Origin: Arthrobacter sp. Y-9
GTDB taxonomy: Bacteria > Actinomycetota > Actinomycetes > Actinomycetales > Micrococcaceae
Assembly (NCBI RefSeq): GCF_029690065.1
Contig: NZ_CP121463.1
Coordinates: forward strand, 2,108,001 to 2,172,000
Direction: 5' to 3'
Length of the DNA stretch: 64,000 bases
Made by a program: the position numbers and the translations under genes. The notes under the pieces were generated by a model. It was not told where the DNA came from. It ran no database searches and saw nothing but the letters and a program-made list of their open reading frames with translations. Positions 1 to 64,000 of the stretch are shown here, piece by piece. Position 1 is the first letter of the stretch. Each line of letters opens with the position of its first letter.

Positions 1-87
1 CGGGGTCACCCCTTCGGCGTTATGCTAGGGTTGCTTCACATTCAGGCGTTCCGACCGCCTGCCCGAGACGCCGAAGGAGGTGTGACC

Positions 88-159
88 ATGACTGTCACGC
101 TCACTGTCGCCATGCCCGGCGACGCTTCGACACTCCACACCTCCCCCGTCTCCGCCTGA
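88..159 (+). CDS. possible 23-aa leader peptide upstream of rsgA
   Basis: A short open frame starts at ATG 88, six bases after a full AAGGAGGTG Shine-Dalgarno (73-81), and ends at TGA 157-159. The product (MTVTLTVAMPGDAST...) resembles no family I know. A TATGCT hexamer at 21-26 could be a -10 box, giving a leader of about 55 nt. The leader contains GGCG (46-49), which can pair with CGCC at 56-59 or, alternatively, with CGCC at 69-72 next to the ribosome site. rsgA begins 99 nt downstream with a much weaker ribosome site. Translation is inferred only from the Shine-Dalgarno. It could be a regulatory leader or a chance frame. Confidence 0.35.
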   Translation: MTVTLTVAMPGDASTLHTSPVSA

Positions 160-258
160 GCCGCATTCCTTCCCGCGCCGTCCGCACTCCGTCCCTCCGG
201 GACGCACCGCACCGCGCCACAAGCTGCGGCAGGAGACCTCCACGAAAGAGTCTCCACT

Positions 259-1371
259 GTGACTTCTTCACTGCATGACACCTTTGATTCCCCACAGCTC
301 CGCGCCCACGGCTGGGACCCGGAGTGGCAGGAGACCTTCTCAGGGCTCGCCGAGCCCGGAACTCTCCCGGCCCGGGTGCTCCGGGCCGAACGCGGCCTCT
401 GCGAGGTCATCACCGCTCACGGACCGGACCGCGTCCAGCTCCACGGCTCCCCCGGCGTCGGCCACGGCCTCTGGCCGACCACGGGAGACTGGATCTCCAT
501 GGTCCCCGCCACGAGCGCGACGGCGGCGCATCTGGGTTCCGTCCTGCCGCGGCGGACACTGCTGGCCCGCGCGACGGCGGCCGGCAGCTCCCAGGAGCAG
601 GCACTCGCCGCGAACGTCGACACCGTCGTGGTGGCGGTGTCGCTGGCGAGCCCGCTCCGGCACTCCCGCACGGAGCGGCTCCTGGCCCTCGCCTGGGCCT
701 CGGGCGCGACGCCCGTCGTGGCATTGACGAAAGCCGACACTCATCCGGACCCGAAAGCGGCGCTTGAGGAACTGGGACCGGTGGCACTCGGTGTCAGGGT
801 CGTCGCCACGAGCGCCGAGACCGAGGAAGGCCTGGACGAACTCCGCGCCGCACTCAGCGGCACCGTGGCCCTCATCGGGCCTTCCGGAGCCGGCAAGTCC
901 AGTCTGGGCAATCGACTGCTGGGAGAAGATCTCCTGGCCACGGGAGATGTCCGCGCCGTCGATGGGAAGGGACGCCACACCACCGCCTGGCGGGAACTGC
1001 TGCCGATGCCCGACGGCGGCGTGCTCCTGGATACCCCCGGCCTGAGGTCCGCGGGGGTCACCGGTTCCGAGGAGGGGGTCAGCGACGCCTTCTCCGACCT
1101 GGAGGAGCTGTCCGAGCGGTGCAGGTTCTCGGATTGCGCCCACACGAGCGAACCAGGGTGTGCCGTGCAGGCGGCGATCTCCGCGGGCACGCTCACGGAG
1201 CGCCGGCTGCAGAGCTACCGAAAGCTCCAGCGGGAGGCGGAACGCATGGCGGCCCGCACTGACGCGAGGCTGCGCTCCGAACGGCTGGCCCAGATGAAGT
1301 CGATGGCGCATCAGCACCGGGCTTTCGCCAAGGAGCGGGGACTCGCGAAGAACCGCGACCGTCGCCGCTGA
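259..1371 (+). CDS. rsgA: ribosome small-subunit-dependent GTPase A (RsgA)
   Basis: RsgA is a GTPase that acts late in 30S subunit maturation. The 370-aa product has the circularly permuted G domain of the family: TKAD (157-160, G4) comes before GPSGAGKSS (207-215, P-loop) and DTPG (258-261, G3). A C-terminal zinc site follows, with ligands C288, C293, H295 and C301. An N-terminal OB-like region precedes the GTPase. The start is GTG 259 with a weak AAAGAG eight bases upstream. The basic tail (KNRDRRR) suits rRNA binding. It stands alone and is followed by a strong hairpin terminator. Identification is secure; the exact start is slightly uncertain. Confidence 0.93.
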   Translation: MTSSLHDTFDSPQLRAHGWDPEWQETFSGLAEPGTLPARVLRAERGLCEVITAHGPDRVQLHGSPGVGHGLWPTTGDWISMVPATSATAAHLGSVLPRRTLLARATAAGSSQEQALAANVDTVVVAVSLASPLRHSRTERLLALAWASGATPVVALTKADTHPDPKAALEELGPVALGVRVVATSAETEEGLDELRAALSGTVALIGPSGAGKSSLGNRLLGEDLLATGDVRAVDGKGRHTTAWRELLPMPDGGVLLDTPGLRSAGVTGSEEGVSDAFSDLEELSERCRFSDCAHTSEPGCAVQAAISAGTLTERRLQSYRKLQREAERMAARTDARLRSERLAQMKSMAHQHRAFAKERGLAKNRDRRR

Positions 1372-1410
1372 GCCGGCGGGACCACGAGCCGTCCCGGTCC
1401 GGGCAAAGGG

Positions 1411-1446
1411 GAAGCCCCATCGGCGTGTTGCCGTCGGTGGGGCTTC
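1411..1446 (+). terminator. intrinsic terminator after rsgA
   Basis: A 14-bp stem (1411-1424 with 1433-1446, two G-U pairs) and an 8-nt loop lie 40 nt after the rsgA stop. The following tract, GACTTT, is only weakly T-rich. Confidence 0.7.
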
Positions 1447-1761
1447 GACTTTCGGCTGCCTGGTGACGGACCGGCAGTCTGGCGGAATCCTCGGGTCTTC
1501 AGGTCTTCCCGCCTCGTCACTGGCGGCGAGTTCCCGACTTCGCCGATGGCTGCGTCAGGAGTCCCTCATCTCTGAATCTCTGGCTTCCGCGTCCTCTCCT
1601 TGCGGAGTGGTACTCACCATTGTGAACCTGCCCGCTGAGCAGGACAAGGCCTCCGGAAGAACTACTCCGATGTGATTCCGGGGCGTCGGTTTCCGTGCCC
1701 GTGTGCCGACATCACCGAGCACGCGCACCGCAGGCCGGGCACTCTGTGGCACAGTAGTGGC
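1447..1761. other. gene-free stretch between rsgA and the Fpg/Nei gene
   Basis: About 315 nt without a convincing coding frame. It contains a small hairpin near 1628-1644 (CCTGC pairing with GCAGG) and no good Shine-Dalgarno. An in-frame ATG at 1672 would extend the next gene by 30 residues but is incompatible with that enzyme's N-terminal catalytic proline. I see no repeat, RNA gene or recognisable riboswitch here. Confidence 0.5.
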
Positions 1762-2649
1762 ATGCCGGAACTGCCAGAGATCACGGGGCTGCGGACCTTC
1801 CTGGACCATGCTCTCCACGGCGCCGTCGTGGACTCCGTGCGGATCACCTCCTTCGCCGTGCTCAAGACGGCGGATCCCCCGTATTCAGCTGTGGAGGGCC
1901 GGACCATCACCGGCGTCGCGCGCCATGGGAAGTTCCTCGACCTCGACGCCGAGGGGATTCATTTCGTCTTCCACCTGGCCAAGGCCGGCTGGCTCCGCTT
2001 CACGGACAACCCTTCGTCCAAACCGCTCCGGCCTGGTTCCGGCCCGATAGCAGCCCGGCTCACCTTCACGACGGCGCCCCGGGACGGACAGGGACCGGCG
2101 CACGTGGGTTTCGACCTCACGGAGGCCGGCACCCGGAAGAGCCTGGCGGTGTACGTGGTCCGCGATCCTTTGGAGGTTCCGGGTATCGCCAGTCTGGGAC
2201 CTGATCCGCTGGACCCCGGCTTCACGCAGGACGTGCTGGACGGAATCATCGAGGGAAGCTCGCAGCAGATCAAGGGGCTGCTGCGGAACCAGTCCGTGAT
2301 CGCGGGTATCGGCAACGCCTACAGTGACGAAATCCTGCATGCTGCGAGGATCTCCCCGTTCGCCATCGCCAAGTCGCTGGATCAGGACGAGCGCACCCGC
2401 ATCTTCACCGCCGTCGAGCAGATTCTCGGTGAGGCCGTGGCGTCCGCGTCCGGCAAGCCGCCGGAACAGCTCAAGGACGCCAAGAGGGGTGGCATGCGCG
2501 TCCACGGACGGGCGGGCCAGACGTGCCCGGTGTGCGGTGACACGGTCCGCGAAGTCTCGTTCGCCGACAGGGCGCTGCAGTACTGCCCCACCTGCCAGAC
2601 GCACGGGAAGATCCTCGCGGACCGCCGCACCTCACGGTTCCTGAAATAA
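1762..2649 (+). CDS. Fpg/Nei family DNA glycosylase-lyase
   Basis: A 295-aa base-excision-repair enzyme. In this family the N-terminal proline (after Met removal) attacks the damaged nucleotide and the next Glu assists. The sequence starts MPELPE, so the start must be ATG 1762 rather than the upstream in-frame ATG. The body carries the helix-two-turn-helix core (GLLRNQSVIAGIGNAYSDE), and the C-terminus has a four-cysteine zinc finger (CPVCG...CPTCQ). It is distinct from the second Nei-type gene at 8154-9044. MPELPE is more Fpg-like than MPEG, but the preferred lesion (8-oxoG or oxidised pyrimidine) cannot be settled by eye. It is monocistronic and convergent with the DsbA-like gene. Confidence 0.88.
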   Translation: MPELPEITGLRTFLDHALHGAVVDSVRITSFAVLKTADPPYSAVEGRTITGVARHGKFLDLDAEGIHFVFHLAKAGWLRFTDNPSSKPLRPGSGPIAARLTFTTAPRDGQGPAHVGFDLTEAGTRKSLAVYVVRDPLEVPGIASLGPDPLDPGFTQDVLDGIIEGSSQQIKGLLRNQSVIAGIGNAYSDEILHAARISPFAIAKSLDQDERTRIFTAVEQILGEAVASASGKPPEQLKDAKRGGMRVHGRAGQTCPVCGDTVREVSFADRALQYCPTCQTHGKILADRRTSRFLK

Positions 2650-2664
2650 CGTCAGGACGCGGGA

Positions 2665-3270
2665 TCAGTCGAATTCGGGGCTTTCGGTTCTGCTCCGCTT
2701 GAGCTCGAAGAAGTGCGGGTACCCACCGAGAGTGACAGCGGCGTCCCAGATGCGGCCCGCTTCCTCACCGCGCGGGATCCGGGTCATCACCGGGCCGAAG
2801 AAGGCCGTGCCGTTGAACGCCACCACAGGGGTCCCGACGTCCTGGCCCACACGGGAGATCCCGTCCTCATGAGAGGCACGGAGCGCCTCGTCATAGGCGT
2901 CGCTCTCGCCGGCCGCGGCCAGCTCGGCGGGCAGACCCACCTCGGCCAGTGCCTTCGCGACGACGGCCGGGTAGTCCTTGTTCCCGTTGTTGTGGATCTC
3001 GGTGCCCATGGCGTCGTAGAGCGGCTTGATGTACTGCTCACCGTGCTGCTGGCTCGCCGCGATGATCACCCGCACGGGGGCCCACGCCTGATCCATGAGG
3101 GCCCGATAGTTCTCCGGCAGATCGCGGCCCTCATTCAGGACCGAAAGGCTCATGACGTGCCACTGAACCGTGATGGGCCGGACTTCTTCCACCTCGCCGA
3201 TCCAGCGACTGGTCACCCAGGCGAAGGGGCACACGGGATCGAACCAGAAATCGGCGCGCTGCTGTTCCAC
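2665..3270 (-). CDS. DsbA-like thioredoxin-fold protein, mycothiol-linked nitroreductase type
   Basis: A 201-aa cytosolic thioredoxin-fold protein with no signal peptide. The N-terminus [15 protein letters not shown] matches the actinobacterial DsbA-like family typified by Rv2466c, a mycothiol-dependent reductase. The usual CxxC is here C14-P-F-A17, so the resolving cysteine is missing and only a monothiol mechanism is possible. The start is GTG 3270 with AAGGAG ten bases upstream. It lies 59 nt after clpX on the same strand and may be read from the clp region, or from its own promoter. Family assignment is firm; substrate and redox partner are inferred. Confidence 0.8.
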
Positions 3271-3329
3271 TGGAAATGCTCTCCTTGCTGTACTGGACTG
3301 TTCCGGGTCCGGATCTCAGACGGATCGGA

Positions 3330-4607
3330 TCAGGCGGACTTGTTCCGGCGCTTGGCCCGGACCTCGTGGCTGATGATGGTGGGGTCGGCCTGATCGGTGA
3401 CCACGTCCTTGGTGATCACCACGGTGGCCACGTCCTCGCGGCTGGGCAGATCGAACATGATCGGCAGCAGGACCTCTTCGAGAATCGCACGCAGGCCGCG
3501 AGCGCCGGTGCCCCGTTCCAGGGCCTGGTCCGCGATGGCGTCCAGCGCCTCCTGGTCGAATTCCAGTTCCACCCCGTCGAGGTGGAACATCTTCTGGTAC
3601 TGCTTGGTGAGGGCGTTGCGCGGCTCAGTGAGGATCTGGATGAGTGCGGGGCGGTCCAGGTGGGAGACGCTCGTGATGACGGGCAGGCGCCCGATGAATT
3701 CGGGGATCAGGCCGAACTTCAGCAGGTCCTCCGGAAGGACGTCCGCATAGTTGTCCGTGTGGTCTTCAGCGGAATGCAGCGGGGCACCGAAGCCGATGCC
3801 CTTCTTGCCCGCCCGCGAGCCGATGATCTCCTCCAGGCCGGCGAAGGCGCCGGCCACGATGAAGAGCACATTGGTGGTGTCGATCTGGATGAACTCCTGG
3901 TGCGGGTGCTTCCGGCCGCCCTGCGGAGGCACACTGGCGACGGTCCCTTCCAGGATCTTCAGCAGCGCCTGCTGCACACCTTCACCGGAGACGTCACGCG
4001 TGATGGACGGGTTCTCGCTCTTCCGGGAGATCTTGTCGATCTCATCGATGTAGATGATGCCGTGCTCGGCCTTCTTCACGTCATAGTCCGCGGCCTGGAT
4101 GAGCTTCAGGAGGATGTTCTCGACGTCTTCACCGACGTACCCGGCCTCGGTGAGGGCCGTGGCGTCGGCCACCGCGAACGGGACGTTGAGCCTCTTGGCG
4201 AGGGTCTGCGCCAGGTAGGTCTTGCCGCAGCCCGTGGGGCCGACGAGCAGCACATTGGACTTCGCCACCTCGACCTCGTCAAGTCCTTCGCCCAGGGCGG
4301 TGCCGGAGGCTCCCGAGCGGATGCGCTTGTAATGGTTGTAGACGGCGACGGACAGCGCGCGCTTGGCCGGCTCCTGGCCGATGACGTACTGCTGCAGGAA
4401 GTCGAAGATCTCGCGAGGCTTGGGCAGCTCCATGGGGCCGAGGTCCTTGACCTCCGCCAGCTCCTCTTCGATGATCTCGTTGCAGAGCTCGATGCACTCG
4501 TCACAGATGTACACCCCGGGACCTGCGATGAGCTTGCGCACCTGCTTCTGGCTCTTTCCGCAGAAGGAGCATTTGAGCAGGTCCGTGCTCTCACCAATCC
4601 GAGCCAT
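3330..4607 (-). CDS. clpX: ATP-dependent Clp protease ATP-binding subunit ClpX
   Basis: ClpX is the AAA+ unfoldase that feeds substrates to ClpP. The 425-aa product has the N-terminal zinc-binding domain (C13, C16, C35, C38), Walker A GPTGCGKT (123-130) and Walker B IIYIDEID (184-191). The start is ATG 4607, preceded by AAGGGA and giving the family N-terminus [22 protein letters not shown] eight codons upstream is open but atypical. A 13-bp hairpin separates it from clpP2, so it may have its own promoter; an AAATACGACT element lies about 40 nt upstream of the start. Confidence 0.96.
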
Positions 4608-4709
4608 GAGGGACTTCCCTTCGTCGCCCACCCGGGAACGGTGTGTCTCCGGGCTCCAGTCGTATTTCCACTCTAAGTCAGGGCTCCGACACTTTGGCCG
4701 AAGACAGCC

Positions 4710-4739
4710 GTCGCCGGGGCAAATAATTGCCCCGGCGAC
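4710..4739 (-). terminator. hairpin between clpP2 and clpX
   Basis: A perfect 13-bp stem (4710-4722 with 4727-4739) with a 4-nt loop, 18 nt past the clpP2 stop on the minus strand. No strong U-tract follows, so it may be a partial terminator or an mRNA 3' stabiliser that sets clpP against clpX levels. Confidence 0.6.
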
Positions 4740-4757
4740 TTCCGGTTGCGCTGAGGA

Positions 4758-5417
4758 TCAGCGCGTGATCGCGGCCTTCTTCACCTTGCGGGAATCAAGC
4801 ACCTGGTCCACGAGGCCGTATTCCACGGCCTCGGCGGCGGTCAGGATCTTGTCGCGCTCGATGTCGTTGTTCAGCTGCTCAGGCGTGCGGCCCGAGTGCT
4901 GAGCCAGCGTCTCCTCCAGCCAGGAACGCATCCGCATGACCTCGTTGGCCTGGATCTCCAGGTCGGAGGCCTGGCCGCCCTGACCGCCGGAGAGGGCGGG
5001 CTGGTGGATCAGGACACGGGCATTCGGCAAAGCCAGACGCTTGCCGGGGGTTCCGGCGGCGAGCAGGACCGCGGCGGCGCTGGCCGCCTGGCCCAGGCAG
5101 ACCGTCTGGATCTCCGGGCGGATGTACTGCATGGTGTCGTAGATCGCGGTCATCGCCGTGAAGGACCCACCCGGGGAGTTGATGTAGAGGGTGATGTCCC
5201 GTTCCGGGTCGGTCGACTCGAGCACGAGCAGCTGCGCCATGATGTCATCGGCCGAAGCGTCGTCCACCTGGACACCCAGGAAGATGATGCGGTCCTCGAA
5301 CAGCTTGGTGTACGGGTCCTGGCGCTTGAAGCCGTACGGCGTGCGCTCTTCGAACTGGGGCAGGACGTAGCGGTTGTTGGGCAGGTTTCCCGCGGACCAA
5401 CCGAAGTTGTAGTTCAT
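4758..5417 (-). CDS. clpP2: ATP-dependent Clp protease proteolytic subunit (distal ClpP paralogue)
   Basis: A 219-aa serine protease subunit. The catalytic residues are visible: Ser113 (in [11 protein letters not shown]), His138 (LIHQP) and Asp185 (NNDIERDK). The longer N-terminus and the second position in the tandem match ClpP2 of actinobacteria, where ClpP1 and ClpP2 form a mixed tetradecamer and the ATPase docks on the ClpP2 ring. The start is ATG 5417 with AAGGAG eight bases upstream. It lies 30 nt after clpP1 and is clearly co-transcribed. The 1/2 numbering follows gene order. Confidence 0.94.
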
Positions 5418-5447
5418 GTCTGTGACTCCTTGCGAATCGGTCCGATG

Positions 5448-6068
5448 TTACTTGTTGGTTCCGCCGCCGCCCGGCACGGAGGCCGCGTGCTCGGCGATCT
5501 TGTCGAAGAACCCGTATTCCAGGCCCTCCTTCGCGGTGAACCACTTGTCCCGGTCGTTGTCCTTGAGGATGGTCTCCACGCTCTGACCGGTCTGATCGGC
5601 GGTGAGTTCCGCCATGACCTTCTTCATGTGAAGGATGAGCTCGGCCTGGATCTTGATGTCCGAGGCCGTGCCGCCGATGCCGCCGGACGGCTGGTGCATC
5701 AGGATGCGGGCGTTCGGGGTGGCGTAGCGCTTGCCCTTGGTGCCCGAGGAGAGGAGGAACTGACCCATGGAGGCGGCCAGGCCGGTCGCCACCGTCACCA
5801 CATCGTTCGGGATGAACTGCATGGTGTCGTAGATCGCCATGCCCGCCGTGACGGAACCGCCGGGCGAGTTGATGTAGAGGTAGATGTCCTTCTCGGGATC
5901 TTCTGCCGACAGGAGCAGGAGCTGGGAGCAGATGGCGTTGGCGTTTTCGTCACGCACCTCCGAGCCGAGCCAGATGATGCGCTCCTTGAGCAGGCGATTG
6001 TAGATGTAGTTGTCCTGCGCCGCAGGGTCAACGCTCGCCATGCGCGGTGCCGGTGTTTGCTGTGACAT
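5448..6068 (-). CDS. clpP1: ATP-dependent Clp protease proteolytic subunit (proximal ClpP paralogue)
   Basis: A 206-aa ClpP with Ser100 (GLAASMGQ), His125 (LMHQP) and Asp171 (LKDNDRDK). It is the first gene of the clpP1-clpP2 pair. The start is ATG 6068 with an AGAGGTAGG ribosome site. The 217-nt gap to tig holds the tig terminators and a candidate ClgR operator about 95-108 nt before the start, so it probably has its own stress-inducible promoter. The C-terminus is glycine-rich (PGGGGTNK). Confidence 0.95.
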
Positions 6069-6162
6069 GGTTGCCTACCTCTTTCGTGGATGGCCGCAAA
6101 CGGATTTCGGTTACTTGGACACTAACCGTTTTCGGCGGGCCGTTGTTCGCCAAAACGGCCCT

Positions 6163-6176
6163 GTTCGCTTTAGGCG
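6163..6176 (-). promoter_or_regulatory. candidate ClgR operator upstream of clpP1
   Basis: GTTCGCTTTAGGCG fits the published actinobacterial ClgR half-palindrome GTTCGC-N5-GCG, and read on the other strand it gives CGCCTAAAGCG. It lies about 95 nt upstream of clpP1. A second GTTCGC occurs at 6145-6150 without a full second half. The consensus comes from Streptomyces and Corynebacterium; binding here is inferred. Confidence 0.45.
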
Positions 6177-6202
6177 CACCGGGCCGGCGGCCGGACAGCG
6201 CA

Positions 6203-6238
6203 AAGGACCGCCGGAGGATGATTCCTCCGACGGTCCTT
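6203..6238 (-). terminator. distal terminator of tig
   Basis: A 16-bp stem (6203-6218 with 6223-6238, one mismatch) with loop TGAT, downstream of tig. It insulates tig from clpP1. Confidence 0.7.
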
Positions 6239-6254
6239 CGGGTCATGCAGCGTG

Positions 6255-6276
6255 CGACGGCGGCAGCCCGCCGTCG
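6255..6276 (-). terminator. proximal hairpin after tig
   Basis: A perfect 9-bp stem CGACGGCGG/CCGCCGTCG (6255-6263, 6268-6276) ten bases past the tig stop. It belongs to the ACGACGGC hairpin family seen at other terminators in this window. Confidence 0.55.
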
Positions 6277-6285
6277 TCGTCGCGC

Positions 6286-7638
6286 TTACGCCTTGGCGTC
6301 AGCGGCTTCCTCGGCGACCTCTTCGGCGGCTTCGGCTTCGAGCTCGTCGCGGCCCTTGACGAAGTCGCTCAGGTCCACGGCCTTGCCCTCGGAGTCGACG
6401 ACCTCGGCCTGGCCCAGCACGACGGCCAGAGCCTTGCGACGGCGGACCTCGGCGACCATGAGCGGCACCTGGCCGGCCTGGTCGAGGATCTGGGCGAACT
6501 GGTTCGGCTCCATGCCGTACTGCGAAGCGGTGGTCACCAGGTAGTCGATGAGCTCGTTCTGGGAGACGCCGACCTCTTCCTTGTCCGCGATGGCGTCCAG
6601 GATGATCTCGTTCTGGAACGCACGCTCGGAGTTGGCCTTGACCTCGGCGCGGTGCTCCTCGGTGTCGTGGTCCTCACCGGCGTGGTTGTTCTCCGGGGAG
6701 AAGTGCTGCTCGATCTGCTCTTCGATGACGGACTCGGGGACCGGCACGGAGATCAGCTCGACGAGCTTGTCCAGGACCTTGTCGCGGGCCTCGACGCCCT
6801 GCTCCATGAGCTTGCCCTCGGCGGCCTGCTTGGCCAGGTCCTCACGGAGTTCGGCGATGGTGTCGAACTCGGAGGCCAGCTGAGCGAAGTCGTCATCGGC
6901 CTTCGGCAGTTCGCGGACCTTGACGCCCTTGAGAACGACCTTGACCTGTGCCTTCGTGCCGGCGTGCTCGCCGCCCACGAGGGTGGTGTCGAAGACGGCG
7001 TCCTCGTCGACGGACAGACCGGTGACGGCCTCGTCCAGGCCTTCCAGCATGGTGCCGGAGCCCACCTGGTAGGACAGGCCGGTGGCGCTGTCGACCTCTT
7101 CGCCGTCGATGCTGGCGGTGATGTCGATCGTGATGAAGTCATCGTTGGCGGCCGGGCGATCGGCGGCGACGAGGGTGCCGAAGCGGCCACGCAGGTCCTC
7201 CAGCGCCTTGTCGACGTCGGCCTCGGTGGCCTCAGCGGCGGCGACCTCGACCTTGATGCCGGCGTAGTCCGGGAGTTCAACCTCGGGACGGACGTCCACC
7301 TCGACCTGGAACTTCAGCTCACCATCGGTGGCGGAGGGGTCGGGGACCTCGGTGATCTCCACCTCGGGACGGCTCAGCGGACGGATCTCCGTCTCGGCCA
7401 CGGCCTGCTGGTACCAGCCGTTGAGGCCGTCGTTGATGGCGGTCTCGAGGACGTAGCCACGACCGACACGCTGGTCGACCAGCTTGGACGGAACCTTGCC
7501 CTTGCGGAAGCCCGGGACCTGGATCTGGGAGGCGATGGTCTTGTACGCCTCGTCAATGCTGGGCTTCAGCTCCTCGAAGGGGACCTCGACATTGAGCTTG
7601 ACCCGGGTGGGCGAAAGGTTCTCGACAGCGCTCTTCAC
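6286..7638 (-). CDS. tig: trigger factor, ribosome-associated chaperone and prolyl isomerase
   Basis: A 450-aa protein. The N-terminal ribosome-binding domain ([21 protein letters not shown] and the downstream signature GFRKGKVP) is followed by a PPIase domain (about 150-240) and a helical C-terminal chaperone domain with a Glu/Ala-rich tail. Trigger factor binds nascent chains at the ribosome exit tunnel. The start is GTG 7638 with AGGAG upstream. It lies between tRNA-Pro and clpP1 on the minus strand. I see no terminator in the 87 nt between tRNA-Pro and tig, so read-through from the tRNA promoter is possible. Two hairpins end the transcript. Confidence 0.96.
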
Positions 7639-7725
7639 GGCGTTCGTTCTCCTGATTGGTGTCTGGATTCAGTTCTGCGCCGCCGGATTGCTGTGAACGC
7701 ACCGATGGCAGATGTGTGCGCAGAG

Positions 7726-7800
7726 TCGGGGTGACAGGATTTGAACCTGCGACTTCCTGCTCCCAAAGCAGGCGCTCTAGCCAAGCTGAGCTACACCCCG
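7726..7800 (-). tRNA. tRNA-Pro (anticodon TGG)
   Basis: A 75-nt cloverleaf: acceptor CGGGGTG/CACCCCG with discriminator A; anticodon loop TTTGGGA, giving TGG; T-loop TTCAAAT. CCA is not encoded. A TATAGA box about 17 nt upstream on the minus strand, with TTAGGG 17 nt further, is a plausible promoter. Confidence 0.95.
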
Positions 7801-7877
7801 TTAGTGCAGATGACAGTCTATAGGCCACCGTGACGCATTCCCTAAATCGGGTTCAACGCACCGGGGGAAGCCCCGTT

Positions 7878-7906
7878 TTGCGATCGTCCCGGCTCGCCTG
7901 TAAGCT
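7878..7906 (+). promoter_or_regulatory. promoter of tRNA-Gly
   Basis: TTGCGA (7878-7883) and TAAGCT (7901-7906) are separated by exactly 17 nt, close to the housekeeping sigma consensus. Transcription would begin a few bases before the mature tRNA end at 7919. Confidence 0.7.
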
Positions 7907-7918
7907 CAAACGCGCAAC

Positions 7919-7989
7919 GGGGACGTAGCTCAATGGTAGAGCCTCAGTCTTCCAAACTGATTACGCGGGTTCGATTCCCGTCGTCCCCT
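7919..7989 (+). tRNA. tRNA-Gly (anticodon TCC)
   Basis: A 71-nt cloverleaf: acceptor GGGGACG/CGTCCCC, discriminator T, anticodon loop CTTCCAA giving TCC, T-loop TTCGATT. CCA is not encoded. It is followed six bases later by a perfect terminator palindrome. Confidence 0.95.
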
Positions 7990-7995
7990 CTCCCG

Positions 7996-8023
7996 ATGCC
8001 CCGGTTCAGCTGAACCGGGGCAT
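7996..8023 (+). terminator. terminator of tRNA-Gly
   Basis: A perfect 28-nt palindrome (14-bp arms) followed directly by TTTT, a textbook intrinsic terminator. Confidence 0.9.
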
Positions 8024-8078
8024 TTTTCATGCCCTGATCTCGGCCTGTGTGCCGGTCGGCCTGCGTGCTGGTCTCGAC

Positions 8079-8137
8079 TTGTGTGCTCAGTTGTTGCGGG
8101 TGTTCCAGGAGAACACCCGCAACAACTGAGCACACAA
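8079..8137. repeat. long palindromic element, copy 1
   Basis: Perfect 27-bp inverted repeat arms (8079-8105, 8111-8137) around loop CAGGA, with core TGCTCAGTTGTTGCGGGTG. A near-identical palindrome lies at 49388-49448, with a paired base change preserved in the stem. Both sit between convergent genes (here tRNA-Gly and nei). It could act as a bidirectional terminator or be a REP/MITE-like element; no T-run follows on either strand. Confidence 0.85.
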
Positions 8138-8153
8138 CGATGGAGCCGGTGAT

Positions 8154-9044
8154 TCAGCGCTGGCAGCCCGGGCACCAGTACAGCTTGCGCCCGGCCAGTT
8201 CGCGGAGAGCGATGCTCGTGCCGCACCGCGGGCAAGGACTGCCCTGGTGCTGATAGACGGAGAACGCCTCGTGTTCCTCCGGCAGTGAACCCGACCAGGA
8301 GCCCGGCTCCGTCGTGATGATCCGGCCGTCCCGCACCCCGTCGGCCAGGAGACGCTCGGCGTCGGCCCAGAGACCAGCGGCCTCCTCAGCACTGAGGGAC
8401 GTCCCGGGCCGGGCCGGATCGATCCCGGCGCGGAACAGCAGCTCGGCGCGATAGATGTTGCCGATCCCGGCCACCACGCCCTGGTCCATCAGCAACTGTC
8501 CCACCGACGTGCGACGCGACCGCAGGCGGCGGGCGAACTCCTCGCCGTCGCGCTCATGGCCGGGAAGACCCCGGTGCAGCGGGTCCGGGCCGAGCTTGGC
8601 GCGCGCGGCCGCCACGTCAGGGCCGGTGGCGGCGTCACAGCGGCTCGCGCCCCGCAGATCCGCCCAGCCGTGCTCGCTCACGAGGCGGACGCGGACGGCG
8701 CCGACGGGCGCCGGAGGGCCCGTGTAGACGTCCTCGCCGCTGTCCGCGACTTCGCGTTCGCCGATCCGCCGCGGGGCGCCGATGCTCGAGGCGCCCGTGA
8801 AGGTCTCGTCGCCGCCGAACTCCCAGGCGCCATACAGGCCGAGGTGCACGTGCAGCCAGAGATCTCCCTCGAACCCGAGGAACAGCTGCTTCCCATGCGC
8901 CTCGGAGGAGAGCAGGCGACGCCCGTCAAGCAGGGCAGCGCCCGCGGCGAACCGCCCCTGAGGGCTGCTCACCGCCAGGCGCTGACCGGCGAAGACGTCG
9001 TGGAACTGGATGGCCAGTCGCCTGACCGAATGCCCTTCAGGCAC
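8154..9044 (-). CDS. nei: Fpg/Nei family glycosylase, endonuclease VIII type
   Basis: A 296-aa repair enzyme starting MPEGHSVRR. Pro2 is the Schiff-base nucleophile and Glu3 its partner, and the MPEG start is typical of Nei (endonuclease VIII) proteins that remove oxidised pyrimidines. The C-terminal zinc finger CPRCG...CPGCQR is intact. The GTG start at 9044 shares its G with the rpiB stop (TAGTG), implying translational coupling. Specificity is inferred from the N-terminal motif. Confidence 0.88.
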   Translation of the reverse strand: MPEGHSVRRLAIQFHDVFAGQRLAVSSPQGRFAAGAALLDGRRLLSSEAHGKQLFLGFEGDLWLHVHLGLYGAWEFGGDETFTGASSIGAPRRIGEREVADSGEDVYTGPPAPVGAVRVRLVSEHGWADLRGASRCDAATGPDVAAARAKLGPDPLHRGLPGHERDGEEFARRLRSRRTSVGQLLMDQGVVAGIGNIYRAELLFRAGIDPARPGTSLSAEEAAGLWADAERLLADGVRDGRIITTEPGSWSGSLPEEHEAFSVYQHQGSPCPRCGTSIALRELAGRKLYWCPGCQR

Positions 9045-9538
9045 TAGGCCAGGACCTCGCCCGTCTCTTCGTAGTGGGCGATCTTGCCGATGCGGCGGAC
9101 GTGGCGCTCGTCGTTGCTGAACGGCTCGGTGAGGAAGGCGTCGATCAGCGCGGCGGCCTCTTCGACACTGTGCTGACGGCCGCCCACGGCCACCACGTTG
9201 GCGTCGTTGTGCTCACGGGCCAGACGGGCCGTGGAGTCGTTCCAGGCGAGCGCCGCACGGACGCCCTTCACCTTGTTCGCGGCGATCTGCTCGCCGTTGC
9301 CGGAACCGCCCAGGACGATGCCGAGAGCGTGGACCCCTGCGGCCTGGTCCGCGACGACGGCCTGTGCCGCGTTGATGCAGAAGCCCGGGTAGTCATCGAG
9401 CGCGTCGTACTCGGTGGGCCCGTGGTCGATGACCTCGTAACCCTGCTCGGTCAGGTGCTTCACCAGGTAGGCGCTCAGCTCCATTCCGGCGTGGTCGGTG
9501 GCGATGTGGACGCGGGGCTTGACGGCAGTGTCGGTCAC
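9044..9538 (-). CDS. rpiB: ribose-5-phosphate isomerase B
   Basis: A 164-aa RpiB/LacAB-family isomerase that interconverts ribose 5-phosphate and ribulose 5-phosphate in the non-oxidative pentose-phosphate pathway. The N-terminus HIATDHAGMELSAYL and the GIVLGGSGNGEQIAANKV loop are family signatures. The catalytic base is Ser in GGSGNG, where other members may have Cys. The start is GTG 9538 with GGAG upstream; a longer open frame to 9601 lacks homology. It forms a coupled pair with nei. Confidence 0.92.
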   Translation of the reverse strand: MTDTAVKPRVHIATDHAGMELSAYLVKHLTEQGYEVIDHGPTEYDALDDYPGFCINAAQAVVADQAAGVHALGIVLGGSGNGEQIAANKVKGVRAALAWNDSTARLAREHNDANVVAVGGRQHSVEEAAALIDAFLTEPFSNDERHVRRIGKIAHYEETGEVLA

Positions 9539-9602
9539 GTGGGTCTCCGGGGAATTCTGAGGAGGGATCGGTCCTCTCCACCCTACCCGTCCCGGGCGCA
9601 CG

Positions 9603-10613
9603 TTACGCGGGACGGGCGAGGCTGCGCAGCGCGGCCGCGAGCCGTTCGGCTGTTTCCGGATCGGGGGCGGAGAACGTCACCGCCGGATGGCCGCTACCCG
9701 TGACCGGCAGCACGACGACGGCGGGCCCGCTCGCCACGAGGAAGCTGCGGCCGCGCTCCCCCGTCCTCGGCCCCCAGCCGCCATAGTCGGCAGCGGTCGC
9801 CTCGAGCGCTTCGGCGCCTCGGATGTCCCCCGCGGAGAGCCGGCACACGGGCAGGAACCCGCCCAGACGCAGCGAGAGCCCTTCCCGGCTCACGCGGACC
9901 CGCAGGATGAGGAGTGCCGCGGCGGCCACGGCCAGCACCAGGAGCACGAGGGCAAGCCACGGATTCACAATGCTCACCAGGGCCGCCGGGAAGACCCCCA
10001 GAAGACCCGTCATCACGAGCACCGAGGTGCGGGGGCGGGCCCATACCGCGGTCTCCACGGCGGCCAGCTCCGGATGCGCCAGTGCCTCGAGCTCCCGCTG
10101 CAGCGCGCGGTCGTCGCGGGGGTCCCATTGTGCGAGCGGGGCGTACACGTAATGGACCAGCAGGCCGAGACCAAGGGCGCCGCCGGTGCCCAGCAGCAGG
10201 ACCAGATCGTCCACGTGGGAGTTCCGGGCATCCACGACGTCGAACTGACCCGCGAGTCCGGCAGCGGCCGCCGTGCAGAGGAACAGGCTCAGGGTGATGC
10301 CGGCGGAGAGCATGATCCGCCGCATCAGCACGGGGAGGTTCGTCAGACCGGAGGCCACCAGGAACGGCAGGGAGGGGACGATGATCAGGAGGACCGCCAT
10401 CGTCAGATAGCCGGCGAGGTCCGTGAACGCCACGCCGCCTTGGCTCTCCCAGCGGAACGCCACGGGCGTGGGCAGGCGGCGCGCGACCGCCTGCACGGCC
10501 AGCCAGAACGCGCCGGCCAGAACCCCGGGGAAGCCGACCGCGAAGCGCAGGGTCCGCCAGTCGACCACCCCGTCACGCCGACGTCGTGTTTCGTCTCCTT
10601 CTGCACCACGCAT
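9603..10613 (-). CDS. DUF1648-like integral membrane protein
   Basis: About 336 aa. The N-terminal segment (WLAVQAVARRLPTPVAFRW) followed by G-G-x-A-F resembles the DUF1648 motif. Around six hydrophobic helices follow, then a soluble C-terminal domain from about residue 230 (SREGLSLRLGGFLPVCRL...). The function is unknown. ATG 10613 is chosen, although GTG 10622 and ATG 10658 are open upstream. It is divergent from pepN, 121 nt away, and there is no operon partner. Confidence 0.6.
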   Translation of the reverse strand: MRGAEGDETRRRRDGVVDWRTLRFAVGFPGVLAGAFWLAVQAVARRLPTPVAFRWESQGGVAFTDLAGYLTMAVLLIIVPSLPFLVASGLTNLPVLMRRIMLSAGITLSLFLCTAAAAGLAGQFDVVDARNSHVDDLVLLLGTGGALGLGLLVHYVYAPLAQWDPRDDRALQRELEALAHPELAAVETAVWARPRTSVLVMTGLLGVFPAALVSIVNPWLALVLLVLAVAAAALLILRVRVSREGLSLRLGGFLPVCRLSAGDIRGAEALEATAADYGGWGPRTGERGRSFLVASGPAVVVLPVTGSGHPAVTFSAPDPETAERLAAALRSLARPA

Positions 10614-10734
10614 GTTCTTCACGCTACCCTCTGGCGGAGAGGAGCGGTCAGCGGGCATAGTTGTGAAACACTAGCTTCAAAGTGGCGCCAAAGGTGGCGC
10701 TCCTCACCATCAGCCCCAGGGAAAGGCGCAGAAC

Positions 10735-13296
10735 TTGCCAGGAATGAATCTCACCCGAGCGGAAGCCGAGGAGCGCTCAGCGCTCCTTTCTGTTGACTCC
10801 TACACGGTGGACCTGGACCTCACCAGGGGCGATCGGGTCTTCGGCAGCACCACCACGGTGCGCTTCACGGCCAAGGACGGCGCCTCCACCTTCATCGACG
10901 CGGTGACCGACTCGGTCTCTCAGGTGATCCTCAACGGCGCGGACCTCGATCCCGCCCAGGTCTCCGACGGCGTGCGGATCCAGCTCGACGGGCTGGCCGC
11001 CGAGAATGTCCTCACCGTGGTCGCCGAGAACCCCTATATGAACACCGGCGAGGGTCTGCACCGCTTCGTGGATCCCGTGGACGGCGAGGTGTACCTTTAC
11101 ACGCAGTTCGAGGTCCCGGATTCGCGCCGCATGTTCGCCGTCTTCGAGCAGCCGGACCTCAAGGCGACGTTCACGTTCAACGTGACGGCCCCCGCCCACT
11201 GGGACCTGGTCTCCAACTCCCCCACGCCGGTCCCCGTGCCGCAGCCCGCAGGCGAGGACGGCGGCGCCCGCTCGCTGTGGAGCTTCACCCCCACGCCGCG
11301 GCTGTCCTCGTACGTCACCGCCTTGATCGCCGGCCCGTACCAGTCGGTGCGCAGCGAACTCGTCAACTCCGAGGGACGCACCATCCCGCTCGGCGTCTTC
11401 GCCCGCAAGTCCCTCATGCAGTACCTCGACGCGGACAACATCTTCGAGCTGACCCGCCAGGCCTTCGAGTTCTTCGAGCAGCAGTTCGGCATCCCGTACC
11501 CCTTCGAGAAGTACGACCAGCTCTTCGTCCCCGAGTTCAACGCGGGCGCCATGGAGAACGCCGGAGCCGTGACCATCCTGGAGGGCTACGTCTTCCGCGG
11601 ACAGGTCCCCCAGGCCCAGGTGGAGCGCCGCGCGATCACCGTGCTGCACGAGCTCGCCCACATGTGGTTCGGCGACCTGGTCACCATGCGCTGGTGGAAC
11701 GACCTCTGGCTCAACGAGTCGTTCGCCGAGTACATGTCCCACCTGGCGGCCGTGGAGAACACCACATTCACCAACGCCTGGACCACGTTCGCCTCGGTGG
11801 AGAAGTCCTGGGCCTATCGCCAGGATCAGCTGCCCAGCACGCACCCGATCTTCGCCGCGATCAACGACCTCGCGGACGTCGAGGTCAACTTCGACGGCAT
11901 CACCTACGCCAAGGGCGCTTCGGTGCTCCGTCAGCTCGTGGCCTGGGTGGGCCAGGAGGAGTTCATGGCGGGCGTGCGCGCCTACTTCGCCAAGCACGCC
12001 TGGAAGAACACGGTCCTGAACGACCTGCTGGTCGAGCTGGAGGCCGCCAGCGGGCGCGATCTGGGCGACTGGGGCAAGCTCTGGCTGGAGACCGCCGGCG
12101 TGAACACCATCAAGCCCGAGCTGGAGCTCGACGCGGCCGGTGTCATCACGTCGTTCACGCTGGTGCAGACCGCGCCCGAGGATCACCCGACCCTCCGTCC
12201 GCACCGCCTGGCCATCGGCCTGTACTCGCTGGACGCCGAAGGCCGCCTGGTGCGCACCCGCCGTCTGGAACTCGACGTCGACGGCGAGCGCACCGAGGTC
12301 CCGGAGTTGGTGGGAACGCCGCACGACGGGCTCATCCTGATCAACGACGATGACCTCGCGTACACCAAGGTCCGGCTCGACCCGTCGTCCTGGAGCTATG
12401 CGCAGGAACACCTCTCCGCGTTCGCGGAGTCCCTCCCCCGCACCCTGGTGTGGGCCTCCGCCTGGGACGCCGCCCGTGACGCCGAGGTGCCGGCCCGTCA
12501 GTACCTGCAGCTGCTCCTGAACAACATCGGCGCCGAGACGGACTCCTCCGTGGTGCTCATCCAGCTCCGCCAGCTGGCCACCACGCTGAACTTCTACGTG
12601 GCCCCGGAGCACCGGGAGCAGGCCATCATCGAGGCGGCGGACGCCCTCCTGGAACTCGCCGAGAACGCGGCGCCGGGCAGCGACAGCCAGCTCCAGTTCA
12701 TCAAGGCCTTCGCGTTGCACGCCCGCAGCCAGGCTCAGCTGGACTGCGTCGCCGAGATCCTCGACGGCACCCGGGAAGTCCCCGGCCTCGCCGTGGAGCA
12801 GGACCTCCGCTGGGAGCTGCTGACCTCGCTCGTGGTCGGCGGGCGGGCCGCGCAGGCGGAGATCGACGCCGAGCTGGAGCGCGACAACACCGCGAACGGC
12901 CAGAACTCCGCGGCGCTGGCCAAGGCCGCCATCGCCACCCCCGAGGCCAAAGCCGCGGCATGGCAGGAGATCGTGGTGGACGGCAAGCTGTCCAACGCGA
13001 TCCAGGGCTCCGCGGTGTCGGGCTTCACCCGCGTGCATGATGCGGCCCTCCTGGCCCCGTACGCGGAGAAGTTCTTCGAGGCCGTCCCGGGCATCGTGAA
13101 GAGCCGCACGCTGGCCCTCGCGCAGCAGATCCTCGTCGGCCTGTACCCGTCCTACCAGACGACCCAGCAGACGGTGGACCGCACCAACGCGTTCCTGGAG
13201 ACCCTGGACGAGGACAGCGCCGCCCTGCGCCGCACCCTCCTCGAGAACCGGGACGCCGTGGAGCGCGCACTCCGGGCGCAGGCCGCGGACGTCTGA
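10735..13296 (+). CDS. pepN: aminopeptidase N (M1 zinc metallopeptidase)
   Basis: An 853-aa M1-family peptidase. The exopeptidase motif GAMEN is at 271-275. The zinc site HELAH is at 305-309 with the third ligand Glu328 in NESFAEYM. A C-terminal ERAP1-like helical domain follows. It removes N-terminal residues from peptides in the cytosol. The start is TTG 10735 because the family N-terminus MPG-NLTR includes these residues and GGGAAAGG lies upstream at good spacing; ATG 10744 is the alternative. It is monocistronic, ending at a long hairpin. Confidence 0.93.
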   Translation: MPGMNLTRAEAEERSALLSVDSYTVDLDLTRGDRVFGSTTTVRFTAKDGASTFIDAVTDSVSQVILNGADLDPAQVSDGVRIQLDGLAAENVLTVVAENPYMNTGEGLHRFVDPVDGEVYLYTQFEVPDSRRMFAVFEQPDLKATFTFNVTAPAHWDLVSNSPTPVPVPQPAGEDGGARSLWSFTPTPRLSSYVTALIAGPYQSVRSELVNSEGRTIPLGVFARKSLMQYLDADNIFELTRQAFEFFEQQFGIPYPFEKYDQLFVPEFNAGAMENAGAVTILEGYVFRGQVPQAQVERRAITVLHELAHMWFGDLVTMRWWNDLWLNESFAEYMSHLAAVENTTFTNAWTTFASVEKSWAYRQDQLPSTHPIFAAINDLADVEVNFDGITYAKGASVLRQLVAWVGQEEFMAGVRAYFAKHAWKNTVLNDLLVELEAASGRDLGDWGKLWLETAGVNTIKPELELDAAGVITSFTLVQTAPEDHPTLRPHRLAIGLYSLDAEGRLVRTRRLELDVDGERTEVPELVGTPHDGLILINDDDLAYTKVRLDPSSWSYAQEHLSAFAESLPRTLVWASAWDAARDAEVPARQYLQLLLNNIGAETDSSVVLIQLRQLATTLNFYVAPEHREQAIIEAADALLELAENAAPGSDSQLQFIKAFALHARSQAQLDCVAEILDGTREVPGLAVEQDLRWELLTSLVVGGRAAQAEIDAELERDNTANGQNSAALAKAAIATPEAKAAAWQEIVVDGKLSNAIQGSAVSGFTRVHDAALLAPYAEKFFEAVPGIVKSRTLALAQQILVGLYPSYQTTQQTVDRTNAFLETLDEDSAALRRTLLENRDAVERALRAQAADV

Positions 13297-13338
13297 TCCC
13301 GGCGGTGACCTGAGCGGTGGAGCCGCCACAGCATCCCC

Positions 13339-13386
13339 GACAACGGCGGGTGGGCCACTCAGGCGAGTGGCCCACCCGCCGTCGTC
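13339..13386 (+). terminator. terminator of pepN
   Basis: A 21-bp stem (13339-13359 with 13366-13386, one mismatch) with a 6-nt loop. The outer stem GACAACGGCGGG/CCCGCCGTCGTC belongs to the shared ACGACGGC hairpin family. Confidence 0.75.
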
Positions 13387-13454
13387 GTACCGCCGTCCTC
13401 ATCCGGACGGCCCGGACGGCCGAGGCAGGCATGGCGCGGCATTAGGCTGAGCAC

Positions 13455-13925
13455 ATGGCCATCGACCTGCATCATTACGACGTGACCGTGGACTGGACCG
13501 GGAACCTCGGGACGGGCACGAGTTCCTACCGCGCCTACTCGCGGGACCACACCGTCCAGCTGCCCGGACTGCCGCCGCTGCCCGGCTCGGCGGACCCGAC
13601 GTTTCACGGCGACGCCGAGCGGTACAACCCCGAGCAGCTCCTGCTCACCGCGCTGGCGCAGTGCCACATGCTGTCGTACCTCCACGTGGCGGTGCAGCAC
13701 GGGGTGACCGTCACGGCGTACCGCGATCACGCCACGGGGACCATGCGGCTGAACCGCGACGGCAGCGGCCAGTTCGAGGAGGTCACTCTGCACCCCGAGG
13801 TCACGGTGGCGGATCCCGCGCACCGCGAGCTCGCCGACGAGCTGCACCGTGAGGCCAACCGCCTGTGCTTCATCGCGAACAGCGTGAACTTCCCGGTGCA
13901 TCACGAACCGAGCGCGCGGGCCTGA
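13455..13925 (+). CDS. OsmC/Ohr family protein
   Basis: A 156-aa cytosolic protein of the OsmC/Ohr fold, which reduces organic hydroperoxides using two cysteines. Both are present: C70 (LAQCHMLSYL) and C138 (RLCFIANSVNFPV). The upstream helix motif NPEQLLLTALAQC is typical. ATG 13455 follows a TAGGCT box (13443-13448) by six bases, so the mRNA is probably leaderless. It is convergent with the epimerase-like gene. Substrate is inferred from the family. Confidence 0.85.
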   Translation: MAIDLHHYDVTVDWTGNLGTGTSSYRAYSRDHTVQLPGLPPLPGSADPTFHGDAERYNPEQLLLTALAQCHMLSYLHVAVQHGVTVTAYRDHATGTMRLNRDGSGQFEEVTLHPEVTVADPAHRELADELHREANRLCFIANSVNFPVHHEPSARA

Positions 13926-13953
13926 CGGTCCGCCTGCTCACGCAGCGCCCCTG

Positions 13954-13992
13954 GCGGTAGGCGCCCCGGTACGGGCGGGCCGCGCCTACCGC
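13954..13992. terminator. bidirectional terminator between OsmC and epimerase genes
   Basis: An 11-bp stem GCGGTAGGCGC (13954-13964) pairs with 13982-13992. The right arm contains the stop codon of the minus-strand gene. Confidence 0.6.
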
Positions 13993-14969
13993 AGGAGACC
14001 GAGCAGTTCAGCCTCCCGGGCCGCGCTGAGACCGGCTTTCCGTTCCCGGTCGAGGCCCTGCCGCCGCTCCCATTCGAGGGTGTCGGCCCAGGTCTCCTCG
14101 AGAGGCCGCTGGCGCAGCCCCGAGGCGACTGCTCCCGCCGCGGTGCGGGTCATGAACCCTTCATAGCCGGCCGGGAGCCAGACGGGCAACGACCCGGGAC
14201 CGGCCCACGGTGCGACGCCCTGCTCATCCAGCCAGGCGTCCTCAGCGACGGCCGGCTCGCCGTCGAACCCTGAGACGCGCAGCCACTCGGCCACCTCATC
14301 CACCCAGGGCCGGGACATGCCGGCCGCATTGAAGGTTCCCGCCAGGCGCCGTTCCGCGGCGGTCAGCAGGAACGCGGCGTAATCCCGGACATCCAGGTGC
14401 TGCACGCTCGAGCGTTCCCCGCGGGGCAGCAGCACCCGGCCTCCCTGGGAGAGGCGGGCGGGCCAGTAGCCGAAGCGGTCGCTCGGATCACCGGGACCGA
14501 TCAACAGCCCCGGCCGGCTGATGTGGGCGCGCTCGGGGAGGGCGTCCAGGACCTCCAGCTCGCAGCGGACCTTCGCGGGGCCGTATTCCTCCATGGACAC
14601 CATCGGTGTGCGGGCCGGGAGCGGATCGAGCAGCTCCGCGGTTTCGTCGGCCTCCGGCACGTCATGCACGGCGTAGACGGAGCAGCTGGACACCAGGGTC
14701 CAGTGCGCCGCCCGATCCGCCAGAGCCTCGAGCGCCCACGCCGCATGGTGCGGCTGGCGTGTCACCTCCACGACGGCGTCGAAGTCCCCCGTGAGCGCGT
14801 CCAGCGCGGCGACTCCCGCCTCCCGGTCGGACCGGTGCCAGCGGGCGCCGTCCGGGGCCGCTCCGCTCTCCCCACGGGCGACGATGTGGACCTCGTGGCC
14901 CGCGGCGAGGGCCTGGCGGGTCAGTTCGGACGAGAGGAATGCGGTGCCACCGAGGATCGCTATGCGCAT
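13986..14969 (-). CDS. NAD-dependent epimerase/dehydratase family protein
   Basis: A 327-aa protein with an N-terminal Rossmann fold (MRIAILGGTAFLSSELTRQAL, a GGTxFLS variant of GxxGxxG). Further dinucleotide-fold features are SSCSVYAVHD and YGPAKVRCE (YxxxK), which supply the extended-SDR Ser-Tyr-Lys set. The substrate is unknown. ATG 14969 follows TAGCCT (14976-14981 on the reverse strand) by six bases, indicating a leaderless mRNA. It is divergent from the mscS-glbO pair. Confidence 0.75.
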   Translation of the reverse strand: MRIAILGGTAFLSSELTRQALAAGHEVHIVARGESGAAPDGARWHRSDREAGVAALDALTGDFDAVVEVTRQPHHAAWALEALADRAAHWTLVSSCSVYAVHDVPEADETAELLDPLPARTPMVSMEEYGPAKVRCELEVLDALPERAHISRPGLLIGPGDPSDRFGYWPARLSQGGRVLLPRGERSSVQHLDVRDYAAFLLTAAERRLAGTFNAAGMSRPWVDEVAEWLRVSGFDGEPAVAEDAWLDEQGVAPWAGPGSLPVWLPAGYEGFMTRTAAGAVASGLRQRPLEETWADTLEWERRQGLDRERKAGLSAAREAELLGLLR

Positions 14970-15055
14970 GCGTTCAGGCTACGGCGCTAGGGTGGTGAAG
15001 GCCATGGCTTCAGCCCACGGCAGAGATCGACCCGTACGGCGAGGAAAGGACCCGA

Positions 15056-15697
15056 GTGGCATTCAAGACAGGCAGCAGTGAGCAGGCGGCGATCGTGATG
15101 ACAGGAGCGTCCGTCGATTTCCTCGAAGTGGCGATCGTGATCGCGGTCGGAGTGCTGATCTGGGCGCTGGCCACCTTCTTGATCCGCAAGGTCACCAAGC
15201 GGATCGCCCAGGGGATCACGTTCCTGAAGAAGGAGCGCTTCCGCTGGGTGGCTCCGGCGCTGCAGGCCCTGGAGAGCCAGCGCCGCGAGCAGCGGGCCAA
15301 GACGATCGGCTCCCTGCTGACGAGCGTGACCACGGTGGTGATCTCCGTGATCGTCGTGTTCTACGTTCTCAAGGCGTTCGGCGTGGACATCGCGCCGCTC
15401 CTGGCGAGCGTCGGCGTAGTGGGCATCGCGATCGGCTTCGGCTCCCAGCAGCTCATCCGCGACTACCTGGCCGGCATCTTCATCAGCCTCGAGGACCAGT
15501 ACGGCATCGGAGACCGGATCGTGACCAGTGAGGTCGAGGGCATCGTGAAGGCCGTGGGTCTGCGGATCACCAAGGTCGAGGGAGACGACGGCACGATCTG
15601 GTACCTCCGCAACGGTGAGATCATGAGAGTGGGGAACCGCTCGCAGGGCAACTACATCCCCGCAGAGACCCCCTCCGGCACGGAAGAAGGACAGTAA
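15056..15697 (+). CDS. small MscS-family mechanosensitive channel
   Basis: A 213-aa protein with transmembrane helices near 22-45 and 85-105, then the glycine/alanine-rich pore helix (LLASVGVVGIAIGFGSQQLIRDYLAG) and the MscS beta domain (EDQYGIGDRIV...NGEIMRVGN). It stops just after the beta domain, so the C-terminal cage of E. coli MscS (286 aa) is absent. The start is GTG 15056 with AAAGGA eight bases upstream. It lies four bases before glbO, so the two are surely co-transcribed. Confidence 0.85.
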   Translation: MAFKTGSSEQAAIVMTGASVDFLEVAIVIAVGVLIWALATFLIRKVTKRIAQGITFLKKERFRWVAPALQALESQRREQRAKTIGSLLTSVTTVVISVIVVFYVLKAFGVDIAPLLASVGVVGIAIGFGSQQLIRDYLAGIFISLEDQYGIGDRIVTSEVEGIVKAVGLRITKVEGDDGTIWYLRNGEIMRVGNRSQGNYIPAETPSGTEEGQ

Positions 15698-15701
15698 GCG
15701 C

Positions 15702-16139
15702 ATGGTCAACCCCGAGGAGCGTCCGCAGCTCATGCGCAACGACCCCTTCTCGCAGCCTACGTACACGGACAGCTTCTACGAGCTGATCGGTGGTCACGAG
15801 ACGTTCGTGAAGCTGGTCGACGTGTTCTACGAGGGCGTGGCCCAGGACGAGCTGCTCCGGCCGATGTACCCCGAGGAGGACCTCGGCCCCGCGAAGCACC
15901 GGCTCACGATGTTCTTCGAGCAGTACTGGGGCGGGCCGAACACCTACAGCCAGGAGCGCGGCCACCCCCGTCTGCGGATGCGGCACTTCCCCTTCACCGT
16001 GACGGCGGAGGCGCGCGACCGCTGGCTCCTGCACATGCGCACGGCCGTGGACGCCCTCGAACTGGCGCCCCTGCACGAGGCGACGCTCTGGGACTACATG
16101 GAACGCGCCGCCCACTCGCTGGTCAACACGCCGGGCTAG
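15702..16139 (+). CDS. glbO: group II truncated hemoglobin (trHbO)
   Basis: A 145-aa heme protein of the trHbO type. Visible signatures are the N-terminal SFYELIGGHETF, the CD region FFEQYWGGPNTYSQERGHPRLRMRHFPF containing the proximal histidine (RMRHF), and the conserved Trp in RDRWLLHM. These globins bind O2/NO and are linked to oxidative and nitrosative protection. The start is ATG 15702; its Shine-Dalgarno (AAGGAC) sits inside the end of the channel gene, implying coupled translation. Confidence 0.92.
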   Translation: MVNPEERPQLMRNDPFSQPTYTDSFYELIGGHETFVKLVDVFYEGVAQDELLRPMYPEEDLGPAKHRLTMFFEQYWGGPNTYSQERGHPRLRMRHFPFTVTAEARDRWLLHMRTAVDALELAPLHEATLWDYMERAAHSLVNTPG

Positions 16140-16244
16140 GCCCACGAGGGGCGGGGTCCACGCCCGAGGGGCCCGGGTCAGGTGTCCTGCTGGCAGGAGT
16201 CCTGGTTGCAGGCCTCGTATCTGCCGGTGCTCTGGCGGGAAGGA

Positions 16245-16955
16245 TCAGCCGAGCAGGCTGGCAGGGCGACGCACCAGCACGTGGCCGGCGGGCGTGCTCA
16301 GCCGCCACCAGGTGCCGTGGCGGAACAGGGTAGCGTCGGCGTCGTCGGTCAGGAAACCGAGGGCATGCGCAGCGAAGGCCGCGCCCCGCGGCAGTTCCGC
16401 GGCGGACTCCCCCGCCTCGCCCTGCTCCACGGTCCACGGCGCCGTGAACGGCTCGCCCCAGACGCTCGCCCGGGCATTGTTGACGATCAGCGCGCCCGGG
16501 CTGTCCGGCAGGATCCCCGCCACGCGGCGGATGCCTTCCTCGGCGGCCTCGCGGAGTGCTGCGCCGGACACCGTGGCGACCGGCTCCCAGGGACCGCGGG
16601 GCACCCCGACGCCGGCCCACGACTCACGGACCGTGGTCGGCGGGATCTCCAAGTGGGACGCCTCCGGCTGGCGCGCGACCCGGTCGAGGATCGCTGACAG
16701 CGGCACGGTGACATCCAGCTCCGCCGGGGCGGCGAGGGCGACCGTGCGCAGGCCCAGGACGGTCGGCGTCGACTCGCCGAGGAGCGCGGGACGCAGCACG
16801 CAGACCGAAGCCAGGAGGACGGGTCCCGCGGCTTGCAGCCGGATGCCCGAATCCTGGATCGACTTGGCGCGCGTCACGAAGTTCTTCAGGTCGGCGAGGT
16901 CCCGGGCATCGCTGAAGTCGAGCTGCTCCGGACGGAAGAGGGTGGATGCTTGCAC
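16245..16955 (-). CDS. conserved hypothetical protein
   Basis: A 236-aa soluble protein I cannot assign. It begins MQASTLFRPEQLDFSDARDL and contains LKNFVTRAKSIQDSGIRLQA and WAGVGVPRGPW. There is no signal peptide, no membrane helix and no obvious catalytic motif. The codon usage and third-position GC match neighbouring genes, so it is a real gene. The start is GTG 16955, exactly seven bases after TAAAGT (16963-16968, reverse), so probably leaderless. It is followed by the thioesterase genes on both strands. Confidence 0.65.
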   Translation of the reverse strand: MQASTLFRPEQLDFSDARDLADLKNFVTRAKSIQDSGIRLQAAGPVLLASVCVLRPALLGESTPTVLGLRTVALAAPAELDVTVPLSAILDRVARQPEASHLEIPPTTVRESWAGVGVPRGPWEPVATVSGAALREAAEEGIRRVAGILPDSPGALIVNNARASVWGEPFTAPWTVEQGEAGESAAELPRGAAFAAHALGFLTDDADATLFRHGTWWRLSTPAGHVLVRRPASLLG

Positions 16956-17057
16956 TCCATCGACTTTACTCGGGCCTGCGCCGCCGAAGGTCGCGCTGTG
17001 TCACACACCTCATCGCCCGGTCCCGGTCTGCACCGTTGCGAATCTCTCCGGACTGCC

Positions 17058-17540
17058 TCAGCGACGACGGCGGAACGGCACCGCCTCACCGTTCCACTGC
17101 TCCAGCGCGTGCCGCTGAGCGGGGCTAAGGCGGACGGGCACGCCGCTCGCGCGGTTGACCAGGACCATGGACGACGCGGCCAGGGCATACACAGCCGAGC
17201 CGTCCGGTTCCGCCACCTCGTACCCGAAATCGAAACTCGAACCGCCGATGCCCGTGACCCAGATGTTGACGTGCACCGGATCAGTGCGGAAGAGCAGCGG
17301 CTTGACGTACTCGATCTCGTGCCGCGCCACCAGGGTGAAATTCTCCACGCCCACCAGATCGTGGAACGAGTCCTCCTCCGCGGCGCCCGCACCCGCATCC
17401 TCGCCGAGCGCCCGATGGATCAGCTGGACACGCGCATCCTCGAGATAGCTGAGGTAGACCACGTTGTTCACGTGGCCGTAGCTGTCGATGTCGCCGAAGC
17501 GGATCTGGACGGGGAAACTCAGGCCGGGTCGTTCTGTCAT
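17058..17540 (-). CDS. 4-hydroxybenzoyl-CoA-type acyl-CoA thioesterase
   Basis: A 160-aa single-hotdog-domain protein. The motif RFGDIDSYGHVNNVVYLSYLEDAR carries the Asp and the H-V-N-N helix start typical of the FcbC/YbgC group. It hydrolyses acyl-CoA thioesters, though the acyl chain cannot be told from sequence. It is divergent from tesB, 145 nt away, so two thioesterases share an intergenic promoter region. Confidence 0.85.
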   Translation of the reverse strand: MTERPGLSFPVQIRFGDIDSYGHVNNVVYLSYLEDARVQLIHRALGEDAGAGAAEEDSFHDLVGVENFTLVARHEIEYVKPLLFRTDPVHVNIWVTGIGGSSFDFGYEVAEPDGSAVYALAASSMVLVNRASGVPVRLSPAQRHALEQWNGEAVPFRRRR

Positions 17541-17685
17541 GAAGGAGATTCTTCCAGATCAGCTCGGCGGTCCTGGTCCCACGGGCCGCACCCGGCGGCC
17601 TTCCGCCGAGCCCGGAGGATCGCCGTCGAAATGCCACCACGCTCTCGGTTGAGCCTGCCGGAAGACACTGAGTAAAGTCGGCTCC

Positions 17686-18612
17686 ATGACTGCAGAGCGT
17701 GATCGTCCCAACCCCACCGTTCCGGACTTCCAGGAGACCGGGCGGAAGGCCACCCAGGAACTGCTGAAGCTGCTGGAACTGGACGACTTCAACGGCATCC
17801 GGACGGACGAGGACATCTTCGTCGGGCCGGTGCACGAGCAGCCCCGCAGCCGCGTGTTCGGCGGTCAGGTCCTGGCGCAGTCCCTCATGGCGGCCGGCCG
17901 CACGGTCGATCCGGAGCGCGCTGTCCACTCGATGCACGGGTACTTCCTCCGGGCCGGTGATTCCCAGGAGCCCATCACGTTCGGGGTTCAGCGCCTGCGG
18001 GACGGTCGCTCCTTCTCCGCCCGCCGCGTGCACGCGTATCAGGGGGGTGTGCCGATCCTCTCGATGATCGCGTCCTTCCAGACTGAGGACGAAGGAGTTG
18101 ACCACTTCGAGCCGATGCCCGAGGGCATGCCGGATCCCGAGTCCCTCCCGTCCACCGCTGATCTGCTGGCCGGAATCGACCATCCGGTGGCGCGATACTG
18201 GGCCTTCGAGCGCGCCTTCGACATCCGGCACATCGACGCCCCGCTCTACCTGAGTGCCGACCCGCACGCCGGAAGCCGGAATGCGGTGTGGATGAAGACC
18301 TTCGACAAGCTGCCGGACGATCCCGCGCTGCACCGTGCCGCTCTCGCCTATGCGAGCGACTACACGCTGCTCGAACCGATCCTGCGCAGGCACTCCCTGG
18401 CCTGGAGCAAGCCGGGGATGAGCGTCGCCAGCCTGGACCACGCCATGTGGTGGCACCGCCCGGTCCGCGCCGACGAATGGCTCCTCTACGTGCAGGACTC
18501 CCCCAGCGCCCAGAACTCCCGCGGCCTGGCGCAAGGCAGGATCTACGACCGGAACGGCGTCCTCGTCGCATCGGTCGCCCAGGAGGGCATGGTCCGCGTC
18601 CCCGAGCTGTAG
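17686..18612 (+). CDS. tesB: acyl-CoA thioesterase II
   Basis: A 308-aa double-hotdog thioesterase. Aligning to the E. coli TesB triad (Asp204, Thr228, Gln278) by spacing gives Asp225 (ASDYTLLEP), Ser249 (SLDHAMWWH) and Gln299 (VAQEGMVR). The threonine is therefore a serine here. It hydrolyses medium- to long-chain acyl-CoAs. ATG 17686 lies seven bases after TAAAGT (17673-17678), the same box and spacing as the 16955 gene on the other strand. It converges on ettA across a strong terminator. Confidence 0.92.
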   Translation: MTAERDRPNPTVPDFQETGRKATQELLKLLELDDFNGIRTDEDIFVGPVHEQPRSRVFGGQVLAQSLMAAGRTVDPERAVHSMHGYFLRAGDSQEPITFGVQRLRDGRSFSARRVHAYQGGVPILSMIASFQTEDEGVDHFEPMPEGMPDPESLPSTADLLAGIDHPVARYWAFERAFDIRHIDAPLYLSADPHAGSRNAVWMKTFDKLPDDPALHRAALAYASDYTLLEPILRRHSLAWSKPGMSVASLDHAMWWHRPVRADEWLLYVQDSPSAQNSRGLAQGRIYDRNGVLVASVAQEGMVRVPEL

Positions 18613-18647
18613 GGCACGGGACCCGTTCTGCCTGGTCTCACCTCAGA

Positions 18648-18699
18648 AACGGCAAGGGCCGACGACGGCGGTCTCCCGCTGTCGTCGGCCCTTGCCGTT
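18648..18699. terminator. bidirectional terminator between tesB and ettA
   Basis: A perfect 19-bp stem (18648-18666 with 18681-18699), extendable inward by about four pairs and containing GACGAC/GTCGTC. It serves convergent genes. Confidence 0.8.
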
Positions 18700-18745
18700 G
18701 CGCTGTCTCGTGGTCAGCGGCGCCGACCTGTCCGGCCTGTCGCGA

Positions 18746-20428
<1,683 letters not shown>

Positions 20429-20554
20429 GACCTTAAATCTAGTGCGTGGGCGCACCGAAGTCCTATTCGTTCCTCGAACCGCCCCGCGCCGGCATCGCGG
20501 CCGGCTCGCCGCCGGCCCGCCGCGTCACCGCCCGAAAGACCCTGACTGCTGAGT

Positions 20555-21094
20555 TCAGGTGCCCGTTCGAGGAGAGCCCCGGTCGCCGACGAAGCACTTG
20601 CCGTTGCTCAGCGTCGGCAGCACAGCGGTGCTGACCGCTCCATCCCGGAGGTAGACGAACACGCAGTTCTTGGGGGCCACCACTGCCGCGCCGACCACGG
20701 AGTCCGCTTCCAGCCCGGTCGGGGTGACCGAGTTGCTGACCTCCACCGCCACGCCCGGACCGACCGCCGCCTGCAGGGCCTTGCGGACCGCGTCCGTGGA
20801 CGGCTTGGAGACTCCCTTGAGGCTCTTCTCCACGGAAGCCTGGACCTTCCGCCGCGCTTGCTCGGCAGGGTTCGGCGTGGCGGCGGAGCCCGCGCCCGTC
20901 GTCGTCGCCGAGGAGTCCGGCGCCACCGGTCCAGGGGCCGGGGAACCGCACGCGCTCAGGAGGAGACCCAGGCTGACGGCTCCGGCCGCCAGGAGGCGGC
21001 GCGAACCACCGCGCCGCACGTCGGACCCTGACCTCGCACGGTGAAGTGCGGGCTCGCGGACGGACGTTTGCGGGGCGGGGGCGGAGGGCTTCAT
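20555..21094 (-). CDS. putative lipoprotein of unknown function
   Basis: A 179-aa exported protein. A basic n-region, hydrophobic stretch and lipobox LLLSAC (Cys49) mark a lipoprotein signal; a GTG start at 21019 would give a more usual length with Cys24. A Pro/Ser/Thr/Ala-rich linker follows. The C-terminal domain (NCVFVYLRDGAVSTAVLPTL...GKCFVG) has two cysteines likely to form a disulphide. It resembles uncharacterised actinobacterial lipoproteins (possibly DUF6993). No operon partner. Confidence 0.6.
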   Translation of the reverse strand: MKPSAPAPQTSVREPALHRARSGSDVRRGGSRRLLAAGAVSLGLLLSACGSPAPGPVAPDSSATTTGAGSAATPNPAEQARRKVQASVEKSLKGVSKPSTDAVRKALQAAVGPGVAVEVSNSVTPTGLEADSVVGAAVVAPKNCVFVYLRDGAVSTAVLPTLSNGKCFVGDRGSPRTGT

Positions 21095-21176
21095 CAGGCG
21101 TTATTGTGCCATGCCGCCCCGTCAGGATGCCGGGACCCCGCCTCCCCTGGCCCGGATACCCCCTCAGCCGGAGCGC

Positions 21177-21752
21177 TCAGGCCGCCTCCGAAAAGCGGCC
21201 GGTCTCGCCGTCATCGTGCACCACACCGAGGGGTCCGTCCTTCTGCCCCTCGCCGTCGTCGCCGCGTGGCGCGTCGGCCGGCCGATCGTCCAGGAACTCG
21301 CCCGTGTCCGGATCCACGCGCCGCCCCTCGACCAGGAGCACTTCCTCGCGTGCCGCCTGAGTTCCGGCCTCGGGCTCGCGGCTCGCAGGCTGCTGCGCGA
21401 CGCTCCGCTGATAGTTCGCCGTCCCCCAGCTGAGGTCGTGGCCGATGCTCTCCGCATCGATCTGCGCGACGTTGTAGATCCTGCCGTCGCGTTCCCATTG
21501 CCGGAGCTTCAGGCGGCCCATGACCACCACACGCTGGCCCTTTTTGACGCTGCCCGCGATGTTCCCCGCCAACTGGCGATAGGCCTGGACCGTGAACCAG
21601 TTGGTGTCCCCGTCCACCCACTGCTGGGTGGCCCTGTCGTAGTGACGGTCCGTGGAGCCCAGGCGGAAGTTCGCCGTGTTGACGCCGCCGTTGGTGGTCC
21701 CGGGCCGGACGTCCCCGGCCACGAAACCCCGCACCGTGATGATGTCTGCCAT
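21177..21752 (-). CDS. single-stranded DNA-binding protein paralogue
   Basis: A 191-aa protein with an N-terminal OB fold (MADIITVRGFVAGDVRP...NFRLGSTDRHYDR...WFTVQAYRQLAGNIAGSVKKGQRVVVMGRLKLRQWERDG). ATG 21752 has a GAAAGG ribosome site. The C-terminus is hydrophilic and ends GRFSEAA, lacking the acidic DDDIPF-type tip by which the essential SSB recruits replication proteins. This is therefore probably the accessory SSB (SsbB type) linked to uptake or recombination rather than the replicative one. It is monocistronic, near tRNA-Arg. Confidence 0.85.
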   Translation of the reverse strand: MADIITVRGFVAGDVRPGTTNGGVNTANFRLGSTDRHYDRATQQWVDGDTNWFTVQAYRQLAGNIAGSVKKGQRVVVMGRLKLRQWERDGRIYNVAQIDAESIGHDLSWGTANYQRSVAQQPASREPEAGTQAAREEVLLVEGRRVDPDTGEFLDDRPADAPRGDDGEGQKDGPLGVVHDDGETGRFSEAA

Positions 21753-21903
21753 GGTCGTTCCTTTCTCGTGCTGAATCGATGACTCCAGCCTGGGCCAGGG
21801 CGCCCCGCGCCGGACCGGCAAATCCCCGTATGTGGACACCTCGCGCAACTGGCCCTCCACAACTTCGGGGTAGACTCGATGGGCCGCCGGGTTACCCCGG
21901 CCG

Positions 21904-21979
21904 GCCCCTGTAGCTCAGTGGATAGAGCAGCGGCCTTCTAATCCGACGGTCGGGGGTTCGACTCCCTCCAGGGGCACCA
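21904..21979 (+). tRNA. tRNA-Arg (anticodon TCT)
   Basis: A 76-nt cloverleaf including encoded CCA: acceptor GCCCCTG/CAGGGGC, discriminator A, anticodon loop CTTCTAA giving TCT, T-loop TTCGACT. TAGACT at 21871-21876 is a plausible -10 box. Confidence 0.95.
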
Positions 21980-21984
21980 GCCCG

Positions 21985-22021
21985 AATGCCCGGGCCTCCT
22001 TTCACCGGAGGCCCGGGCATT
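21985..22021 (+). terminator. terminator of tRNA-Arg
   Basis: A perfect 15-bp stem (21985-21999, 22007-22021) followed by TTCG. Confidence 0.8.
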
Positions 22022-22159
22022 TCGCGTTCCGCACCTGATGCGCCCTCCCTTCTTGCACAGGGCCACCTACGACACCAGAAATCGCGCCATTTCCTCATTT
22101 CCTGCCCGAATTCGGGCAGATTTTTGCCACTCGGCTCCGAATGGGGCAATACTCCCTGT

Positions 22160-22420
22160 ATGCCTGACCACGACCTCATCCGCCGGATCGCCGGTTCCAC
22201 GGGCCTGCCCGAGTCCGTCGCGGCCCGGGTGATCGAGGACGTCCTCGCCGTGCACTCCGAGACGGTCGACAGCTACGTCCGGCGCCGTCACGCGGAACTC
22301 CAGATCCACGGCACCCGTAATACCGAGGCTTTCGAACTCATCGCGGCCGAACTCAAGGACCGCCCCTTCGCGGCGCCCGACCTCTCGGTCCGGCAACTGC
22401 GCCGCATGATCTACGGCTGA
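22160..22420 (+). CDS. 86-aa protein of unknown function
   Basis: A small, mostly helical protein (MPDHDLIRRIAGSTGLPESV...RQLRRMIYG). ATG 22160 follows AATACT (22148-22153) by six bases, so the mRNA is probably leaderless. Coding third positions are GC-rich, unlike the AT-richer DNA just upstream. It lies 74 nt before glmS on the same strand and may be co-transcribed. There is no signal peptide, metal site or known motif; the helix-rich form and basic C-terminus could suit nucleic-acid or protein binding, but that is only a guess. Confidence 0.6.
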   Translation: MPDHDLIRRIAGSTGLPESVAARVIEDVLAVHSETVDSYVRRRHAELQIHGTRNTEAFELIAAELKDRPFAAPDLSVRQLRRMIYG

Positions 22421-22494
22421 ACCGGCACCACCAGGCTCGCCACGCAGCACCCTGTAAACCCCCTACACCCCCTCGCCCCCCAGGAGACTCCCCC

Positions 22495-24315
22495 ATGTGC
22501 GGAATCGTCGGATACATCGGCCACCAGCCGGCCGCGCCCATCCTCATCGAAGGCCTGACCCGCCTCGAGTACCGCGGCTACGACTCGGCGGGGATCGCCG
22601 TCGTCGGCAGCAAGGGCACGACGACGGTCCGCCAGGTCGGCCGTGTGCGCCAGCTCGAGGCGGCACTCCCCAAGCGGCTGGCCGGCAAGGCGGGCATCGG
22701 CCACACCCGCTGGGCGACCCACGGCCCCGCCGTCGAGGAGAACGCACACCCGCACCGGAGCCAGGACGGCCGGATCAGCGTGGTCCACAACGGCATCATC
22801 GACAACGCCGCAGGCCTGCGAGCGCAGCTCACGGACGCCGGCGTGACCTTCACGAGCGAGACCGACACCGAGGTGATCGCGCATCTGGTCGCACGGTCCG
22901 CCGCGACGACCCTCGAAGAGGCGGTGCTCGACGCCCTCGGCAAGATCACCGGCACTTACGCGCTGGCCGTGCTCGACGAGCAGCATCCGGACCGCATCGT
23001 CCTGGCCCGGAGCGGCTCCCCGCTCATCATCGGGATCGGGGACAAGGAGATGCTCGTGGCCAGCGACGTGGCCGCTCTCGTCCGCCACACCAACCAGGTG
23101 GTGCACCTGGAGGACGGCGAACTCGCCACCGTCACGGCCACCGGATTCAGGACCTTCGACCGTGGCAACAGTCCCACCAGCCGGGAGCCCGTGGAGATCA
23201 GCGTGGCCGCCGAGGACCTGGAACTGAGCGGGTACCAGCACTACATGCTCAAGGAGATCCACGAGCAGCCCGACGCGGCGGCCATGGTCCTGCGCGGACG
23301 CCTGGATGAGCGCTTCGCGACGGCCCGCCTGGACGGCCTCGGCCTGGACCCGAGGGAACTGCGCGGCTTCCGCCGGGTGAAGATCCTGGGCTGCGGCTCC
23401 GCGTACTACGTCGGCCAGCTGGGCGCCCAGCTGATCGAGGACCTGGCCCGCATCCCCGCGGACGCCGAGGCCGCGTCCGAGTTCCGCTACCGTCAGCCGA
23501 TCATCGAACCGGACACGCTGTACGTGGTGGTCAGCCAGAGCGGCGAGACCGCGGACACCGCCTTCGCCGTCGAAGAGATCAAGCGCAAGGGCGGGCGCGT
23601 GATCGGCGTCGTCAACGTGGTCGGCTCCACGATCGCCCGGACCGTGCACGGCGGCATCTATCTGCACGCCGGGCCGGAGATCTCGGTGGCATCCACCAAG
23701 GCGCTCACCAACATGGCCCTCGCGTTCGCCCTCCTCGCCCTGCACCTGGGCCGTCTCCACGACCTCTCGCATGCCGAGGGCGAGCGCATCCTGCGCGGCC
23801 TGCAGCGCATCCCGGAGCAGGTGAAGGCGATCCTCGACGACGCCGACCAGGTGACCGCGCTCGCTCAGGAGATCGCGAAGGCACGCAGCGTGTTCTACAT
23901 CGGCCGGGTGCGCGGCTTCCCGGTGGCGCGGGAGGGCGCGCAGAAGCTCAAGGAGATCAGCTACATCCACGCGGAGGCGTACCAGACGAGCGAACTCAAG
24001 CACGGCCCTCTGGCCCTCATCGACGAGCAGATGCCGACCATCGCGGTGATCCCGGATGACATGCTGACCGACCGCAATGTCGCCGCGGCCGAGCAGGTCC
24101 TCGCCCGTAAGGGGCCTCTCGTGGCGATCACCCACGAGTCCGTCGAGCTCGGGCATCTGAAGGCGCAGAAGATCGTCGTTCCGAAGAATGAGCCGGAGCT
24201 GGATCCGATCCTCCTCACGATCCCGACGCAGCTGCTCGCCTATCAGGTGGCGGTGCTTCTGGGTCATGATGTGGACAAGCCGAGGAACCTCGCCAAGTCC
24301 GTCACCGTCGAGTGA
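22495..24315 (+). CDS. glmS: glutamine-fructose-6-phosphate aminotransferase (isomerizing)
   Basis: A 606-aa enzyme making glucosamine 6-phosphate, the entry to cell-wall amino sugars. The N-terminal class II glutaminase has nucleophile Cys2 (MCGIVGYIG) and GHTRWATHG. Two SIS sugar-isomerase domains follow (CGSAYYVGQ, SQSGETADT, SVASTKA), and the C-terminus KPRNLAKSVTVE is canonical. ATG 22495 has AGGAG upstream. I see no glmS ribozyme, which is expected since that belongs to Firmicutes. The gene may be part of a unit with the 86-aa gene and the YoaK-type gene. Confidence 0.95.
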   Translation: MCGIVGYIGHQPAAPILIEGLTRLEYRGYDSAGIAVVGSKGTTTVRQVGRVRQLEAALPKRLAGKAGIGHTRWATHGPAVEENAHPHRSQDGRISVVHNGIIDNAAGLRAQLTDAGVTFTSETDTEVIAHLVARSAATTLEEAVLDALGKITGTYALAVLDEQHPDRIVLARSGSPLIIGIGDKEMLVASDVAALVRHTNQVVHLEDGELATVTATGFRTFDRGNSPTSREPVEISVAAEDLELSGYQHYMLKEIHEQPDAAAMVLRGRLDERFATARLDGLGLDPRELRGFRRVKILGCGSAYYVGQLGAQLIEDLARIPADAEAASEFRYRQPIIEPDTLYVVVSQSGETADTAFAVEEIKRKGGRVIGVVNVVGSTIARTVHGGIYLHAGPEISVASTKALTNMALAFALLALHLGRLHDLSHAEGERILRGLQRIPEQVKAILDDADQVTALAQEIAKARSVFYIGRVRGFPVAREGAQKLKEISYIHAEAYQTSELKHGPLALIDEQMPTIAVIPDDMLTDRNVAAAEQVLARKGPLVAITHESVELGHLKAQKIVVPKNEPELDPILLTIPTQLLAYQVAVLLGHDVDKPRNLAKSVTVE

Positions 24316-24366
24316 CCCGGGCGGCCCGGACCGGCCGAGCGATCAACCGAACGATCAGGAGCACCC

Positions 24367-25119
24367 ATGAGCACACCCTGGCGCGACGCGTGGCACACCC
24401 TCAGGCCGCGGCCGGATGACCCCCATGGGCCGCTCGCCCCGATGCTCGTGCTCCTGACCGTGGTGACGGGCCTCGTCGACGCGTTCAGCTACCTCGAGCT
24501 GGGCCGGGTCTTCGTGGCGAACATGACCGGCAACGTCGTGTTCCTGTCGTTCGCGCTGGGCGGGGCGCCGGGCTTCCTCTGGTGGGCGTCGCTCCTGGCG
24601 GTGCTGACGTTCCTGCTCGGGGCGTTCCTCGGCGGCAGGATCGGCGCGACGGCGGGCGGCCACCGTGGCCGGCATCTGTTCGCAGCAGCGGCAACCCAGA
24701 CCGCCCTCCTCCTCGCGGCCTTGATCCTCACGCTCGTCGCCCCCGCGCCGGCGCCCCGGGACTCGTACGACGGCGTCCTGCTGACGGCCCTGATCGTCGT
24801 TCTCGGCATCGCCATGGGCCTCCAGAACGCGACGGCGCGCGGTCTCGGCGTCCCGGATCTCACCACGACGGTTCTGACCATGACCCTCACGGGCATGGGC
24901 GCGGACAGCAGGATCGCGGGCGGCCGGGACGGCCGGATCGGCAGGAGGCTCCTCTCGGTGCTCGCCATGTTCCTGGGAGGCCTGGCAGGAGTGCTCCTCA
25001 TCGAATCCGGGCAGGGCCGCTGGGTCCTGGTCTGCGCCACGTTCCTGCTGGGAGGGGTCACACTGTGGACGGCACGGTCCCGTCGCGCCACCACCGGGTG
25101 GGTGACCAAGCCCGCCTGA
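24367..25119 (+). CDS. YoaK/DUF1275 family membrane protein
   Basis: A 250-aa protein with about six transmembrane helices. The N-terminal motif TGLVDAFSYLELGRVFVANMTGNVVFL is the DUF1275 (YoaK) signature, and GIAMGLQNATARGLGVPDLTTTVLT is its second conserved stretch. Function is unknown in the family. It lies 51 nt after glmS on the same strand and 61 nt before the MFS gene, which has its own promoter. Confidence 0.85.
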   Translation: MSTPWRDAWHTLRPRPDDPHGPLAPMLVLLTVVTGLVDAFSYLELGRVFVANMTGNVVFLSFALGGAPGFLWWASLLAVLTFLLGAFLGGRIGATAGGHRGRHLFAAAATQTALLLAALILTLVAPAPAPRDSYDGVLLTALIVVLGIAMGLQNATARGLGVPDLTTTVLTMTLTGMGADSRIAGGRDGRIGRRLLSVLAMFLGGLAGVLLIESGQGRWVLVCATFLLGGVTLWTARSRRATTGWVTKPA

Positions 25120-25180
25120 ACGCCCTCGGGACGGGCCGGGCTGAACTCCTCGTGACGGACGGCCCGGCTAAGATCGACTG

Positions 25181-26413
25181 GTGCTGAACACCCCCGAACC
25201 GCGGAAGACCCGGCTGCCCTTCGAAGTCTGGGCCCTCGTGGCCGGAGGGTTCACCGTGGCCCTCGGCTACGGCGTGGTGGCGCCGGTCATCCCGCAGTTC
25301 GCGCTGGAGTTCGGGGTCTCGAACTTCGCCGCCTCCGCGATCGTCAGTGCCTTCGCCCTCATGCGGGTGGTCTCCGCCCCCGTGGCGGGCCGGGTGATCG
25401 ACCGTTTCGGCGAACGCCGCACCTACATCACGGGCATCCTGATCGTCGCGCTGTCCACGGGCGCGTCCGCCCTGGCCGTCGACTACGCCCAGTTCCTCGT
25501 GCTCCGAGGGGCCGGTGGCATCGGCTCCGCCCTGTTCACCATCGCGGCGACGGCCCTGCTCATCAAGGTGAGCCCGCCAAACGCACGCGCCCGGGTCGCG
25601 AGCCTGAACGCCGCCGGATTCCTGCTGGGCGGTCTGCTGGGACCCGTGTTCGGCGGTATCGTCACGGCCTTCGGGCTGCGCGCGCCGTTCGTCTTCTACT
25701 TCTTCACCCTGCTGGCGGCGGCCACCGTGGTCGCGATCGCCCTCCGCGGTTCGAGCCACGCGGCGCGGAGCGTGCCCCGGCCCGGGACCGAGGCGCCGGT
25801 GGCGTTCCGCGCCGCACTGGTGATCCCCCAGTACCGTGCCCTGCTCCTGTCGGTGTTCGCCTTCGGCTGGACGTCCTTCGGGGTGCGCGTGTCGGTGATC
25901 CCGATCTTCGTCGTCGTCGGGCTGCACGGCGACCCGGCGACCGCGGCCTGGGTCCTGGCCGCTTATGCGGCAGGCAATGCGGCGCTCATCTTCCCGGCCG
26001 GGCGCTGGGGCGACACCATGGGCCGCAAGCCGTTGCTCGTCTCCGGGCTCCTGCTCATGACCGCGGTCTATCTGCTGGTGCCGGCGGTGCCGATCCTCTG
26101 GGCCACCCTGGCCCTCATGGTGATCGCGGGCATGGGGTCCGCCCTGGTCAATCCGGCGCAGCAGGCCGTGCTCGCGGATGTCCTGGCGCAGCGCCGCGGC
26201 GGCAACGTGGTGGCGGCCTATTCGATGGCGAGCGACCTGGGCGGTGTGCTCGGTCCGCTCATCGCGGGCGCGTTGCTCGACGCCGCGGGCTTCGGCTGGG
26301 CGTTCTCGGTCACCGCCGCGCTGCTCGCCGCCGCCACGCTCACCTGGGCGCTGGTCCCGGACTCACGCAAGCTCCAGTCCGCGGATCCCGTGGACACCGC
26401 TCCCGGTCGCTGA
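25181..26413 (+). CDS. MFS transporter
   Basis: A 410-aa protein with 12 hydrophobic helices. The loop 2-3 motif GRVIDRFGERRTY is the MFS motif A, and the repeat in the second half is GRWGDTMGRKPLL. The relation is to multidrug-type exporters; the substrate is unknown. GTG 25181 follows TAAGAT (25169-25174) by six bases, so the mRNA is leaderless and independent of the YoaK-type gene. Confidence 0.88.
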   Translation: MLNTPEPRKTRLPFEVWALVAGGFTVALGYGVVAPVIPQFALEFGVSNFAASAIVSAFALMRVVSAPVAGRVIDRFGERRTYITGILIVALSTGASALAVDYAQFLVLRGAGGIGSALFTIAATALLIKVSPPNARARVASLNAAGFLLGGLLGPVFGGIVTAFGLRAPFVFYFFTLLAAATVVAIALRGSSHAARSVPRPGTEAPVAFRAALVIPQYRALLLSVFAFGWTSFGVRVSVIPIFVVVGLHGDPATAAWVLAAYAAGNAALIFPAGRWGDTMGRKPLLVSGLLLMTAVYLLVPAVPILWATLALMVIAGMGSALVNPAQQAVLADVLAQRRGGNVVAAYSMASDLGGVLGPLIAGALLDAAGFGWAFSVTAALLAAATLTWALVPDSRKLQSADPVDTAPGR

Positions 26414-26477
26414 ATCCGGGCACCGGCCCCGATCACTCAACCCAGCCGGACCCTCGCTCCGGGCGTCGTCCCGGACG

Positions 26478-27986
26478 TCAGCCTGCTTTGCGCTTCCGCA
26501 GACGCGGCGCGTTGAACAGGTGATGGGTCTTCCGGTCGGAGTAGATCAGGTGCAGCACCAGCACCACGCCGACCACTATCGCGACTCCCCGGGCCACCGG
26601 CATGCCGAACGGGATCCAGCCGAACACGCTCAGCTGATCGGTCAGGGCGATCAGCACGAAGAACACCGTCAGGTAGTACACCAGGCGAAGCTGCCAGCCC
26701 TCCGCGATCCCGGTCATGCCGAAGAAGACCAGCAACCATACCATGTACCAGGGCTGGATCACCGGGGCGAGCACCACCACGGCGGCGAACGCCCACGCGT
26801 TGTTCCTCAGGATCTCCAGCGTGAAGTCCTGGTCCTTCCGAGGCCAGCGGAAGACGAGCCAGAGCACCACCATGACGGACAGCACCTTGCCGATGGTGAG
26901 GATGACGTCGGTGACGGGGTCGCCGGAACCTCCGAGCAGCTGGACCACGAAACCGACGGCATGACCGACGAGTCCCACCGGGGCGAACCAGATCCAGACC
27001 GCACCTGGCGTCTGGAGGGCGCCCAGCCAGCCGAAGCCCAGCCCGTTCAAGTACCCGACCACCGCCAGCAGGCCCAGGGACATGCCCGCCGTCGCGCCCC
27101 AGCAGAGCAGACGGCGCGGCCAGCGCGCGTCACGACCGGCCCACAGGAGACCCGCGAAGGGCAGGGCCAGGATGGTGATGGGTTTGATGGCGATCGACGC
27201 GGTGATCAGGATGACCCCGCGCACGGCACGGCGGGTCGCGGCGTAGTACAGGCCGGCCACGACGAGCCCCATCATGAGGGAGTCGTTGTGACCGCTCGCG
27301 ACGAAGTTGATCAGGAGCACCGGGTTCAGCACCACGAGCCAGAGCGTGCGCTCCGGGTTGAGGCCGACCAGCGAGGCGATGCGCGGCAGGTAGATGTACA
27401 GCAGGACCACGCCGAGCACCCCGGCGAGCCGGAACAGGAACAGCGCCGGTTCGGGGATCCCGCCGGTGACGAGCACGGTCCCGAACTCGATCCACAGCCA
27501 CAGCGGACCGTACGGCGTCGGGGCTTCGGTCCAGAGGGTGTCGGGACCGAGGTTGAAGTAGTTGCTCAGCGAGGAGATCCCGTTGGTGTACGGATCGAGG
27601 CCCTCCAGCATGAGACGGCCCTGCCCGATGTACGCGTACATGTCCCGGCTGAAGAGCGGCACGGCGAACACCATCGGGGTCACCCAGTACCAGAGCGCCT
27701 TCTTCAGCAGCGGCCGCGTCTCCGGCGTCCATTCGCCCACCTTCTGGCCGAGACGCAGCCAGGCGCGCAGGAGCAGCACCGCGCCGGCGCAGAGCAGGAT
27801 GGTGCACACGACGACGGCGGGCAGCGTGGTGCGCGCGACGATGAAGGGCCAGGTGCGGATCAGGACGCTGCTGGTGCCGGCCAGCCAGCCGACACCGACG
27901 GAACCCAGGGTCATCAGAACGGAACCGAGCAGTCCCTGGCGCAACGCCACCTCGACCCCGCCCCCAGCGGGCTTCGGCGCACTCAT
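26478..27986 (-). CDS. MptB-like polyprenol-phosphomannose-dependent alpha-1,6-mannosyltransferase
   Basis: A 502-aa GT-C glycosyltransferase with about 12 helices. The first extracytoplasmic loop PLFSRDMYAYIGQGRLMLEGLDPYTNG carries the acidic catalytic region of the MptA/MptB family, and GHNDSLMMGLVVAGLYYA and IQPWYMVWLL are other family motifs. Such enzymes extend mannan backbones of lipomannan or similar glycolipids from polyprenol-P-mannose. It is paralogous to 30993-32537 (SRD-YAY-GQGRL--EGLDPYT shared). It is divergent from the GT87 pair. Confidence 0.82.
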   Translation of the reverse strand: MSAPKPAGGGVEVALRQGLLGSVLMTLGSVGVGWLAGTSSVLIRTWPFIVARTTLPAVVVCTILLCAGAVLLLRAWLRLGQKVGEWTPETRPLLKKALWYWVTPMVFAVPLFSRDMYAYIGQGRLMLEGLDPYTNGISSLSNYFNLGPDTLWTEAPTPYGPLWLWIEFGTVLVTGGIPEPALFLFRLAGVLGVVLLYIYLPRIASLVGLNPERTLWLVVLNPVLLINFVASGHNDSLMMGLVVAGLYYAATRRAVRGVILITASIAIKPITILALPFAGLLWAGRDARWPRRLLCWGATAGMSLGLLAVVGYLNGLGFGWLGALQTPGAVWIWFAPVGLVGHAVGFVVQLLGGSGDPVTDVILTIGKVLSVMVVLWLVFRWPRKDQDFTLEILRNNAWAFAAVVVLAPVIQPWYMVWLLVFFGMTGIAEGWQLRLVYYLTVFFVLIALTDQLSVFGWIPFGMPVARGVAIVVGVVLVLHLIYSDRKTHHLFNAPRLRKRKAG

Positions 27987-28257
27987 CTGCAGTCCTGGTT
28001 CCTTCCGACACTCTGAATCTGTGGCACGTGATGGAAGGCACGTGCCCGTCCCGGTGACCGCGTGGCACCCGGGCGGAAGCGGGACCCGGAGGTCACCGCA
28101 CCCCCACCGAGGCTATCCGAGTGTTCTCAGGATCGGCTGGGAAGAGGGTACTGGGATAAAATGTACCGTCTGGGCCTCTGTCTCCGTACCACCACGCCCA
28201 GGCCGAGGCCGCGCGTGTTGGCCGTGGACCCATTCGCTGGCAGACAAGGACAAGCCC
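27987..28257. promoter_or_regulatory. divergent control region of the mannosyltransferase cluster
   Basis: A 271-nt region. GGCACGTG occurs twice in direct orientation (28023-28030, 28037-28044), and an 8-bp inverted repeat CGGTGACC/GGTCACCG spans 28052-28098. GATAAAATG (28155-28163) is a likely -10 region for the plus-strand gene, leaving a leader of about 90 nt. The same GATAAAATG stands before the other MptB-like gene (32640-32648, reverse). Confidence 0.45.
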
Positions 28258-29562
28258 ATTTTCTCCGACGCCTTCTTCTCGAAACTGACGGACCTCAGGA
28301 CAAGGCTCATCCCCCGCCGAGCCCAGGACTGGCTGACGACCCCTCGCGGCCTCTGGACCGGTTTCGGAGTGCTTCACGCGGTCTTCCTGATCTTCGCCCT
28401 GGTGCTCGCCACGCGCAATGAGGCCTTCAGCGACACCTTCATCTACCGCGACTGGGTGGCGGCCGGGTTCAACGACCAGCTGATCTCCGGCCCGAGCCCC
28501 TGGGTGTACCCGATCCTGGCCCTGCCGCCGATGGCGATCGCCTACGCTTTCGGGCCCGCGCTGTTCTTCTTCCTCTGGGTGCTCATGATCACGGTGCTCA
28601 ACGGGGTCGCCCTGGGGATGCTCACCGACTGGGGCCGGAACCGGAAGTCCATGACGGCGGCCTGGTGGTGGCTCAGCTTCGTGTTCCTCATGGGCTGGCT
28701 CGGCTTCGCCCGGGTGGACGGCTTCACCGCGCCGATCGTCCTGATCGCCCTCATCCACGGCGTCCGCCGGCCGTTCGTCGCCTCCGTGATCCTCGCCGTC
28801 GGCACCTGGATGAAGGTGTGGCCCGCCGCGGTCATGCTGGCGCTCTTCGCCGTGGTGAAGAGCCGCGTCCGCGTGATCCTCGGCGGCGTGGTGGTCACCG
28901 CGGGTGTCGCCGCCGTCGCCGCCGCGCTCGGCGTGCTCCCCCGCCTCCTCAACTTCCTGACCCAGCAGGGTGACCGCGGTATGCAGCTCGAAGCCACGTT
29001 CACCACGCCGTGGCTCTGGCTCTCCGTGCTCGGCGTCGGGGACTCCCACATGTACATGAACACGGACATCAACTCGATGCAGGTGGACGGCCCCGGCACC
29101 ACCGTGATGTCGGCCCTCATGCAGCCGCTCCTGGTCCTCGCCGCACTCGTGGTGACCGGCCTGGTGTTCTGGGCCCTGCATCAGGGCAAGCAGCGCGGCG
29201 GCATCGACCGGACCGAACTGCTGCTCGCAGGCGCGCTGGCTCTGACCACGGCGTTCATCGTGTTCAACAAGGTGGGCTCCCCGCAGTTCATGGTGTGGCT
29301 GGCTCCTGCGGTGGCGCTCGGCCTGATCCATGACTTCAAGGCCTGGCGCACGCCGGCCGTCATGCTGATCCTGATCGCGATCACCACCTTCCTCATCTAC
29401 CCGCTCTTCTACGACGCGCTGAGCCACAACAATCCGCTCATGGCTCTGGTCCTCACGGTCCGGAACCTGCTGCTCGTCGGCCTGCTGGTGATCTCCGTCC
29501 ACCGCCTGTACGTCCTGGGCCGCGACGCCAGGACGGCCGCCCCGGCCGTCACCGCGGCCTAG
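28258..29562 (+). CDS. GT87-like (DUF2029) mannosyltransferase, apparent AUU start
   Basis: About 434 aa with roughly ten helices. FSDTFIYRDW in the first loop, GTWMKVWPAAV and FNKVGSPQFMVWLAP match the polyprenol-P-mannose-using GT87 family. No ATG, GTG or TTG is in frame over the N-terminal homologous region; the first GTG is about 110 nt further in and would remove the first helix. ATT 28258 has AAGGA seven bases upstream and gives a length matching its 427-aa tandem paralogue, so an AUU start is favoured. A sequence error or CTG 28237 are alternatives. Confidence 0.75.
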   Translation: MFSDAFFSKLTDLRTRLIPRRAQDWLTTPRGLWTGFGVLHAVFLIFALVLATRNEAFSDTFIYRDWVAAGFNDQLISGPSPWVYPILALPPMAIAYAFGPALFFFLWVLMITVLNGVALGMLTDWGRNRKSMTAAWWWLSFVFLMGWLGFARVDGFTAPIVLIALIHGVRRPFVASVILAVGTWMKVWPAAVMLALFAVVKSRVRVILGGVVVTAGVAAVAAALGVLPRLLNFLTQQGDRGMQLEATFTTPWLWLSVLGVGDSHMYMNTDINSMQVDGPGTTVMSALMQPLLVLAALVVTGLVFWALHQGKQRGGIDRTELLLAGALALTTAFIVFNKVGSPQFMVWLAPAVALGLIHDFKAWRTPAVMLILIAITTFLIYPLFYDALSHNNPLMALVLTVRNLLLVGLLVISVHRLYVLGRDARTAAPAVTAA

Positions 29563-29571
29563 GAGCTGACC

Positions 29572-30855
29572 ATGCTGGATCGTCTGACCTCCCTGCGGGA
29601 CCGTGTCCTGCCCGCCCCCGTCGTGGCGTGGTTCGGCACCCGTGCCAGCGTCTGGTGGGGCTTCGCCGTGGTGCACGGCTACTTCCTGGCGTGGATGGCG
29701 TCCTTCTTCCTCCGAGGGGACACCTTCAGCGACACCGAGCAGTACCGCCAATGGGCCACCGGTGTCGTTCCGGACCGCCCCGGCATGGCGCCCATCACCC
29801 CCTGGGTGTATCCGGCGCTGGCCCAGATCCCGATCCACCTGGCGAACGTCTTCGGCCCGTCGCTGTACCTCCTCGGCTGGTTCCTGCTCATCACCGCACT
29901 GAACGCGTGGGCCCTCGTGGTCCTGCTGTCCGGTCCGCGCCGGACGACCGGCATCGCGCCGGCCTGGTGGTGGATGTTCTTCCTGGTGTTCATGGGCTAC
30001 CTGAGCTTCGCCCGCGTGGAGGGGGTCGTGGCGCCGATCGTGCTGGTGGGCCTGCTCGCCGCGGTGCGCCGACCGGTGCTCGCGGCCGCCCTCCTGAGCG
30101 TGGCCACCTGGATCAAGGTCTGGCCGGCCGCGGTGATCGCGCCGATCGTCATCGCCAGCCGGGACCGGATCAAGGTCCTGGCCACCGGCGTGGTGGTCAC
30201 GGTGCTGGTCGCCGTGGGCCTCTGGAGCACGGGCAACCTCTCCCACATCGCCGACTTCATGCTCCAGCAGGGCGAACGCGGCATGCAGCTGGAGGCCACG
30301 TTCTCCACCCCCTGGGTGTGGCTGAGCGTCTTCGGGATCGCCGGCTCCCGCATCGCGGACAACGTCGCGATCAACTCGTCCGAAGTCTACGGCCCGGGCG
30401 CCTCCGTGGCCGCCTGGCTCATGCAGCCCCTGTTCCTGCTGGTGATCGTCGGCGGCGCCGCGATCCTCGTCTGGGCCCTGCGCCGTGGCGCCGAGCGCGA
30501 GGAACTGTTCCTCGAAGGCGCGCTCCTGATGACCACCGCGTTCATCGTGTTCAACAAGGTGGGTTCCCCTCAGTTCATGATCTGGCTGGCACCCGTGGTC
30601 ATCGCCGGCCTCACGCACGACTGGGACCGCTGGAAGGTCCCCGGAGCGCTCCTCATGGTGATCGCCATGACCACCTTCGTCATCTACCCGCTGTTCTACA
30701 CGCCGCTGATCCACGCGCACCCGGTCATGGCCGCCGTGCTGACCCTGCGGAACGTGCTGCTGGTGGTCCTGCTGGTGTGGTCGATCCGGAGGACGCTGGA
30801 CCTCGGGCGCAGCGCCACCCGCCGCGTGGAGGACGCGCCGGCCCCGGCTCTCTGA
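29572..30855 (+). CDS. GT87-like (DUF2029) mannosyltransferase, tandem paralogue
   Basis: A 427-aa GT-C membrane protein closely related to the preceding gene (shared FSDT, WVYP, FARV-G, KVWPAAV, QGERGMQLEATF and FNKVGSPQFM). ATG 29572 lies nine bases after the upstream stop with AGGAG, so the two are translated from one mRNA. In relatives, Asp residues in the first loop use polyprenol-P-mannose outside the membrane. The acceptor is unknown. It ends at a 20-bp terminator. Confidence 0.82.
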   Translation: MLDRLTSLRDRVLPAPVVAWFGTRASVWWGFAVVHGYFLAWMASFFLRGDTFSDTEQYRQWATGVVPDRPGMAPITPWVYPALAQIPIHLANVFGPSLYLLGWFLLITALNAWALVVLLSGPRRTTGIAPAWWWMFFLVFMGYLSFARVEGVVAPIVLVGLLAAVRRPVLAAALLSVATWIKVWPAAVIAPIVIASRDRIKVLATGVVVTVLVAVGLWSTGNLSHIADFMLQQGERGMQLEATFSTPWVWLSVFGIAGSRIADNVAINSSEVYGPGASVAAWLMQPLFLLVIVGGAAILVWALRRGAEREELFLEGALLMTTAFIVFNKVGSPQFMIWLAPVVIAGLTHDWDRWKVPGALLMVIAMTTFVIYPLFYTPLIHAHPVMAAVLTLRNVLLVVLLVWSIRRTLDLGRSATRRVEDAPAPAL

Positions 30856-30882
30856 ACCAGGGCTGCGGCCACCACCCTCCGA

Positions 30883-30925
30883 CAGGACGACGACGGCGCG
30901 CCACCGGCGCGCCGTCGTCGTCCTG
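30883..30925. terminator. bidirectional terminator between GT87 and MptB-like genes
   Basis: A perfect 20-bp stem (30883-30902 with 30906-30925) with loop ACC, containing GACGACGACGGCG. The genes on either side converge. Confidence 0.85.
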
Positions 30926-30992
30926 TTCCGTCTCCCGGCGCCACATCCCGGGCCGGGAGGGGCGCCGCCCGCTCAGGCGCGCGCTGTGCAGC

Positions 30993-32537
30993 TCAGATGA
31001 CGCCCCAGTTCCCGTCGTTCCGGCGACCGCCGAACAGGGCCTTGCGGGTGTGCACGTCGAGGAACGCGAGGTACACGGTCATCCCGAGCGCCACGAAGAA
31101 GGCGATCGAGGAGACCGGCACGCCCAGCTGCACGAAGGAGTAGACCGACAGCTGGTCCTGTGCGCCGAACACCACGAAGAAGGTCACCACGATGTAGAGG
31201 GACTTGACCTGCCAGTCGTTGCGGATGCCGGTGGCCGCGAGCAGCGGCACGAACCAGAGGATGTACCAGGGCTGGATGATGGGCGAGAGCAGGACGATCG
31301 ACGCCATGGCCAGGCCCGCGCGCCGCACCAGGTGCTCGTGCTTGCCGCGCAGGATCAGCAGCGCCGCGATGACCATCGAACCCACCTTCAACAGGGTCCG
31401 GAAGCCCGTGGCGATGTCCCCGCCGGGCAGACCGAGCGCGTTGAAGATCATCTCCAGCTGCTGCCCCAGGAAGCCCGAGGGCGCATAGCCGGTGTATCCC
31501 GGGGTGGGGTCCGTGAGGGCGAACAGCCACCCCATGCCGAGGTGGTACGGGATCCCGCTGACCACGAGGATCGCCAGTGACCCCAGGCCGCTGATGGCCC
31601 AGAACATCACTTTGCGGAGCCACCCGGCGCCCTTGCCGGCCCACATGAGCGCCAGGAACGGCAGGAAGATCACGGTGATGATCTTCACCCCGATGGAGGC
31701 CGTGATGAGCAGCAGAGCGGTCTTGTGCTTGCCCACCGAGGCGAAGTAGAAGGCCGCCACGGCGAGACCGATCATGAGCACGTCATTGTGGGCGCTGGCC
31801 ACGAAACTGATGATGAAGAGCGGGTTCGCCACGGCCAGCCACAGCGCCCTGCCCGGGTTGATGCCGTGCTGAGCCGCCAGCTTGGGGACGTAGACGACAC
31901 ACAGCACGACGCCGATGAGCGCGACCACCCGGAAGAGCAGCACGGAATAATCCGGCTGGGCTCCCGTGATGCCCACGACCGCGCGGGCCAGCCAGAGGAA
32001 GTACGGCCCGTACGGGGTCCGGTTCTCCGCCCAGGCTTTGTCTGCGCCCAGCTGGAACCAATTGCTGAGCGAGGAGATGCCTTGCGTGTACGGGTCGAGG
32101 CCCTCGGCCACGAGCCGGCCCTGACCCGTGTAGGCGTAGATGTCACGGGAGAAGATCGGAACGGCGAAGAACAGGGGCAGCGCCCACAGGGAGATCGCCC
32201 AGACCACCGCTTTGAGTGAGCCGGTCCCCCAGCCTCCCAGCCGTTGGCCCAGCCGGATCCACGACCGGATGAGGATCATGGCGCCGAGACTGAGCGCCAG
32301 GGTGGACGCCGCGATGCCCTGGCCGTCGGTGCGGAGGAAGATGACCAGCGGATGCCGGAGCATGGGTGACGCGGGAGCGATCCAGCCCATGCCGATCGAC
32401 CCGGCGAACATGAGGAAGGAGCCGACGGTCCCTTCGATGATGGCCGGCCAGGGATTGCCGGCCCAGGGCTCGCGCCAGGACAGACGGCGTTTGCGGTCCG
32501 GCTTCTTCACGGTGGTGCTGTCCTGCGTCTCCGCCAT
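30993..32537 (-). CDS. MptB-like polyprenol-phosphomannose-dependent mannosyltransferase, second copy
   Basis: About 514 aa, GT-C topology. PIFSRDIYAYTGQGRLVAEGLDPYTQG, SAHNDVLMIGLAVAAFYFA and IQPWYILWFVPLL mirror the copy at 26478-27986. The N-terminus is a charged cytosolic tail (KKPDRKRRLSWREPW) before the first helix. ATG 32537 is chosen; GTG and ATG codons further up (to 32642) are open, but the last lies inside the GATAAAATG -10 region. It is independent of the convergent GT87 operon. Confidence 0.8.
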   Translation of the reverse strand: MAETQDSTTVKKPDRKRRLSWREPWAGNPWPAIIEGTVGSFLMFAGSIGMGWIAPASPMLRHPLVIFLRTDGQGIAASTLALSLGAMILIRSWIRLGQRLGGWGTGSLKAVVWAISLWALPLFFAVPIFSRDIYAYTGQGRLVAEGLDPYTQGISSLSNWFQLGADKAWAENRTPYGPYFLWLARAVVGITGAQPDYSVLLFRVVALIGVVLCVVYVPKLAAQHGINPGRALWLAVANPLFIISFVASAHNDVLMIGLAVAAFYFASVGKHKTALLLITASIGVKIITVIFLPFLALMWAGKGAGWLRKVMFWAISGLGSLAILVVSGIPYHLGMGWLFALTDPTPGYTGYAPSGFLGQQLEMIFNALGLPGGDIATGFRTLLKVGSMVIAALLILRGKHEHLVRRAGLAMASIVLLSPIIQPWYILWFVPLLAATGIRNDWQVKSLYIVVTFFVVFGAQDQLSVYSFVQLGVPVSSIAFFVALGMTVYLAFLDVHTRKALFGGRRNDGNWGVI

Positions 32538-32734
32538 ACCCGTCACCACCGCCACCCGTCCGTTCCTACCACTTCCATTCCAGCGTGCCGGCAGGGGTGA
32601 TCGTCGGCCGGCCGGCCGCGCCCCTGCTTTTGCAGACGCCATTTTATCAGCGCGGCCGACGCGCGAGCGGAAGGCTGCGACCCCGCGCCGTCGGTCTGCC
32701 GGTCTCCCGCACTACTGACCGGTAGTCTGTCCTC

Positions 32735-33382
32735 GTGGCTAAAACACAAGAGCGAATTGTCTGGATCGACTGCGAGATGACCGGGCTGGACCTGGAACAC
32801 GACGCCCTGATCGAGGTGGCGGCCCTGGTCACCGACTCGGAGCTGAACATCCTGGGTGACGGCGTGGACGTCGTGATCAAGCCGTCCGACGAGGCACTGG
32901 CCCAGATGAACGACTTCGTCCGTCAGATGCACACGGACTCGAAGCTGCTGGATGAACTCCCCCACGGGATGACCATGGCGGAGGCGCAGGAGAAGGTCCT
33001 GGCGTACATCAAGGAATGGGTTCCCGGGGTGGGCGTCGCCCCTCTGGGCGGCAATTCCATCGGCACGGACAAGATGTTCCTGCTCCGCGACATGCCGGAG
33101 CTGGTGAACCACCTGCACTACCGGGTGATCGACGTGAGCACCATCAAGGAGCTCTCCCGCCGCTGGTTCACCCGGGCCTACTTCCAGGCGCCGGCCAAGC
33201 ACGGCGGACACCGCGCCCTGGGCGACATCCGCGACTCCATCGACGAGCTGCGCTACTACCGCCAGGCGGTCTTCGTCCCGGCCCCGGGGCCGGACACGGC
33301 CACCGCGCGGGAGATCTCCGCTCAGATCTCCGCCGCCCCCGAGAGCGCCGCCACCGCGGCCCGGCTCGAGCAGCAGCTGTAA
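32735..33382 (+). CDS. orn: oligoribonuclease
   Basis: A 215-aa DEDDh 3'-5' exonuclease that degrades 2-5 nt RNA fragments and pGpG. Catalytic residues are visible in order: WIDCEMTGLD (Asp, Glu), IGTDKMFL (Asp) and HRALGDIRDS (His, Asp). The start is GTG 32735, six bases after TAGTCT (32723-32728), a leaderless arrangement. The C-terminal 30 residues are Ala/Glu/Ser-rich and dispensable-looking. tRNA-His follows 132 nt downstream. Confidence 0.94.
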   Translation: MAKTQERIVWIDCEMTGLDLEHDALIEVAALVTDSELNILGDGVDVVIKPSDEALAQMNDFVRQMHTDSKLLDELPHGMTMAEAQEKVLAYIKEWVPGVGVAPLGGNSIGTDKMFLLRDMPELVNHLHYRVIDVSTIKELSRRWFTRAYFQAPAKHGGHRALGDIRDSIDELRYYRQAVFVPAPGPDTATAREISAQISAAPESAATAARLEQQL

Positions 33383-33514
33383 TCTGCGCCACTCGCTGAA
33401 ACTTTTTTCGCGAAAAGTGCCAAAAGTGGCACGAAGTGGGCTCCGGAGCAGGTAAGCTAGTTGACGTTGCTTTTCGGGGGAACACCGGGAAACCGGTCCG
33501 TCGAAAGCCGCATG

Positions 33515-33590
33515 GTGGGCGTAGCTCAGTTGGCAGAGCGCCTGGTTGTGGTCCAGGAGGTCGCGGGTTCAACCCCCGTCGCTCACCCCA
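33515..33590 (+). tRNA. tRNA-His (anticodon GTG)
   Basis: A 76-nt cloverleaf with encoded CCA: acceptor GTGGGCG/CGCTCAC, anticodon loop TTGTGGT giving GTG, T-loop TTCAACC. The G at 33514 can supply the required G-1 opposite discriminator C33587. TAAGCT at 33453-33458 is a possible -10. Confidence 0.95.
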
Positions 33591-33593
33591 TGT

Positions 33594-33623
33594 GTGGCGA
33601 GGTTCAATTCTGAACCTCGCCAC
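33594..33623 (+). terminator. terminator of tRNA-His
   Basis: A perfect 13-bp stem (33594-33606, 33611-33623), loop ATTC, followed by TTCTGTTTT. Confidence 0.85.
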
Positions 33624-33799
33624 TTCTGTTTTCCCCGCATGTGGACCCTTTCGGCGTCCTCTTACTCCTGTCAGTCCCGCTCTTTAGACTGGCGGTGCGA
33701 TTCCAGACGACGGAACGGCGCGGCCACGTGGCCGGACCGAGACATCGGACCAGGGCGCCGAAGAGGGGCGCCGGACAAGGACGCCGGAAAGGGGACACC

Positions 33800-34276
33800 A
33801 TGGAGCTTCGTCTCCGCGAGCTGAGGGATGCGGACCTGGACGCGGTCTTCGCGTGGGAAAGTGATCCGGCCGGCGTCGGGCTGGCGGCCTTCACCCGGAG
33901 CGATCCGAGCGATCGCGCCGCCTTCGACGAGCACTACCGCAGGATCCGGGCGGAACCGTCCAATCTGATCCGCGTGATGGAGGCTGCGGGCGAACCGGTG
34001 GGGACGATCTCCAGCTTCTGGCTCGACGGCGACCGCGAGATCTCGTACTGGGTCGCACGGGAACACTGGGGCCACGGCATCGCGTCCCAGGCACTCGGCC
34101 TCTTTCTCGAGGTCGAGACCAACCGTCCGCTGCGAGGCCGGGTCGCCGAGACGAATCCCGCCTCCCGTGCCGTGCTCCGGAAGAACGGCTTCGAGGAGGT
34201 CGGGCAGGACACCGGTTATGCGGCCGGCGTCGGCCGCGAGGTCACGGAGTACCTGTACCGCCTCGATGCGCGCTGA
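33800..34276 (+). CDS. GNAT family N-acetyltransferase
   Basis: A 158-aa GNAT enzyme. SYWVAREHWGHGIASQAL is the acetyl-CoA loop (motif A), preceded by the beta-strand GEPVGTISSFW, and NPASRAVLRKNGFEEVG is the usual C-terminal motif B. The acceptor substrate is unknown. ATG 33800 is chosen for its AAAGGGG ribosome site; a 53-residue upstream open extension is Arg-rich and not GNAT-like. Confidence 0.85.
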   Translation: MELRLRELRDADLDAVFAWESDPAGVGLAAFTRSDPSDRAAFDEHYRRIRAEPSNLIRVMEAAGEPVGTISSFWLDGDREISYWVAREHWGHGIASQALGLFLEVETNRPLRGRVAETNPASRAVLRKNGFEEVGQDTGYAAGVGREVTEYLYRLDAR

Positions 34277-34404
34277 GATTTCCGGGAGCTAAGGGTCCCG
34301 CCGCCGGTTCCGTCATCGAGACGCCGCGCCGGGCTTGCCGGGGACGAGGCGCCTGACCAGGCAGAATGATCGGTGAACCCGGCCATCAGCAGCGAGGATC
34401 CCCC

Positions 34405-35256
34405 ATGCGCCACCGCCCCTTCCGCCAAGTCGACGTGTTCTCCGGAGCCTCCTACCGGGGCAACCCGCTCGCGGTCGTCCTGGACGGCGACGGGCTCGAC
34501 GCCGGACAGATGCAGGAATTCGCCCGCTGGACGAACCTCTCCGAGACCACGTTCCTGCTCCCGCCGGACTCCCCCGGGGCCGACTACCGGGTCAGGATCT
34601 TCACCCCGCTCACGGAGCTGGCGTTCGCGGGCCACCCCACGCTGGGCAGCTGCCACGCGTGGCTCGCCGCCGGCGGCACACCCCGGAACCCGGACCACGT
34701 GGTCCAGGAATCCGCCCAAGGCCTGGTCCGGGTCCGACGGGACGCCGGCCTGCTGCACTTCGCCGCCCCGAATCCTCTCCTGGAGCCCGTCCCGGACGAT
34801 TTGCAGGCGGAGGTCACGCGGGCTCTGGACCTGCCGGAGGGCGCCCTGCTCGGCGCCTGCTGGATCGACAACGGCGCGCGCTGGATGGGCCTGCTCCTGC
34901 GCGACGTCGAGACGCTGCGTGCGGCGCGCCCGCAATCGGCGGTGCTGCGGGCGCTCGGGGTCAAGGCTGGGATGTGCGCGCTGCACCCGAGGCACGACGG
35001 CGAGGAACCCGTTCTCGAGGTCCGCGGCATCACCCTGACACAGCAGGGCACCGCGGAAGACCCCGCGACCGGCAGCCTGAATGCCGGGCTGGCGGGCTGG
35101 CTGTCCCGTGAAGGCGTCCTGGACACGCCCTACGTCGCCCATCAGGGCACCGGCATCGGCCGGGCCGGCCGCCTGTTCCTGACCCGTGACGCCGAGGACC
35201 GGCTGTGGGTGGGCGGTGCGGTGCGCGACGGCGTCGCGGGGACCGTGCTGCTGTAG
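34405..35256 (+). CDS. PhzF family isomerase-like protein
   Basis: A 283-aa protein with the twin-barrel PhzF/diaminopimelate-epimerase fold. Catalytic Glu47 is in NLSETTFLL. FAGHPTLGS and DPATGSLNAG are the paired loop signatures. PhzF itself isomerises a phenazine precursor, but with no other phz gene nearby this is likely a generic family member of unknown substrate. ATG 34405 has GAGGA upstream. Confidence 0.85.
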   Translation: MRHRPFRQVDVFSGASYRGNPLAVVLDGDGLDAGQMQEFARWTNLSETTFLLPPDSPGADYRVRIFTPLTELAFAGHPTLGSCHAWLAAGGTPRNPDHVVQESAQGLVRVRRDAGLLHFAAPNPLLEPVPDDLQAEVTRALDLPEGALLGACWIDNGARWMGLLLRDVETLRAARPQSAVLRALGVKAGMCALHPRHDGEEPVLEVRGITLTQQGTAEDPATGSLNAGLAGWLSREGVLDTPYVAHQGTGIGRAGRLFLTRDAEDRLWVGGAVRDGVAGTVLL

Positions 35257-35265
35257 TGGCGCCGA

Positions 35266-35289
35266 CGGCCGGGCGGGTCCGCCCGGCCG
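35266..35289. terminator. hairpin between phzF-like and BCCT genes
   Basis: A 9-bp GC stem CGGCCGGGC/GCCCGGCCG with a 6-nt loop between convergent genes. There is no U-tract. Confidence 0.5.
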
Positions 35290-35300
35290 CCGAACGGAGC

Positions 35301-37091
35301 CTACTCCTTGCGCTTGCGCCGTCCCAGGAGCTTCTCCCGATGCTCGGCAGGAAGCGTCTGGGCGGCTTTCGCCACCCCCATGACGATCGCCTGCTGACGG
35401 CGGCTGCTCAGCCCGTCCCACCAGACGTCCGCGCTGCGCGGCCCGGACTCGATGGCGTCGTCGTCGGACTCCAAACCGAATTTCTCGGAGAGGTCCGCCA
35501 CGAGCGCCTCCCGGCGCAGGCGGTCCGCCCGCCGGACGTTCCGCTGCAACGCCTTGAACGTCGCCACGCACATGAGAATCATCACGACGCTGAAGGGCAG
35601 CGCGATGGAGACGGCGAGCGTCTGAATAGCGGCGAGGCCACCCGCGAGGAGCAGCGCAGCGGCCAGTGCCGCCGTCGCCAGCGTGAAGAACACCCGGATC
35701 CAGTTCCGCGGTTCGGTGTCGCCGCCCGTGGCCAGCATGGCCATCACCAGGGAGCCGGAGTCCGAGGAGGTGATGAAGAAGATGGCGGAGAGAATGATCG
35801 CGCCCACCACGAGCAGTCCACCGGCGGGCAGCTGCTCCAGCACCTGGAACAGGGCGGCATTGGCGTCCACGCTGCCGTCGGCGGCGATCACCGAGGTGTA
35901 GCCCGCGGTCTTGTTCATCTCGTGGAAGATCGCCGTGCCGCCCAGGACGCCGAACCAGACGAAGGTGATGAGGGCCGGGACGAGCACCACGCCGAGAATG
36001 AACTCACGGACGGTGCGGCCGCGGGAGATCCGCGCGATGAACACGCCCACGAACGGCGCCCAGCTCATCCACCAGCCCCAGTAGAAGGTGGACCAGGAGG
36101 CCTGCCAGGCCTCTCCCGCGGAGCCTGTGAACGCGGAGGTGTCCGTGGACATGCCGAGCCAGTTCTGCAGGTAATGGCCCACGGACTGCACGATCTCCTT
36201 GGCCAGGAACTGCGTCGGGCCGACGATCAGGATGAAGAGCAGGAGCCCGCCAGCGAGGATCAGGTTGATGTTGGAGAGCCACTTCATGCCGCGGGAGACG
36301 CCCGACAGCACCGACCACAGCACGAAGCACGTGACCACCACGATGATCACGTATTCGATCCAGTGGTTGTCCTCGGCGATCACACCCAGCGACTTCAGAC
36401 CCGCGCTGATCTGGGTCACGCCCAGCCCCAGCGAGGTGGCCACGCCGAACACGGTGCCCACGAGCGCCACAACGTCAATGGTGTTGCCCCAGCCCCCGCG
36501 CATCGCCTTCTCACCGAAGAGCGGTTCGAGGGCCCAGCGCACGGCCAGCGGACGGCCACGGCGGTGGATGGCGTGCGCCAGCGCGAGGCCGACGACGACG
36601 TAGATCGCCCACGGCTGGAAACCCCAGTGCAGGAAGGTGGTCGCGATGGCCTCCTGCGCCTGAGCACTCGGCTGCAGGTGCTGCTCCGCGAGGGACGGCT
36701 TGGGGGTGGCGAAATGGGTCAGCGGCTCGGTCACCCCGTAGAAGACGAGGCCGATGCCCATGCCTGCCGCGAAGAGCAGGGCGAACCAGCTCACCAGGGA
36801 GAATTCGGGGTCATGGTCGGGCCGGCCGAGCTTGACGTCGCCCTTCCGGGAGAACCCCAGGTAGATGCAGAAGAGCACGAAGCCGAAGGCCAGGAGCACA
36901 TACCACCAGCTGAAGTTCGCGATGATCGCGCCCTGGACGGCCGCGATGCCGACGCTCATGCCGTCGGGACTGATGATGGTCGCTGTCACGAACGCGAGGA
37001 CGATGACCGCGGTGGGCCAGAAGACCCAGCGGGCGATCCCGGTCCGGGAGACTGTTGAAGGGACGGGCGGGCTCTGGCTCTCCGTACTCAT
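35301..37091 (-). CDS. BCCT family betaine/choline/carnitine transporter
   Basis: A 596-aa secondary transporter with 12 helices. AAGMGIGLVFYGVTEPL holds the glycine motif, and the tryptophan-rich segment STFYWGWWMSWAPFVGVFIARIS is the BCCT signature that lines the trimethylammonium site. The charged C-terminal tail (about 90 residues, many Arg/Glu/Asp) resembles osmosensing tails of BetP-like carriers. ATG 37091 follows TACGGT by six bases (37098-37103, reverse), a leaderless start. It could import glycine betaine that feeds the sarcosine operon, but they are 20 kb apart. Confidence 0.9.
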   Translation of the reverse strand: MSTESQSPPVPSTVSRTGIARWVFWPTAVIVLAFVTATIISPDGMSVGIAAVQGAIIANFSWWYVLLAFGFVLFCIYLGFSRKGDVKLGRPDHDPEFSLVSWFALLFAAGMGIGLVFYGVTEPLTHFATPKPSLAEQHLQPSAQAQEAIATTFLHWGFQPWAIYVVVGLALAHAIHRRGRPLAVRWALEPLFGEKAMRGGWGNTIDVVALVGTVFGVATSLGLGVTQISAGLKSLGVIAEDNHWIEYVIIVVVTCFVLWSVLSGVSRGMKWLSNINLILAGGLLLFILIVGPTQFLAKEIVQSVGHYLQNWLGMSTDTSAFTGSAGEAWQASWSTFYWGWWMSWAPFVGVFIARISRGRTVREFILGVVLVPALITFVWFGVLGGTAIFHEMNKTAGYTSVIAADGSVDANAALFQVLEQLPAGGLLVVGAIILSAIFFITSSDSGSLVMAMLATGGDTEPRNWIRVFFTLATAALAAALLLAGGLAAIQTLAVSIALPFSVVMILMCVATFKALQRNVRRADRLRREALVADLSEKFGLESDDDAIESGPRSADVWWDGLSSRRQQAIVMGVAKAAQTLPAEHREKLLGRRKRKE

Positions 37092-37310
37092 GCTTCGACC
37101 GTATCCAAGCGCTGAATCGACGGGCAAGCCGGCGGTCCCACTCCGACGGCCCGGCGGGACCAGGCGGTTTGTCCGCGATTGCCGCTTCCGGTAATGTTTC
37201 CGGACGTGCCCCACGGCACGGTTCCAGGGCTCCGGCCCGCTTGGCCGTATCGGATTCCGATGCGGCCTTATTCGTTCATCCGCACATCGGCAAGAGGGGA
37301 AGTGGCGGCC

Positions 37311-37895
37311 ATGGCAGTCCGTCCTGTGACTATCTGGGGCGAACCGGTGCTCCACCGCCGGGCCGACGAGGTCACCGTGTTCGATGACGAGCTGCGCGCT
37401 CTCATCGCGGACATGTTCGAGACCAATGACGCGGCCAACGGCGTGGGCCTGGCGGCGCCGCAGATCGGCGTCGGCTTGCGGATCTTCGTCTACAAGTACG
37501 CCAACGAGGATGGAGTCCCGCCCCAGGGCGTCCTCGTGAACCCCCGCCTCACGCTCTCCAAGGTCTCCGGCGCAGCGCCGGATCCGGAGGACCACGTGGA
37601 GGGCTGCCTCTCCTTCCCGGGCGAGCACTACCCGCTCCAGCGCGCCGACTGGGTCCGCGTGGAGGGCTTCGACGGTTTCGGCGAACCCGTCTCCTTCGAG
37701 GCCACCGGCTGGTTCGCCCGCGTCATGCAGCACGAGTACGACCACCTGGACGGGCTGCTCTACGTGGACCGCCTGATCGACCGGTACGCCCGCCGCGCCA
37801 AGCGCCAGGTGAAGCGCAACGGCTGGGGCGTCCCCGGTCTGACCTGGATGCCCGGCGTCGATCCCGATCCCTTCGGCCACGACGCGGAGGACTGA
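37311..37895 (+). CDS. def: peptide deformylase
   Basis: A 194-aa metalloenzyme removing N-formyl from nascent proteins. All three motifs are present: GVGLAAPQIG (44-53), EGCLS (Cys99 metal ligand) and HEYDH (141-145, two His ligands and catalytic Glu). ATG 37311 is chosen; a longer open frame from 37179 is not conserved-looking. The next gene begins 3 nt after the stop. Confidence 0.94.
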   Translation: MAVRPVTIWGEPVLHRRADEVTVFDDELRALIADMFETNDAANGVGLAAPQIGVGLRIFVYKYANEDGVPPQGVLVNPRLTLSKVSGAAPDPEDHVEGCLSFPGEHYPLQRADWVRVEGFDGFGEPVSFEATGWFARVMQHEYDHLDGLLYVDRLIDRYARRAKRQVKRNGWGVPGLTWMPGVDPDPFGHDAED

Positions 37896-37898
37896 GCC

Positions 37899-38741
37899 GT
37901 GGACCGCACCGCACTGGAGCCGACCGAACTGCTGTCGCTGCTCGGCGTGCAGGACGCCGATCGGCATGCCGTGCTGGCGCTGCTGGACGGCCCGCCGAGT
38001 GAGGGCGCACAGACCGCTCTCGGCGTGCTGCGGGAGCGGCTCGGTACGTTCCCCGGCGGATACGCCCCCCAGAGCGACGTCGACGAGTTCGGCTGGCTGG
38101 AGGCTTACGCCCGGTTCACGCCGGAGCTCCTCGCCTCCTGGGAAGGCCTCGGCATCCCTCAGGACATCGTGGCCGCGACGCTCGCGGACCTCGGCCGCCA
38201 TGTGGACATCAACCGCAGGGTCTTCGGGACCTTCGGTTTCGAGACTTTCGGCTGGCTCTCGCTGCATTTCGCGGGCAATCTGTTCCAGCTCGGGCGGTTG
38301 CAGTTCCACCTGCTCCAGCATCACAAGGACGCCGACTGGGCCGAGCCCGGCGAATGGATCCTCTCGGTGCACATCCCGGAAGGCGGCGGCCTCTCCCCCG
38401 CCGCCGTGGACGCGAGCTTCGCGCAGGCCGTCGAGTTCTTCGCCCGCCATTTCCCGGACAAGCCGGTCCACAGCGCGGAGTGCATCTCCTGGCTCCTGGA
38501 CCCCGAACTGGCGCGACGCGTCCCGGGCAGCAACATGGCCGCCTTCGCCCAGCGCTTCACCCTCGACCGCACGAGCGCGTCCCCCACGGACGCCGTATAC
38601 TTCACGTTCCGCCAGCGCGGGCTCGACGGCCTGGACCGGCTGCCCCGCGACAGCTCGCTCCAGCGCGCGGTGCTCGAACACATCGACGACGGCGGCGAGT
38701 GGGGCCTCGGCCACGGTCACCTGACCCTGCCGCGCGGCTGA
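37899..38741 (+). CDS. acyltransferase domain-containing protein (NAT_N plus GNAT-like C-terminal)
   Basis: A 280-aa soluble protein. The N-terminal helical domain (to about 110) and the C-terminal part (WLSLHFAGNLFQLGRLQFHLL...WILSVHIPEGGGLSP...FARHFP...SWLLDPELA...) match the actinobacterial acyltransferase N-terminal plus GNAT-like C-terminal pairing. The reaction is unknown. GTG 37899 lies three bases after def, so the two are co-translated, which hints at a role linked to protein N-termini, but this is only contextual. Confidence 0.75.
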   Translation: MDRTALEPTELLSLLGVQDADRHAVLALLDGPPSEGAQTALGVLRERLGTFPGGYAPQSDVDEFGWLEAYARFTPELLASWEGLGIPQDIVAATLADLGRHVDINRRVFGTFGFETFGWLSLHFAGNLFQLGRLQFHLLQHHKDADWAEPGEWILSVHIPEGGGLSPAAVDASFAQAVEFFARHFPDKPVHSAECISWLLDPELARRVPGSNMAAFAQRFTLDRTSASPTDAVYFTFRQRGLDGLDRLPRDSSLQRAVLEHIDDGGEWGLGHGHLTLPRG

Positions 38742-38760
38742 CCCGGGCCTCCGTCCGGTT

Positions 38761-38786
38761 CCCGTCGCCGCCGGAGCGGCGGCGGG
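38761..38786. terminator. hairpin after the acyltransferase gene
   Basis: An 11-bp stem (38761-38771, 38776-38786, one G-U) with loop CGGA, between convergent genes. Confidence 0.5.
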
Positions 38787-38831
38787 CTCGGTGAACGCCG
38801 TCCCAATCGACGCCGCTCAGCACACGCCTCC

Positions 38832-39719
38832 TCAGTGAACGCCCGCGGCCTGCCGGAAGGCCTCCACGACGGCCCGGTGGTCGCCATCGCGCGTCGCGAG
38901 CTGCACCTCCGTGGTGTAGCGCTCCGGTCCGGCGAGGCTCACTCGGACCGCGCCCACCGGCAGCTCCCCCGTCACGCTCTTCGGGGCGATCGTGACGCCC
39001 AGCCCCCGGGACACGAGCTGGATGATGGTGTGCCAGCCCGTGCATTCCTGGTCGGCCCGGCGCTCCACCCCGAGGTCCCGGAACGGCTTCACAGTGAGGT
39101 CGTAGGCCCGGGGACCGCTCGCGCGCGGGAACAGGATCAAGGGCGAGTCCAGCAGCTCGGCGGCGCCCACCTCGGCGGACCCCGCCGCCGGATGATCCGC
39201 CGGCAGCACCGCCACGAAATCCTCACGGCTCAGCGTGCTCAGCAGGATCCCGTCTTCGGGCTCCGCGTCGCGGACGATCCCGATATCGCAGCTGCCCCGC
39301 CGGAGCTGGTCCAGCACCTGGGTGGTGTCGCCGTTGGACAGCCGCACCTGGACATCCGGCCGCACCGCGGCGAATCCTTGCAGGTGTCCGCTGACGATCA
39401 CGCCGGCCGAGGTGATGAAGGCCAGGTCCAGTCGCCCCGCTTCACCGCGCGCCACGCGTTTGGCCTCCTCCACGTCCCGGTCCAGGCGGTCCAGGAGGTC
39501 CCGGACACGCGGCAGGAAGGCGGCGCCCGCCTCGCTGAGCGCCACGTGGCGCGACGTCCTCTCGAAGAGCCGCATCTCCAGCAGATCCTCCATCTGCCGG
39601 ATCCGCTGCGACAGGGCCGGCTGGGCGATGCCCAGCTCGAACGCGGCCTGCCCGAAGTGGAGTTCCTCGGCCAGCACGGCGAAGGCACGGAGGTGTTTCA
39701 GCTCGAGCGATGAATCCAT
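38832..39719 (-). CDS. LysR family transcriptional regulator
   Basis: A 295-aa LysR regulator. The winged HTH is at about 6-65 (LRAFAVLAEELHFGQAAFELGIAQPALSQRIRQMEDLLEMRLFERTSR). A type 2 periplasmic-binding-fold sensor follows from about 95. ATG 39719 follows TAAGCT (39726-39731, reverse) by six bases, so probably leaderless. It is divergent from a GNAT gene 90 nt away, which is its most likely target in the usual LysR arrangement. The effector is unknown. Confidence 0.9.
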   Translation of the reverse strand: MDSSLELKHLRAFAVLAEELHFGQAAFELGIAQPALSQRIRQMEDLLEMRLFERTSRHVALSEAGAAFLPRVRDLLDRLDRDVEEAKRVARGEAGRLDLAFITSAGVIVSGHLQGFAAVRPDVQVRLSNGDTTQVLDQLRRGSCDIGIVRDAEPEDGILLSTLSREDFVAVLPADHPAAGSAEVGAAELLDSPLILFPRASGPRAYDLTVKPFRDLGVERRADQECTGWHTIIQLVSRGLGVTIAPKSVTGELPVGAVRVSLAGPERYTTEVQLATRDGDHRAVVEAFRQAAGVH

Positions 39720-39809
39720 AAAAGGAGCTTATCAATCACCGCCTTCCGATCTATTGGACTTCTGGATGGTGGCTGGCCAGACTGATTCCACGCCTGAAAG
39801 GAGGCCTCC

Positions 39810-40316
39810 ATGTCCCAGCAGCCCACCCGCGGCATCACCATCGATTCACTCCGGGGAAAGGCGGACGCTCTCGCCTTCCGCCAGATCAGCGAGGAATGGC
39901 TCACGGAACACTTCCAGGTCGAGCCGGAGGATCTCCACGCCCTGGGCGACCCGCAACGCACCATCATCAACGCCGGCGGCGACGTCCTGCTGGCCCGCGA
40001 TGACGCGACCGGTGAGGTTGTCGGGGCCGTCGCCCTGGTCGCGTATCCGGAGGACGTGTTCGAACTCGCCAAGATGGGGGTGCGCCACGCCGCCCGCGGG
40101 CGGGGCATCGGCGGCCTGCTGGTGCACGCCGCGATCGAGCGGGCCTCCGCGCTCGGCGGCCGGAGACTCTTCCTCAGCACGAACCACGCACTGACCAGCG
40201 CCCTGCGCCTCTACCGGGCCGCGGGATTCGTGAGCATCCGGCCGGACGAAGTGCCCGTCAAGAACTATTACGCCCTCGCCTTGGACCGCGCCGACGTCTA
40301 CCTGGAACTGAAGTAG
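39810..40316 (+). CDS. GNAT family N-acetyltransferase, LysR-linked
   Basis: A 168-aa GNAT. The acetyl-CoA loop is MGVRHAARGRGIGGLLVHAAIERA, and the later motif NHALTSALRLYRAAGF is typical. It starts ATG 39810 with the strong Shine-Dalgarno AAAGGAGG, unlike its divergent leaderless regulator. The substrate is unknown; it is probably controlled by the LysR protein upstream. Confidence 0.85.
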   Translation: MSQQPTRGITIDSLRGKADALAFRQISEEWLTEHFQVEPEDLHALGDPQRTIINAGGDVLLARDDATGEVVGAVALVAYPEDVFELAKMGVRHAARGRGIGGLLVHAAIERASALGGRRLFLSTNHALTSALRLYRAAGFVSIRPDEVPVKNYYALALDRADVYLELK

Positions 40317-40361
40317 CCCTGCTCTGACAGGCAGGGCCGGCACGCCGGATCAGCGTGCCGG
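40316..40361. terminator. two adjacent hairpins between GNAT and HNH genes
   Basis: GCCCTGC/GCAGGGC (40316-40322, 40331-40337) is followed by CCGGCACGC/GCGTGCCGG (40337-40345, 40353-40361). The second stem overlaps the HNH gene's stop. Confidence 0.55.
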
Positions 40362-41168
40362 GACGGCCGGACGCGCGATGGCGTGCTGGTCCGGGCAGCC
40401 GTCCAGCACGCGCCGCATCGCGTCCCGCTCCTGAGGGCTGACGCTCAGGCCGTAGCTGTATTTCACCGAGACCTGACGAGCCACATAGTGGCAGCGGAAT
40501 CCCCTGCTGGCGGGGAGCCAGGTGGACGCGTCCTGGGCGCTCTTCTGCTGATTGGACGGACCGTCCACCGCGAGAAGGTTCAGCGGATCGTTGGCGAGGG
40601 TCTGGCGCTCGACGGCCGTCAGGTGGTCCGCGCCGCTCTTCCAGGCTTCGGCCAGGGCCACCACATGGTCGATCTGGATGACCTGGCTGCTCCCCTGCCC
40701 TCGCTCGAACGGGATGTGGTGCCCGGTGTACGGATCCCAGAGCTGGCCTGTGGCCACACGGCACTGCGTCCGTGCCGAACTGCTCGTGAACGTGACGGCG
40801 TCCAGATCACGGCGCAGGATGTCGTTGCGGGTGTCGCAGCCGTTGCGGTCCTCATCGGCCCAGGCCTGACCGAAGACCGCGCGATCGTAGCCACGGGAGG
40901 ACCCCTTCGGCGCCACGGGCAACGCGTCCAGCACAGCACGCGCGGGCGAGTCGGGGACGGCGTGCACACCCGGCAGCGGCTTCATCCAGGTCATGTCGTA
41001 CAGACGCGCGGTGGTGGGGCCCGAGCCACCCTCCCCGATCTCGAACTGCCCCCGCAGGAAGAACCAGCCGAGCAGCCCCACGACGGCGGCCGTGACCGCG
41101 GCGAGGAGCGCCGCGGCGGACCGGGAGCGCCGTCGTCGTCTCCGGTAACCGGCCCAGTTCACGCTCAC
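40350..41168 (-). CDS. membrane-anchored extracytoplasmic HNH nuclease (DUF1524-like)
   Basis: About 272 aa. An Arg-rich start (RRRRRRSRS) precedes one hydrophobic helix (about 19-40), so the rest lies outside the membrane. The nuclease domain has YDRAVFGQAWADEDRNGCDTRNDIL, then IDHVVALAEAWKSGA (the HNH D-H pair), LANDPLNLLAV, and a closing Asn/Gln-Lys motif (NQQK). Such DUF1524/GmrSD-C-like proteins are common secreted nucleases in actinobacteria. GTG 41168 is chosen for its AAGGGG; TTG 41174 is two codons earlier. The target is unknown. Confidence 0.82.
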   Translation of the reverse strand: MSVNWAGYRRRRRRSRSAAALLAAVTAAVVGLLGWFFLRGQFEIGEGGSGPTTARLYDMTWMKPLPGVHAVPDSPARAVLDALPVAPKGSSRGYDRAVFGQAWADEDRNGCDTRNDILRRDLDAVTFTSSSARTQCRVATGQLWDPYTGHHIPFERGQGSSQVIQIDHVVALAEAWKSGADHLTAVERQTLANDPLNLLAVDGPSNQQKSAQDASTWLPASRGFRCHYVARQVSVKYSYGLSVSPQERDAMRRVLDGCPDQHAIARPAVPAR

Positions 41169-41284
41169 AGACAACCCCTTCCAGACCGGACCGATGTCCG
41201 CACCGGTCCAGCCTAGGAGGAGTCACTGACAGGTTCCGGGGCCCGCCGTGTGGATGTGGAAAAACTCACACGCGGGCCGGGGTG

Positions 41285-41476
41285 TTACTGCTCTTTCCGC
41301 ACCCTGACGAGGTCGGCGTCGGCGGCGTCGGCCAGCTCCTGGAGCTGGTCCACCCGCTCCTGGGTGACGTCACCGCTCTCCAGCATGGCCTTCGCCTGGT
41401 CGAGCAGGCGGTGCGCCTCCTTGCTGTTGGCGGTGGCGATGTCGAGTGCGTGTTCCAAAGTGGTGTCGTGTTCCAT
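41285..41476 (-). CDS. 63-aa helical protein of unknown function
   Basis: A small acidic protein, almost wholly helix-forming (heptad-like ALDIATANSKEAHRLLDQAKAML...), without membrane segment or cysteine. ATG 41476. It sits between gapB's terminator and the HNH gene, all on the minus strand. No family is recognised. A coding assignment is supported by GC-rich third positions, but it is short. Confidence 0.5.
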   Translation of the reverse strand: MEHDTTLEHALDIATANSKEAHRLLDQAKAMLESGDVTQERVDQLQELADAADADLVRVRKEQ

Positions 41477-41509
41477 GCAGCCATCTTGATCCCGCGCCGC
41501 GTTAAAAGC

Positions 41510-41540
41510 GAGAGGCCACGCCAGGGTGGCGTGACCTCTC
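41510..41540 (-). terminator. terminator of gapB
   Basis: A 13-bp stem (41510-41522, 41528-41540, one mismatch) followed on the minus strand by GCTTTTAA. Confidence 0.75.
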
Positions 41541-41558
41541 AGCTTCCAGCGGAAATGC

Positions 41559-43001
41559 TCAGGCGGCGGGGAAGGCCGGCGGGTTCACGCCCGCCATCTC
41601 CTCCATCACGCGGACGACCTGGCAGCTGTAGCCGAACTCGTTGTCGTACCAGACGTAGAGGACCAGGTTCTTGTCGTTGGCGATCGTGGCGAGGCCGTCC
41701 ACGATGCCGGTGCGGCGCGATCCGACGAAGTCGGTGGAGACCACCTCGGGCGAGTCGATGAAGTCGATCTGCTTGCGCAGGCCCGAGTGCAGGGACAGCT
41801 CGCGCAGGTACTCGTTGACCTCGTCCTTGGTGGTGCCGTTCTCCAGGTTGAGGTTCAGGATCGCCATGGACACGTCCGGCGTGGGGACGCGGATGGCGTT
41901 GCCCGTGAGCTTGCCGGCCAGTTCCGGCAGGGCCTTGGCGACGGCCTTGGCGGCGCCGGTCTCCGTGATGACCATGTTCAACGCGGCGGAACGGCCACGG
42001 CGGTCACCCTTGTGGAAGTTGTCGATCAGGTTCTGATCGTTGGTGAAGGAGTGGACGGTCTCAACGTGGCCGTGCAGGACGCCGAACTTGTCGTTGATGG
42101 CCTTCAGAACCGGGGTGATCGCGTTGGTGGTGCAGCTCGCGGCGGAGACGATCGTGTCCTCGTCCGAGATCACGCCGTGGTTGATGCCGTGGACGATGTT
42201 CTTCAGATCGCCCTTGCCCGGAGCCGTGAGGAGCACGCGGGCCGCGCCCTTGCTCTGCAGGTGCTGGCTGAGGCCTTCGGCGTCACGCCAGCGGCCGGTG
42301 TTGTCCACCACGAGGGCGTTCTCGATGCCGTACGCCGTGTAGTCCACGGTGGACGGGCTGTCCGAGTAGATGACCTGGATGCGGATGCCGTTGACCGTGA
42401 TGGTCTGGGATTCCTCGTCCACCTGGATGGTGCCCTCGAAAGGCCCGTGGACGGAGTCGCGGCGGAGCAGGCTCGCGCGCTTGGCGAGGTCGTTGTCGCT
42501 GCCCTTGCGGACCACGATGGCCCGCAGACGCAGGCCCTGACCGCCGCCGTGCTTCTCCACGAGGATGCGGGCCAGCAGACGGCCGATGCGGCCGAAACCG
42601 TACAGCACCACGTCCTGGCTCGTGCGATCATCGGCGCCCTGACGGCCGACGACGGGGGCCAGCTCCTCGCGGAGGAACTCCTCGAGCGGACGATCGGCGG
42701 CGGTGTCGTGGTACTTCTCGTTCAGCAGGGCCAGATCCACGGCCGCGGCGCCGAGCTCGAGGCGGTCGATCGCCTCCACGAGAGGCAGGGTGTCCTCCAG
42801 GGTCAGCTCGCGCTGGCTGATCCGGCGGGCGAAACGGTGCGCCTTGAGGATCTGCATGGTGGACTTGTTGATCAGGCTGCGCCCGTGGATGCTGGTCACC
42901 ACATTGTTGTCGCGGTACAGGCGGCCGACGATCGGGATCATCGCCTCAGCCTTGGCCTCACGGCTCATCCACTGCTCGAAGGACTCGGAGTTCTGACTCA
43001 C
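41559..43001 (-). CDS. gapB: glyceraldehyde-3-phosphate dehydrogenase, GapB type
   Basis: A 480-aa enzyme, the length of corynebacterial GapB and about 140 residues longer than glycolytic GapA because of an N-terminal extension (residues 1-128). The Rossmann motif is GFGRIGR (135-141); catalytic Cys290 is in SAASCTTN. GapB-type enzymes work mainly in the gluconeogenic, NADP-preferring direction. GTG 43001 has AAAGG upstream, and TAAACT (43122-43127, reverse) is a likely -10. Direction of flux is inferred from the family. Confidence 0.9.
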   Translation of the reverse strand: MSQNSESFEQWMSREAKAEAMIPIVGRLYRDNNVVTSIHGRSLINKSTMQILKAHRFARRISQRELTLEDTLPLVEAIDRLELGAAAVDLALLNEKYHDTAADRPLEEFLREELAPVVGRQGADDRTSQDVVLYGFGRIGRLLARILVEKHGGGQGLRLRAIVVRKGSDNDLAKRASLLRRDSVHGPFEGTIQVDEESQTITVNGIRIQVIYSDSPSTVDYTAYGIENALVVDNTGRWRDAEGLSQHLQSKGAARVLLTAPGKGDLKNIVHGINHGVISDEDTIVSAASCTTNAITPVLKAINDKFGVLHGHVETVHSFTNDQNLIDNFHKGDRRGRSAALNMVITETGAAKAVAKALPELAGKLTGNAIRVPTPDVSMAILNLNLENGTTKDEVNEYLRELSLHSGLRKQIDFIDSPEVVSTDFVGSRRTGIVDGLATIANDKNLVLYVWYDNEFGYSCQVVRVMEEMAGVNPPAFPAA

Positions 43002-43191
43002 TCAAGGAACCTTTCTCTTCTGCGCGCGACGTCGGGCGCAGTTCGCCACCGGGGTTCAGGGCATGAAAAAACCGCCTAGGCGAACGCAGGCCCGGCGGGG
43101 TGAACAACAGCGTTCGTGATCAGTTTATCGTCCCCGGGACCGCCCCCGGGACGGGACTCCGGTGACATCAGTCACAAACGGATCGATGAGT

Positions 43192-43570
43192 GGACGGGTT
43201 GGCCTGTGAGCCGGGTTCTGTCAGCCGCGCCCGTTACCGGAGGCGGCGTAGCGATCATCCATCTAGGACCACTGTTGCCAGTGGCCTCAAGCGGCCTACC
43301 CGGATGCTCGGGCGAGCAGCCCTCGAACACATCCTGTCTGGCCTTGCTCCAGGTGGGGTTTACCGAGCCTCCCCGGTCACCCGGGGAGCTGGTGGTCTCT
43401 TACACCACCGTTTCACCCTTACCCCGCGCCGAGGCGCGTGGCGGTCTGTTTTCTGTGGCACTGGCCTGCGGGTCACCCCGAGTGGGCGTTACCCACCACC
43501 CTGCTCTGCGGAGCCCGGACTTTCCTCGGTGACGCCGGAGCGTCAACGCGATCGCCCAGCCAACCCGTCC
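43192..43570 (-). ncRNA. rnpB: RNase P RNA, type A
   Basis: A 379-nt catalytic RNA. The ends pair to form P1 (GGACGGGTTGGC with GCCAACCCGTCC). Conserved blocks include GAGGAAAGTCCGGGCTCC near the 5' side, ACAGAAAACAGACCGCC, GGTAAGGGTGAAACGGTG, and AACCCGGCTCACAGGCC before the 3' end. TAGAAT (43578-43583, reverse) stands seven bases before the 5' end as its -10 box. Confidence 0.96.
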
Positions 43571-43681
43571 AGCGACCATTCTATCCGCCGCGGGACCGCC
43601 CGGCCGCCAGCCCGGACCGGCCTGGACAGGACGGCGTCGAGCCGGATCGGGAGCGGTCCCCGGATTCGCTACCATCGAACG

Positions 43682-44446
43682 GTGCTGATCCTCCTCCCTC
43701 CCTCCGAAGGCAAGACCGCCGCGTCCCAGGGCCCCGGCGTCGACTTCTCCGCCCTGAGCTTCCCGGAACTGAACACGGCCCGGGCTGAAGTGCTGGAGGC
43801 GCTCGGCACCGTGAGCGCCCACGAGGACGCTCTGGAGCTGCTGGGCGTGGGAGCCTCCCTGCATGAGGAGGTGGCCCGCAACACACGGCTCCGGCACGAA
43901 TCCGCCGCCCCGGCGCACAGCGTGTACTCCGGCGTCCTCTACGACGCGCTCGGCTACGCCTCGATGACCGCCGCCCAGCGGCGCAAGGCGGATGACGCCG
44001 TCGTGATCATCTCCGCACTCTGGGGCGCCCTGAAGTTCGACGACGCCGTCCCCGCCTACCGCCTGTCCATGGGCACCGCTCTGGCCGGGCTCGGCCGGCT
44101 CGCCTCCTACTGGAAGCCCCGGCTGTCCGAGGCGCTGGCGCCGCTGATCGACGGGGAACTCCTGGTCGACTGCCGTTCGAGCACGTACGCGACCGCCTGG
44201 GTCCCGCCGGCGGAGCAGACCGTGGCCGTGAACGTGTTCCGCGAGCGCGACGGCAAGCGGAGCGTCGTGAGCCACTTCGCCAAACACACGCGCGGCGAGC
44301 TGGCGCGCCACCTGCTCACGCGCCGCGGCAAGGCTCCGCAGTCTCCCGAGCAGCTGCTCAAGGCCGCCTCGGAGCTCTACCGGGCAGAACTCGTTCCGGG
44401 GACCGCACGCAAGGCGCATGCCCTGAACATCATCCTCACGGACTGA
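43682..44446 (+). CDS. yaaA: peroxide stress protein YaaA (UPF0246/DUF328)
   Basis: A 254-aa protein starting MLILLPPSEGKT, the YaaA signature, with YSGVLYDALGY, ISALWGALKFDDAVPAYRLSM, VDCRSSTYATAW and the conserved SHFAKHTRGELAR. In E. coli YaaA limits iron-dependent oxidative DNA damage. GTG 43682 follows TACCAT (43670-43675) by six bases, so leaderless. It converges on the zinc-ribbon-like gene with only 10 nt between stops and no hairpin. Confidence 0.88.
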   Translation: MLILLPPSEGKTAASQGPGVDFSALSFPELNTARAEVLEALGTVSAHEDALELLGVGASLHEEVARNTRLRHESAAPAHSVYSGVLYDALGYASMTAAQRRKADDAVVIISALWGALKFDDAVPAYRLSMGTALAGLGRLASYWKPRLSEALAPLIDGELLVDCRSSTYATAWVPPAEQTVAVNVFRERDGKRSVVSHFAKHTRGELARHLLTRRGKAPQSPEQLLKAASELYRAELVPGTARKAHALNIILTD

Positions 44447-44456
44447 CGCTCCGGGT

Positions 44457-45191
44457 TCAGTTCCACTCGGGACTGCGCACCAGGATGACGCCGGAGTCCG
44501 GGCAGTACACCACGTCGTCCTCGGCGGCGGCTTTGACCTCGGCCAGGTCTCCCGGACTCAGGTCCATGCCGGAGCCCTCGCTGTGACCGTGGAAAAGACG
44601 CGCCGCGCCCACGCCGCGCCGGTCCAGGGTCTTCTCGTAGAGGGCCAGGAGGGCCGGATCCAGCGTGACGGCGAACGCGTCCCGTTCGCCGCGCACGTTG
44701 TCGCGCTCCGCCTCGGCCTCCGCCGTCTTGGCGGCCAGTTCGTCCTGCACCTCACGGAGCCGGCTCTTCGCCTCGGCGAGCGCCTCCTGCGTCCTCACCA
44801 CCTCGGTTTCGGCGGCTTCGAGCTCCTCCATCAGCTCCAGCTCCGTGTCCTCCTTGCCGGACTTGAACGCACTCAGCGTTTCGATGTCCTTCTGGAGCGC
44901 CATGAGGTCCTTGGAGAGCCCGCCGGCATTGAGCCGCACCGTGTCCCGCTCGATCTTCACGTCCAGCGCCGAGACCTCGTCCTCCAGCGCGGTCAGCGAT
45001 TTCCGGACGGCATCCCGCGCCTGCGCCGCTTCCTCGGCGCCGGCCTGAGCATCCTCCACGGCGGCGAGGAGGGCCGGCAGTCGCGGGTCCTGCTCGAGCG
45101 CTTTCAGCCGCGTGGCGTTCGCCTTCAGGGCGCTGTCGAACGCCTGGAGTTCGAGGAGTCTGAGCTGCTCGGCAGCCGGTGCCTTGGCCAT
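44457..45191 (-). CDS. coiled-coil protein of the C4-type zinc-ribbon (DUF164) family, zinc ligands lost
   Basis: A 244-aa protein with a long coiled coil (residues about 10-175, rich in Glu/Ala/Lys heptads) and a C-terminal domain that in relatives carries two CxxC pairs. Here only one Cys remains (VYCPDSGVILV); the first pair is replaced by LFHGHSEGSG. Metal binding is therefore unlikely. The family may bind RNA or act as a scaffold. ATG 45191 has a strong AGGAGG. It follows nif3 as in other actinobacteria. Confidence 0.78.
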   Translation of the reverse strand: MAKAPAAEQLRLLELQAFDSALKANATRLKALEQDPRLPALLAAVEDAQAGAEEAAQARDAVRKSLTALEDEVSALDVKIERDTVRLNAGGLSKDLMALQKDIETLSAFKSGKEDTELELMEELEAAETEVVRTQEALAEAKSRLREVQDELAAKTAEAEAERDNVRGERDAFAVTLDPALLALYEKTLDRRGVGAARLFHGHSEGSGMDLSPGDLAEVKAAAEDDVVYCPDSGVILVRSPEWN

Positions 45192-45316
45192 GCGGACCTC
45201 CTATGACGGCACTGAGGATCGGGCCGTCTCTCTGGTGACAGGTGCTTTGAGACTAGGCCATATCCGGGCCGAACGAAACGCGCACGGTCGCTCCGGGGAT
45301 CGCGGCCCGGTCCAGG

Positions 45317-46336
45317 TCAGCCTTCGCCGTCGCCGTGCGGAGTGAGGATGAAGTCCCACGGGTCCGTGTTGATCCCGCTGACGCCGATCTCGACGGGAAA
45401 GCCCTGGTCCTCGAGCACATTGTCGAGAGCCTGAGCGGCGGCCGGAAGCCAGAGCCATTCGCTCGCGAAATGGGAGACGTCGATGAGGTACGGTCGGCCG
45501 CCGCGCGCGGTCTCCCGCGCCTCCGACGCCGGATGGTGCCGCAGGTCCGCGGTGATGTAGACGTCGGCCTGGCGCGCGCGGACATCATCGAAGAGGGAGT
45601 CCCCCGCGCCGCCGCAGATCGCCACGCGCTGCACGAGCGCGTCCCGGTCCCCTGCCACGCGGACCCCGCCCGCCACGGAGGGCAGGAAACCGCAGAGCCG
45701 GGCGGCCAGCTCGGCCAGGGTGACGGCGGAGCCGAGGGCGCCGACGCGTCCCACGCCTTCCTCGGGAAGCCCGTTGCGGGCCGCCGTCAGCGGTTCGCGG
45801 TCGTGCAGATCCAGGGCATCGGCGATGACATCGGAGACGCCGCCGACGGCCGAGTCGCCGTTCGTGTGGACCGTCAGAAGGGCGACACCATTCTCGATGA
45901 GCCGGTGGATCACCCGGCCCTTGGCGGTGGTGGCCGCCACCGAGCTGACGCCGCGCAGCAACAAGGGGTGATGGGTGATCAGCAGGTCGACCCCGAGGTC
46001 CACCGCCTCCTGGACCACCTCTTCGGTGGGATCCACCGCGAACTGGATGCGGCGCACCGGCTGTTCCGGCCGCCCCGTCACGAGGCCGACCTTGTCCCAG
46101 TCCTCGGCGAGCGACTCGGGCCAGAGCTCCTCGACGGCGAGCAGCACTTCGGCGAGCGTCGGCACCTGCTGCTCGGGGGCCGTGGTGCCGGCCGCCTCAC
46201 CAGGGACGGGGGCGGTGTCCTCGCCCGGCGTCGTCGTCTCATCCGCAGCTTCGTGGGCCGAGCTGTCAGGGGCCGCGGTAGGCGGAACCTGCCCTTCCAG
46301 AGCCGGTCCGGGGCTGCCGTGCGTCTCATTCTGCAT
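45317..46336 (-). CDS. Nif3-like dinuclear metal-centre protein
   Basis: A 339-aa Nif3/GTP cyclohydrolase I type 2-like protein. DLLITHHPLLLRGV carries the paired histidine ligands, and SHFASEW near the C-terminus the second ligand set. The first 60 residues are a Pro/Glu/Thr-rich disordered tail absent from short homologues. The biochemical function is unsettled in the family. ATG 46336 lies six bases after TAGAAC; TTG 46342 is the alternative. It is followed 125 nt later by the zinc-ribbon-like gene. Confidence 0.82.
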   Translation of the reverse strand: MQNETHGSPGPALEGQVPPTAAPDSSAHEAADETTTPGEDTAPVPGEAAGTTAPEQQVPTLAEVLLAVEELWPESLAEDWDKVGLVTGRPEQPVRRIQFAVDPTEEVVQEAVDLGVDLLITHHPLLLRGVSSVAATTAKGRVIHRLIENGVALLTVHTNGDSAVGGVSDVIADALDLHDREPLTAARNGLPEEGVGRVGALGSAVTLAELAARLCGFLPSVAGGVRVAGDRDALVQRVAICGGAGDSLFDDVRARQADVYITADLRHHPASEARETARGGRPYLIDVSHFASEWLWLPAAAQALDNVLEDQGFPVEIGVSGINTDPWDFILTPHGDGEG

Positions 46337-46466
46337 ACTCAAGTTCTACCGCACCTCCTCCGCGAAGGGGCCGCTCCCCCGGTCCAGGGAAGGCGCTTCT
46401 CCCAGAGCTGAACCCGCTCGGGACCATCCGGGGAACATTTCGGCGCCACCGGCCATTGAGGATGCT

Positions 46467-46991
46467 GTGAGGACTTTCATTCTGGCCGGCGGCTGCTTCT
46501 GGTGCCTTGACGCGGTGTACCAGCAGACGCGCGGCGTCTCTTCTGTTGTTTCCGGCTACATCGGCGGGCACCTGCCCGATCCGGGCTACTACGAGGTCTG
46601 CTCCGGCACCACCGGGCACGCCGAAGCGGTGGCCGTCACCTTCGACGAGGACATCATCCCGGCCGACGTCATCCTGGACATGTTCTTCGCTCTGCACGAC
46701 CCGACCACGCTGAACCGTCAGGGGTACGACGTCGGGACACAGTACCGGTCCGCGATGTTCTACCAGGACGAGGAGGAGGCTGAGCTGTTCCGCGCCGCCA
46801 TCGAGCGCAACCAGGCGCTGTGGAGCGCGCCGATCGTCACCGAGGTGACCCGGGCCAGCCGCTTCTACGAGGCCGAGGCGATCCACCAGGATTACTACGC
46901 CAACAACTCCGGGCAGGGATACTGTCAGGTGATCATCAATCCGAAGCTGGCCAAGGCCCGGAAATATTACTCCGCATGGCTGAAGTCATGA
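46467..46991 (+). CDS. msrA: peptide methionine (S)-S-oxide reductase
   Basis: A 174-aa MsrA that repairs oxidised methionine. The GGCFWC motif places catalytic Cys10 almost at the N-terminus. Supporting motifs are SGYIGGHLPDPGYYEVCSGTTGHAEAV, YDVGTQYRSAMFY and AEAIHQDYYANN. GTG 46467 has GAGGAT upstream. It is divergent from nif3 and 65 nt before cysK, so it may be read into the cysteine genes. Confidence 0.93.
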   Translation: MRTFILAGGCFWCLDAVYQQTRGVSSVVSGYIGGHLPDPGYYEVCSGTTGHAEAVAVTFDEDIIPADVILDMFFALHDPTTLNRQGYDVGTQYRSAMFYQDEEEAELFRAAIERNQALWSAPIVTEVTRASRFYEAEAIHQDYYANNSGQGYCQVIINPKLAKARKYYSAWLKS

Positions 46992-47056
46992 CGCTGGGTG
47001 AACCGGCTCACTAGGCTTTCCTTAACCATCCACCTGGAGATAGGCAGCAGTACACC

Positions 47057-47992
47057 ATGGCACGTATCTACGATGACGTCACTCAGCTCATCGGCCGGAC
47101 CCCCCTGGTCCGGCTGAACCGTCTGACCGAGGGCCTGGATGCCACGGTCGCCGTGAAGCTCGAGTTCTACAACCCGGCCAACAGCGTCAAGGACCGCATC
47201 GGCGTGGCCATCATCGACGCGGCCGAGAAGGCCGGCGCGCTGAAGCCGGGTGGCACCATCGTGGAAGGCACGTCGGGCAACACGGGCATCGCCCTGGCCC
47301 TCGTCGGAGCGGCTCGCGGCTACAAGGTCATCCTGACCATGCCGGAGACCATGTCCACCGAGCGTCGTGTCATGCTGCGCGCGTACGGCGCCGAGATCGT
47401 CCTGACCCCGGGGTCCGAGGGCATGCGCGGCGCCGTGGAGAAGGCCCAGGAGATCGTCGCCAACACCGAGAACGCCATCTGGGCCCAGCAGTTCGCCAAC
47501 CCGGCCAACCCGGCCATCCACCGCACCACCACGGCCGAGGAGATCTGGGCCGACACCGACGGTGAAGTGGACATCTTCGTGGGCGGCGTGGGCACCGGCG
47601 GCACCGTGACCGGCGTCGGCCAGGTCCTCAAGGAACGCAAGCCCTCGGTCCAGGTGGTGGCCGTGGAGCCCAAGGACTCCCCCATCCTCAACGGCGGCGC
47701 CCCGGGCCCGCACAAGATCCAGGGCCTCGGCGCGAACTTCGTCCCGGAGGTGCTGGACACCGGCATCTACGACGAGGTGCTGGACGCCAGCCTGGAGGAC
47801 GCCGTCGCCACCGCGCGTGCGCTCGGCGTCAAGGAGGGCATCCTCGGCGGCATCTCCTCGGGTGCGGCCGTCTGGGGCGCCCTCGAACTGGCCAAGCGTC
47901 CCGAGAACAAGGGCAAGCTGATCGTGGCGGTCGTGCCCGACTTCGGTGAGCGCTACATCTCCACCGTCCTGTACGACGACATCCGCGGCTGA
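47057..47992 (+). CDS. cysK: cysteine synthase A (O-acetylserine sulfhydrylase)
   Basis: A 311-aa PLP enzyme converting O-acetylserine and sulfide to cysteine. The PLP lysine is K45 (NSVKDRIG). The substrate loop [11 protein letters not shown] and phosphate-binding [10 protein letters not shown] are intact. ATG 47057. cysE lies 189 nt downstream, so the pair supplies both steps from serine. The gap holds mutually exclusive hairpins that could attenuate cysE. Confidence 0.95.
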
Positions 47993-48083
47993 TCCTCCCG
48001 GCTTCGCCTGCCCGGCGTCGCCCCTCCCGTCCCGGTGGTCCCTGCGTGCTCCAGCGCATGGACCACGGACGGAAGGCGACGTC

Positions 48084-48118
48084 GGGCAGTCGGCTGCCCG
48101 GGGAATTCTTTCCCGGGC
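48084..48118 (+). promoter_or_regulatory. overlapping alternative hairpins between cysK and cysE
   Basis: GGGCAG/CTGCCC (48084-48089, 48094-48099) and GCCCGGG/CCCGGGC (48096-48102, 48112-48118) share bases 48096-48099, so only one can form. The second has a T-rich loop (GAATTCTTT) and no U-tract. It could be an attenuator or only a processing site; this is inferred from sequence alone. Confidence 0.35.
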
Positions 48119-48181
48119 CCGCTGGTTATCCGTTCAGCATCCACCACGTACGCGCCCGTGTACGGCGACCAGAAGGACAGC

Positions 48182-48757
48182 GTGAGCTTCTTCACCCGCC
48201 TGAAAGAGGACCTCGAGAGCGCCCGCTCCCATGACCCCGCCGCCCGCGGGTCCGCGGAGAACTTCTTCGTCTATTCGGGCCTGCATGCCATCTGGGTCCA
48301 CCGCGTGACGCACCGCATGTGGCAGAAGCCGGCTCTCCGCTTCCCCGCACGCGTCCTGTCCCAGCTGACCCGCTTCCTCACAGGCATCGAGATCCATCCC
48401 GGCGCCACCGTGGGACGGCGTTTCTTCATCGACCACGGCATGGGCGTGGTCATCGGCGAGACGGCCGAGATCGGCGATGACGTCATGATCTACCACGGCG
48501 TGACCCTCGGCGGACGGTCCCTGGCCAAGGTCAAGCGGCACCCGACCATCGGCAACAGGGTCACCATCGGCGCAGGCGCCAAGGTCCTCGGCCCCATCGT
48601 CATCGGTGACGATTCCGCGATCGGCGCGAACGCCGTCGTCGTGAAGGACGCACCCGCCAATTCGATCGTCACCGGCATCCCCGCCACCTGGCGTCCCCGC
48701 GTGGCCGAGGTCGAGACGAAGCCCGCCGTGGACCCCGCGGAGTACTACTACATCTGA
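48182..48757 (+). CDS. cysE: serine O-acetyltransferase
   Basis: A 191-aa enzyme acetylating serine for cysteine synthesis. It has the left-handed beta-helix hexapeptide repeats ([49 protein letters not shown]) and catalytic His in the DHGMGVVIG segment. It is a short type lacking the long N-terminal helical domain of E. coli CysE (273 aa). It ends EYYYI, and a C-terminal Ile is what CysK docks on in other species. GTG 48182 has AAGGA upstream. Confidence 0.93.
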
Positions 48758-48851
48758 CGGGTCCTCTCCGCCCGCGGGCCGAGATCCCCTGCCTGCAAGT
48801 CCGTCCCGGGACCGAGGCGACGGCTGCGTCCGCGCCCATAGCGTGGACGGT

Positions 48852-49376
48852 ATGAGAACTCTGAAAACATCCACCGTGACCGGCCGCGCTCGGAAAGTGG
48901 CGGTCCTCGGACTGGCCGGCGCAGCCCTTCTGCCATTGAGCGCCTGCAGCATCACTTCCCTGGCCGACAATTACGACAAGCGGGAGAGCCACGACTGGCC
49001 CCGCGGCGCCGAGGCCACGAAGGACGGCGTGGCCCCCGCCTGGATCCCGGCCGGAGCCACGGACGTCCGTGAGGTCATCCGGACCACCGGCGCCGAACGG
49101 ATCCTGACGTACTCCGGAGACGTGTCCGGTCTCCCCGCTCAGTGCAAGGCCGTTCCCTCCGGCGCCGCACCGAGCCCTCAGCCGGACAACGAGGACCGCC
49201 GGACGGCCGACGACTTCATCTCGGAGGCCACCCTCTCCGCCGACTGGTGGCCGGCGGGCCAGGAGCGCAAGGCGAGCCACTACTGCGGCAAGTGGTGGGT
49301 GTCCGCGGCGAACGGGACCGTCTACGCGTTCGCTCCGGAGATGAAGACGATCGCCCGGCACCTCGGCAAGGACTGA
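48852..49376 (+). CDS. putative lipoprotein of unknown function
   Basis: A 174-aa exported protein. An n-region with Lys/Arg, a hydrophobic core and lipobox LSAC (Cys32) indicate lipidation. The mature part has three further cysteines (AQCKA, HYCGKWW), and GTVYAFAPE near the end. No known domain. ATG 48852 follows TAGCGT (48839-48844) by seven bases, a leaderless mRNA independent of cysE. It faces gnd across the second palindrome. Confidence 0.65.
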   Translation: MRTLKTSTVTGRARKVAVLGLAGAALLPLSACSITSLADNYDKRESHDWPRGAEATKDGVAPAWIPAGATDVREVIRTTGAERILTYSGDVSGLPAQCKAVPSGAAPSPQPDNEDRRTADDFISEATLSADWWPAGQERKASHYCGKWWVSAANGTVYAFAPEMKTIARHLGKD

Positions 49377-49387
49377 CCGCGCCTCCC

Positions 49388-49448
49388 GTTGCGTGCTCAG
49401 TTGTTGCGGGTGTTCACGCCGAATACCCGCAACAACTGAGCACGCAAC
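49388..49448. repeat. long palindromic element, copy 2
   Basis: 28-bp arms (49388-49415, 49421-49448) with one G-U pair and loop ACGCC. It shares the core TGCTCAGTTGTTGCGGGTG with 8079-8137. Where copy 1 has T/A at one stem pair, copy 2 has C/G, so pairing is conserved. It sits between convergent genes, as does copy 1. Confidence 0.85.
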
Positions 49449-49458
49449 GCGATGAAGC

Positions 49459-49498
49459 ACGACGGCGGCCCCCACCGGAAGGTGAGGGCCGCCGTCGT
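49459..49498 (-). terminator. terminator of gnd
   Basis: A 13-bp outer stem ACGACGGCGGCCC (49459-49471, 49486-49498) with an inner four-pair extension and GGAA loop, 13 nt past the gnd stop. Confidence 0.75.
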
Positions 49499-49511
49499 CG
49501 TGCGGGGTGCG

Positions 49512-50948
49512 TCAGTGGGTGTCGACCGCGCTGACCTCGGTGCGGTCACCGCTCCACTGGGTGTGGAACGTGCCCTCTTCATCCACGCGCCCGTAGGTGT
49601 GGGCGCCGAAGAGGTCGCGCTGGCCCTGGATCAGGGCGGCGGGCAGGCGCTTGCGGCGCAGTCCGTCGTAGTAGGCCAGCGAGGAGGAGAACACCGGGAC
49701 CGGGATGCCCAGCTGAACGGCGGTGGCCACCACACGGCGCCAGGCCGGGACGGCCTCGCCGACGGACTTCGCGAACGCCGGGGCGAACAGGAGGTTCTCC
49801 GGCTTGGCGTCGCCTTCGTAGGCGGCCATGATGTCCTTGAGCAGCTCGGCGCGGATGATGCAGCCGGCGCGCCACAGGGAGGCGATCTCGTCCAGCTTGA
49901 GGTCCCAGCCGTACTCCTTGGCGGCGCTGGTCAGCATGTCCAGGCCCTGGGCGTAGCTCACGAGCTTGGAGGCGTAGAGAGCCTGGCGGACGTCCTCCAC
50001 GAAGTTCTCGGGAAGCGCCACCTCGATCTCGTGGCCTTCCAGGGTCTCCTGGGCGATCGCGCGCTGACCACGCTGCGAGGAGATGCCGCGGGCGAACACG
50101 GATTCGGCGATGCCGGAAACCGGCGATCCCAGATCCAGCGCGGACTGGACCGTCCAGCGGCCGGTGCCCTTCTGTCCGGCGGAATCGACCACGACGTCCA
50201 CGAACGGCTTGCCGGTCTTGGCGTCCACGTGGCCGAGCACCTCGGCGGAGATCTCGATCAGGAAGGAGGACAGCTCGCCCTTGTTCCACTCTTCGAAGAT
50301 CTTGGCCTGCTCCGCGGGCTCGATGCCGGCGGCGCTGCGCAGCAGGTCGTAGGCCTCACCGATGACCTGCATGTCGGCGTATTCGATGCCGTTGTGGACC
50401 ATCTTGACGAAGTGGCCGGCGCCGTCGGTGCCGATCCAGGCACAGCAGGGCTCGCCGTCCACATGAGCGGAGATCTTCTCCAGCAGCGGGCCGAGAGCCT
50501 CGTAGGACTCCTTGGAGCCGCCGGGCATGATGGACGGGCCGTTGAGCGCGCCTTCCTCGCCACCGGAGACGCCGACGCCCACGAAGTGGAGGCCCTTCTC
50601 CGCCAGCGCGGCTTCGCGGCGGCGGGTGTCCGTGTAGTGGGAGTTGCCGGCGTCGATCACGATGTCGCCCTCATCCAGCAGCGGGACGAGCTGGTCCACG
50701 ACGGCGTCGACCGGAGCACCCGCCTTCACCATGATGAGCACGCGGCGCGGCTTTTCGAGCGAGTCGACGAGTTCCTGGAGGCTCTCCGTGCGGACGAAGT
50801 CGCCTTCGTCGCCGTGGGCGGCGAGCAGGGCGTCCGTCTTCTCAACGGAGCGGTTGTGCAGAGCGACCGTGAAGCCGTTGCGGGCGAGGTTCCGGGCCAG
50901 ATTGGCCCCCATGACGGCGAGACCGGTGACACCGATTTGTGCAGGCAT
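49512..50948 (-). CDS. gnd: 6-phosphogluconate dehydrogenase (decarboxylating)
   Basis: A 478-aa enzyme of the oxidative pentose-phosphate pathway forming ribulose 5-phosphate, CO2 and NADPH. The N-terminus has GVTGLAVMGANLARNLARNGF (dinucleotide site, NADP type). The active-site segment KMVHNGIEYADMQ carries the catalytic Lys, and the C-terminal helical domain is full length. ATG 50948 has GGAG. It is divergent from a GntR regulator, its probable controller. Confidence 0.95.
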   Translation of the reverse strand: MPAQIGVTGLAVMGANLARNLARNGFTVALHNRSVEKTDALLAAHGDEGDFVRTESLQELVDSLEKPRRVLIMVKAGAPVDAVVDQLVPLLDEGDIVIDAGNSHYTDTRRREAALAEKGLHFVGVGVSGGEEGALNGPSIMPGGSKESYEALGPLLEKISAHVDGEPCCAWIGTDGAGHFVKMVHNGIEYADMQVIGEAYDLLRSAAGIEPAEQAKIFEEWNKGELSSFLIEISAEVLGHVDAKTGKPFVDVVVDSAGQKGTGRWTVQSALDLGSPVSGIAESVFARGISSQRGQRAIAQETLEGHEIEVALPENFVEDVRQALYASKLVSYAQGLDMLTSAAKEYGWDLKLDEIASLWRAGCIIRAELLKDIMAAYEGDAKPENLLFAPAFAKSVGEAVPAWRRVVATAVQLGIPVPVFSSSLAYYDGLRRKRLPAALIQGQRDLFGAHTYGRVDEEGTFHTQWSGDRTEVSAVDTH

Positions 50949-51037
50949 CTACACTCCAAGTCAATGCTAGTAATCTGATTTTAACAAGACGTTTTCAACC
51001 CTACGTCCTGGACACCGGCGACGGAAGAGCAAGCTGT

Positions 51038-51052
51038 AAGGTGAAACACCTT
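51038..51052. promoter_or_regulatory. candidate operator between gnd and the GntR regulator
   Basis: A perfect inverted repeat AAGGTG-AAA-CACCTT in the 191-nt divergent region. Its size and spacing suit a GntR dimer. Binding is inferred from position and symmetry only. Confidence 0.4.
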
Positions 51053-51139
51053 TAACGTGGTCGAGGCGGAAACCGCCCGCAGAACCTACGCTGGTGTTAC
51101 TTCACATTTGACCACTTCACCCTGAGGATTTCGACATCG

Positions 51140-51889
51140 ATGACGAGCCGTCAGCCCAGCCTTCACCACCAGGCACTGGAGATCCTCGGACGCAGGATCG
51201 TCACGGGAGACCTTCCCGCAGGTCACGTCATGCTCGCCGAAAATCTCGAAGCCGAACTCAAAGTGTCACGGTCCGTGGTCCGTGAAGCCGTCCGGGTCCT
51301 CCAGTCGATCGGCATGGTGGAGAGCATCAAACGCGTCGGGATCCGCGTGCTGCCGGCCCACGCCTGGAATCCCTTCGATGCCAGCGTGATCCGCTGGAAG
51401 ATGGACAGCGACGCGCGGGGCGCCCAATTGCGGTCCCTGGCGGAACTGCGGTCCGCGGTCGAGCCCGTGGCCAGTGAGCTGGCGGCTCAGAACGCGCCCT
51501 TCGCCCTGCGCCGTGAGCTGCTGCAGGTGGCCGAGGAGATGGCGAGGGTGGGGCGCCAGGGAAAGCTCGAACGCTTCCTCGAGCTCGACACACGCTTCCA
51601 CGCCCTGGTGCTCAGCGGCTCCGGCAACGAGATGTTCGCGACCCTCATCGGGCAGGTGGCCGAGACTCTGGCCGGTCGCACCACGCACGGGCTCATGCCG
51701 AGCCAGCCCAAGGAGGAGGCGCTCCAATGGCACCTCGACGTGGCCCGGGCGATCCTGGACGGCAAGGCGGCGGCCGCCCGCCGGGCCTCGGCCAAGCTGA
51801 TCAACGAGACCATCGAGGACCTCTCGCCTCAGTGGGCCGGTCAGCCCCGTGTCTTCGTCCCCCTCAAGCCACTCAGCACGCAGGGCTAG
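51140..51889 (+). CDS. GntR/FadR-family transcriptional regulator
   Basis: A 249-aa regulator: winged HTH (about 5-72; AENLEAELKVSRSVVREAVRVLQSIGMVESIKRVGIRV) and an all-helical FCD ligand domain with metal-site residues (D-x3-H at LDTRFHALV; WHLDVARAI). Divergence from gnd suggests it senses gluconate or a pentose-phosphate metabolite, like GntR1/2 in corynebacteria. ATG 51140. It ends at a long terminator. Confidence 0.85.
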   Translation: MTSRQPSLHHQALEILGRRIVTGDLPAGHVMLAENLEAELKVSRSVVREAVRVLQSIGMVESIKRVGIRVLPAHAWNPFDASVIRWKMDSDARGAQLRSLAELRSAVEPVASELAAQNAPFALRRELLQVAEEMARVGRQGKLERFLELDTRFHALVLSGSGNEMFATLIGQVAETLAGRTTHGLMPSQPKEEALQWHLDVARAILDGKAAAARRASAKLINETIEDLSPQWAGQPRVFVPLKPLSTQG

Positions 51890-51953
51890 CGGCGCCTCCG
51901 CCGCGCGCGGACGCCGGCCACCGCACACGGTGGCATGACGACGGCGAGGCGGA

Positions 51954-51995
51954 ACGACGGCGGGGCCGGCCCCGAAGGACCGGCCCCGCCGTCGT
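51954..51995. terminator. bidirectional terminator between gntR and the GlsB-type gene
   Basis: A 16-bp stem ACGACGGCGGGGCCGG (51954-51969) with 51980-51995. Part of the shared ACGACGGC hairpin family. Confidence 0.8.
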
Positions 51996-52008
51996 CGTCA
52001 GCACACCG

Positions 52009-52269
52009 TCAGGCGCGCCGCTTCGTGATCAGGCCCCAGATGAAGAGCACCACCAGCGAGCCGACGATCGCCAGCAGCCAGGTGGACAGGGACCAGAATT
52101 CATTCACGCCGACATGGAAGATGGCTGATCCGATCCAGCCACCGACCAAGGCGCCCACCACTCCGAGAAGCAGGGTCGCCAGCCAGCCGCCGCCCTGCTC
52201 GCCCGGCATGAGGGCCTTCGCAATCGCGCCGGCGATGAGTCCGAGGACGATCCAACCAAGAAATCCCAT
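52009..52269 (-). CDS. GlsB/YeaQ/YmgE family stress-response membrane protein
   Basis: An 86-aa protein with three short hydrophobic helices and the family pattern MGFLGWIVLGLIAGAIAKALMPGEQGGGWLATLLLGVVGALVGGWIG. Often called transglycosylase-associated; the function is poorly known and linked to envelope stress. ATG 52269 with GAAAGG upstream. Monocistronic. Confidence 0.88.
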   Translation of the reverse strand: MGFLGWIVLGLIAGAIAKALMPGEQGGGWLATLLLGVVGALVGGWIGSAIFHVGVNEFWSLSTWLLAIVGSLVVLFIWGLITKRRA

Positions 52270-52383
52270 GATGAACCTTTCTGTAGAAAGCCTTCTCAGA
52301 GCCCGGTTGAGGCTTCTTTCAGCCTACCGTCGGACACCCGCACGCGGCGGACCTGACTTTTCGGGGGTGCGGAGGGACGGGGT

Positions 52384-52995
52384 TCACGCCTCCTCGCGGG
52401 GGTGAACCCGGCGCATCTCCTCGGCCAGTGCGGGGTTGCCCTTTCCCAGCTCCCCCACGATGTTCTCCACGACCTCCGGGCTCTTGTTCTGGCTGAGTTT
52501 CGCCCGCGCCTCGAACCGCGTCACCCTCATCCTGAGGCCGACGGTGCCCTTCGCGATGCGGCGCGTCCCCTCCTCGTCCTCGCTCAGGCTCCGGCCGTGC
52601 GGCTGGTGGCGCTCGAAGTGATCCGTGAGGCGCCCCAGCATGGCGTAGTTCTCCTCGTCGCCGAGGATCTCCGGTGTCCCGTAGAGATGCGCGGTCACGT
52701 GGTTCCAGGTGGGCACCAGATCGCCCGGCGCGTACCAGCTCGGGGAGACGTAGTCGTGAGGACCCTGGATGATGACCAGGATCTCGTGCTCGCCGAGTTC
52801 GTGGAGTTTCTCATCGGGTCGTCCGAAGTGGCTGACGATCACGATCCCCTCCTCATCTTCGTCCAGGATGGCCGGGTAGTGGGAGGCCGTGAGTCCCTGC
52901 GAGGACGGGGAGACGAACGTCGCCCACGGGTTGTTGCGGATGAGCCGCTTGACCTCGGCGGGATCGGTCATGAGATAGCGGGGTGTGTGACGCAT
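52384..52995 (-). CDS. PaiB-like FMN-binding negative transcriptional regulator family protein
   Basis: A 203-aa split-barrel FMN-binding protein. HYPAILDEDEEGIVIVSHFGRPDEKLHEL, VIIQGPHDYVSPSWYAP and VPTWNHVTAHLYG match PaiB, described in Bacillus as a negative regulator. ATG 52995 overlaps the EamA stop by one base (TGATG), implying translational coupling. Real activity could be flavin or heme chemistry rather than DNA binding. Confidence 0.87.
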   Translation of the reverse strand: MRHTPRYLMTDPAEVKRLIRNNPWATFVSPSSQGLTASHYPAILDEDEEGIVIVSHFGRPDEKLHELGEHEILVIIQGPHDYVSPSWYAPGDLVPTWNHVTAHLYGTPEILGDEENYAMLGRLTDHFERHQPHGRSLSEDEEGTRRIAKGTVGLRMRVTRFEARAKLSQNKSPEVVENIVGELGKGNPALAEEMRRVHPREEA

Positions 52996-53930
52996 CAGAG
53001 TCCTTTCGAGGAGGAGACGGGTGTGGCCCGGGTGCGGACCGCGAGCGCGGCGCACAGGATGACGGCGAGGCCGCCCAGGAGTGTCGGCACGCCGGGATGC
53101 TCGCCCAGCAGCAACGCGGACCAGAGGATGGTCATGACGGGCTGAGTGAGCTGGATCTGGCTCACCTGGGCCATCGGGCCGAGGGCGAGTCCGCGGTACC
53201 ACGCGAAGAATCCGAGGAACATGCTCACCACGGCCAGGTAGGCGAAGGCCCACCATTGCGCCGGGTCCGCCTGGAGGACCCGGTCGTCGAGAGAGGAGAT
53301 GGTCAGCACCGTCATGAGGGGCGCCGCCAGCACGAGCGCCCAGGAGACGGTCTGCCAGGAGCCGAGTTCGCGGGCGAGCAGCCCACCCTCCGCGTAGCCG
53401 GCGGCGGCGGCGAGCACCGCGGCGAACAACAGGGCGTCCGCCCAGTGGAGGGTTCCGATCCCTCCACCCTGCACGGACGCGAAGGCCACGGCGCACACCG
53501 CGCCGAGTCCGGAGAACACCCAGAAGGAACGTGCCGGCCGCTCCCTACTGCGGAGTACGGCCAGGACCGCCGTCGCGGCGGGCAGCAGGCCGATCACCAC
53601 GGCGGCGTGACTCGCCGGCACCGTGGTGAGGGCGTAGGAGGTGAGGACCGGAAAGCCGACGACGACGCCGGCGGCCACGAGCGCGAGCCGGAGCCACTGC
53701 GCCCCGCGGGGCAGCCGTTGACGGGTGAGCGCGAGGGCGCAGGCGGCGAGCACCGCCGCGACGACCGCGCGGGCCGAGCCGACGAACAGGGCCGGAAGAC
53801 CGGCGGCCGCGATCCGCGTGAACGGGAGGGTGAAGGAGAAAGCCACGACGCCCAGCAGGCCCCACCAGAGGCCCGGATACCGGGATAGCACTGTCGGTCG
53901 ATCGAGAGTAACGCTACTATCTACTTTCAT
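52995..53930 (-). CDS. EamA/DMT superfamily transporter
   Basis: A 311-aa protein with ten hydrophobic helices forming two EamA repeats (RIAAAGLPALFVGSARAV in the first; QIQLTQPVMTILWSALLLGEHP in the second). Exporters of this type often handle amino acids or other small metabolites. Its ATG (53930-53928) overlaps the ATG of the divergent MocR gene on the other strand, and TATCAT (53936-53941, reverse) lies five bases before the start, inside the MocR coding region. Confidence 0.87.
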   Translation of the reverse strand: MKVDSSVTLDRPTVLSRYPGLWWGLLGVVAFSFTLPFTRIAAAGLPALFVGSARAVVAAVLAACALALTRQRLPRGAQWLRLALVAAGVVVGFPVLTSYALTTVPASHAAVVIGLLPAATAVLAVLRSRERPARSFWVFSGLGAVCAVAFASVQGGGIGTLHWADALLFAAVLAAAAGYAEGGLLARELGSWQTVSWALVLAAPLMTVLTISSLDDRVLQADPAQWWAFAYLAVVSMFLGFFAWYRGLALGPMAQVSQIQLTQPVMTILWSALLLGEHPGVPTLLGGLAVILCAALAVRTRATPVSSSKGL

Positions 53931-53942
53931 GAATCATGATAG
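53914..53942. promoter_or_regulatory. interlocked divergent promoter/operator of eamA and mocR
   Basis: CATG at 53928-53931 gives ATG starts on both strands. TACTAT (53915-53920) suits a -10 for the plus gene and TATCAT (53936-53941, reverse) for the minus gene. Direct repeat CTACTAT-CTACTTT (53914-53927) and inverted repeat CTATC/GATAG (53917-53921, 53938-53942) overlap both. A MocR protein binding here would block or exchange the two promoters. Confidence 0.5.
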
Positions 53943-55359
53943 CACCGAGCGTATCGTCCAGGGCTTGCGCGCGTGGATCTCCACCGCACCGCCCGGCGCC
54001 AGAGTGCCGTCCAACCGGGCTCTCACGGCCGAATACGGCGCCAGCCCGGTCACCGTTCAGAAGGCGATGCGGTCGCTCGCCTCACTGGGACTCATCGAGA
54101 GCCGTCCGGGCGTGGGAACGTTCGTCCGGGGTGTCCGGCCCACCCGGCCCGCCGATTTCGGCTGGCAGACGGCGGCCCTCGGGGCTCCGCCGTCGCGGGG
54201 CGGCTCGCTCTCCTCGACCCAGCGCACCGTGGCTCCCGACGCGATCGGCCTGCACTCCGGCTATCCCGCCCGCGAGCTGCTCCCGGAACGACTCGTCCGC
54301 TCGGCCCTCGCCCGCGCCGCGCGCACCGAGGCCGCCATGGGGCGCTCCCCCGCCGCAGGGCTGCCTGAGCTGCAGGCCTGGTTCGCCGGCGAGCTGGCGG
54401 CCTTCGCCCCCGTGGACGTCACCCCGCCGAGCGCGCGGGACGTCCTGGTGCTCTCGGGGAGCCAGAGCGGCCTGAGCTCGATCTTCCGGGCCCTCGTGGG
54501 ACCGGGGCAGCCCCTCGTCATCGAATCGCCCAGCTACTGGGGGTCGATCCTCGCCGCCGCCCAGGCCGGGGTGACCCTGGTGCCCGTGCCGAGCGGTCAG
54601 CACGGACCCGACCCCGCCGACGTCGAGCGGGCCTTCGAGGAGACCGGGGCACGCGCGTTCTACGCCCAGCCGAGCTACGCCAATCCGAGCGGCGCTCAGT
54701 GGAGCCGCGAACGCGGGCTCGCGATCCTCGACGTGGTGCGCCGCCACGGGGCCTTCCTGATCGAGGATGACTGGGCTCATGACCTGGGCATCGACACCGA
54801 GCCGCATCCGATCGCGGCCCAGGACGATCAGGGGCACGTGATCTACCTGCGCTCACTCACCAAGAGCGTCTCTCCGTCCCTGCGCGTCGCGGCGCTGATC
54901 GCCCGCGGTCCCGCGCGGGACCGCATCCTGGCGGACCGGGCCGCCGAGTCCATGTACGTGAGTGGGCTGCTCCAGGCGGCAGCCCTCGACGTCGTCACGC
55001 AGCCGTCCTGGCGGACGCACCTCAAGGGTCTCCGGCGTCAGCTGAAGGACCGGCGTGATCTGCTGCTCGACGCTCTGCGCGCGCACGTTCCCCAGGCACA
55101 GGTGGAGTTCACTCCCCCGGGCGGCCTCAATCTCTGGGCGCGGCTGCCCGACGGCACGGACGCGGAGCTGCTGGCGCGGCACTGCGAAAGCCGCGGTGTC
55201 ATCCTCGCGCCGGGGACCGAGTGGTTCCCGGCCGAGCCGTCCGGCTCCTATGTCAGGCTCAACTACTCCGGCTCCAACCCCGAACGATTCCCCGACGCGG
55301 CCCGCATCCTGGGTGAAGTCCTGGGCGAGGTGCTGGGCGAGGTGCTGGGCGAGAGCTGA
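53929..55359 (+). CDS. MocR-type PLP-dependent transcriptional regulator
   Basis: A 476-aa fusion of a GntR winged HTH (about 1-70; VPSNRALTAEYGASPVTVQKAMRSLASLGLIESRPGVGTFV) and a type I aminotransferase domain (about 105-470) with PLP lysine K312 (RSLTKSVSPSLRV) and IEDDWAHDLG. MocR proteins sense PLP or amino compounds and usually act on a divergent gene, here the EamA exporter and paiB. ATG 53929. The C-terminus is a short GEVL tandem repeat. Enzymatic activity is not expected. Confidence 0.88.
   Translation: MNHDSTERIVQGLRAWISTAPPGARVPSNRALTAEYGASPVTVQKAMRSLASLGLIESRPGVGTFVRGVRPTRPADFGWQTAALGAPPSRGGSLSSTQRTVAPDAIGLHSGYPARELLPERLVRSALARAARTEAAMGRSPAAGLPELQAWFAGELAAFAPVDVTPPSARDVLVLSGSQSGLSSIFRALVGPGQPLVIESPSYWGSILAAAQAGVTLVPVPSGQHGPDPADVERAFEETGARAFYAQPSYANPSGAQWSRERGLAILDVVRRHGAFLIEDDWAHDLGIDTEPHPIAAQDDQGHVIYLRSLTKSVSPSLRVAALIARGPARDRILADRAAESMYVSGLLQAAALDVVTQPSWRTHLKGLRRQLKDRRDLLLDALRAHVPQAQVEFTPPGGLNLWARLPDGTDAELLARHCESRGVILAPGTEWFPAEPSGSYVRLNYSGSNPERFPDAARILGEVLGEVLGEVLGES
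55309..55356 (+). repeat. 12-bp tandem repeat at the 3' end of the MocR gene
   Basis: Four 12-bp units (CTGGGCGAGGTG and variants; the middle two identical) encode LGEV LGEV LGEV LGES. In-frame slippage would vary the C-terminal length without a frameshift. Confidence 0.8.
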
Positions 55360-55436
55360 ACGCCTCGCGGTTTGCCCTTCCGGCAAACCGGCTTGCCACT
55401 CGCCGTCGTGGTGGCGATGCTGAGAGGGGACTCCGG

Positions 55437-56111
55437 ATGAAAGGCCGCCACGTGACGCACACCTTCGACAAGCAGTACTGGGACGGGCATTGGCGCGAAG
55501 CGGCGGACCGGCCGACGCCGGCCAACCCGTACCTGCAGGAACATCTGTCGGCGCTGACCCCGGGCACGGCCCTGGACGCCGGCTGCGGGACAGGAGCCGA
55601 GGCGGTCTGGCTCGCCGGGCACGGCTGGCGAGTGACCGGGGCGGACCTCTCTCCGCACGCGCTGCGCGAAGCAGCGGCACGGGCCACCCAGGCCGGAGTG
55701 GCGGATCAGGTCCGCTGGGTCGAGGCCGATCTGACCACGTGGGAGCCGGACGAGCGCTTCGATCTGGTCGTCACCAACTACGCGCATCCTGAGACTCCAC
55801 AGCTGGACTTCTACCGCAGGATCGCGGACTGGGTGGCGGTCGGCGGGACGCTGCTGATCGTGGGGCACCTGCACGGTCACCTGTCCGAGGTCCGGCATCC
55901 CGCACCAGATGAAGCGCCGGAGTCGGATCGCGGTCACGACGGCGGCCACGCCCCGGAGAAGAGCACCGTCACGCTGGCGGACACGGTGGCTGTCCTGGAT
56001 GCGGGTCGCTGGAGGATCGACGCGGCCGACGAGCGTCATCGCACCGTGCGGATGCCCGAGCGGGATCGCTCCCTGCACGATCTGGTGGTGCGGGCGACCC
56101 GGCTCGCCTGA
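55437..56111 (+). CDS. class I SAM-dependent methyltransferase
   Basis: A 224-aa Rossmann methyltransferase. LDAGCGTGAEAVWLA is motif I, VTGADLSPHAL motif II, VEADLTTWEPDERFDLVVTNYA motifs III-IV. The substrate is unknown. The DNA between about residues 155-175 encodes a His/Asp/Glu-rich loop. ATG 55437 has GAGGGG; GTG 55452 is an alternative start. It converges with the HAD gene. Confidence 0.85.
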   Translation: MKGRHVTHTFDKQYWDGHWREAADRPTPANPYLQEHLSALTPGTALDAGCGTGAEAVWLAGHGWRVTGADLSPHALREAAARATQAGVADQVRWVEADLTTWEPDERFDLVVTNYAHPETPQLDFYRRIADWVAVGGTLLIVGHLHGHLSEVRHPAPDEAPESDRGHDGGHAPEKSTVTLADTVAVLDAGRWRIDAADERHRTVRMPERDRSLHDLVVRATRLA

Positions 56112-56156
56112 GAGGATCAGCTCGGCCGGCCAACCCGGCCTCGAACCCCGCCCGCC

Positions 56157-57008
56157 TCAGCGTGCCAGCACGTCTTCCAGAACCTGCGCGACGCCGTCGT
56201 GCGCACACGCAGGCGCCCGGAACCGCGCGGCGGCGAGCGCCTCCGGATGCCCGTCCGCCATGGCGTAGCCCTCGCCGGCCCAGGAGAGCATTTCCAGGTC
56301 GTTGGGCATGTCACCGAAAGCGATGACCTCGGACGCCCCGATGCCCAGGGAGGCCGCGTGCTTTTCGAGTGTCCGCGCCTTGGTGACGCCGGGGACGGCC
56401 AGCTCCAGAAGTGCCAGGCGAGTGACGTCCGAATAGGTCACGTGCGCCAGGCCCTGCACGGCCGGCGCGACGAGCGCGTGGAACTCCTCGGCGCTGAGCA
56501 CGGGCGAGATGGCGAGCAGCTTCACGACGGCGGCATCCGGCGCCAGCGTCTCGGACAGTGGCCCGACCACCTGGTCCTCCACGGGCAGGCCGGGATGGAG
56601 CCGAAGGAATGCCGGCTCACGGTGCGGACCGGTCACCAGTTCGCTGGAGAACCCCGCCTCAGGATGGAGCGCCCTGATGACCTCCTGCAGGTGGAGGGCC
56701 TGTTCCAGCCGGAATGCCTCGGCGGCCACGACCTCTCGCCGGGCCATGTCCCAGACGACCGCGCCGTTCGAGCAGATGACGGTGCCGGCGTGGTCGAGCT
56801 GTTCCTCGAGCGGGCCGAGCCAGCGGATCGGACGGCCGGTCACGAAGACGACCTCCACGCCGGCCTCGCGCGCACGGCGGAACGCGGCCCTGGTCCGGGC
56901 GGAGACGACTCCGCCCGGACTCAGAATCGTGCCGTCCACATCGCTCGCGATCAGGCGCGGCCGCGAGGGCCGGGCCGTGGATCCCGCGCGGATCGCCGGT
57001 GTGCCCAT
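56157..57008 (-). CDS. HAD-IIB (Cof-type) phosphatase
   Basis: A 283-aa HAD hydrolase. Motif I IASDVDGTIL supplies the Asp nucleophile and acid, VFVTGRP is motif II, the Lys is in GVTKARTLE, and motif IV is VIAFGDMPNDLEML. The C2B cap inserts between motifs II and III. Substrates are typically sugar phosphates or flavin-type phosphates. ATG 57008 has GGAG. It lies 38 nt after purU and could be the tail of the sarcosine operon. Confidence 0.87.
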   Translation of the reverse strand: MGTPAIRAGSTARPSRPRLIASDVDGTILSPGGVVSARTRAAFRRAREAGVEVVFVTGRPIRWLGPLEEQLDHAGTVICSNGAVVWDMARREVVAAEAFRLEQALHLQEVIRALHPEAGFSSELVTGPHREPAFLRLHPGLPVEDQVVGPLSETLAPDAAVVKLLAISPVLSAEEFHALVAPAVQGLAHVTYSDVTRLALLELAVPGVTKARTLEKHAASLGIGASEVIAFGDMPNDLEMLSWAGEGYAMADGHPEALAAARFRAPACAHDGVAQVLEDVLAR

Positions 57009-57046
57009 CAACCCAGTCTCCGGCACTTCCGTCCCGAGGAGCAGGG

Positions 57047-57901
57047 TCACCGCAGGACCACGGTCCGGTTCCCGTTGAGCACGACCCGTCCTTCGCAGTG
57101 CCAGCGCACCGCGTTGGAGAGGGCCTTGCACTCGGCGTCGCGGCCCACGGCCACCAGGTCCTCGGGCGAGTGGGTGTGGTCCACATCGATCACCTGCTGG
57201 GCGATGATCGGCCCCTCATCCAGTTCCGCGTTGACGTAGTGCGCCGTGGCGCCCACCGTCTTCACGCCACGCTCCCAGGCCTGGTGATAGGGCTTCGCAC
57301 CCTTGAAGGACGGCAGGAAGGAGTGGTGGATGTTGATCACGCGGCCGGCCATGCGGGTGGCCAGCGCATCCGAGAGGACCTGCATGTAGCGTGCCAGGAC
57401 CACCAGCTCCGCACCGTACCGGTCCACCACGGAGAGCAGCTCCGCCTCGGCTTCCGGCTTGCTCTCCTTGGTCACCGGGATGTGGTGGTACGGGATGCCG
57501 TGCCACTCCACGAGTCCGCGATGGTCCTCGTGGTTGGACACCACGGCCACGATCTCCACCGGCAGCTCCCCGATCCGGGCCCGGAACAGCAGGTCGTTGA
57601 GGCAGTGCCCGAACTTGGAGACCATCAGCAGCACCTTGGTCTTCTCCCCGGCGGGCCGCAGGGTCCAGGTCATGCCGAACGGCTCGGCGACGGCGGCGAA
57701 GTCCTCCGCCAGCGCCTCCGCCGTCTCCCCCGGCTTCGCCTCGAAGTGCAGCCGCATGTAGAAGTGCCCACCGCGGCGGTCGCCGTACTCCTTGATGTCC
57801 TCGATGTCGCAGCCCCGCTCCGCGAGGAAGCCGGACACCGCGGCCACGATCCCCGTGGACCAGCCGCAGTCGAGCGTCAGGACGAATTCTGGTCCGGTCA
57901 T
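57047..57901 (-). CDS. purU: formyltetrahydrofolate deformylase
   Basis: A 284-aa enzyme hydrolysing 10-formyl-THF to THF and formate. The N-terminal ACT domain (about 5-85) is followed by the formyltransferase-like catalytic domain with INIHHSFLPSFKGAKPYHQAW and GATAHYVNAELDEGPII, the Asn-His-Asp triad region. ATG 57901 begins one base after the soxG stop. In sarcosine operons it recycles THF when one-carbon units from demethylation are in excess. Confidence 0.94.
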   Translation of the reverse strand: MTGPEFVLTLDCGWSTGIVAAVSGFLAERGCDIEDIKEYGDRRGGHFYMRLHFEAKPGETAEALAEDFAAVAEPFGMTWTLRPAGEKTKVLLMVSKFGHCLNDLLFRARIGELPVEIVAVVSNHEDHRGLVEWHGIPYHHIPVTKESKPEAEAELLSVVDRYGAELVVLARYMQVLSDALATRMAGRVINIHHSFLPSFKGAKPYHQAWERGVKTVGATAHYVNAELDEGPIIAQQVIDVDHTHSPEDLVAVGRDAECKALSNAVRWHCEGRVVLNGNRTVVLR

Positions 57902-57902
57902 C

Positions 57903-58562
57903 TCAGTACACCTCCGGCGCGGAGAACTCGCGCATCGCATCCACGAGCCAGCGGCCCACATGATCGGCGAACGACGCCCGGGGCAGCACCCTGAACGTCT
58001 CCGCGCCCGTCTTCCACACCAGGACCGGAACGTGGTCCAGCACCGTGACGATCGCCTGGCCCGCATGGAAGGACCGCGGGTGCAGATCGAAGGAGACGCC
58101 CTTCTCCAGGACCGGACGGGCGCTCGGACCGCTCAGTTCGAAGGTGGTGCGGTTCGCCGAGAGGTCGACGACGGCGCCCGGCGCCCGGGAGCCGGGCTCG
58201 CCGAGGGTCGCGGCGAGCCGTCCCGCCTCCGCCGGACCGCGGTCCAGGCCGGCCGTGCTCTCGTCACCGACCGCGAGGAACTCGTCGGGGCCGATCCAGA
58301 GGACGGTGTAGCCGCCGCCCGCCGTCGTGCTCCCATGACCGGACGGGAGCGGCACACCCAGCGCCGCCTCCACGGCCGCCGCCGCGGCGGATCCCGGCAC
58401 GGCACGGAGGCCCAGCTGGGTCAGAAACGGGATCTCCCGGAGGGTCACACCCCGTTCGCCGGACACTCCGGCGGCCGCGAAGGCCTCCGCGAGCTGCGCG
58501 GCCGGGCTGCGCCGCAGGCTCGCGGCGTCGGCCAGGGTTGCCTCGGAAATCATCTCAGCCAT
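57903..58562 (-). CDS. soxG: sarcosine oxidase gamma subunit
   Basis: A 219-aa small folate-fold subunit of heterotetrameric sarcosine oxidase ([18 protein letters not shown]...[15 protein letters not shown]...[35 protein letters not shown]). It shapes the complex but lacks its own redox cofactor. ATG 58562 overlaps the soxA 3' end by eight bases, implying coupling. Confidence 0.92.
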
Positions 58563-61527
58563 CACGGCGCTTCCCTTCAGGGTCGTAAAGGACGGTGTCA
58601 CCGACCAGGACTTCCACGATCCGGTCCCCGGCGACGGCGGTGAGCTTCTCGCCGATGCGGTTCCGGCCGTTCTTGATCAGGGCCAGCGCGAAGGAACGTC
58701 CCAGCGCGGCCGAGTGGTAGCTGGAGGTCACGTGTCCCAGCATGGGGACCGGACCGTAGGCCGGGTTGAGCGAGATGCCCTGCTCCACCACCTGCGTGCC
58801 TTCCGGCAGCCGGAACGAGTGGTCCACCGGGAGCAGCGAGACCATGTGCTTGCGGTCCGTGCGTGCGGTGTCGAGCCGGGCGTAGGAGCGCTTGCCCACG
58901 AAGTCCTTCGCCTTGGAGACGATCCACTCCATGCCGGCGTCCTGCGGGGTCACCGTGCCGTCGGTGTCCTGGCCGACGATCGGGTACCCCTTCTCGGCGC
59001 GGAGCACGTGCATGGTCTCCGTGCCGTACGGGGTGATCCCGAACTCGGCCCCGGCCTCCGCCACGTCCTCCCAGACCTGCAGGCCGTACCAGGTGGCCAC
59101 GTTGATCTCGAAGGCCAGCTCTCCGGAGAAGGAGATCCGGCAGACGCGGGCGGGGATCCCCGAGGCCAGGGTGGTCTCGCGCCAGGCCATGAACGGGAAG
59201 GCGTCGTTGTCCACGTCGAGCCCGGGCGCGACCTTCGCGATGACCTCGCGGGACCTGGGACCCACGACGGCGACCGTGGTGACCTGCTCGGTGACGGAGG
59301 TGAAGTTGACGTCCAGGCCCGGCCACTCCGTCTGGTGCCACTCCTCCAGCCAGTCGAGGACCTTCGCGGCCCCGCCGGTGGTGGTGGTCATGAAGAAGCG
59401 GTCCTCGTCGAGGCGGAGGGTCACGCCGTCGTCGAACATCATGCCGTCCGGGCCGCACATGACGCCGTAGCGGCCCATGCCCGGCGCGAGCTTCTTGAAC
59501 GCGTTGGTGTAGATGCGGTTCAGGAATTCGCCGGCGTCGGCGCCCCAGATCTCGATCTTGCCGAGCGTGGTGGCGTCCATGAAGCCGACCGACTCACGGA
59601 CGGCCCGGCACTCGCGGAGCACGGCCTCGTCCATCGACTCACCCGGCTGCGGGAAGTACCAGGGACGCAGCCACTGGCCGACGAACTCGAACTCGGCCCC
59701 GTGGGCCACATGCCAGGGGTGGATCGAGGTGATCCGTTCCGGGTCGAACAGATCGCCGCGCTTCCGGCCCGCCATGGCCGCGAAAGCCACGGGCGCATAC
59801 GGAGCCCGGAAGGTGGTGGTGCCGATGGAACCGAGGTTCTCCGGCACCCCGCCCTGAGCGTCCTTCAGGGCCGCCGCGATGACGCCGATGGCGTTGACCC
59901 CGGAGGTCTTGCCCTGATCGTTGGCGGTGGAGATCGAGGTGTAGCGCTTGATGTGCTCCACGGACCGCATGCCGGCCCCGGTCGCCCGGAGGACATCGGC
60001 CACGGTCTGGTCCCGCTGCTGGTCCACGAAGTGGGTCTTCCACTCCCCCGGGCCGCCCTCCGCACCGGGCACCAGCCAGAGCTGACGGGTCGGCGCGGCG
60101 GCGGACGGCGCATGGCTGGACAGGGCGGACGCGTGGGCTCCGGCCTCGGTCACGAAGCCGGCATTGAACGCAGCGACGGCACCGGCGTGGGCGCCCTCGG
60201 ACGCGCAGTCCGCCAGGCGGTACGAACCGCGGGCCGCGCCCACGATCTGCTGCGCCTTGACGGTGCTCGCCGGCACGAATCCGGCCAGCTCCTCGTCCCA
60301 GCGCAGCTTGCCCTGCCGCTGGCTGAAGAGGTGGACCACCGGGCTCCAGCCGCCGGAGACGGCCAGGAGATCGGCCTCGATCCGCTCGGGCTCGCCGCTG
60401 AGCGAGCCGTCGGCATCGAGCGCGCGGACGACGACGGCGCTCACGCGGCCGGTCTCCCCGTCCGCCTCGGTGCCGCACACGGCGGCCCCGCTGATCACCC
60501 GCACGCCCTCCGCCTCGGCGGTCAGGGCGGCGTCGCTCTTCTCCGCGCGGGCATCGACGACGGCCGCCAAGGGAACCCCGGCGGACGCCAGGTCACGGAC
60601 CGTCTCGTAGGCGGAGTCGTTCGTGGTGAAGACCACGGCCCGGCTGCCGGGCACGACACCGTACCGGTTGACGTACGTGCGCACCGCGGAGGCGAGCATG
60701 ATGCCCGGGCGGTCGTTGTCCGCGAAGACGAGAGGCCGCTCATGAGCGCCGGTCGCGAGCACGACCTGGCCTGCCCGGATGTGCCACAGCCGCTGCCGGG
60801 ACACTCCCTGGGCATTCAGTTCCCGGGCGCGCTCCGAGCCGAGGTGGTCGGTCCGGGACTCCAGGGCGATCACGTAGTTGGAGTCGTAGGAGCCGAAGGC
60901 GTTGGTGCGGGTCAGCACCGTGACCTCCTCGGCGGCGGCGAGTTCCGCGGCGGCCGCGGCGATCCACTCGGGTGCGGGCACGCCGTCGACGGTCTCGCCG
61001 GGAGCCGAGAGCAGTGACCCGCCCAGCTCGGGCTGGTCGTCGATCAGGATGACGCGGGCGCCGGTGGCGGCGGCCTGGCGGGCGGCGGACAGGCCCGCCG
61101 GGCCTGCGCCGATCACCAGGACATCCGTGTGGCCGTGCTTCTTGTCGTAGTACGCCTCATCCTTGCGGGGGTCCAGCTTGCCGAGGCCGGACAGGTACTC
61201 GGCGTCCAGGCCGTCCGTCAGCTCGACGATCGTGGCCGGGAGCATGGACTCGTCCACGCCACCGGCGCCCCGGTCCTTGACCTTGAGCAGGGCGTTCGGC
61301 TCCTCGACCCCGGCGGCCAGGATGCCACGGGGTCGGCCCAGGTACAGGGACGGGGCCGCTTCGACCACCCCGTGGGCGATCAGCGCGGAGGCGACCGTGT
61401 CACCGGCGTGACCGGTGTACTCCGTGCCGTCGACCGTGAAGCGGAGGGTGTCCTCACGGGAGATGCGGGCGTGCGGTGCCCGGTCCGCGGGAAGACGGAA
61501 CGGCTGGGCGGACTCTGCGGGGCTCAC
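58555..61527 (-). CDS. soxA: sarcosine oxidase alpha subunit
   Basis: A 990-aa subunit. The N-terminal part (about 25-110) is a ferredoxin-like domain ([21 protein letters not shown]). A dinucleotide-binding domain follows ([26 protein letters not shown]), with its second half through about 600. The C-terminal 380 residues are a GcvT-type folate-binding aminomethyltransferase domain, where the imine carbon is transferred to THF. GTG 61527 has AAAGGAG and overlaps soxD by four bases (GTGA). Confidence 0.95.
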
Positions 61528-61817
61528 TGGGAGTCTCCTTTCGCGCCGGCGGTCAGGGGTTTCTCCCCCGTATAGATGGTCTTGAACTCGTACGTCACGG
61601 TGTCGCGGAGGGCGTTGAACCACTTGCGGCAGCCGGCGCTGTGGACCCAGCGCTCGGCGAACAGGCCCTTGGGGTTCTCGCGGTAGAACAGGTACCGCGA
61701 CCATTCGGCGTCGCTCAGGGCGCTGGGGTCCTCGGGATACGGGACGTGCGCCTGTCCCCCGTAATGGAACTCGGTCTCGTCGCGCGGCCCGCAGTTCGGG
61801 CAGGTGATGAGCAGCAT
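61524..61817 (-). CDS. soxD: sarcosine oxidase delta subunit
   Basis: A 97-aa zinc subunit: [21 protein letters not shown] supplies Cys6, Cys9 and a His, and AGCRKWFN the fourth ligand. It contains the family block [22 protein letters not shown]. It stabilises the heterotetramer. ATG 61817, 21 nt after soxB. Confidence 0.94.
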
Positions 61818-61838
61818 GGCTCGGCTCCTTTCGTGGGG

Positions 61839-63056
61839 TCAGTGAGCGACGGCGGCCGCGCCGTGCTCGTCGATGAGGGCGCCGGTCTCGAAGCGCTCCA
61901 GGGCGAACGGGGCGTTCAGCGCGTGGGGCTCGTCCGTGGCGATCGTGTGGGCCATGGTCCAGCCGGCTCCCGGGGTCCCCTTGAAGCCGCCGGTCCCCCA
62001 GCCGCAGTTCACGTACAGGTTCTCCACGGGCGACTTGCCCACGATCGGCGAGGCGTCCAGGGTGACGTCCACGATGCCGCCCCAGGTGCGGAGCAGATGA
62101 GCGCGGGCGAACACCGGGAACAGTTCGACGGCGGCGGCCATCTGCTCCTCGATGACGTGGAAGCCGCCGCGCTGGCCGTAGCCGTTGTAGGAGTCGATGC
62201 CGGCACCCATCACGAGCTCGCCCTTGTGGGCCTGGGAGACGTACACGTGGACGTGGTTCGACATCACGACGGTCGGGTGGACGATCTCGTGCAGCTCGGA
62301 GACGAGGGCCTGCAGCGGGTGGGACTGGATCGGCAGGTCGAAGCCGGCCATCTTCGCCAGCACCGAGGAGTGCCCGGCGGCGCACAGGGCCACCTTGCCG
62401 GCGTGGATGGTGCCGCGGCTGGTCTGGACGCCGACCACGCGGTTGCCGTCCTTCAGGAACCCGGTGACCTCGCAGTTCTGGATGATGTCCACGCCCAGCT
62501 CGTCGGCCTTGCGGGCGAAGGCCCAGGCCACGTGATCGTGCTTGGCGATGCCCGCGCGCGGCTGGTACGTGGCGCCCAGGACGGGGTACCGGATGTCCTG
62601 GCCGATGTTCAGGATGGGGCAGAGTTCCTTGACCTGCTCGGGTTCCAGCCATTCGGCGTCGACCCCGTTGAGCTTGTTGGCGCCCACGCGCCGCACGGAC
62701 TCCCGCACGTCCTGGAGCGTGTGCGCCAGGTTCATGACGCCGCGCTGGCTGAACAGGAAGTCGTACTCCAGTTCCTCCGGCAAAGCCTCCCAGAGGCGCA
62801 GAGAGTGCTCGTAGATGGCCGCCGACTCATCCCAGAGGTAGTTGGAGCGGATGATCGTGGTGTTGCGGGCCATGTTGCCGCCGGCGAGCCAGCCGCGTTC
62901 CAGGATGGCGATGTTCGTCATGCCGTGGTGCTTGGCGAGGTAGTAGGCGGTGGCCAGACCGTGCCCACCGCCGCCGACGATGATCGCGTCATAGGAGGGC
63001 TTGGGATCCGGGTTCCGCCAGAGGAAATCCGGGTGTTCGGGCAGCAGATCCGCCAT
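61839..63056 (-). CDS. soxB: sarcosine oxidase beta subunit
   Basis: A 405-aa FAD-dependent amine oxidase subunit, the site of sarcosine oxidation, which also holds covalent FMN in the family. The N-terminal dinucleotide motif is [21 protein letters not shown]. The segment [18 protein letters not shown] is the likely FMN-histidine region. [24 protein letters not shown] is the C-terminal FAD motif. ATG 63056 shares one base with the glyA stop (TGATG). Confidence 0.95.
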
Positions 63057-64000
63057 CAGAGCGCTCCGTTCTCGGCGTTCAGGTTCGGGTAGAGGGGGTG
63101 CTTGTCCGCCAGGACGCGGACGCGGGCGCTGAGTTCGCCGGCGAGCTCGTCGCTGAAGTCCGGCTTCAGGGCTGCGGCGATGATGTCCGCCACCTCGGTG
63201 AACTCGGCGGCGCCGAAGCCGCGGGCGGAGAGCGCGGGCGTGCCGATGCGCAGACCGGAAGAGACCATCGGTGGTCGCGGGTCGAACGGCACGGCATTGC
63301 GGTTGACGGTGATGCCGATCCGGTGCAGGCGGTCCTCGCCCTGCTGACCGTCCAGCGCGGAATTCCGGAGGTCCACCAGGACGAGGTGGACGTCGGTGCC
63401 CCCGTTGACCACGGAGACGCCGGCCTGCGCGACGTCGTCGGCCAGCAGACGGCGGGCGATGATCTGCGCTCCTTCCAGGGTGCGCTGCTGGCGGTCCCGG
63501 AAGGCGGGCTCCGCGGCGAGCTTGAAGGCCACGGCCTTCGCCGCCACCACGTGCTCGAGCGGACCGCCCTGCTGGCCGGGGAAGACGGCGGAGTTGATCT
63601 TCTTCGCCAGGGACTCCTTGCTGAGGATGACGCCGCCGCGTGGGCCGCCGAGGGTCTTGTGCGTCGTGGTGGTCACGACGTCGGCGTACGGCACCGGATT
63701 CGGGTGCAGGCCGGCGGCCACCAGCCCGGCGAAGTGGGCCATGTCCACCATGAGGTAGGCGCCCACGAGGTCCGCGATGCGGCGGAACTCGGCGAAGTCC
63801 AGCTGACGGGAGTAGGCGGACCACCCAGCGACGATGAGCCGGGGGCGGTGCGCCAGAGCCAGACGCTCCACCTCGGCCATGTCGATCAGCAGGGTGTCCC
63901 GGTTCACCTCGTACGGCACCACCTGGTACAGCTTGCCGGAGAAGTTGATCTTCATGCCGTGCGTGAGGTGGCCGCCGTGGGCCAGGGAGAGCCCGAGGAT
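63056..64000 (-). CDS. glyA: serine hydroxymethyltransferase (5' end outside the window)
   Basis: The C-terminal 314 residues of GlyA; the frame stays open to the right edge, so the ATG inside [10 protein letters not shown] is not the start. The visible part opens [15 protein letters not shown] and holds the PLP lysine in [14 protein letters not shown]. It interconverts glycine and serine with 5,10-methylene-THF, consuming both products of sarcosine oxidase. It is the first visible gene of the glyA-soxBDAG-purU operon. Confidence 0.96.

Follow-up and report, generated by a model that had tools for sequence, protein, structure and literature searches.

Dispersed palindromes of an Arthrobacter genome as probable solo ends of palindrome-bracketed nuclease elements

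The two long palindromes of the window, i.e., of the whole stretch of 64,000 nucleotides analysed here (C1:2,108,001-2,172,000 of genome G000, a single contig of 3,573,060 bases), are probably solo ends of palindrome-bracketed nuclease elements of a compact mobile type, as judged from sequence comparison. Together with their own nuclease, such palindromes look like an undescribed kind of mobile element, the mobility of which we infer. A complete element would consist of a palindrome, a spacer of usually ~45-100 nt, one ORF of ~307-330 aa and a further palindrome.

The palindromes of the window and of the genome

Both palindromes described in the initial annotation were re-found by an inverted-repeat search and correspond to C1:2,116,079-2,116,137 (copy 1) and C1:2,157,389-2,157,447 (copy 2) of the genome (Table 1). 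The arms of copy 1 (8079-8105 and 8111-8137) pair at 27 of 27 positions around a 5-nt loop; those of copy 2 (49384-49415 and 49421-49452), likewise with a 5-nt loop, match to 94% over 32 nt. The common core that had been reported, TGCTCAGTTGTTGCGGGTG, occurs in each of the four arms, with a single mismatch that lies in the 3' arm of copy 2, and none of 100 shuffles gave four core matches. The compensated change from T-A to C-G between the two copies also proved to be real, affecting pair 4 of the 59-nt unit. Both sites displayed RNA folding z-scores of -11.3 to -11.9 on both strands and lie, as had been noted, between convergent genes, namely those for tRNA-Gly and an Fpg-type glycosylase at 8079, and the 159-aa ORF and the 6-phosphogluconate dehydrogenase gene at 49389.

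Table 1. Features around the two palindromes, in window coordinates
Feature	Position	Strand	Remark
tRNA-Gly gene	7919..7990	+	left neighbour of copy 1
Separate palindrome just 3' of tRNA-Gly	7996..8023		followed by a short T run; inverted-repeat search and sequence
Solo palindrome copy 1	8079..8137		59-bp unit, 27-bp perfect arms, 5-nt loop
Fpg/Nei-type DNA glycosylase gene	8154..9044	-	stop codon 16 nt from copy 1
159-aa ORF	48897..49376	+	no Pfam match; adjoins copy 2 on the left
Solo palindrome copy 2	49388..49448		59-bp unit 49389-49447
Separate GC-rich hairpin adjoining copy 2	49459..49498		inverted-repeat search
6-phosphogluconate dehydrogenase gene	49512..50948	-	right neighbour of copy 2

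The separate palindrome behind the tRNA gene is probably the terminator of tRNA-Gly; a terminator scan flagged neither this palindrome nor anything at the two solo copies. Strong hairpins with an CGACGGCGG-type arm were seen at 13338-13387, 18648-18699, 30882-30926 and 51954-51995 as well as beside copy 2 (49459-49498), and are probably ordinary GC-rich terminators. An Rfam search of the window returned five matches, none at either palindrome, and showed a class A RNase P RNA at 43191-43567 on the minus strand (324 bits). Among phage records, 12 gave short weak matches to the palindrome.

Arms that match recur throughout the genome, and almost all of them form inverted pairs at a distance of 29 bases. 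Writing out 31 copies revealed a common 59-bp unit with 23 paired positions and a variable 13-nt centre, and a covariance model built from these copies (R1) located 33 places in 3.57 Mb, each on both strands, which bears out the forecast of dozens per genome; two further matches were found on one strand only, with an E value of 0.86. Of 713 pair cells in the 31 copies, 97.2% are paired, and their covariation score was reached by none of 500 shuffles. Four pairs are changed on both sides, which 10 of the 500 shuffles matched.

Rather than being scattered inside genes and divergent promoters, the 31 classified copies fall into 12 convergent, 15 tandem and 4 divergent gaps, with none inside a gene; these classes consider protein genes only and leave 2 of the 33 places unclassified, and with the tRNA included the 8079 copy becomes convergent. 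Most copies are found shortly downstream of stop codons, and convergent gaps are over-used (12 of 31 versus 4.0-5.5 expected; p 0.006 by number and 6e-5 by length against 101 gaps of control DNA). None of the 62 strand ends carries a T-run (at least 5 T in 10 nt) after the hairpin. Target-site duplications at the 31 copies were represented by no match at 4-8 nt and one at 3 nt (0.6 expected), and the flanks vary, with no foot tetranucleotide (e.g., GTAG) kept on the 5' side of the hairpin. Directly upstream of three full copies (L038, L043 and L056), there are partial extra arms (TGCTCAGT...), perhaps remnants of tandem or nested copies.

The bracketed nuclease-like gene and its palindrome dialects

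The G000 copies at C1:3,412,827 and 3,413,906 bracket one gene, ~1.2 Mb beyond the window, in a unit spanning C1:3,412,827-3,413,964. Since the same palindrome brackets a nuclease-like gene, two options offered earlier, a REP-like nuclease target and a MITE remnant, pointed in the right direction, while a strict REP/RAYT system fails, the Y1 transposase being absent from the genome.

The bracketed ORF encodes 307 aa with a weak match to Pfam REase_MTES_1575. In 26 full-length members of the family, S201, E204, R208, D237, G251 and R266 are invariant, and the E, R, D, G and R residues remain so in 67 of 67 members. Pfam matches among the 26 comprise MTES_1575 (PF18741, E 0.001) in 17, DUF559 in three and AbiEi models in two, those of our own member falling below the gathering score. 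The AbiEi match in PADLOC is weak, a search of NCBIfam with the bracketed protein gave no match, and neither Pfam nor NCBIfam assigned the ORF to a transposase family. In the PDB, the endonuclease-like protein 3hrl matches best (E 0.0055), followed by chance-like rows. These weak matches suggest an AbiEi-like first part and a Vsr/DUF559-like endonuclease last part, and the protein is likely to be a Vsr/DUF559-like endonuclease.

In the family sample, 116 of 149 genomes have homologues, many of them several; in the order sample, the figure is 150 of 198. Of the family homologues, 70 nuclease loci were fetched, comprising the best of 30 genomes and 40 further paralogues, and 68 were analysed, L212 and L213 being left out for want of a local tblastn match and L209, which has an internal stop, being kept. 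At a hairpin score of at least 16, 34 of the 68 loci have hairpins on both sides, 15 on one and 19 on none, compared with 3 of 178 control genes with both (Fisher 2e-19), the controls being called by a simple codon-usage script from two related genomes only, G000 and G003. The right hairpin of L183 is visible on reading the locus and was missed in this count. Both-sided hairpins were also seen at 13 of the 26 best loci outside the genus, and, with the loci clustered at 60% identity, in 20 of 44 clusters judged by the first member and in 22 judged by any member. The left hairpin mostly ends ~45-100 nt upstream of the likely start codon, and the right one, at loci with both, starts anywhere from 51 nt upstream to 89 nt downstream of the stop. 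Outside the family, 2 of 20 loci revealed both hairpins and 5 one, and of 5 further family loci 1 had both, 1 had one and 3 had none; many family members thus lack the bracket, which the other families of the order possess only rarely. Matches to the nuclease were found in three plasmid records, all from Arthrobacter, and in one phage record (34% identity over 76%); none was confirmed in viral contigs in a search that finds close relatives only.

The palindromes around different nucleases differ in sequence, and these dialects follow the gene. Left and right arms of one gene score at least 0.8 in 28 of 39 cases, a value reached in 0 of 62 comparisons between different genes within a genome, and the similarity of nucleases correlates with that of palindromes (N 39, rho 0.32, p 0.001). 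Arms at least 0.75 alike were found in 7 of 7 pairs with a nuclease identity of at least 75%, in 6 of 13 pairs at 60-75%, and in 0 of 721 pairs below. Nucleases of different genera can have a common dialect, exemplified by L185 (G000), L218 (G001) and L180 (G134) with arms 92-94% alike and proteins 61-78% identical, and these comparisons show that dialect follows the nuclease rather than the genome.

In G000 itself, six of seven nuclease loci are bracketed, i.e., the one described above and five paralogues. Four of the five other dialects have copies beyond their flanking pairs, at a minimum of 14 places for L187, 12 for L184 (one partial), 5 for L183, 1 for L185 and 0 for L186, all lower bounds because 40 of 72 candidates were scored. 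Outside the genus, 8 of 18 solo loci from 10 genomes with R1-type copies best match a bracketed nuclease of their own genome; of the other 10, one fits the nuclease of another genome better and nine, from four genomes, have no home match among the loci read, which cover part of the nuclease hits of the 10 genomes.

Conservation and change in related genomes

A scan with R1, the stricter filters of which lose weak matches, gave hits in 36 of the 149 family genomes, representing 13 of 32 genera. A sequence-pattern search of named records added 12 stretches with a related palindrome, from Paenarthrobacter, Arthrobacter, Acaricomes, Leifsonia, Microbacterium, Leucobacter and Okibacterium, seven genera which we take to represent Micrococcaceae and Microbacteriaceae. 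In the related genomes read, the palindrome sequence differs per genome at constant geometry, each genome keeping its own version by paired changes in both arms.

Comparison of flanks identified G000 orthologues for all 18 copies read in G002, for 24 of the 25 in G003 and for 14 of the 27 in G001, three of the 14 resting on one flank only; both window copies have an orthologue in G003, that of copy 1 with a compensated change at pair 5. At the orthologous sites, identity to G002 and G003 amounts to 97-98% for the outer and inner paired arms, versus 85% and 67% for the loops and 67% and 61% for the flanks, the flank values being underestimates as they were compared without gaps. One-sided changes outnumber compensated ones by 17 to 1 (G002) and 27 to 3 (G003), and G001 displayed 35 compensated, 38 one-sided and 9 other double changes, including the same T-A to G-C compensated change at pair 17 in 14 of 14 sites. 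The selection on structure proposed from the two window copies is therefore supported as far as maintenance is concerned, and such a change, made in concert at fixed places, points to a partner acting in trans or to conversion among the copies.

At the sites of L032:3565, L040, L043 and L045, no copy is present in G003, and the joints there are imprecise. A relative of the palindrome that is only 55 nt long and has GCCGTGG in its core (G000 C1:321,056-321,110, L230; G003 C1:89,492-89,546, L136) is nearly identical in both species, whereas ordinary solos change their loops. In G003, ~4.6 kb of additional genes that G000 and G002 lack are located directly beside an R1-type palindrome (L223, C1:3,167,900-3,173,565).

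The unit of change between genomes is the interval from palindrome to palindrome, as indicated by a swap, an occupied and a solo state, and an inversion, be it by insertion or loss. A cassette swap distinguishes L184 of G000 from L219 of G003, identity being 94-100%, mostly 97-100%, outside and 51-69% inside, breaking within ~20-30 nt of the palindromes, the dialects of which differ. The L186 unit is present in G000, G002 and G003, and G001 has one decayed palindrome of the same dialect at the orthologous place. Elsewhere, two copies 1.4 kb apart with other cargo between them in G000 and G002, where the interval itself differs partly, correspond to one in G001. At the L187 locus of G001, the interior is opposite to the flanks, with palindromes at the bounds of the inversion (BLAST).

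Known systems and alternative readings

Several known systems resemble parts of this arrangement. As in insertion sequences with MITEs, one ORF lies between inverted ends and many copies lack the ORF, but here each end is a complete palindrome, no target-site duplication is seen, and the ORF falls outside the transposase families of Pfam and NCBIfam. Integron attC sites share hairpins adjoining stop codons and cassette-like exchange; their arms are imperfect, whereas ours are perfect, and the terminal letters run opposite to the attC motif. The closest arrangement to compare is the REPtron, in which, according to the accessible part of its description, REP/BIME sequences are associated with TnpA_REP (RAYT) (PMC6006769): one gene per repeat type is bracketed by its own repeat, extragenic copies are dispersed, several types occur per genome and the distribution is patchy, yet the enzyme differs here. 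RAYT, a Y1/HUH transposase, was rejected as a partner, PF01797 being found in none of G000-G003 and missing from 12 of 14 genomes tested. REPs measure 20-40 bp (PMC3733652, in excerpt), unlike the present 59-bp unit, which has near-perfect arms of 23-31 bp and lacks a constant foot tetranucleotide. The last part of the bracketed protein is like restriction endonuclease domains of the MTES_1575/DUF559/Vsr type; MTES_1575 has been described as a novel Vsr REase and, unlike our protein, is itself large and multi-domain, and the string "palindrom" does not occur in the accessible text of its description (PMC3710099). A 2025 survey of REPs names one Arthrobacter in a table, and its accessible text contains none of the words transposase, endonuclease and DUF559 (PMC12306157). 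Among the matches listed in a search of the open literature, with few subscription papers and no preprints, none dealt with a palindrome-bracketed DUF559 or Vsr-like gene.

It is rather unlikely that the palindromes are host-useful bidirectional terminators or 3'-end stabilisers, with the nuclease genes merely using the same hairpins, although their position behind stop codons, very stable folds and arms far better conserved than the flanks (the latter compared without gaps) would agree with such a role. The terminator proposed in the initial annotation is weakened by the missing T-runs (0 of 62), the negative scan and the four copies in divergent gaps, and neither a genome-wide dialect nor a match to one nuclease paralogue would be needed for it. 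The over-use of convergent gaps, however, would fit some 3'-end role. Equally doubtful are operators, i.e., palindromes bound by the AbiEi-like part as a regulator, with flanking copies for autoregulation and solos as its regulon. The weak AbiEi matches and a dialect that tracks the protein fit this, as does the autoregulation of AbiEi through inverted repeats (PMC7319586, from the accessible part), but most sites stand behind genes instead of before them, the second bracket lies at the nuclease stop codon, and the cassette swap, solo state and inversion are left unexplained. Far less probable still are inert repeats kept perfect, with no partner, by repair alone. Quasi-palindrome repair can transfer a change between the two arms, and some genomes have solos with no matching nuclease among the loci read; such repair would not, however, produce identical letters at separate sites, as seen in 14 of 14, nor dialects matching nuclease genes.

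If the window palindromes are solo ends of nuclease elements, an active nuclease would recognise its own palindrome as duplex, cruciform or single-strand hairpin and cut there, and repair or recombination between palindromes could then insert, flip, exchange or remove the gene, with solos as its leftovers. Arms would stay matched because nuclease and palindromes evolve together, as we propose. Counting against this reading are the 34 of 68 nuclease loci without both-sided hairpins, the rarity of the bracket outside the family, the four genomes with solos and no home match among the loci read, the weak nuclease assignment, the imprecise presence or absence of solos, the absent target-site duplication, and the conservation of arms at solos, which would be unexpected of passive relics. 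More tentatively, palindrome-bracketed Vsr-like nucleases may form a separate mobile class, the palindrome being recognition site, element end and vacant attachment site in one. The nuclease gene would home into solos of its own dialect, cassettes would swap and flip, nuclease and dialect would co-diversify as several independent pairs per genome, and solos would be vacant or vacated homing sites. If true, this class would answer the REP/RAYT puzzle of many palindromes and one matching nuclease a second time, with an unrelated enzyme. A common group of uncharacterised DUF559/AbiEi-type proteins would thereby gain a suggested function, and the natural series of nuclease-dialect pairs would make palindrome recognition directly testable.
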